Source of the DNA: Rhodocyclaceae bacterium
Lineage (GTDB): Bacteria > Pseudomonadota > Gammaproteobacteria > Burkholderiales > Rhodocyclaceae
Assembly: GCA_018883385.1 (NCBI GenBank)
Contig: VEQD01000014.1
Location: forward strand, 1 to 32,170
Direction of reading: 5' to 3'
Length of the DNA stretch: 32,170 bases
Notes under the pieces: generated by a model
The model's input: only the letters and a program-made list of their open reading frames with translations
Told to the model about the DNA's origin: nothing
Databases searched by the model: none
Program-made: the position numbers and the translations under genes
Part shown: one piece after another, positions 1 to 32,170 of the stretch
Layout of the letters: every line of letters starts with the position of its first letter
Numbering within the stretch: position 1 is the first letter of the stretch

Positions 1-1081
1 GGGGGCGGCCTCTCGAATAACTGCGGGTCTCACCAATTCGAAACAGTGCAAAAGAATCTGCAGAAAGTTTGCTCGCTTGCCGCGCCTGTTCAAAGACCTG
101 AGGGGGTTGATCCAGAGACTCGTCGCTGAGTCCATCAAACGTGCCCCAGTGAATACCTATGGCCTTCTTTGCGCGAATCTTTTGGTAGACCTCGATGGCT
201 TCATGCGGATCGACGTGTGCTCGTTTCATAAACCAACGGGGTTCATATACGCCGATGGGGATCGCCGCGAGATCAAATCCCCCATGAGAGCGTGCAATAT
301 CGTCGATATCGGGTGAATAGGCCAAATCGCCGGCAAACCAGAATCGAAACTGCGGGTGCTCGATCGCCCAGCTACCCCAGAGCGTCTTGTTACGATCAAA
401 TGGCGAGCGTGCCGCCCAGTGTTGAACCGCTAAAAAGCGAATAGTCATGAGCTGGCTCTTGCCCGCCAGGGTCCGTGTTTCATCCCAATCCATAGCAATT
501 ACATTGGGCGACCCACCGTCCGCCCGAGTACCAGGGACATGCTCGACAAACCACGCATCCACCCCCAGTGGCACATAAAAAATCGGCGCGTCACCGGTCT
601 GTTGTGCCAGACGTCGCACAGTCTCCAGATCCAGATGATCATAGTGATTATGTGAGATAAATACGGCGTCAATATGCGGCAGTGAATCAAAAGGAATGCC
701 GGGTGGCTGCGCGCGTTTGGGCCCCAGTGGGGGAACCGGAGACGCATACTCGGCATAGACGGGATCAAAGAGGAAGTTCTTGCCGTCAATTTGGTAAAGC
801 AGGCTGGAGTGCCCGATCCAGGTGACTTGCGCATCTCCCTGCGGGGCCCTTAACCGAGCCTCGTTGACAGGTGTTTGTGGCGTAGGCGTCTTTGCAGGCT
901 TGGGCAGGCCCTCCGTCAGGCGTGTCCACTGCCAGCTGAGAAAGTTCTGACTGTGCGACAAATCAGCATAGCGATTAACGAAGCGTCCGTCGGCATCCCG
1001 CTCGGACCCTGCCCAAGTGATCGGGGTGTGGCCCCCGAATAGGGTCGCCAAGGCCAGCCAGAAAATATAGGGGCGATGCAT
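1..1081 (-). CDS. MBL-fold metallo-hydrolase, RomA/NAPE-PLD/UlaG-like (3' end runs off the window)
   Basis: Minus-strand reading frame open from ATG at 1081 to base 1, translating to MHRPYIFWLALATLFGG...VTWIGHSSLLYQIDGKNFLFDPVY...HIDAVFISHNHYDHLDLETV...FAGDLAYSPD...IGIHWGTFDGL. HNHYDHLD is the metallo-beta-lactamase motif. Missing from the ORF track because it has no stop inside the window. Confidence 0.88.
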   Translation of the reverse strand, partial: MHRPYIFWLALATLFGGHTPITWAGSERDADGRFVNRYADLSHSQNFLSWQWTRLTEGLPKPAKTPTPQTPVNEARLRAPQGDAQVTWIGHSSLLYQIDGKNFLFDPVYAEYASPVPPLGPKRAQPPGIPFDSLPHIDAVFISHNHYDHLDLETVRRLAQQTGDAPIFYVPLGVDAWFVEHVPGTRADGGSPNVIAMDWDETRTLAGKSQLMTIRFLAVQHWAARSPFDRNKTLWGSWAIEHPQFRFWFAGDLAYSPDIDDIARSHGGFDLAAIPIGVYEPRWFMKRAHVDPHEAIEVYQKIRAKKAIGIHWGTFDGLSDESLDQPPQVFEQARQASKLSADSFALFRIGETRSYSRGRP

Positions 1082-1346
1082 CACGCTGCGTGCCTGCCAG
1101 ATCCCTTCAAAATCTTATAAAACTGGAGCGTTAAGCTCATCAGCCCTCTGGCGTGCCTTCGACCGTGCAATGGCGTGTTGATGCCTGAGTGCCGCTTGAA
1201 CCGACATAATACAGGCAAGTTGATAAGCTGCTTCAATATCAAGCAGCGGCGTGCCGGGTGTCTTTTGTGGTGCGAAAAACTAACCTCGGCGCCGGGGGCG
1301 GCATTCAGGCGCTGCCCCGGGGAACATCAGTCGAACAATGTCCCTG

Positions 1347-1691
1347 CTACGACAACTCCAAGACCTGAGCCATTTGTTTTGAGCGTTCATGCAGGAGATT
1401 GGTGCCCGCTTTAGTCAGAGTCAGTTGCTTGGCTCGTTTGTCGTTCTTGCTGATTGATACGTTGATGAACCCACGATTACCCAAGGTCATAACCTTTCGT
1501 TGAACAGTGGGACCGGTGCCAAAAAACATACATTGAACAAGGTCCGTAATCTTGACCGGGTGGTTGGAGACCTCCTCCACATGAATATAGGCCAACATCT
1601 CCTCGCAGCCATCAAAGTCGGGATCATCCGCTTGTTTTCGCGCCATCGTTAAGGCGTTTAACCACTGTGCGAAGGGTATGGGTTTTGTCAT
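1347..1691 (-). CDS. MarR-family-like winged-helix transcriptional regulator
   Basis: 114 aa ORF; KITDLVQCMFFGTGPTVQRKVMTLGNRGFINVSISKNDKRAKQLTLTKAG resembles a MarR wHTH plus wing (DKRAKQLTLTKAG). Confidence 0.7.
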   Translation of the reverse strand: MTKPIPFAQWLNALTMARKQADDPDFDGCEEMLAYIHVEEVSNHPVKITDLVQCMFFGTGPTVQRKVMTLGNRGFINVSISKNDKRAKQLTLTKAGTNLLHERSKQMAQVLELS

Positions 1692-1718
1692 GTTGATTTC
1701 CTAATCGAAGTTTTGCTC

Positions 1719-1733
1719 ATCATAATTTATGGG
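1719..1733. promoter_or_regulatory. Operator-like palindrome CATAATTTATG (core 1721-1731)
   Basis: Perfect CATAA-T-TTATG palindrome just upstream of the MarR-like gene; a related palindrome lies at 1803-1817. Confidence 0.4.
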
Positions 1734-1802
1734 ATGTGGTGTGCAAAACCAAATTCGAGAGTTGCGTTAAAGCGTTGACTCTTTCTATGCGTCATCTTTG
1801 AT

Positions 1803-1817
1803 CCATAAATTTTATGG
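1803..1817. promoter_or_regulatory. Operator-like palindrome CCATAAATTTTATGG
   Basis: CCATAA-ATT-TTATGG, perfect 6-bp arms, in the divergent intergenic region. Confidence 0.4.
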
Positions 1818-1855
1818 CCTACTCTTTAACGCTCAATCGACTAAGGAGTGGCGGC

Positions 1856-2362
1856 ATGGGAAGCATGGGTTTTGTCTCGCAATTGAACCCCAAACGAATC
1901 TTTCAATACGGGCAGGAATACATTGACAAGAAACTGAAGCGGTTTAAGCCCAACAAAAAAAAGGGTGCGTTGGTCTGCAAAAATTGCGGTGTCTTTCAAA
2001 TAGGTGGGCGTTGGACGTGGGATGCGAGGCCATTGTTTCCCAAAAAGATCGTCTGTCCCGCCTGTCAGCAGGGTTTAGAAAGTCGCCCAGCGGGTGTACT
2101 TGTGCTTGATGGAGACAAATATCGCAAGCACCTTATCGATATCACCGCCCTGATGAAGCATTTCGAAATCGTCGAGAAGCGAGAGCATCCGCTTTCAAGG
2201 ATCATGGATATCAGCACACAAGGCAAGCTCATCACCGTGCGTACGACATCGACAAAGATTGTTCAGTCATTGGCGGATATGGTTCAAAGGTCGTTTGGCG
2301 CCACGACCATCAGGCGAGACGTTGATGCTTGCGGCGCAGTGACTATTGAAATGGTCGAGTAA
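1856..2362 (+). CDS. BCAM0308 / NMD3-like zinc-ribbon protein
   Basis: CKNCGVFQIGGRWTW...CPACQQGLESRPAGVLVLDGDKYRKHLIDI...EKREHPLSRIMDI matches the layout I recall for the BCAM0308 family. Start set to 1856 because AAGGAG precedes that ATG; the listed start at 1814 lies inside a palindrome. Confidence 0.7.
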   Translation: MGSMGFVSQLNPKRIFQYGQEYIDKKLKRFKPNKKKGALVCKNCGVFQIGGRWTWDARPLFPKKIVCPACQQGLESRPAGVLVLDGDKYRKHLIDITALMKHFEIVEKREHPLSRIMDISTQGKLITVRTTSTKIVQSLADMVQRSFGATTIRRDVDACGAVTIEMVE

Positions 2363-2486
2363 ATCTGTAAACAGGTTTACGGATTAAAGGCAGATGCGTC
2401 AATCACTTAGCATTTCCACAATTAAAACATTGCTAATAACACCTCAATGAATATATTGGCATCTCTTGAATAAATCTGGTATAGAA

Positions 2487-3140
2487 ATGAAACATCCTGC
2501 GGTAATCGCAATGAAGGCGATCCAAATCTTTAACCATCTTCCCAGTCAGACCCTGGAGTTGATATCCCGGAAGTGCGATTTGTGCTCGTACCGGCCAAAT
2601 GGTTTGATCTTTTCAGAGAATGCCAAGGCGAACAGAGTGGGTTTTATCGTCTCTGGGTTTGTCAAACTGATGCGTGGCGACCGAAAACTCCCTCTGGTAA
2701 CAGAAAAAGATTCCGAACTGGGCCATGTCTCAGATAAGCAGATGCTGGTCGATCTCCTTGGCCCTGGGGATTCGTTGGGCGCTGCTTGTGCGTTATTGGG
2801 CGACTTGTATTCAAGTTCGGCAATCGCCATAACGCCGTGTAACGTCGCTTTCTTGAGCGCGGATGCCTTTGTTTCAATGCTGCATCAAATTGACGGCCTG
2901 TCTGAGCGGGTGATGCAATCGCTCGCCAAGAGTCTGGTCGAGTCGGAAAAGCACGCACAGATCATGAATGGCGACTTGAAAACAAGGGTGATGACCATAA
3001 GAAGGCGATGCTCGCACTTGGGAATCGATGTGGATCAGTGGCTTTCCAACGCAGAGGTCGCACGAATGGCAGGGGCGACCCGGGTGGCGGTAAGCCAAAT
3101 TATGAGCCGAGAAAAACGCAGTCAAACAACGCGGATGTAA
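2487..3140 (+). CDS. Crp/Fnr family transcriptional regulator
   Basis: cNMP-binding-like fold (GFIVSGFVKLMRG...LLGPGDSLGAACALLG) and C-terminal HTH (SNAEVARMAGATRVAVSQIMSRE). Confidence 0.75.
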   Translation: MKHPAVIAMKAIQIFNHLPSQTLELISRKCDLCSYRPNGLIFSENAKANRVGFIVSGFVKLMRGDRKLPLVTEKDSELGHVSDKQMLVDLLGPGDSLGAACALLGDLYSSSAIAITPCNVAFLSADAFVSMLHQIDGLSERVMQSLAKSLVESEKHAQIMNGDLKTRVMTIRRRCSHLGIDVDQWLSNAEVARMAGATRVAVSQIMSREKRSQTTRM

Positions 3141-3272
3141 GTCTTAATCATGTAAAGGATTTGACGCTCGTTTGCTATCGCTTTTGTATTTGGCATGCCT
3201 TGTACATACATTGAAGCATGGAACTTAGGTGCCATGCTTGTTGATCAATTTGTACAGTTAAAGAGGTTTGTC

Positions 3273-3674
3273 ATGAAAGTAAGTCGCTATACGCCAATTG
3301 AAGATTTTTTTAAGGGGTTCTGGATTAATCCGATGGAATTTTCCTTTGCGGCACAGCCCATGGATACGGAAATTAGGGAGAGTGAGTCATCGTACTTCGT
3401 AGATGTCGATCTTCCGGGTATTCACAAAGAGGATATTGATGTCAGTATTCAAGGGCGCCGCGTAAGCATCAACGCCAACAGGAAAGAGTGGCAAGAAGAA
3501 TCGGATGCAAAACTCATCAAGACTGAAATGCGCTACGGTAAGGTTTATCGGCAGTTCGAAATGGAACACGAGATGACTGAAGAGGGTGCGGAGGCAAAGT
3601 TCGAAGAGGGCGTATTGCACGTCGTCTTGCCCAAGAAAAACGGGCTACCCGCAAAGCTTCTCTCAATCAGATAG
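3273..3674 (+). CDS. Hsp20/alpha-crystallin small heat shock protein
   Basis: ESSYFVDVDLPGIHKEDIDVSIQGRRVSINANRKEW...YGKVYRQFEM...AKFEEGVLHVVLPKK, typical alpha-crystallin domain. ATG at 3273 follows an AAAGAGG SD. Confidence 0.93.
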   Translation: MKVSRYTPIEDFFKGFWINPMEFSFAAQPMDTEIRESESSYFVDVDLPGIHKEDIDVSIQGRRVSINANRKEWQEESDAKLIKTEMRYGKVYRQFEMEHEMTEEGAEAKFEEGVLHVVLPKKNGLPAKLLSIR

Positions 3675-3695
3675 TCACGCTCAAGGCGTGAACGT

Positions 3696-3731
3696 ATGCA
3701 AACCATGTGTGAGCGTGGTTTGCATTTTTTA
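3696..3731 (+). terminator. Rho-independent terminator after hsp20
   Basis: ATGCAAACCA / TGGTTTGCAT, 10-bp perfect stem followed by a T-run. Confidence 0.75.
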
Positions 3732-3753
3732 TATTTGACTCAGTTAATGAAAA

Positions 3754-4350
3754 ATGAACTCAATTTACACGGACACAGAAAAGGCACTGCTATGCGACTA
3801 CTTCAATATTCAACGGCCAACCGCCTTACAACAACTGAATCTCTATAAAAATGATCATGTGACCGTACTACTGGATGATCAGGAGTTGCCAGAGATCGAG
3901 CTGGCAAGTGCAGTGGGTCAAATCGCACTCAATGGCCACTGCTCAGACAACAGCTTTCTTAAGAAAGGTGTTACAGCACCCAGGAAGAATGGGGATCATG
4001 AGGTTTTAATACCCCGGCTTCTCTTTACCATTCGATGGCCTGATAGCTTTATGGATGATGCATGGACAGAGTCATATTACATCACGTTCTTTCCGGGGTT
4101 TGACCGTTACGTGGTGACAGCAAGCCAGTCGCCAAACGAGACTTTTGATCTTGACGAGGTCGCCATCGGCTGGCGCTACGCAGGAGAGCCAAGATTGAAG
4201 ATTGCAGAGGACATCATCACGCAGAGTTGGCAAGAGCTACATGGCAAGCTCAGTGGTGGTGCGTGGCAGTCCGTAGAAAAATCTGGTTTGGTTTCTATGA
4301 ACGAGGCTTGCATGTGGCGCAATCATGTCTGGCGGTTCTTGTTAAATTGA
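3754..4350 (+). CDS. Uncharacterised protein, paralog A
   Basis: 198 aa ORF. Shares MNS[IM]YTD.E.A.LCDYF...RP and YY[IL]T[FW]FP.FDRYVVTAS...AIGW with the ORF at 5972-6664. Confidence 0.8.
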   Translation: MNSIYTDTEKALLCDYFNIQRPTALQQLNLYKNDHVTVLLDDQELPEIELASAVGQIALNGHCSDNSFLKKGVTAPRKNGDHEVLIPRLLFTIRWPDSFMDDAWTESYYITFFPGFDRYVVTASQSPNETFDLDEVAIGWRYAGEPRLKIAEDIITQSWQELHGKLSGGAWQSVEKSGLVSMNEACMWRNHVWRFLLN

Positions 4351-4372
4351 GCGCGTCATATCCGACATTATC

Positions 4373-4397
4373 AAGCCGATCACTCGATCGGCTTTTT
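4373..4397 (+). terminator. Rho-independent terminator
   Basis: AAGCCGATC-ACTC-GATCGGCTT followed by TTT; 9-bp perfect stem. Confidence 0.75.
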
Positions 4398-4517
4398 AGT
4401 TGGCATCGTCAAAGCATTGACACACCGTTGGCTGACAGAACTTTTTTGGCTTCTATAGTGAGTAATGAGTTGTCGACATCGTGTTGGTGGCTCGTAATCT
4501 TAACTTTGGAGTTCAAA

Positions 4518-4883
4518 ATGAAATTCAAGAAACTTATCGCTGTAACGGTCATGTCGCTGACTGCTGGCGTTGCGCTTGCCTCTAACAATCACATGCCACA
4601 GCCGCAGATTTCGGCACCGAAAATCGACTCGAACATGGCCATTTCTGGCGGTTTTGCTGGTGGCGCCACCATGAACAATGCAGCCCTAGAAGTTAACTAC
4701 ACTTCCCTGAGCGGTTCGCTGATGACCAGCCCGCAGCTGAATGTCGGTACCGAAACGGCCACTCAGGGTGGTGGTACTGCAATCAGCACTGGCCCTGGTT
4801 CGGCCGTGTTCTCTGTTGGTAGCTTTGCTGCTGCCGGCGTGAACAACATTACTTTGCCAACGATTCAACACCTGCATTTCTAA
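4518..4883 (+). CDS. Small exported Gly/Ser/Thr-rich protein
   Basis: MKFKKLIAVTVMSLTAGVALASNNHMPQPQ... is a clear signal peptide with low-complexity GGGTAISTGPG-type mature sequence. Start chosen inside the 4227-4883 ORF. Confidence 0.7.
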   Translation: MKFKKLIAVTVMSLTAGVALASNNHMPQPQISAPKIDSNMAISGGFAGGATMNNAALEVNYTSLSGSLMTSPQLNVGTETATQGGGTAISTGPGSAVFSVGSFAAAGVNNITLPTIQHLHF

Positions 4884-4928
4884 TTTGGGTGGTTGCTGGG
4901 TAGTTGCATAGCCAGCAAATCGATCGGT

Positions 4929-4967
4929 AAGTGAGGGGTTCCTTTAGGGGATTCCCCTCACTTTTGC
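4929..4967 (+). promoter_or_regulatory. Intercistronic hairpin, possible attenuator or processing site
   Basis: AAGTGAGGGG ... CCCCTCACTT, 10-bp perfect arms followed by TT, between two exported-protein genes. Confidence 0.5.
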
Positions 4968-4978
4968 AAAGGGGTGTT

Positions 4979-5545
4979 ATGAAAACAAATTATCACGTGT
5001 GCGCGGTCGCATTGCTTTTGGCGTTCGGAAGTTCAATGGCTTCTGCGCAGACTTCAACGTCAAGCGCTGCGTCTACCGCGACGTCTGGCGCATTAAATAA
5101 TGCAGGTAATACCCAGGGTATTACCTTCAACTCCACAGGGGCTTCGGGCATTAATTATTCTGGCAGCTACAGTGTCAAGTCGACGGGAGCTGCCGTGTTG
5201 CCTGGTTTTTCGGGGTCATTCAGTAGTGATTATTGCGGTGCCACTGCTGGTATTGCAGGCGGGGGTATGGGTTTCGCCTTTTCTGCTGGAGCGCCCGTCA
5301 TTGATCAGTCTTGTGTGATGTTGCGTACGTTTGAGCGATCAATGCAAGCCGCCGCGGCAATGCAACAAGTCGATCCGGCAGTCTCACGCGAATTGCGTAA
5401 TGCATCGCTAGAGATACTGGCCGAGATCAATCCGAAGATTCGGGCAATTTTCCAGAAGCGCAATTTAGTGCCAAAAGACGAGTTAGCGCTGCGTGAAAGC
5501 CAGCCCTATTTGGAGTATCAGAATAACCAGTGGGTACAACGATGA
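4979..5545 (+). CDS. Exported protein of unknown function
   Basis: MKTNYHVCAVALLLAFGSSMASAQ signal peptide, Ser/Thr/Gly-rich segment, two cysteines (DYCGATAG, DQSCVMLR), and a helical C-terminal region. Confidence 0.75.
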   Translation: MKTNYHVCAVALLLAFGSSMASAQTSTSSAASTATSGALNNAGNTQGITFNSTGASGINYSGSYSVKSTGAAVLPGFSGSFSSDYCGATAGIAGGGMGFAFSAGAPVIDQSCVMLRTFERSMQAAAAMQQVDPAVSRELRNASLEILAEINPKIRAIFQKRNLVPKDELALRESQPYLEYQNNQWVQR

Positions 5546-5949
5546 GTAAGCCGAACCTTTATTCGACGGCGCTTGCGTTAATGCTCGCAATCAGTGCACA
5601 ACATGCGCAAAGCGCTCCGGAAGTAAACAACGCCGCGGCAATACGCTATATCAGCGGTGGTGTTGGTGATGAAGATCTTGACATGCTTCAGACAGAGCAG
5701 GTGAATCATCGGCTAAAAATGGTTTTTACGACATTGGACGGCAGCTTCCTTGCCGATGTGGCCGTACTGGTACTGGATCGGAATAAGAACACCTTAATTC
5801 AAGCCAAGTCAGAAGGGCCGGTCATGCTTCTTGATCTGCCCAACGGCACGTACCAGGTTCAGGCAACGTACGCGCTTGAAACGATTAGCCGTGACGTTGT
5901 GTCACAGCCTAATAGGCTGAGTACGGTTTATTTCAGATTCGGAAATTAA
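5542..5949 (+). CDS. Exported protein with carboxypeptidase-regulatory-like beta-sandwich
   Basis: MSKPNLYSTALALMLAISAQHAQSA signal peptide; DGSFLADVAVLVLDRNKNTLIQAKSEGPVMLLDLPNGTYQVQATY. Overlaps the previous stop as ATGA. Confidence 0.72.
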   Translation: MSKPNLYSTALALMLAISAQHAQSAPEVNNAAAIRYISGGVGDEDLDMLQTEQVNHRLKMVFTTLDGSFLADVAVLVLDRNKNTLIQAKSEGPVMLLDLPNGTYQVQATYALETISRDVVSQPNRLSTVYFRFGN

Positions 5950-5971
5950 TGGTTTATCCCTGGGGTATTAA

Positions 5972-6664
5972 ATGAATTCGATGTATACCGATGTTGAACA
6001 TGCATTCCTCTGCGACTATTTTGGTGTCGAACGTCCGCGATCACTTATTAATATTGATACGTACGATCAATCGGCAGGCGATGGTGTCGCGCTTCTTAAC
6101 GAGAGTAGTTACCCCGGGGTTAATTTGGCCAGTGGCGTCGCCCGACTTGCCTTAAGCAGGCTTGAGGTATTGGGTCGGGGCTGGGTGGAGGAAAATAGGT
6201 CTGCCCACGAATTAACAAGCGGGTTTGTGCGCGACGGATATGACGGGCTGTACGATATTGATCTTTACCCCTTATATCTCTTTGGTGTTGATTGGGCTAT
6301 CCCGAGTGATTATGACCATTTCCCGGAATATTATTACCTAACCTGGTTTCCGGAATTTGACCGGTATGTCGTCACGGCTTCGGTGAGTTCAAAGGAGCGC
6401 TATGGAGTCAGCGATTTTGCGATTGGTTGGAATTCAGCCTCAAACAAGCGCATTGATCTCTGTCACCACATCATAGGGACTTACTGGGAGGATGTTCACA
6501 AGCCATTTAACGGATACGGGTGGGGCAAGGTCCTTTCTTCGGGATTAGTGCCAGAACATTTGGCTAGTGAGTGGCGTTCAGAGCTTTGGCCGTTGAGCAC
6601 TGAATACGGACCGATCGTGGGCTCAATGTTGGCAGGTGAACAGGGGGCGCAACATGTCCATTGA
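5972..6664 (+). CDS. Uncharacterised protein, paralog B (related to 3754-4350)
   Basis: 230 aa; MNSMYTDVEHAFLCDYFGVERP and YYLTWFPEFDRYVVTASVS align with paralog A. Confidence 0.8.
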   Translation: MNSMYTDVEHAFLCDYFGVERPRSLINIDTYDQSAGDGVALLNESSYPGVNLASGVARLALSRLEVLGRGWVEENRSAHELTSGFVRDGYDGLYDIDLYPLYLFGVDWAIPSDYDHFPEYYYLTWFPEFDRYVVTASVSSKERYGVSDFAIGWNSASNKRIDLCHHIIGTYWEDVHKPFNGYGWGKVLSSGLVPEHLASEWRSELWPLSTEYGPIVGSMLAGEQGAQHVH

Positions 6665-6844
6665 GTGTTTGCTCCTAAAGCCAATGGGGTCAGGGGGTAT
6701 GGAAAGAAATGAGAAACCCACGCCGACGACAATAGAAACCGATACCAGTCACCTCGTCAATGAGAGATGTGCACTTTCAACCCGAAAGCCTGCTGGCTCG
6801 AAAAAGAAACCAATGTTCAACCCAACATCAAAGCGGGGTTGAGC

Positions 6845-7132
6845 ATGGAATATTTAAGAGTTGGGTTTTTGTGGGGGTTTGTGTTTGCAACGATTCATGC
6901 GGGGTGGGCATTGATTGTTGCTCAGAATTACGGGCAGCCATTGATTGATTTTCTACTGAAGATTCATTTCTTGAGCAATCCATTTGTTGTACAGGTGTTC
7001 GATATGACCTTGGCCTACGCCCTGGTGGGGATCTCTGGAGCGCTGGGTCTGATTGCGGGCACGGCTTTTTCGATGCTGTGGGATTTGATTGGTGACTCAG
7101 AACCACGTGAAAGCAGGGAACATAATGACTAA
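6845..7132 (+). CDS. Small integral membrane protein
   Basis: MEYLRVGFLWGFVFATIHAGWALIVAQNY...MTLAYALVGISGALGLIAGTAFSMLWDL, two predicted TM stretches. Overlaps the CFA synthase start. Confidence 0.65.
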   Translation: MEYLRVGFLWGFVFATIHAGWALIVAQNYGQPLIDFLLKIHFLSNPFVVQVFDMTLAYALVGISGALGLIAGTAFSMLWDLIGDSEPRESREHND

Positions 7133-8279
7133 TCAAATGGCGATGAACGCTCCTGGCCATACCCGTATTCCTGACATCATACGTCGGATGGCTGAAGTTT
7201 CCGGCATTGGATTTAGCGGAGAGCGCCCTTGGGATATCAAGATCAATGATCATATGTTCTACGATTCAGTGATGAGGGATGGCTCTTTAGGTCTGGGCGA
7301 GACCTACATGCTTGGTCATTGGGATTGTGACCGACTTGATGAGTTTTTTACCAGAGTCCTGCGGGTTGACCTGGATAAGCAGATCTTGAGTTTGACCCCG
7401 TTTAAAAGTCTCATGGAATATCTGCGCCATAAGTTGACAAACCTTCAATCCATCAGCCGGTCGAATCAGGTAGCGCTGGCGCATTATGACGTAGGTGCAG
7501 ATGTATTCAGGGCAATGCTTGACCCGACAATGAGCTACTCCTGTGGGTATTGGGCAAACGCGAGGACATTAGATGAAGCGCAAATCGCAAAGCTGGATCT
7601 CGTATGCCGAAAATTAGAACTCAAAGCGGGTGACAGGCTCCTGGATATCGGCTGTGGCTGGGGTGGCTTGGCAGCGTATGCAGCAGAGCGATATGGCGCA
7701 CAGGTGACCGGGGTTACGGTGTCGCGTGAACAATATGCCTATGCGCAGCATCGATATGCTCACCTGCCAGTCAATTTCCTATTGATGGATTATCGATGTC
7801 TTGATGGGGAATTCGATAAGATCGCTTCTGTGGGCATGTTTGAGCATGTGGGTCAGAAAAATTATCGGCATTTCTTAGACAAGATCAATGCCTTGCTGGA
7901 ACCAGACGGACTTGCGCTATTGCACACGATCGGCACGCACGAATCCGTGAGGCATACGGATACGTGGATAGATCGGTATATTTTTCCGAATGGTCGTATA
8001 CCAACCGCCAGGGAAATCATGAACGTATTGTCCGATGATTTCATCATCGAAGATTGGCACAACTTCGGACAAGATTACGACAGAACATTAATGATTTGGT
8101 CAGAGCGCTTTGATGCTGCCTGGCCGGGGCTCTCATCAAAATACGACGAGCGCTTCTACCGCATGTGGCACTACTACCTGATGAGTTGTGCTGCATTTTT
8201 TAGATCCAGACAGGGGCAGTTGTGGCAATTAGTCCTGAGTAAACGTGAGCGATCCTGTGGCTATCGATCGGTTCGTTAA
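7125..8279 (+). CDS. cfa: Cyclopropane-fatty-acyl-phospholipid synthase family protein
   Basis: LAHYDVGADVFRAMLDPTMSYSCGYW, LLDIGCGWGGLAAYAAERYGAQVTGVTVSREQ, FDKIASVGMFEHVGQKNYR, YIFPNGRIPT, LMIWSERFDAAWP. Confidence 0.92.
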   Translation: MTNQMAMNAPGHTRIPDIIRRMAEVSGIGFSGERPWDIKINDHMFYDSVMRDGSLGLGETYMLGHWDCDRLDEFFTRVLRVDLDKQILSLTPFKSLMEYLRHKLTNLQSISRSNQVALAHYDVGADVFRAMLDPTMSYSCGYWANARTLDEAQIAKLDLVCRKLELKAGDRLLDIGCGWGGLAAYAAERYGAQVTGVTVSREQYAYAQHRYAHLPVNFLLMDYRCLDGEFDKIASVGMFEHVGQKNYRHFLDKINALLEPDGLALLHTIGTHESVRHTDTWIDRYIFPNGRIPTAREIMNVLSDDFIIEDWHNFGQDYDRTLMIWSERFDAAWPGLSSKYDERFYRMWHYYLMSCAAFFRSRQGQLWQLVLSKRERSCGYRSVR

Positions 8280-8328
8280 GGTGCTGGCATTGCGGAATTT
8301 TGGCGCCTAATCGAAGAAATATTTACGT

Positions 8329-8340
8329 CCCCCCCCCCCC
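8329..8340. repeat. Homopolymeric C12 tract
   Basis: tacgtCCCCCCCCCCCCttattt, ~58 bp upstream of the GTG start at 8399. Confidence 0.9.
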
Positions 8341-8364
8341 TTATTTCCCTATAAATATGCTATA

Positions 8365-8380
8365 TGCTATGACTATAGCA
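8365..8380. promoter_or_regulatory. Operator-like inverted repeat TGCTAT-GACT-ATAGCA
   Basis: Perfect 6-4-6 inverted repeat, preceded by a tandem TATGCTA x2 (8356-8369), directly upstream of the Crp-like gene. Confidence 0.4.
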
Positions 8381-8398
8381 ACTTTATAGGAGTGGGTT

Positions 8399-9034
8399 GT
8401 GCATCAAATGTGCAGGCCGAGCTCGGTTGTATTAAAGATGTTTGACACCTTCCAGTCTTTATCGGAAATGGAGTTGCAGAGTCTTTCCGAATTTTCTAAA
8501 TTTGTGGACGCCAAGCCCGGCCAGGTTATTGTCGCGCAGGGATGTCAATCTGATTTTGTGTTTTTTATCCTGACCGGGGTTGCAAAACTGACGAGAAATG
8601 TAAATTCTGCTGCAGTGGACGATTCCAGCTTGACGGAGGTGGTCGTGCAAATATTTGTTCCTGGCGACGCTATTGGTGATGCAGGTGTTTTTCAAAACGT
8701 CATTTTCAAAGCAACCGTCAGGGCGGTTACCCCATGCCAGCTGCTCGCTGTCGAAAAATCAAAGATCCAGGCACTCGCCAAATCAAATATGGCGGTTTTA
8801 GCAAGCCTCTATAACCGCACATCGAAAAAATTCTTTAAATCCGTTGAGTGTGCCGATTACGCTTACGGCAGAGTTATCAAGCGCATCGAAAAATTAGCAT
8901 TCGAATTCAAAAAGATTGGGCTCGATCTCTACAAACACCTCTCTAAGGCAGAAATCGCGAGAATGCTTGGCGCTTCGAGGGTGGCTGTCAGCAACTGCCT
9001 AAGTTTGCATAATAGATCAGACAACAAGCATTAG
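8399..9034 (+). CDS. Crp/Fnr family transcriptional regulator
   Basis: AKPGQVIVAQGCQSDFVFFILTGVAKLTRN...FVPGDAIGDAGVF; C-terminal HTH LSKAEIARMLGASRVAVSNCL. GTG start with SD AGGAG. Confidence 0.75.
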   Translation: MHQMCRPSSVVLKMFDTFQSLSEMELQSLSEFSKFVDAKPGQVIVAQGCQSDFVFFILTGVAKLTRNVNSAAVDDSSLTEVVVQIFVPGDAIGDAGVFQNVIFKATVRAVTPCQLLAVEKSKIQALAKSNMAVLASLYNRTSKKFFKSVECADYAYGRVIKRIEKLAFEFKKIGLDLYKHLSKAEIARMLGASRVAVSNCLSLHNRSDNKH

Positions 9035-9092
9035 CGCTTTAGCTGATGATTTGGTCGGAACTGGCCGCGGGGGCAATTTGAGTTCTCTGGGT

Positions 9093-9716
9093 TTATGAGC
9101 CAAGCTGGCTCAGATGCCATGTTTCATTAATGCTTTTAATTTGAAACGCGCCATCTGCAAATTCGACTTCGTTAATGCAGCACGGATCCTGTTTGATGGC
9201 CCAGTACTTCGAAAGCGGCAGCCCGAGCATATGCAAGATCAGCACGCGGTTGACACTATCGTGGCTCACCATGACGACGGTTTTTCCTTCGTATTCTCTC
9301 AGGATCTTTCCAAGCGCCTGCGTCACCCGGACTAGAACCTGTTGTAGCGATTCACCCTCGGGCATCTGCATCTGGTCAGGATGCTTCTTCCAAGTTGAAA
9401 ATGCATCCGGCGCGTTTTGACGAACCTCATCGTGGGTTTTCCATTGCCACGCACCATAATCGATGTCGCAAAGCTCGGGGAGAATCTGGCTGCTGACATC
9501 ACAAGCACTTGCAATGGATTCACCTGTTGCAATACAGCGTCCAAGAGAGCTTGTAAACACCATTTCGGGCGCTGCACTTTGTTTGACCCTTGCTGCAGTC
9601 AATAGACGTTGTTTTTCACCTAGGGTAGATAGGGGGATTTCAGCACGGCCGCGAAATCGCTCAGGTTGAATGCCATCTACGTGGCCGTGCCGAACCAATA
9701 TAATTCTGGTAGCCAT
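9093..9716 (-). CDS. Histidine phosphatase (phosphoglycerate mutase-like) family protein
   Basis: IILVRHGHVDG...RFRGRAEIPLSTLGEKQ...VFTSSLGRCIATGE...LCDIDYGAWQWKTHDEV...VVMVSHDSVNRVL. Confidence 0.9.
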   Translation of the reverse strand: MATRIILVRHGHVDGIQPERFRGRAEIPLSTLGEKQRLLTAARVKQSAAPEMVFTSSLGRCIATGESIASACDVSSQILPELCDIDYGAWQWKTHDEVRQNAPDAFSTWKKHPDQMQMPEGESLQQVLVRVTQALGKILREYEGKTVVMVSHDSVNRVLILHMLGLPLSKYWAIKQDPCCINEVEFADGAFQIKSINETWHLSQLGS

Positions 9717-9733
9717 ACATCAGATCCTTAAGT

Positions 9734-9751
9734 ACTATTTTGCGAAATAGT
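9734..9751. promoter_or_regulatory. Inverted repeat ACTATTT-TGCG-AAATAGT
   Basis: Perfect 7-4-7 inverted repeat in the divergent intergenic region. Confidence 0.35.
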
Positions 9752-9811
9752 CGTATTTTAATTTGAGACTACGCTTTTTTGAAAGCGGCGGGTCACGATG
9801 GAGCACATGGC

Positions 9812-10375
9812 ATGGACAAGATGCATTTCACACGAATGGATCAGGGTACAAAAGAAGATTTCGAGCTTCTGAAAGAGGTTCATGAGCGCTCGCTTCAGGC
9901 ATTGCCAGATCTACTTTATCGAATTTTAGAGGAAGTCGGCAACGATAATTTCTACAACATCAGCCGTAAGGATCATTGTCTTCAGGCTGCAACACGTGCG
10001 CTTCGTGATAACCGGGATGAAGAGTATGTTGTTGTGACGTTGTTTCACGATATCTGCGAAGCCTTGGGGCCGTTCAATCATGGCGAAGTTGTCGCATCGA
10101 TTTTGCGTCCCTTTATCAGCAGAAATAATTACTGGATGCTCGCAAACCATGGGCTGTTTCAAACTTACTATTACGGAAAGTATCTCGGGCTTGATCCCAA
10201 CGCCCGTGAGCAATACAAGGATGACCCCGCTTACGAGCAGACGGTTGAGTTTTGTGCAAAGTACGATCAGGTTTCTTTTGACCCCGACTATAAAAGTGAG
10301 CCCTTATCAACATTTGACCCAATGGTTCGGAGAGTGCTCAACAAAACGTGGACTCCACCCAGTCGTAGTGCCTAA
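9812..10375 (+). CDS. HD-domain protein, COG4341/PhnZ/MIOX-like (possible diiron oxygenase)
   Basis: Ordered motifs HCLQAA, FHDICEALGPFNHGE, ANHGLFQTYYYGKYLG, KYDQVSFDPDYKSEPLSTFDPMVRRV. ATG at 9812 has upstream GGAG. Confidence 0.78.
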   Translation: MDKMHFTRMDQGTKEDFELLKEVHERSLQALPDLLYRILEEVGNDNFYNISRKDHCLQAATRALRDNRDEEYVVVTLFHDICEALGPFNHGEVVASILRPFISRNNYWMLANHGLFQTYYYGKYLGLDPNAREQYKDDPAYEQTVEFCAKYDQVSFDPDYKSEPLSTFDPMVRRVLNKTWTPPSRSA

Positions 10376-10390
10376 AAGTAGCGCCGTGAT

Positions 10391-10759
10391 ATGAGCATCA
10401 AATTTTCCGACCGTCTTTTAGATGAACTGCCGGACGCACTCATCGTGGCCGATTTAAAGGGGGTTATCAGGGTCTGGAATACTCGCGCAGAGGAACTCTT
10501 TAAATTTTCAAAGGCTGCCGTGATTGGAGAAAGCCTCGATTTAATAATCCCTGAAAATTTAAGGAAGTCACACTGGGCAGGTTTCTGTAGAGCCATCTCA
10601 AGTGGCAAAGTTAAGTTCAACGGCAAACCTGTGAGAACAAAAGCACTCTTAGGCGATGGCGGATTGAGTTATGTAAATATAACGTTTTCGTTATCGCATG
10701 ACGAAGAGGGAAACACAATCGGCGTTGCCGCACTTGCTAGAGTAGCACCCAAGGAATAA
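10391..10759 (+). CDS. Single PAS-domain protein
   Basis: LLDELPDALIVADLKGVIRVWNTRAEELFKFSKAAVIGESLDLIIPENLRKSHWAGF...VNITFSLSHDEEGNTIGVAALAR. Confidence 0.88.
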   Translation: MSIKFSDRLLDELPDALIVADLKGVIRVWNTRAEELFKFSKAAVIGESLDLIIPENLRKSHWAGFCRAISSGKVKFNGKPVRTKALLGDGGLSYVNITFSLSHDEEGNTIGVAALARVAPKE

Positions 10760-10896
10760 GATAGCCCCCAAGGAATGGGTTGCGCGTGGCGCTAGTTTGA
10801 GGGCCGCCATTAATCGATTGCACACAGCTAGTCGTGTCAACTTGTAACGTTACATATATACGGTTGAATTGACCGATTAATACTGCTTTTGAGCAA

Positions 10897-10918
10897 CCCC
10901 CTTAAAAAGGCGAGGATT
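10897..10918. repeat. Degenerate copy of the CCCCTTAAAAAGGGGAGGATT element
   Basis: CCCCCTTAAAAAGGCGAGGATT; 20/21 identity to 12387-12407 on the other side of the IS. Confidence 0.65.
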
Positions 10919-10928
10919 CACAAATATT

Positions 10929-11130
10929 CTATTGCATTTCTGCAGGAGTCAATTGAATAGCATCAATGAAAAGTCCATCTGCAATTTCTTTGAACTCTTT
11001 ATTGTATGGTTCTGGACTTGTAACTTGCTGCCCATTCTTCATTATCCGGACGCGAAGAATCGTTTCTGACAGTTTAGGGTAGTTTCCGTCAAGTGAGTAA
11101 TCCATGACAATGCCTGTTTTCATGTCATAG
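10929..11130 (-). pseudogene. 3' remnant of an unknown gene truncated at the IS3 left end
   Basis: The frame HYDMKTGIVMDYSLDGNYPKLSE...LTPAEMQ reads into the IS inverted repeat at 11131. The ORF-track start (11156) lies inside the IS. Confidence 0.6.
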
Positions 11131-11209
11131 TGTAGTCTCCCCCTGAAGTAAGACACGAATTAGTGGAATTTTCTGTTGGTAATGGCAAGATGACTAACAG
11201 GAGGTTTCG

Positions 11210-11476
11210 ATGCGTAAATCAAAGTTCAGCGAGAGCCAGATCGTGGCAATTCTCAAAGAAGCCGATAGTGGGATACCGGTTGCCGAGGTTCTGAGAAACC
11301 ACGGTATTAGTGCTGCCACGTTCTATAAGTGGCGATCCAAATATGGTGGCCTGGAAGCGTCTGAGCTCAAACGGATCAAAGAGTTGGAACAGCAGCTCGC
11401 CGAGTTCAAAGCGATCGTTGCCGACCTCACCCTTGAGAACAAAGGCATGCGAGGGCTCCTTGCAAAAAAGCTCTGA
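11210..11476 (+). CDS. IS3-family transposase OrfA
   Basis: MRKSKFSESQIVAILKEADSGIPVAEVLRNHGISAATFYKWRSKYGG, HTH plus leucine-zipper-like region. Confidence 0.93.
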   Translation: MRKSKFSESQIVAILKEADSGIPVAEVLRNHGISAATFYKWRSKYGGLEASELKRIKELEQQLAEFKAIVADLTLENKGMRGLLAKKL

Positions 11477-11497
11477 CGCCCGTCAAAAAACGGGCGG
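11464..11497 (+). promoter_or_regulatory. Programmed -1 ribosomal frameshift signal (A AAA AAG plus stem-loop)
   Basis: Heptamer at 11464-11470 in the correct 0-frame phase (gcA AAA AAG); 6 nt later the hairpin CGCCCGT-CAAAAA-ACGGGCG (11477-11496); OrfA stop at 11474-11476. Confidence 0.85.
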
Positions 11498-12321
11498 CAG
11501 TGGATTATCTGGTTCAGGAAGAACAACTGACGGTGAAACAGGCCTGTTCCTGTGTGGCCTTGTCTCGGGCTTCCTATTACCGGAAACCGGTGGACCTGGC
11601 CATCAAGGATGCTCCGGTCATTGATGCGCTCAATAGCATCATTGCCAAGCATGGCCGCTGGGGCTTTGGACTCTGTTTCGACCGGCTCAGGAATCAGGGA
11701 TATCCCTGGAACCACAAGAAAGTCTGGCGGGTTTACAAGGACATGAAGCTCAACATGCCCCGGAGAACCAAGAAACGGCTACCTAAGTTGCCGAAACAGC
11801 CGCTGGTGGCGCCAATTCTTCCTAACCATATCTGGTCGCTCGACTTTATGCATGACGCCCTGTATCGAGGCAAAGCCTTCCGAACGCTCAATGTCATCGA
11901 TGAGTCCAACCGTGAGGCCTTGACCATCGAGATCGACTTCAGCCTACCGGCTGCCCGGGTCATTCGAGTGCTGGAGCAGCTCGAAGAGATCCATGGGTTA
12001 CCCGAAGCCATTCGCCTGGATAACGGACCTGAACTACGGGCCACCGTCTTTACCGAATGGTGTGAATCCAAAGGCATCGAACTGAAATACATTCAGCCGG
12101 GTAAGCCGCAGCAGAATGCCTTCATTGAACGGTTTAACCGAACCTATCGGCATGAAGTCCTCAATGCCTATTTGTTCGATGATCTGGAGCAGGCTCGGGA
12201 AATCACCGAGGCCTGGATCAGGTCATATAACGAAGAGCGCCCACATGGGGCACTTGGGAAGCTGCCGCCCAAATCCTTCAGGCAGCAAGCAGAAAATTCT
12301 CTTTTACCCGTGTCTCATTGA
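11470..12321 (+). CDS. IS3-family transposase OrfB (rve/DDE integrase core), likely made as an OrfAB fusion
   Basis: HIWSLDFMHDAL, LDNGPELRA, QNAFIERFNRTYRHEVLNAYLF...YNEERPHGALG; frame continuous with the -1 shift product. Confidence 0.92.
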   Translation, partial: ALTPVKKRAAVDYLVQEEQLTVKQACSCVALSRASYYRKPVDLAIKDAPVIDALNSIIAKHGRWGFGLCFDRLRNQGYPWNHKKVWRVYKDMKLNMPRRTKKRLPKLPKQPLVAPILPNHIWSLDFMHDALYRGKAFRTLNVIDESNREALTIEIDFSLPAARVIRVLEQLEEIHGLPEAIRLDNGPELRATVFTEWCESKGIELKYIQPGKPQQNAFIERFNRTYRHEVLNAYLFDDLEQAREITEAWIRSYNEERPHGALGKLPPKSFRQQAENSLLPVSH

Positions 12322-12377
12322 CAGGGGAGACTACAAGCCCCCCGTAGGATCAGGGGCGGGTTCAACTGGTCAGCGGG

Positions 12378-12410
12378 GGTAATCCTCCCCTTAAAAAGGG
12401 GAGGATTACC
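12378..12410. repeat. Perfect 15-bp-arm hairpin element GGTAATCCTCCCCTT-AAA-AAGGGGAGGATTACC
   Basis: Read directly; 43 bp outside the IS right end. Confidence 0.9.
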
Positions 12411-12433
12411 ATACAGTAGGAATTGACGAGAAA

Positions 12434-13501
12434 TTATTCATCAACATATCCAACATTTATTTTTTCAGAATCTGACAGAATTATTGTACGCCCAATACAA
12501 TTTTCTATATTGACTCCATTGTTTAGCATTGTTTTTAAAAGCAAAAAACTATTTAAACGCTCAAGTAGAAATGAAATTGTCCTACATTGATATGGATCAT
12601 TATACATCAGAAAGCCATTAATCCAAAACAATCTTGCAGATTTTTTTAAAATATTTATTAAATTTATAAATTCACAAATAGGGAATGTTCCACAAGATGG
12701 AGATGGAACTAACCACTTGTATTTTAAAAAATCTAAGGCATCATCATTTGTCAATATTTCGCCATCAATCATATTTGAAGTAAATCTGAGGATGTCTCTT
12801 GTGTAGTGACATTTGCTGTAATTATCCAAATAACTCATTGCATCAACAAAGCTACCAATAAGAAAATTTTGCCCAGGATTCGGTTTTACCAAAGAATCAA
12901 TGTCAACAGTTTGAATATTAGATGGTGAAATTACGTTTGCCCAACCGAGATTACTGCTAATAAACCCCGATGGATTTGTTAGAAACAAAACGCCTATATT
13001 GCGCTATGGTTATCAATCCATCTGTAATGCCTTTTGATTCTAAATCGTCAACCAATCCAAATAGAAACGAATATTCATTAAATATTTTATGATTCGCTAA
13101 ATGAGAATCAAAATTCCCACGGCTTTTAATTAAAATTTGGTTATCTAAATATTTAAAATCACCAATTTTTAAATATTGATCCGAGTTGTGGGCTATGATG
13201 TACTTTAAATGCATTTTTTTACATCCGAAATTGACGGATTAACATGCTTAAGGCCAGTCAAAATAAGAATTTTAGTTTTATATTTTATTACTATATTTTC
13301 ATAATAGTTCGGTCTATTAGTTATCAAAAACACATCACCATCAAAAAACTTTCTTAAAGTATAAAGAAATCTTTCAAGAATTTTTGGATCATAATTGAAA
13401 CATGCAGAAATTAGACAATTATCACTATTCATAAATTTCACCCAATAATTTGTATTGTGGATATACTGGACTTTTGTTTTTTTTATTAAACAATCAGTCA
13501 C
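12434..13501 (-). pseudogene. AT-rich glycosyltransferase-like gene split into three frames
   Basis: ORFs 13501-13205, 13214-12957 and 12988-12434 run head to tail with tiny overlaps. Joined product reads ...SISDVKK/MHLKYIIAHNSD...ITIAQYRRFV/LTNPSGFISSNLGWANV...CRTISFLLERLNSFLL. QYRRF and FLLERL recall DUF4422-like glycosyltransferases. Confidence 0.6.
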
Positions 13502-13503
13502 GA

Positions 13504-14472
13504 TCAGTGCTGGATCGCCTGAAGCCTATGTTTTTTAAAGTAATTTATAGTGTTTCGAAGCCCAATTTCTAATTCTACATTTGGTTGCCATGAAATCGTT
13601 TTCATTGCAATCGAAATATCTGGTTGACGCTGTTTAGGGTCGTCCGATGGCAATGTCAACATCTCAAGTTTTGAACTTGAACCAGTCAGACGTATGACTT
13701 CTTCAGCAAGTTGCTTGATGGTGAACTCGCACGGATTACCCAAATTAATCGGCCCAGTTACGGTTTCATTCGTTTCCATTAGGCTTAAAAAGCCACTGAT
13801 CAAATCATCGACGTAACAGAACGATCGTGTCTGCTTCCCATCCCCGTAAATAGTAATCGGTTTATTATCCAGTGCCTGCATGATGAAGTTTGAAACAACG
13901 CGCCCATCATTAGGGTGCATTCGCGGACCATAGGTATTAAAAATCCTGGCAACCTTGATACGAACTCCGTGCTGGCGGTAGTAATCAAAAAATAACGTTT
14001 CTGCACAGCGCTTGCCTTCATCGTAGCAGGAGCGAATACCAATTGGGTTGACATGCCCCCAGTACCCTTCTGTCTGCGGATGAACCTGTGGATCCCCGTA
14101 AACCTCACTAGTCGAGGCCTGGAATATTTTTGCTCTCAACCGTTTTGCCAGACCCAACATATTGATCGCCCCGTGAACGGATGTTTTCGTCGTTGCAACC
14201 GGGTCATGCTGGTAATGAACCGGTGAAGCGGGGCATGCAAGGTTATATATCTCATCGACTTCGACATAGAGCGGGAAGGTCACATCATGACGCATAAATT
14301 CAAAGCGTGGATGATCAAGCAGATGCTCAATGTTGCGCTTTGTTCCCGTGAAGAGATTATCCAGGCAGAGAACTTCGTGCCCCTGTTCAATCAGACGGTC
14401 ACACAGATGTGACCCCAGAAAACCTGCACCGCCGGTGACTAATATTTTCTTACGTGATTCGTATAAACGCAT
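13504..14472 (-). CDS. uxs: UDP-glucuronate decarboxylase (UDP-xylose synthase), extended SDR family
   Basis: [40 protein letters not shown]...[17 protein letters not shown]...[16 protein letters not shown]...[14 protein letters not shown]. Confidence 0.9.
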
Positions 14473-14498
14473 ATGCTCTCTTAATCCTGCTTAATGAA

Positions 14499-15668
14499 TT
14501 AACAATCACTACCAAACAAGTCACGCGTATAGACCTTGTCGGCCACATCTTCCAGCACATCGGCCATGCGGTTACTGATGATGACGTCGGATTCCTTCTT
14601 GAAGGCGTTGAGGTCTTTGACCACGCGTGAGTGGAAGAACTCGGATTCGTTCAGCGCCGGTTCATAGATGATGACTTCAATGCCCTTGGCCTTGATGCGC
14701 TTCATGATGCCCTGGATGGAAGACGCCCGGAAGTTATCCGAACCGGCCTTCATGATGAGGCGATAAACGCCCACGACTTTGGGGTTGCGACGGATGATTT
14801 CGTCGGCGATGAAGTCTTTACGCGTGGTGTTGGACTCCACGATGGCGTGGATGAGGTTCTGCGGGACATCCCGGTAGTTGGCCAGCAGCTGCTTGGTGTC
14901 TTTAGGCAGACAGTAACCGCCATAGCCGAAGCTGGGGTTGTTGTAGTGGGTGCCGATACGGGGGTCGAGACCCACGCCGTCGATGATCTGTTTGCTGTCG
15001 AGGCCATGGGTAGCGGCATAGGTGTCGAGCTCATTAAAGTACGAAACCCGCATGGCCAGGTAGGTGTTAGCGAAGAGCTTGACGGCTTCGGCCTCAGTCG
15101 CATCGGTAAAGAGGACGGGGATGTCCTTTTTGATGGCGCCTTCTTTGAGCAGACCGGCAAAGATTTCTGCACGCTTGGAGCGTTCACCGACGACGATACG
15201 GGACGGATGTAGGTTGTCGTAAAGCGCACGACCTTCCCGCAGGAATTCCGGCGAAAAGATCAGGTTCTGGGTGCCCAACGCTTCGCGGGTTTTGACGGTG
15301 TAACCAACGGGGATGGTCGACTTGATGACCATGGTGGCATTTGGATTGATCGCCATGACATCGCGAATCACCGCTTCAATGGATTTGGTATTGAAGTAGT
15401 TGGTTTCCGGGTCGTAGTCGGTGGGGGTGGCGATGATGACGTAGTCCGCCCCTTCGTAAGCTTCTTTCTTATCCAGGGTAGCGCGGAAGTTCAAAGCTTT
15501 GTTCTTGAGGTAATCCTCAAGCTCTTTGTCTTCAATAGGGGACTCTTTGCGGTTAAGCATCGCAACCTTTTCAGGGACGATGTCCAAAGCGACCACCTCA
15601 TGGTGCTGTGACAGCAGCACGCCGTTCGAAAGACCTACGTAACCGGTTCCGGCAATGGCGATTTTCAT
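14499..15668 (-). CDS. ugd: UDP-glucose 6-dehydrogenase
   Basis: [30 protein letters not shown]...STIPVGYT...[24 protein letters not shown]...[14 protein letters not shown]. Confidence 0.93.
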
Positions 15669-15789
15669 GCAAAGGCTTCCCGCGCTAAAAGTAGCCATAT
15701 TTTACCAGCCGACAGCCGCAGGCGTGGCTTCAAGGCTGGGATTCTGGGGCCAGGGGGCAGGATGGCCGGAAGGCTCATCACCACTTGGG

Positions 15790-16959
15790 TCACTGGGCCA
15801 AAGAAAATTCTTCGGTGCGCTTGGGCGGGTACGATTCCCACTCACTACAGGCCGGGCAACGCCAGTAGAATTGGCGCGCCTTGAAGCCGCAGGACTTGCA
15901 GGTGTAGCGGCTTAGGCGTTGGGTCTGGTTTTTGATCAGCTTTTTAACCAGATCCAGGTCGGCCAGTTGCTCGGCCGGGGTGACGGCGGCGCGCGCTTCT
16001 AAGGCTTTGTTCAGCGCAATTAGACTCGGGGTGCGGTGCAGCTCGGCCAAGGCAAAGTCATAGGCGGCCTGGGCGCCCTCTTCTTCCACCACCTGCTGAC
16101 AGACCACATCGAGGATGTCGACCGACGGGTAACGCGTCAAGAAGCCTTTGAGCAGTTGCATCCCATCCGCCTGACGGCCCATGCCCTTGTAGGTATCGGC
16201 AATACGCGCAGCAACTAGGGACAGAAACTCCGGTTGCTGTTGTTCGATACGCAGCCAGGCCTCGATCGCCCGCTCCGGATGGCCTTCTGTCCGCTCGATG
16301 TCGCCGGCGATCATGCTGGCGCGTACACACTGGCGATGCAGGCTCAACGCCTGCTGCACATGGCGTCGGGCTTCATCGGTCTTGGATCGGATGAGTGCGT
16401 TCTCGGCCATCTCGCACCAGAACTCCGCCACTTCGTGTTGCGATGCCAGTTCCGGCACCTTTTCGGCCAATTCAATGGCCTTGTCCCAGGATTTTTCGAG
16501 CTGGTAGATCTCCAGCAGTTGCTTGAGTGCCTCTTCACGGCGCGCACCATCAGACAGACGCTTGAAGATCTCCTCGGACCGATCGAGCAGACCGGATTTC
16601 AGGTAATCAATGCCCAGCTCGAATAACGCCTGTTCTTTTAGCGGTTGCGGTAGGTCTTCACGGTTCATCAGGTTCTGGTGAATGCGCAACGCCCGTTCCA
16701 GCTCTCCGCGACGACGGAAGAGTGAGCCGAGCGCAAAATGCAGTTCGACGGTTTCCGGATCGACACGCACTACCTCGTTAAACGCCTCGATGGCACGATC
16801 GGGCTGTTCATTAAGCAGAAAGTTCAAGCCCTGGAAGTAGGCCTTCGGCAGACGACGTGAATCGGCAACCACGTGTTTGATATCGATCCGCGCGGCGATC
16901 CAGCCCAGTGCAAAAAATAACGGCAGAATTAGTAAGGCCCAGGGTTCCAGAGTGAGCAT
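15790..16959 (-). CDS. lapB: Lipopolysaccharide assembly protein B
   Basis: N-terminal TM, TPR repeats (NFLLNEQPDRAIEAF...ELHFALGSLFRRRGE), C-terminal rubredoxin-like YTCKSCGFKARQFYWRCPACSEWESY. Confidence 0.92.
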   Translation of the reverse strand: MLTLEPWALLILPLFFALGWIAARIDIKHVVADSRRLPKAYFQGLNFLLNEQPDRAIEAFNEVVRVDPETVELHFALGSLFRRRGELERALRIHQNLMNREDLPQPLKEQALFELGIDYLKSGLLDRSEEIFKRLSDGARREEALKQLLEIYQLEKSWDKAIELAEKVPELASQHEVAEFWCEMAENALIRSKTDEARRHVQQALSLHRQCVRASMIAGDIERTEGHPERAIEAWLRIEQQQPEFLSLVAARIADTYKGMGRQADGMQLLKGFLTRYPSVDILDVVCQQVVEEEGAQAAYDFALAELHRTPSLIALNKALEARAAVTPAEQLADLDLVKKLIKNQTQRLSRYTCKSCGFKARQFYWRCPACSEWESYPPKRTEEFSLAQ

Positions 16960-16992
16960 GGAAATACTTTCAGACGTTTGGCAGAGAGTGGG

Positions 16993-17295
16993 TTACAACG
17001 TAGGGGTAGCATGGGCCTCGGATTCGGCCGGCAGCGTACTCGTATGTGCCGCCCGTCGCTGCGACTCGCGGCGAAGCTTGGCCAGTTCGCGGCGTTTACG
17101 AATCAGGTTGGGAACAAGCGTGAGCATGCCAAGGAACAGGCCCACCAGCAATGCGCCGAGCAGAAAGAGCACCAGCGGCGCTTCCAGGTAATAGCCGAGG
17201 AAGAGATTGATCACGACCGGTTCGGTATTCTCGATCGCAAAAGCAAGCAACAGCACAAATACGACAATGCGGATGATCCAGGCGATGGCGCGCAT
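16993..17295 (-). CDS. lapA: LapA-domain membrane protein
   Basis: MRAIAWIIRIVVFVLLLAFAIENTEPVVINLFLGYYLEAPLVLFLLGALLVGLFLGML, adjacent to lapB. Confidence 0.87.
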   Translation of the reverse strand: MRAIAWIIRIVVFVLLLAFAIENTEPVVINLFLGYYLEAPLVLFLLGALLVGLFLGMLTLVPNLIRKRRELAKLRRESQRRAAHTSTLPAESEAHATPTL

Positions 17296-17329
17296 ATTTA
17301 CCCCCGACCTCATGCAACGAAATTCGATA

Positions 17330-17361
17330 AAAAAAGCGCTGGTGGTGTGCCAGCGCTTTTC
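17330..17361 (-). terminator. Rho-independent terminator after ihfB
   Basis: AAAAGCGCTGG / CCAGCGCTTTT, 11-bp stem with a T-run on the minus strand. Confidence 0.8.
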
Positions 17362-17387
17362 AGTTTACAGCATAAGACCTGATCAGC

Positions 17388-17753
17388 TTAGAGCGCGTTC
17401 GTCCCCTGAGCGGCCACGGCATACGCCGGCGCCTCTTCAGTGTCGCTCGAACCACTCGCCACCTGAGTCAGATCAGCCTCATCCACGCGCTCACGCAGTT
17501 CTTTGCCGGCCTTGAAATGGGGAACCCATTTCTCGGGGACATCGACGCGCTCGCCCGAACGGGGGTTGCGACCAATACGCGGCGGACGGTGGTTGAGCGA
17601 AAAACTACCGAAGCCGCGAATCTCGATACGATCGCCACGGGCGAGCGCATCGGTCATCGCGTCCAGAATCACCTTGACGGCGAGTTCGGCATCTTTCGCG
17701 ACCAGCTGGGGAAAGCGCTCCGCCAGCCGTGCGATGAGTTCTGACTTGGTCAT
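17388..17753 (-). CDS. ihfB: Integration host factor subunit beta
   Basis: [90 protein letters not shown]. Confidence 0.95.
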
Positions 17754-17760
17754 TGGCAGA

Positions 17761-19458
17761 TTAGCCCTGCTGGTTCATCTTGGCTTTGAGCAGCGCGCCC
17801 AGATTGGTCGTGCCGGTGGCAGCGCCTGCGCTGTCGGCAGCCAGTTTTTGCATGGCTTCGTGCTGTTCCGCCTGATCCTTAGCCTTGATCGACAGGTTGA
17901 TCGAACGGGTCTTGCGATCCACGTTGGTGATCATCGTTTCGAGCTCTTCGCCAACTTTGAGGTGCTGGCTCAGATCTTCGATGCGATCACGCGAGAACTC
18001 AGACGCGCGCAGGTAACCTTCGACATCGTCAGCCAGCTGAATGACCGCGCCACGAGCGTCCACGCTCTTGACGGTACCGTTCACTAGGCTGTTCTTGTCG
18101 TGCATGGCGACGAAGGAGGTGAACGGGTCTCCGTCCATTTGCTTCATGCCCAGCGAGATACGCTCTTTGTCGATATCGATGGCCAGAACAATGGCTTCGA
18201 CTTCGTCGCCCTTCTTGAAGTTGCGGATCGCTTCTTCGCCAGGCACGTTCCACGACAGATCCGACAGGTGCACCAGACCATCGATGCCACCGTCCAGACC
18301 AATGAAGATGCCAAAGTCGGTGATCGACTTGATGGCGCCCTTGATCTTGTCGCCCTTCTTGAAGTTGAGACCGAAATCCTGCCACGGGTTCGACTGGCAC
18401 TGCTTCATACCCAGCGAAATACGGCGGCGGTCTTCGTCGATCTCGAGGATCATGACTTCGACTTCGTCGCCCAGCTGGACGACCTTGGACGGGTGAATGT
18501 TCTTGTTGGTCCAGTCCATTTCGGATACGTGAACCAGACCTTCGATACCCTGTTCGATTTCAACAAACGCACCGTAGTCGGTGAGGTTGGTGACCTTGCC
18601 GAACAGACGGGTCTGCGCCGGGTAACGACGCGAGATACCCACCCACGGATCGTCGCCCAGTTGCTTCAGGCCCAGCGAAACGCGGTTCTTTTCGGTATCG
18701 AACTTGAGGACCTTGGCAGTGACTTCGTCGCCCACGGCCAACACTTCGGACGGGTGACGCACACGGCGCCAGGCCAGATCGGTGATGTGCAGCAGACCAT
18801 CGATGCCGCCGAGGTCGACGAAAGCACCGTAGTCGGTGATGTTCTTGACGACGCCCTTGATGATGGCACCCTCTTGCAGGGTTTCCAGCAGCTTCTGGCG
18901 GTCTTCGCCCATGTTCTCTTCAAGGACGGCACGACGCGACAGCACCACGTTGTTACGCTTGCGATCGAGCTTGATGACCTTGAACTCCATGGTCTTGCCT
19001 TCAAACGGCGTGGTGTCCTTGACCGGACGGGTATCGACCAGCGAACCCGGCAGGAATGCGCGAACGCTGTTGACCATCACAGTCAGGCCGCCCTTCACCT
19101 TACCGGTGATGGCGCCAGTGACCAGCGAGCCGTCGTTCAGCGCGGCTTCCAGGGAGTTCCAGGCAGCGATACGCTTGGCGCGGTCACGCGACAGACGGGT
19201 TTCGCCGAAACCGTCTTCGAGCGATTCAATGGCGACTTGCACGAAATCGCCGACGGCGACTTCGAGTTCACCCTGATCGTTCAGGAATTCGTGTACGGGG
19301 ACATAACTTTCGGACTTGAGTCCGGCGTTGACGACCACAAAATTCTGGTCAACGCGCACCACTTCGGCAGTGATGACTTCACCTTGGCGCATATCCTGCT
19401 GAGCAAGGCTTTCTTCAAATAAGGCGGCAAAACTTTCGAGCGTATCGGTTTGAGACAT
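17761..19458 (-). CDS. rpsA: 30S ribosomal protein S1
   Basis: Multiple S1 domains ([34 protein letters not shown], etc.), next to ihfB and cmk. Confidence 0.97.
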
Positions 19459-19590
19459 GAGAGAGAGGTTTCCTGACAAGAACCGTGCTGAACACCAGCA
19501 TCAGTTCCACCGGTTGGTAAGTTAAAAATGACAAAAAGCCGATCCGCGCGACTGTCACCCAGTCACTCGGATTGCCCATTGTCGTTGGGT

Positions 19591-21546
19591 TTACGACGCC
19601 CGGTTGCCGGACCAATCGAGCACCTGCGCCACTGCTTGTTCAATGGTGAGCGTCGACGTTTCCAGAAGCCGAGCATCGGCTTCTTGCCGGAGTGGTGCCA
19701 CAGAGCGCGCCGCATCGCGGGCATCCCGATCTTCCAAATCCTGCAGAATGTTTTGCAGTTTAGCGGAAAAACCTTTGTCGATCAACTGCTTGTAACGTCG
19801 TTCGGCCCGAATCGCCGCCGTCGCCGTCAAAAAGACCTTGGTGGTGGCGTCGGGAAAGACCACGGCGCCCATATCCCGGCCATCGGCCACCAGTCCTGGC
19901 GCCTGGCGGAAGGCGCGCTGGCGCAGCAACAGGGCCGCCCGCACGGCCGGCAAGGCGCCGACCGTGGAGGCGCCAATACCCATCTCCTCCGAGCGGACCT
20001 GGTCGTCAACGGCGTCGTCACCCAAAAAAGTCTGGCCACCGGCAAAACGGACTGGCAGCTGCGCCGCGATCCTGGCAACCGCCGGTTCATCGTTCCACTC
20101 CACTCCCGCCTTGCGGGCAGCCAGCGCCGTGAGGCGATACAGCGCGCCTGAATCCAGATAATGCCAACCCAGCGCATCGGCCACGCGTTGGGCGACCGTG
20201 CCCTTCCCGGAGGCCGAAGGGCCGTCAATCGCGATTACCGGTACGGGTCGGGTCACTTCGGCGAAGCGCTCGAAATAATCAGGAAAAGTCTTGGCGGTAC
20301 AACCCGGATCCAGAATGCGCAGCGGCGTGGCCAGCGTCATGAGCGAAAAACACATCGCGATGCGGTGATCGTCGTAGGTTTCGATCTCGGCGCAATGCAA
20401 GGCATTCAGATTGGCGGGCGGAATCACAGTCAGGGTATCGGCCGTCGTTTCCACCGTGCCGCCCAGCTTGCGCAGTTCGTTGGCCATGGCATCGATGCGA
20501 TCGGTTTCTTTGACACGCCAACTGGCAATGCCCGTTAGCTTGGTCGGCCCCTGGGCAAACACGGCCACGGGCACCAGCGTCATGGCGGCATCGGGGATTG
20601 CCAGACAATCCTGGGTAATGCCCTTGAGGTCACCGTCGGCCGGCGCCGCCGCTTCGATCCAATTGGGGCCCATGGTGATACGCGCACCCATGGCGGCCAA
20701 TGCATCAGCAAAACGGATGTCGCCCTGCACCGAATCAGCGCCCACACCTTCCACGCGCACCGGGCCACCCGCCATGGCGCCCAGCGCCAAAAAGTAAGAG
20801 GCCGATGAGGCATCACCTTCAACGTACACCACCCCCGGCGACGTGTAGCGCGCACCGGCATCGACCGTAAACTTTTGCCAGCCGTCACGTTGCACCGCCA
20901 CGCCAAAGCGGCGCATGGTCGCGAGCGTGATCCCGATGTAGGGCTTGGAAATGAGTTCACCGACCACTTCCACCGTCACCGTCCGATCCAGCAATGGCAG
21001 CGCCATGAGCAGGCCGGTCAGGAACTGACTCGACACGTTGCCTTTCACGGGTACGGTCAGCGCCGCATTGCGCACACCGGGGTGAATTTGCAGCGGCGGA
21101 TAACCGTCGTTACCCAGATAGGTAATATCCGCACCCAGATGGCGCAGGGCATCGACCAGATCGCCAATCGGGCGCTCGTGCATGCGCGGCACACCGGACA
21201 GATGGTACGAGCCACCGGCCAGTGCCAGCGCCGCCGTCAGCGGACGAAACGCCGTACCGGCATTGCCGAGAAACAGCTCAGCGGATTTAACCGGCAGCTT
21301 GCCGCCACAGCCCGCGACCTTGATGACACCCTCGCCCGCTGGCGTGACGGTAACGCCCAGCAGATTGAGCGCGTCGAGCATTCGATCCGTGTCATCCGAC
21401 TTGAGCAGATCGCGCACTTCGGTCGTGCCTTCGGCCAACGCGGCCAGCAACAAAATACGATTAGAGAGACTCTTGGAACCGGGCAAACGCACCGTGCCGC
21501 AGCCAGACAAAATCGCCGGCAGATCAATAAAGGGAAGTTTGCTCAT
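19591..21546 (-). CDS. aroA-cmk: Bifunctional 3-phosphoshikimate 1-carboxyvinyltransferase / cytidylate kinase
   Basis: EPSP synthase motifs ([45 protein letters not shown]) run in one frame into [35 protein letters not shown]. Confidence 0.95.
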
Positions 21547-21566
21547 CAGGGTTGATTCAATATCAA

Positions 21567-22427
21567 TCAGTGCGACCAGTTCTGACGCTTGTCACGCGCA
21601 TTCGCGAAGATGGTTTGCAAGGCGTCGCCATCACTATTGGCCAGCGCCTGACGCAGTTGCATGAGCGCTGCGCTGTAACGATCCAGTTCCGCCAATAAGG
21701 CCGTGCGGTTCGCCAATGAAATATCGCGCCACATTTCGGGGTGGCTCGCGGCGATGCGCGTGAAATCACGAAAACCCGCCGCCGCGTAATCAAATAACTG
21801 ATCGGCGTTTTGCCGCTTGGCAAATTCATCGACCAGCGCATAGGCCAGCAGATGCGGCAAATGGCTCACAGCGGCAAAAACACGGTCGTGGGTTTCTGGA
21901 TCAAGAATGCGCACGTCGGCGCCGCAAAGTTCCCAGGCACGTTTGACCTTGTCAATATCGTCCGCCGAGTTTTCTAGCAGCGGTGTCAGCACGACCTTGC
22001 GGCCTTGGTACAGATCCGGACGCGAGGCGGCTGCCCCACTACTTTCGGCACCCGCAATCGGATGCCCCGGCACAAACTGGTGAATATGGTTGCCAAAGGC
22101 GGCACGTGCCGCGTCAACGACATCACTCTTGGTGCTCCCTGCATCGGTGACGATCGTGTGGTCACCGAGATAGGGTGCAATACGCTGAAAAATCTCCGGC
22201 ATTTGGCCAACCGGCGTGGCGACCAGAATCAGATCGGCCTCGCGCACGTCAGCACCGGGGTTAATGCCGACCTCGTCGATGATGCCCATGTCGTAGGCCG
22301 TCTTTAAACTCTTGGGGGTGCGCCCAAAGCCAACAATATCGTCGGCCGCGTGCGCAGCTTTAAGCCCGCGCGCGAACGAGGCGCCAATGAGGCCCACACC
22401 GAAGATCAAGACTTTGTTGAAATGCAT
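21567..22427 (-). CDS. tyrA: Prephenate dehydrogenase
   Basis: [18 protein letters not shown]...[12 protein letters not shown]...[15 protein letters not shown]...[13 protein letters not shown]. Confidence 0.93.
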
Positions 22428-22439
22428 GGCGCGGTCCTG

Positions 22440-23540
22440 TCAGGCAAGCGCCGCTTGAAGTGCCTGCAGGAAACGAGCGTTCTCCGCTTCGGTACCGATC
22501 GTCACGCGTAACCAATCGTGCATGGCGTAACCAGCCAACGGGCGAATGATCACGCCCTGCCTGAGCAGCTTCTGATTCACGGTGGCCGCCTCTGGCACAT
22601 GGAATGTCACGAAGTTGGCGTGCGATGGCAGATGCTTGAGACCCAAGGCATCCAGCCCGGTCACAATCTGCTGCATTCCATCGGCGTTGAGTTGGTAGCT
22701 TTGTGCCAGAAACTCGGCGTCTTCCAGCGCGGCAATGGCGCCGGCCAGCGCCAGGTTATTACAGTTGAATGGTTGACGTACGCGGTTCATCAGATCGGCC
22801 ACCGCCGCGCTACAGAGGGCAAAGCCAATGCGCAGGCCGGCCATACCGTAGATCTTGGAGAAGGTACGCGTGATCACCAGGTTATCGAACTCCGACAGCC
22901 ATGACGTGGTGTCGACCCGCAGTGTTGGCGACAGGTATTCGTTGTAGGCTTCGTCAAGGACAACAATGACATCGTTTGGCAGGCTACCGATGAAGGCCTT
23001 GAGTTCGTCGTAGGGTAAAAAAGTGCCCGTCGGATTATTGGGGTTAGCAATCCAGACGATGCGCGTATCGGCACGCACCGCAGCACGCATGGCGCCAAGA
23101 TCATGTGCATAGTCTCTGGCCGGTGCGGCAATGCATTCGCCACCCACGCCCATCGTCGCCAACGGATAGACAGCAAAGGCGTGCGCTGAAAATACTGCCG
23201 AACGACCCGGCGCCAGAAACACCTGGGCGATGAGTTCGAGCACATCATTCGAGCCGTTACCCAGGACGATCTGATTCGTATTGACCCCAGCGTGTTTGGC
23301 CAGCGCCGCCTTCAGCTCGAAGTCATCCGGGTAACGCGCCAGTCCATCAATAGCCGCTTGCACAGCGGCCCGCGCCTTGGGGCTCATGCCCAGCGGATTT
23401 TCGTTCGAGGCGAGCTTGATGATGGAATCCACCGCCAAACCCAGTTCGCGCGCCACTTCGGTAATGGGCTTACCGGGTTGATACGGCGCGATCTGTTTGA
23501 TATTGCCCAGGGCGTGGTCGAGCAGACTCATAAATTCCAT
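22440..23540 (-). CDS. hisC: Histidinol-phosphate aminotransferase
   Basis: IKLASNENPLGMSPKA...VLGNGSNDVLELIAQ...WIANPNNPTGTF...VVLDEAYNEY...RTFSKIYGMAGLRIGFAL. Confidence 0.93.
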   Translation of the reverse strand: MEFMSLLDHALGNIKQIAPYQPGKPITEVARELGLAVDSIIKLASNENPLGMSPKARAAVQAAIDGLARYPDDFELKAALAKHAGVNTNQIVLGNGSNDVLELIAQVFLAPGRSAVFSAHAFAVYPLATMGVGGECIAAPARDYAHDLGAMRAAVRADTRIVWIANPNNPTGTFLPYDELKAFIGSLPNDVIVVLDEAYNEYLSPTLRVDTTSWLSEFDNLVITRTFSKIYGMAGLRIGFALCSAAVADLMNRVRQPFNCNNLALAGAIAALEDAEFLAQSYQLNADGMQQIVTGLDALGLKHLPSHANFVTFHVPEAATVNQKLLRQGVIIRPLAGYAMHDWLRVTIGTEAENARFLQALQAALA

Positions 23541-23545
23541 GGTGT

Positions 23546-24655
23546 TCAGTAAACGGCACCGGGGTACGATCCCAGCACCTTGAGATAGGCGGCTTCGGCT
23601 GCAAGTTTTTGTAGCGCACTCTTCACCGGTTCTTCGTCGACATGACCTTCGATGTCGACAAAAAAGACGTACTCCCACAGCGCATGACGTGCCGGGCGCG
23701 ATTCGAGCCGTGTCATCGAAACACCGGCCTGGGCCAGCGGTGCCAGCAACGCCTGTAGCGCACCCGTGCGATTCGGCGTTGACAGAATGAGCGAGGTTTT
23801 GTCCTGACCCGACGGGCCTGCCGCAAAACGACCGAGCACCAGGAAACGCGTCGTGTTGTTCGGTTCGTCTTCAATATTGCTGGCCAAGTGCGGTAACTGA
23901 TAGCGCTCGGCCGCGGCTTCACCGGCAATGGCGCCCCAGCTCGGGTTCTCGGACGCCAGGCGCGCCGCTTCAGCGTTGCTGGCAACCGGGATGCGCGGCA
24001 CATCCGGCAAGTTACGATTCAACCACTCATGGCATTGCGCCAGTGACTGGGCATGCGACACCACCTGCGTGACCTGACTCAATTCGGTGGAACGGCTCAG
24101 CAGATTCTGATGAATGCGCACCACCACCTCGCCACAGATCTTGAGCGAGGTGCCAAGCAGCAAGTCGAGCGTACGCCCCACCGCACCCTCGGTAGAATTT
24201 TCGACCGGGACCACGGCGTAATCGGCGTGACCGGCTTCAACATCACGAAAGACATCGTCAATCGACGACTGCGGCAGTAGCCGCACTGCGTGACCAAAGT
24301 GTTTGACGGCGGCCGACTCGGAGAATGTGCCGAGCGGGCCCAGGAAGGCAACGCCAATCGGATGTTCCAGCGCCAGACAGGCCGACATCACTTCGCGAAA
24401 AAGACGTGTGATTGTTTCGTCGGGCAGCGGCCCCTGATTCAGTTCTTGCAGACGGCGCAGCACCTGCGCTTCACGTTCGGGGCGGTAGATAAAGCCATCG
24501 TCGCCAAAACGCGCTTTGATCTCGCCAACTTCACGCGCGCACGTGGCACGTTGATTCAACAGATCTAGCAGTGTGCTGTCGATGTCGTCGATTTTCTGGC
24601 GCACGACGGCCAGCGCTTCCTGAAGGGTCTGTCCTGCCGACTTGTCTGAACCCAT
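23546..24655 (-). CDS. pheA: Chorismate mutase / prephenate dehydratase
   Basis: N-terminal chorismate mutase (RQKIDDIDSTLLDLLNQRATCAREVG) and PDT domain with C-terminal ACT (VAFLGPLGTFSESAA...VENSTEGAVGRTLDLL...ESRPARHALWEYVFFVDIEGH). Confidence 0.95.
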   Translation of the reverse strand: MGSDKSAGQTLQEALAVVRQKIDDIDSTLLDLLNQRATCAREVGEIKARFGDDGFIYRPEREAQVLRRLQELNQGPLPDETITRLFREVMSACLALEHPIGVAFLGPLGTFSESAAVKHFGHAVRLLPQSSIDDVFRDVEAGHADYAVVPVENSTEGAVGRTLDLLLGTSLKICGEVVVRIHQNLLSRSTELSQVTQVVSHAQSLAQCHEWLNRNLPDVPRIPVASNAEAARLASENPSWGAIAGEAAAERYQLPHLASNIEDEPNNTTRFLVLGRFAAGPSGQDKTSLILSTPNRTGALQALLAPLAQAGVSMTRLESRPARHALWEYVFFVDIEGHVDEEPVKSALQKLAAEAAYLKVLGSYPGAVY

Positions 24656-24686
24656 GCCCGCTCCCGGCAACCAATTGTTTGCGTTA

Positions 24687-25787
24687 TTACCCGTGACGGC
24701 GCATGAACTCGTTCATGAAACCGACCAGCGCCTGCACACCTTCCAGCGGCATGGCGTTGTAGATCGAGGCGCGCATGCCGCCCACCAGTTTATGCCCTTT
24801 CAGCGCCAACAGGCCGGCTTTTTCTGATTCTTCCAGGAAGACCGGATCCAGTGCCTTGTCTTTTAGCGTGAACGGGACATTCATCCACGAGCGGCAATTC
24901 AGCGCCACCGGGTTGGTGTAGAAACCACCGCTACCATCAATCGTTTTGTAGAGCAGTTCGGCCTTGGCCTGATTCTGCTTAGCAATCGCTGGCAGCCCGC
25001 CCTGCTTGAGCAGCCATTCAAACACCAGGCCGGCCATGTAAATGCCAAAAGTTGGCGGCGTGTTGAGCATCGACGTGTTTTTTTCTTCTTCGGCGTAATC
25101 GAGCAACGCCGGGATGGCTTTGGAAGCCTTGCCAAGCAAATCCTTACGAATGATGACGAGCGTCACACCCGCCGGCCCAATGTTCTTTTGCGCACCGGCG
25201 TAGATCATGCCGTAGTCGCGCACATTTATCGGGCGCGACAGAATGTTCGACGACATGTCGGCGATGAGCGGTACGTCTTTCTGCACTGCGCCGCCCAATT
25301 GCTTGAGGTCGAAGACTTCGACACCACCAATGGTTTCGTTGCTGCAGAAATGCAGATACTTGGCTTTGGGGTTGAGCGTCATCGCTGCCGGATCAACCAG
25401 GCGCGTGAATGACGTATCGGCACTGCTACCGGCTTCGTGAATGGCTTCACCGTACAACCTCTGGCCGGCTTTGACGGCTTTTTCTGACCAGGCACCCGTC
25501 GTCAGGTAATCGGCCGAACCGCCATCGAGCAGGTTCATGGGAATTTGCGAGAACTGCAGCGTGGCGCCACCCTGCAAAAAGAGGATGGCGTAGTCCTCGG
25601 GGATATCCATCAGCTGGCGCAGATCAGCGACCACCTTTTCGTAGATGCCGGTGTAGATTTTGCCGCGATGGCTCATCTCCATCACACCACAGCCAACGCC
25701 ATGCCAGTCAGGCAGCTCGGCGCGCACTTGCTCTAGTACTGCCAGAGGGATCGTTGCCGGACCTGCTGCAAAATTCCAGAGACGCAT
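24687..25787 (-). CDS. serC: Phosphoserine aminotransferase
   Basis: LWNFAAGPATIPLAVLEQ...ILFLQGGATLQFSQIPMNLL...DMSSNILSRPINVRDYGMIYAGAQKNIGPAG. Confidence 0.96.
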   Translation of the reverse strand: MRLWNFAAGPATIPLAVLEQVRAELPDWHGVGCGVMEMSHRGKIYTGIYEKVVADLRQLMDIPEDYAILFLQGGATLQFSQIPMNLLDGGSADYLTTGAWSEKAVKAGQRLYGEAIHEAGSSADTSFTRLVDPAAMTLNPKAKYLHFCSNETIGGVEVFDLKQLGGAVQKDVPLIADMSSNILSRPINVRDYGMIYAGAQKNIGPAGVTLVIIRKDLLGKASKAIPALLDYAEEEKNTSMLNTPPTFGIYMAGLVFEWLLKQGGLPAIAKQNQAKAELLYKTIDGSGGFYTNPVALNCRSWMNVPFTLKDKALDPVFLEESEKAGLLALKGHKLVGGMRASIYNAMPLEGVQALVGFMNEFMRRHG

Positions 25788-25804
25788 GGTTCTAACCTTG
25801 GTGA

Positions 25805-28363
25805 TTATTCTTCGTCGTCAGTCTCAACGATCTTTTCCAGACCGGCCAGTTTCTCGCCGTCATCCAGCGAAATGAGGGTGACGCCCTGCGTGGCGCGACC
25901 CAGTTCACGGATCTCGTTGACGCGGGTGCGGATCAGGACACCACCGGTGGTGATGAGCATGATCTCGTCTTCGTCGCCCACCAGCTTGGCGGCAACGACG
26001 CGGCCGTTACGGGCACTTTCGGCAATCGCCTTAACGCCTTGCGTGCCACGACCCGAATGGCGGAAGTCGGCCAGTGCGGTGCGCTTACCGAAACCGTTCT
26101 CCGTAGCGACCAGCACGGTCTGCGCATCATCCTGCGCCACGAGTAGCGACAAGACCTGCTGACTTTTCTGCAGCTTCATCCCGCGCACGCCGCGAGCCGG
26201 GCGGCCCATGGGGCGCACGTCTTCTTCGTCAAACCAGACAGCCTTACCGGCATCGGATACCAGCATGATGTCATTACCACCCGAGGTTAGCTGCGCGCCG
26301 ATCAGGTAATCGTTTTCATCAAGGGCAACGGCAATGATGCCGGCCTTACGCGGGTTGGAGAAGTCGGACAGCGGCGTCTTTTTCACGGTCCCTAGCGAGG
26401 TCGCCATGAACACATAGCGATCTTCGGAGAATTCTTTCACCGGCAGAATGGCGTTGATCTTTTCGCCTTCTTCCAGCGGGAACATATTGACGATCGGCTT
26501 GCCGCGCGAGATACGCGAACCCTGCGGCACTTCGTACACCTTCAGCCAGTAGCAGCGGCCGCGGTTGCTAAAGCACAGGATGTAATCGTGCGTATTCGCC
26601 ACGAACAGGTGTTCGACAAAGTCATCGTCTTTAATCGCCGCGGCCTGTTTGCCACGACCGCCGCGACGCTGTGCGCGGTAATCGGTCAGCGGCTGGCTCT
26701 TGATGTAGCCGGTGTGCGACAAGGTCACGACCATGTCTTGCGGGGCGATCAGATCTTCGACACCCAGATCTTGCGTATGCGTGACGATTTCCGAACGACG
26801 CTTGTCTTTGGTGGCAACAACGAACTGCTCGCGCACATCGTTGAGTTCCTGACCGATGATCTCGGTAATCCGCGCCGGCTTGGCCAGAATATCGAGCAGG
26901 TCGGCAATCTTTTCCATGACTTCGCGGTATTCGTTGACGATCTTGTCTTGCTCCAGACCAGTCAGGCGCTGCAGACGCAGTTCCAGAATGGCCTGCGCCT
27001 GAACATCAGACAAACGGTACCCCTTGTCGGTCATACCAAACTCGGGGCCAACGCCCTCAGGGCGCGAAGCTTCGGCAGCGGCGCGCTTAAGCATATCGGC
27101 CACCAACTTGCTTGCCCAGGTGCGCGACATCAGGCCGACCTTGGCGTCCGCCGGGGTCGGCGCTGCCTTGATCAGGGCGATGATTTCATCAACATTCGAC
27201 AATGCCACGGCCAGGCCTTCGAGAATGTGGCCACGATCACGCGCTTTGCGCAGTTCGAAGACGGTGCGACGGGTCACCACTTCACGGCGGTGCGCCAGGA
27301 AGCATTGCAGCATCTGCTTCAAGTTCAGCAGACGCGGCTGGCCGTCGACCAGCGCCACCATGTTCATGCCGAAGGTGTCTTGCAGCTGCGTCATCTTGTA
27401 CAGGTTGTTTAAGATGATGTCGGGGATCTCGCCACGCTTGAGCTCGATCACCACACGCATACCAGACTTATCCGATTCATCGCGGATTTCCGAAATGCCT
27501 TCGATCTTTTTCTCGTTGACCAGCTCGGCAATCTTTTCAAGCAGCGTGCGCTTGTTCACCTGATACGGCAGTTCATCGATGATGATCGACTGACGGTTGC
27601 CCGACTTGTCCAGGTCTTCGAAGTGCGTCTTGCCGCGCATGACCACACGACCGCGACCGGTACGATAACCATCGCGGACACCCGAGACGCCATAAATAAT
27701 GCCGGCGGTGGGGAAATCTGGCGCCGGCACGATGTCGATCAGCTGATCAATCGTCAGATCCGGATTGGCCAGCAGCGCCTGGCAGGCGGCCAGCACTTCC
27801 GACAGGTTGTGCGGCGGAATGTTTGTTGCCATGCCCACGGCAATCCCCGACGAACCATTGATCAGCAGGTTCGGGATGCGGGCCGGCAGAATTAGCGGTT
27901 CTTGTTCGGAACCATCGTAGTTCGGACCGAAGTCGACGGTTTCTTTGTCAATATCAGCCAGCAGTTCGTGGCCAATACGTGCCATACGCACTTCGGTATA
28001 ACGCATCGCTGCCGCGTTATCGCCATCGACCGAACCAAAGTTACCCTGACCGTCGACCAGCATGTAACGCAACGAAAAATCCTGCGCCATACGCACGATA
28101 GTGTCATAAACCGCCGTATCGCCATGCGGGTGATATTTACCAATCACGTCGCCGACTACCCGTGCCGATTTCTTGTAAGCCTTGTTCCAGTCGTTGTTCA
28201 GTTCGTGCATGGCGAACAGCACACGACGGTGCACCGGCTTGAGGCCGTCGCGCACATCCGGGAGCGCCCGACCCACGATCACGCTCATGGCGTAATCCAG
28301 GTAGGAACGGCGCATCTCGTCTTCGAGGCTAATCGGGAGTGTTTCTTTGGCGAAATTGTCCAT
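25805..28363 (-). CDS. gyrA: DNA gyrase subunit A
   Basis: [36 protein letters not shown]...[38 protein letters not shown]...[10 protein letters not shown] (GyrA box). Confidence 0.98.
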
Positions 28364-28480
28364 AACGCTTTCGTGGCAGGGCAAAAATGTAACGATGACG
28401 AAACTTTCCGGTAAAAATCGGCGTTCAGCGGATCAAAAAGCACCCAAAACCGGTATCCGGAAAAATTGTTCAAGTTTAAC

Positions 28481-29833
28481 ATGGCGAGCATGCCCAACCA
28501 CGCACCGCACCCCAGCCCACCACAGCCGGTTGATCTGATCCTGCGCCCGCGCTGGCTCATCCCTGTTGAACCCGCCAATCAGGTTCTGGAGAATCACGAT
28601 CTGGTCGTCCATCAGGGGCGTATCGCTGCCCTGTCGCCCCGCGCAGAAACGGCGCAGCGCTATTTGGCCTCCCAAATCCAAGACCTGCCTGAGCATGTGC
28701 TGATGCCCGGGTTGGTCAACACGCACTGTCACGCCGGCATGGCCCTGATGCGTGGCATCGCCGACGACCAACCACTTCAAGCCTGGCTCGAAACCGCCAT
28801 CTGGCCACTGGAAAGCCGCTGGGTGGGCACCGAAATGGTGCGCGACGGCACTCTGCTGGCTTGCGCCGAGATGCTGCAAGCGGGCGTCACCACCTTTAAT
28901 GACATGTATTTCTTTCCGGAGGCCGCCTTTGAGGCGATCGATCAGTCCGGCATTCGCGCCAGCCTGGGCATTCTGGCCTTTGATGTGGCCAGCGCTTACG
29001 GGCATGACGCCGACGATTACCTGAATAAGGGTCTGGCGGTGCGCGATACCCTGCGCGACCACCCACGCCTGTCGTTCATGCTGGCACCGCACGCACCCTA
29101 CACCGTGTCGGACGCTACCTTCGAGCGCGTCGCCACACTGGCCGCCCAGACGAACCTGGGGATTCATATTCATGTGCACGAGACCCAGCATGAGGTCGAG
29201 CAGAGCCTGGCACAATATGGCGAGCGGCCGATCGCCCGCCTGGAACGCTTAGGCATTCTGGGCCCGCAAACCCTGGCCGTGCACGCCGTTGCGCTCGACG
29301 ATACGGATATTGACACCCTGGCACGTTATAACGTGCATATGGCGCACTGCCCCACCGCCAACCTGAAGCTGGCCTCTGGCATTGCCCGCACGTCAGCGGT
29401 CGCAGCAGCAGGGATCAACATCACCCTGGGTACCGATGGCGCCGCCGGCAACAACCGGCTCGATCTACTTAGCGAAGTACGTCTGGCCGGCCTGCTGGCC
29501 AAAGGCTCCCACCAGGACGCCAGCCTGTTCCCGGCGCATCGTCTTCTATATATGGCAACACTGGGGGGCGCCCGCGCACTTGGCCTGGCCGACCATATTG
29601 GCTCACTGACACCGGGGAAACAAGCCGATCTTTGCGCGATCCGCCTCGACACCCCGTCCACATTGCCGGTATTTGACCCGGCTTCTCATGTCATTTATGC
29701 GGCCGGTCGGGAACACGTCACCGACGTCTGGGTCAGCGGTCAAAGTGTTGTAAAAAAGAAACAGCTTGTCCAAATTTCGGAGGAAGAGGTTTCTCTTAAG
29801 GCCAGATTATGGCAAAATCGCTTCAGAGGTTAG
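28481..29833 (+). CDS. mtaD: TRZ/ATZ-family amidohydrolase, 5-methylthioadenosine/S-adenosylhomocysteine deaminase-like
   Basis: HVLMPGLVNTHCHAGMALMRGIADDQPLQAWLETAIWPLE...GVTTFNDMYF...HIHVHETQHEVEQ...LGTDGAAGNNRLDLL. Confidence 0.88.
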   Translation: MASMPNHAPHPSPPQPVDLILRPRWLIPVEPANQVLENHDLVVHQGRIAALSPRAETAQRYLASQIQDLPEHVLMPGLVNTHCHAGMALMRGIADDQPLQAWLETAIWPLESRWVGTEMVRDGTLLACAEMLQAGVTTFNDMYFFPEAAFEAIDQSGIRASLGILAFDVASAYGHDADDYLNKGLAVRDTLRDHPRLSFMLAPHAPYTVSDATFERVATLAAQTNLGIHIHVHETQHEVEQSLAQYGERPIARLERLGILGPQTLAVHAVALDDTDIDTLARYNVHMAHCPTANLKLASGIARTSAVAAAGINITLGTDGAAGNNRLDLLSEVRLAGLLAKGSHQDASLFPAHRLLYMATLGGARALGLADHIGSLTPGKQADLCAIRLDTPSTLPVFDPASHVIYAAGREHVTDVWVSGQSVVKKKQLVQISEEEVSLKARLWQNRFRG

Positions 29834-29890
29834 GTGTGCTCACAAGGAGTGCCCGTTCCTGCTGTTATTTATCTACAACACGAATGAGGA

Positions 29891-30526
29891 ATGACCATGC
29901 GTATTTCTGCTAAGCAAGCCGTCCTGGCTGCAATCGTTGCCGGCCTGGGCGTGGGTGCTACCGTTGCGCACGCTGCGACCCCGGGTATCGACCCCAATGG
30001 CACTGTTGCCTACCTGGTCGACAAGGATTTCAACGTAGTCAAGAGCGGCACGGGTCTGTGCTGGCAAAATGGCTACTGGACCCCGGCTAACGCCATCGCC
30101 GAGTGCGACGGTACCGCCAAGGGTGCTCCGGCTGGCGCCAAGATCACTCTGGCTGCTGACACGCTGTTCGCCTTCAACAAGGCCGACCTGAAGCCGGAAG
30201 GCAAGAAGGCTCTGGACAACGTTGTTGAACAAGCTAAGGCTCTGAAGGTTGAAGTCATCGTTGCTGTTGGTTACACCGACCGCATCGGTTCGGACGCTTA
30301 CAACCTGAAGCTGTCGCAGAAGCGCGCCGCTTCGGTCAAGAGCTACCTGGTGACCAAGGGTATCCCGGCTGACAAGATCTACACCGAAGGCAAGGGCAAG
30401 GCTAACCCGGTTACCGGCACGACCTGTAACAAGATTGGTGGCCCGCAAGACGGCAGCAACAAAAAGCTGGTCGACTGCCTGCAGCCGGACCGTCGTGCAG
30501 TTCTGGAAATCATCGGCACCAAGTAA
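29891..30526 (+). CDS. OmpA family outer membrane protein
   Basis: Signal peptide; OmpA C-terminal domain LAADTLFAFNKADLKPEGKKALDNVV...VGYTDRIGSDAYNLKLSQKRAASVKSYLV...PDRRAVLEI. Confidence 0.93.
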   Translation: MTMRISAKQAVLAAIVAGLGVGATVAHAATPGIDPNGTVAYLVDKDFNVVKSGTGLCWQNGYWTPANAIAECDGTAKGAPAGAKITLAADTLFAFNKADLKPEGKKALDNVVEQAKALKVEVIVAVGYTDRIGSDAYNLKLSQKRAASVKSYLVTKGIPADKIYTEGKGKANPVTGTTCNKIGGPQDGSNKKLVDCLQPDRRAVLEIIGTK

Positions 30527-30548
30527 TCGCCCGTTTTCTGAAGCACGA

Positions 30549-30576
30549 GAAAAAGCCACCTTCGGGTGGCTTTTTT
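30549..30576 (+). terminator. Rho-independent terminator after the ompA-like gene
   Basis: AAAAGCCACC-TTCG-GGTGGCTTTTTT. Confidence 0.88.
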
Positions 30577-30629
30577 CATGGCTGCGGCTTTTATAATTAA
30601 AACCCTCGTCGCCCACCGCAAAGACTGTT

Positions 30630-31349
30630 ATGAACGCCCCGCTCCAGCAAAGCACCAACGCCGACCCGTCTGAAGTCCAGAAGTTCTCTGATCTTGCCCA
30701 TCGCTGGTGGGATCCACAAAGCGAATTCAAACCGCTACACGACATCAACCCGCTGCGATTGAACTGGATCGACCGGGCCATTGGCCTGCATGGCAAAAAA
30801 GTCATCGACATCGGGTGCGGTGGCGGCATACTCTCCGAATCGATGGCGGCCAAGGGTGCGCACGTCACTGGCATCGATCTCTCAGACAAGGCGCTGAGCG
30901 TCGCCAAGTTGCACCTGCTGGAGAGTGGTCAAAAGGTCGATTATCGGCATATCGCCGCCGAAACCATGGCGGCCGATCACCCCGCCAGCTTTGACGCAGT
31001 GACTTGCCTGGAAATGCTGGAGCACGTCCCGGACCCGGCGCAAACGATTCAAGCTTGCGCCACTCTGGTCAAACCGGGCGGCGACGTGTTTCTCTCGACG
31101 CTCAATCGCAACCCCAAGGCCTATCTCTTGGCCATTATTGGTGCCGAATACATCCTGAACATGCTGCCCAAGGGCACGCATGACTATGCCAAGTTCATCA
31201 AACCGGCCGAGTTGATTCGCATGACGCGCGACGCTGAACTGGATCTGGTCAGCATGACGGGTATGCGTTACAACCCGCTGACCAAAGTTTACAGTCTCGG
31301 CGACGACACCAGCGTTAACTACCTAGTGCACCTGCGCCGTAGCGCCTGA
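30630..31349 (+). CDS. ubiG: Bifunctional 3-demethylubiquinone / 2-polyprenyl-6-hydroxyphenol O-methyltransferase
   Basis: [33 protein letters not shown]...[29 protein letters not shown]...LEHVPDP. Confidence 0.95.
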
Positions 31350-32014
31350 TGCCTAAAATACAGGCCGTACTATTCGATCTGGATGGCACCGTTGCCGATA
31401 CGGCGCCCGATCTGGCCGCAGCCGCCAATAGCTTGCGTCTGGCCGATGGCGTTCCGCCACTCTCCGTCGAGCTTCTGCGTCCATTCGCCTCGCAAGGCGC
31501 TCGCGGCCTGCTCAGGGAGGCCGTCGGCCTCACACCCGAAGACCCCGGCTTCGAACACGCGCGCCTGCGCTTCTTGTCGTACTACGAACAGAATCTCTGC
31601 GTGAATACGCGCCTTTTTCCGGGGATCGAACCGCTCCTGGCGGGTATCGAGCAGCGCGGCACCCCCTGGGGCATTGTGACCAACAAGGTCGAGTACTATG
31701 CCCTCCCCCTGATGCAAAAGCTGGGTTTGGCTGAGCGCTGCGCCATCACCGTGGGCGGCGACACCACGCCCAACCCCAAACCTGCGCCGGACCCCCTGCT
31801 CCATGCCGCCCGAGGCATCAACGTCGCGCCCGAGGCTTGCCTCTATGTGGGCGACGATCTGCGGGATGTGCAGGCCGCTCACGCTGCCGGCATGACCAGC
31901 GTGGCCGTGGGCTGGGGCTACCTGGGCGATGGCCTACCCATTGAGCAATGGGACGCGCACCACGTCGTGCATACTCCCAAAGCGCTACACGAACTACTTG
32001 AAACCCTGTGCTAG
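31349..32014 (+). CDS. gph: Phosphoglycolate phosphatase (HAD family)
   Basis: VLFDLDGTVADTAPDLAAAANSLR...WGIVTNKVEYYALPLM...KPAPDPLLHAA...YVGDDLRDVQAAHAAGM. Confidence 0.93.
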   Translation: MPKIQAVLFDLDGTVADTAPDLAAAANSLRLADGVPPLSVELLRPFASQGARGLLREAVGLTPEDPGFEHARLRFLSYYEQNLCVNTRLFPGIEPLLAGIEQRGTPWGIVTNKVEYYALPLMQKLGLAERCAITVGGDTTPNPKPAPDPLLHAARGINVAPEACLYVGDDLRDVQAAHAAGMTSVAVGWGYLGDGLPIEQWDAHHVVHTPKALHELLETLC

Positions 32015-32043
32015 ACTCCCCACCTATGTGATGTAAAACTCTT

Positions 32044-32170
32044 GGGGCCGACCTGGTTTCGACGGGGGTTACAAAGCAAGACAGGGCATGTCGAGGCTCA
32101 GCTACCTCGTAAATCCAACTGAAAACAACACAAACGCCAACGACGAGCGCTACGCTCTAGCTGCTTAATT
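32044..32170 (+). ncRNA. ssrA: tmRNA (5' part, truncated by the window end); tag ANDERYALAA
   Basis: GGGGCCGACCTGGTTTCGACGGGGGTT 5' end and tag reading frame GCC AAC GAC GAG CGC TAC GCT CTA GCT GCT TAA (32136-32168). Confidence 0.95.

Follow-up and report, generated by a model that had tools for sequence, protein, structure and literature searches.

Two adjacent genes for small, predicted exported proteins, here called gB and gC, are on sequence comparison the coherent unit within a five-gene cluster (gA to gE, positions 3,754 to 6,664) of a Rhodocyclaceae bacterium, and this pair is common to Burkholderiales and phages. The window, that is the whole stretch of DNA that was analyzed, has 32,170 nucleotides. 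The pair carries no Pfam or NCBIfam name, no description of it was found in literature searches and it is apparently unnamed. In the explanation that we prefer, though tentatively, gB and gC would form a two-component surface or extracellular structure which has been spread by phages, with gB as its major and gC as its minor part.

The five open reading frames were checked in the window and lie, all on the forward strand, where a first-pass annotation had placed them; none of the five proteins scored above threshold in Pfam, NCBIfam, PHROG or PADLOC. The first gene, gA (3754..4350, 198 aa, predicted cytosolic), has terminator-like hairpins on both sides, one at 3696-3725 and one on the forward strand at 4373..4394 (fold z -3.5) which closes the gene, and gA is probably its own transcription unit. 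The latter hairpin stands between gA and gB, and the bracket that gA and gE form around the exported genes is therefore transcriptionally asymmetric. A sigma-70-like promoter candidate upstream of gB (4432..4459, forward strand, 10/12 matches) is suggestive only, as promoter-like sites of such quality are no more frequent than in shuffled sequences. It is followed by gB (4518..4883, 121 aa, low-complexity, the proposed major subunit), by a hairpin between the two cistrons (4929..4964, forward strand, AAGTGAGGGG...CCCCTCACTTTT, fold z -3.2) and by gC (4979..5545, 188 aa), which is proposed as minor subunit, anchor or nucleator. The fourth gene, gD (5542..5949, 135 aa), shares 4 bp with the end of gC, and gE (5972..6664, 230 aa, predicted cytosolic) begins 22 bp 3′ of gD, so that it is probably co-transcribed with gC and gD.

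The division into exported and cytosolic products was judged from hydropathy and Ala-X-Ala sites, a crude criterion and not SignalP, and on this basis it agreed with what had been read from the sequence before. The most hydrophobic stretch of 10 residues at the N-terminus reached 2.2 in gB, 3.05 in gC and 2.42 in gD, each with an Ala-X-Ala type site, while gA and gE with 0.74 and 0.95 are not hydrophobic there and appear to have no signal peptide. The two cysteines that had been counted in gC are those of the mature protein (C86 and C112); there is in addition a third, C8, within the signal peptide. Following this signal peptide, gC is built of an S/T/N-rich arm with a GNxQxIxFNS motif, a DxC...DxxC domain in which both cysteines are invariant, and then helices. 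The AlphaFold model of gC (mean pLDDT 46.6) was too poor to use and a Foldseek search with it gave chance matches only; the model gives only a hint of a two-strand hairpin between the cysteines C86 and C112, with helices after it.

The pair was then traced through bacterial genomes, plasmids and phages. A gC homolog with 48% identity (E 7e-41) in genome G090 is immediately preceded by a small gene for an exported Gly-rich protein, and the same order of gB and gC on one strand was found in the window, in G090, G577, G641 (twice), G182, G472 and G067 and on a Variovorax plasmid, with an extra small gene in between in G419 and on a Burkholderia plasmid. It was also found in Achromobacter phages and in 7/7 close IMG/VR contigs, of which one (L033) is phage phiAxp-2; in vB_Ade_ART the pair is ART_00071/72, and in phiAxp-2 it is orf51/orf52, given without function (PMC5037462). 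The closest match of the gC of the window is itself from a viral contig (L029, 68% identity over the core), and it groups with L029, with viral contig L030 and with G090, a grouping with moderate support and some long branches. At all loci measured gB consists to 53-81% of G, A, S, T and N and has 1-9% charged residues (53% and 6% in the window). Because gB is so low in complexity, its homology between lineages would rest mostly on position and composition, together with one local alignment of the window gB with the gB of L029 that scored above 200/200 shuffles (z 4.3); a profile made from viral gBs scored the window gB no better than shuffles.

The same distribution bears on two other readings. 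Under one, the main rival, which we regard as somewhat unlikely, the pair would be a phage accessory (moron) or envelope module altering or perforating the outer envelope, for superinfection exclusion or as a help in lysis and release, and the bacterial copies would have been domesticated. Its presence in many viral contigs agrees with this, as does the position of orf51/52 of phiAxp-2 in a block of minus-strand genes with no assigned function (PMC5037462), but there are no phage genes beside the chromosomal copies in G090, G577, G641 (contig C11) and Variovorax, the copies in G641 C11 and Variovorax adjoin LuxR-type response regulators, and a spanin signature was not seen. Under the other, gB and gC would be virion-associated proteins and the chromosomal copies prophage remnants; this is very unlikely although the pair is present in many phages, as gB and gC each carry a Sec-type signal peptide and the pair stands outside the structural genes in phiAxp-2 and vB_Ade_ART.

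Some of these loci have further features. Variovorax, G182 and G472 have, 3′ of gC, a third gene for an exported protein (about 110 aa) that is unlike gD and contains the motif QPVGDYGVWHVPQ or a similar one (L040:4738-5082, L023:5909-6241). The second pair of G641, on contig C17 (L051:7351-10243), has a reverse transcriptase and a small Avd-like protein next to it, and by eye this neighbourhood resembles a diversity-generating retroelement.

The hairpin between gB and gC recurs across these loci. In 13/17 gB-gC spacers there was a stem of 8 bp or more, free of interruptions and with a loop of 3-8, against 1.06 expected from dinucleotide shuffles; the 17 spacers are partly related and do not count as separate cases. 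The control stretches, 60 nt 5′ of each gB, had such a stem in 1/17. The stems vary in sequence. In some operons a hairpin behind the first gene sets the ratios of the proteins, and by this analogy the simplest reading would be that more gB than gC is made. Fimbrial operons for major and minor subunits likewise have a stem-loop behind their first gene that could fix the subunit ratio, as the hairpin may in gB-gC; no pilin, chaperone or usher domain was found above cut-off among the five genes.

In the two-component structure that we prefer, gB would be produced in excess and, once past the inner membrane, would build up a structure on the surface or outside the cell, with the hairpin either dampening the expression of gC or stabilizing the gB message. 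The low-complexity arm of gC would attach to gB and its disulphide-closed domain to the envelope; it is also possible that gC acts as the nucleator of the structure. For the pair, neither a secretion partner nor an outer-membrane channel was identified. Curli (csgBA-type) and other functional amyloids resemble it in having a small exported polar low-complexity subunit beside a partner and also in an adjacent LuxR-type regulator, which gB-gC has in two loci. In contrast to curli, the CsgG outer-membrane channel was not found in this genome (G000, 83% complete) nor in the complete relative G090, which argues against curli proper, and neither gB nor gC had a Pfam curlin match for the curlin repeats.

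The gC domain extends far beyond the pair. Comparison of the close gC family with a more distant superfamily by profile-profile alignment (hhalign) gave a probability of 99% and E 7e-18. Members of the distant group match phrog_20531 (PHROGs v4) at E 5e-14 to 3e-18; the Achromobacter phage JWDelta protein JJJA_0025 does so at 1e-153 and a phage relative (P0002) at E 0.004. When searched directly against PHROGs, the gC of the window did not match phrog_20531 and gave only unrelated weak matches, so the link to the superfamily runs via the profiles of relatives. The phrog_20531 proteins share with gC the secretion signal, the S/T/N-rich arm and the DxC...DxxC domain, and this PHROG is itself without function. 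JJJA_0025 (L037:4419-5351) joins a G/N-rich N-terminus and a gC-type domain in one protein and looks like a fusion of a gB-like region, recognized by its composition, with a gC-type domain.

As judged from profile matches, distant relatives of gC occur widely among marine phages, the distant profile finding at least 587 confirmed IMG/VR stretches. At 46/76 marine loci (L081-L160) the gene after the gC-like gene belongs to one family of large exported proteins, which had no Pfam match. The gC-like gene there adjoins a large exported protein and not gB, and therefore gC need not depend on gB. In these marine loci, where the gC-like gene comes first, the spacer after it (median length 0) had a stem in 0/47. 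Small membrane proteins which by eye are holin-like often precede the marine gC-like genes; this again suits the idea of an envelope-perforating phage module, although these proteins have no Pfam support as holins.

A wider proposal, which we hold to be doubtful, is that the pair represents an undescribed class of two-component extracellular structure exchanged by phages and bacteria. On infected cells, phages would assemble it from a glycine-rich protein made in abundance and from a nucleator that is scarce and closed by a disulphide, with the hairpin setting the ratio; this hairpin would persist as a structure while its sequence changes, and related gC domains would have a similar exported role in many marine phages. 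If this were true, phages would cause the cells they infect to expose or release a simple structure of two proteins, which bacteria have adopted. As the gC superfamily is common and without a named function, the function of the small Achromobacter phage pair could then be carried over to many genes of marine phages.

The genes at the two ends of the cluster may have another history. The paralogy of gA and gE that had been noticed from shared peptides is well borne out, as the two are 38% identical across almost their entire length (tblastn E ~1e-37) and their relationship is therefore beyond chance. A profile of gA and gE run on 399 genomes found one homolog each in G652 (same family) and G493 (same order), and a wider profile added one in G117 (another class). 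No additional homologs appeared in 121 genomes from the same family or in 78 from the class of G117, and a match of the wider profile in G217 was discarded as a fragment full of stops (E 9e-4). The family was also absent from the viral contigs, plasmids and phages searched, its peptide patterns gave no match in genome contigs, no PADLOC model was matched by the five proteins or the three homologs, and the AlphaFold model of gA (mean pLDDT 43.5) was too poor to use. The homolog of G652 has an integrase on one side and type I restriction genes on the other, with DarT/DarG-like genes farther on (by eye); that of G493 has an integrase and phage-like genes nearby; and that of G117 comes after an integrase and primase-like island genes and before an ADP-ribosylglycohydrolase-like gene. 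On these matches and neighbourhoods the gA/gE family is rare, patchy and tied to mobile islands. The homolog of G652 shares a 4 bp overlap with a gene of 133 aa (L019:8361-8762), a possible partner, which had no Pfam or PADLOC match.

A check on whether the five genes occur together had been proposed. A reciprocal profile test over 27 loci found no gC at the G652, G493 and G117 islands and no gA or gE at the other gC loci. Homologs of the bracketing genes are thus found without gC, in a sample of three members outside the window, which is against the tie between bracketing and exported genes that the first-pass annotation had drawn. Since gA/gE and gC are apart and gD is unlinked, the five genes are not inherited together as one system. 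That they nevertheless make up one dedicated system, an exported structure with two cytosolic partners, is highly improbable: the genes are physically close and gE, given its short distance to gD, is probably in one transcript with gC and gD, but gC is missing beside the other gA/gE homologs, none of the other gC loci has a gA or gE gene, gD is a common family without linkage to gC and a terminator-like hairpin separates gA. The surface filament or adhesin proposed at first stays as the best guess for gB and gC, while its dedicated cytosolic partners find no support.

Least probable is that gB, gC or gD is an exported toxin to which gA and gE confer immunity. Both are small and cytosolic and their family sits in islands rich in defence genes, G652 having type I restriction-modification and, by eye, DarT/DarG-like genes nearby, but no defence or other family model was matched and gB, gC and gD do not resemble a known toxin domain. 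Immunity genes normally remain with their toxin; gB-gC is without gA/gE everywhere else it was seen, and outside the window gA/gE and gC are never at one locus, which speaks against the immunity role once suggested for them. As a part of the tentatively preferred two-component explanation, and held with the same reserve, gA and gE may be passengers from mobile DNA whose flanking positions reflect the assembly of the island and not a partnership, and gD and gE would have joined the gC operon locally.

The exported protein gD had been described as carboxypeptidase-regulatory-like. Its similarity to CarboxypepD_reg (PF13620) is weak, 14.1 bits against a Pfam gathering cut-off of 32.3, so this assignment falls below threshold. 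Matches to the gD family were found in 46/150 Burkholderiales genomes and in varied neighbourhoods, which in G577, G182 and G067 are far from gC; by these matches gD is an ordinary common exported family of Burkholderiales that is unlinked to gC.

The composition of the window suggests that the cluster lies in acquired DNA. GC content is about 46-50% at 1.5-11 kb versus 57-60% past 15 kb, and an IS3-type transposase is found at 11210-12321, near the end of the low-GC tract; tract (1500-11000) and transposase together suggest an island. Near the end of this tract there is also an AT-rich stretch (28.6% GC, 12.5-13.5 kb). Two CRP/FNR-type regulators are located on either side of the cluster (2490-3137 and 8399-9034), with an Hsp20 gene (3195-3674) and a cyclopropane fatty acid synthase gene (7125-8279) near it, and these neighbours give the surroundings a stress-response flavour.
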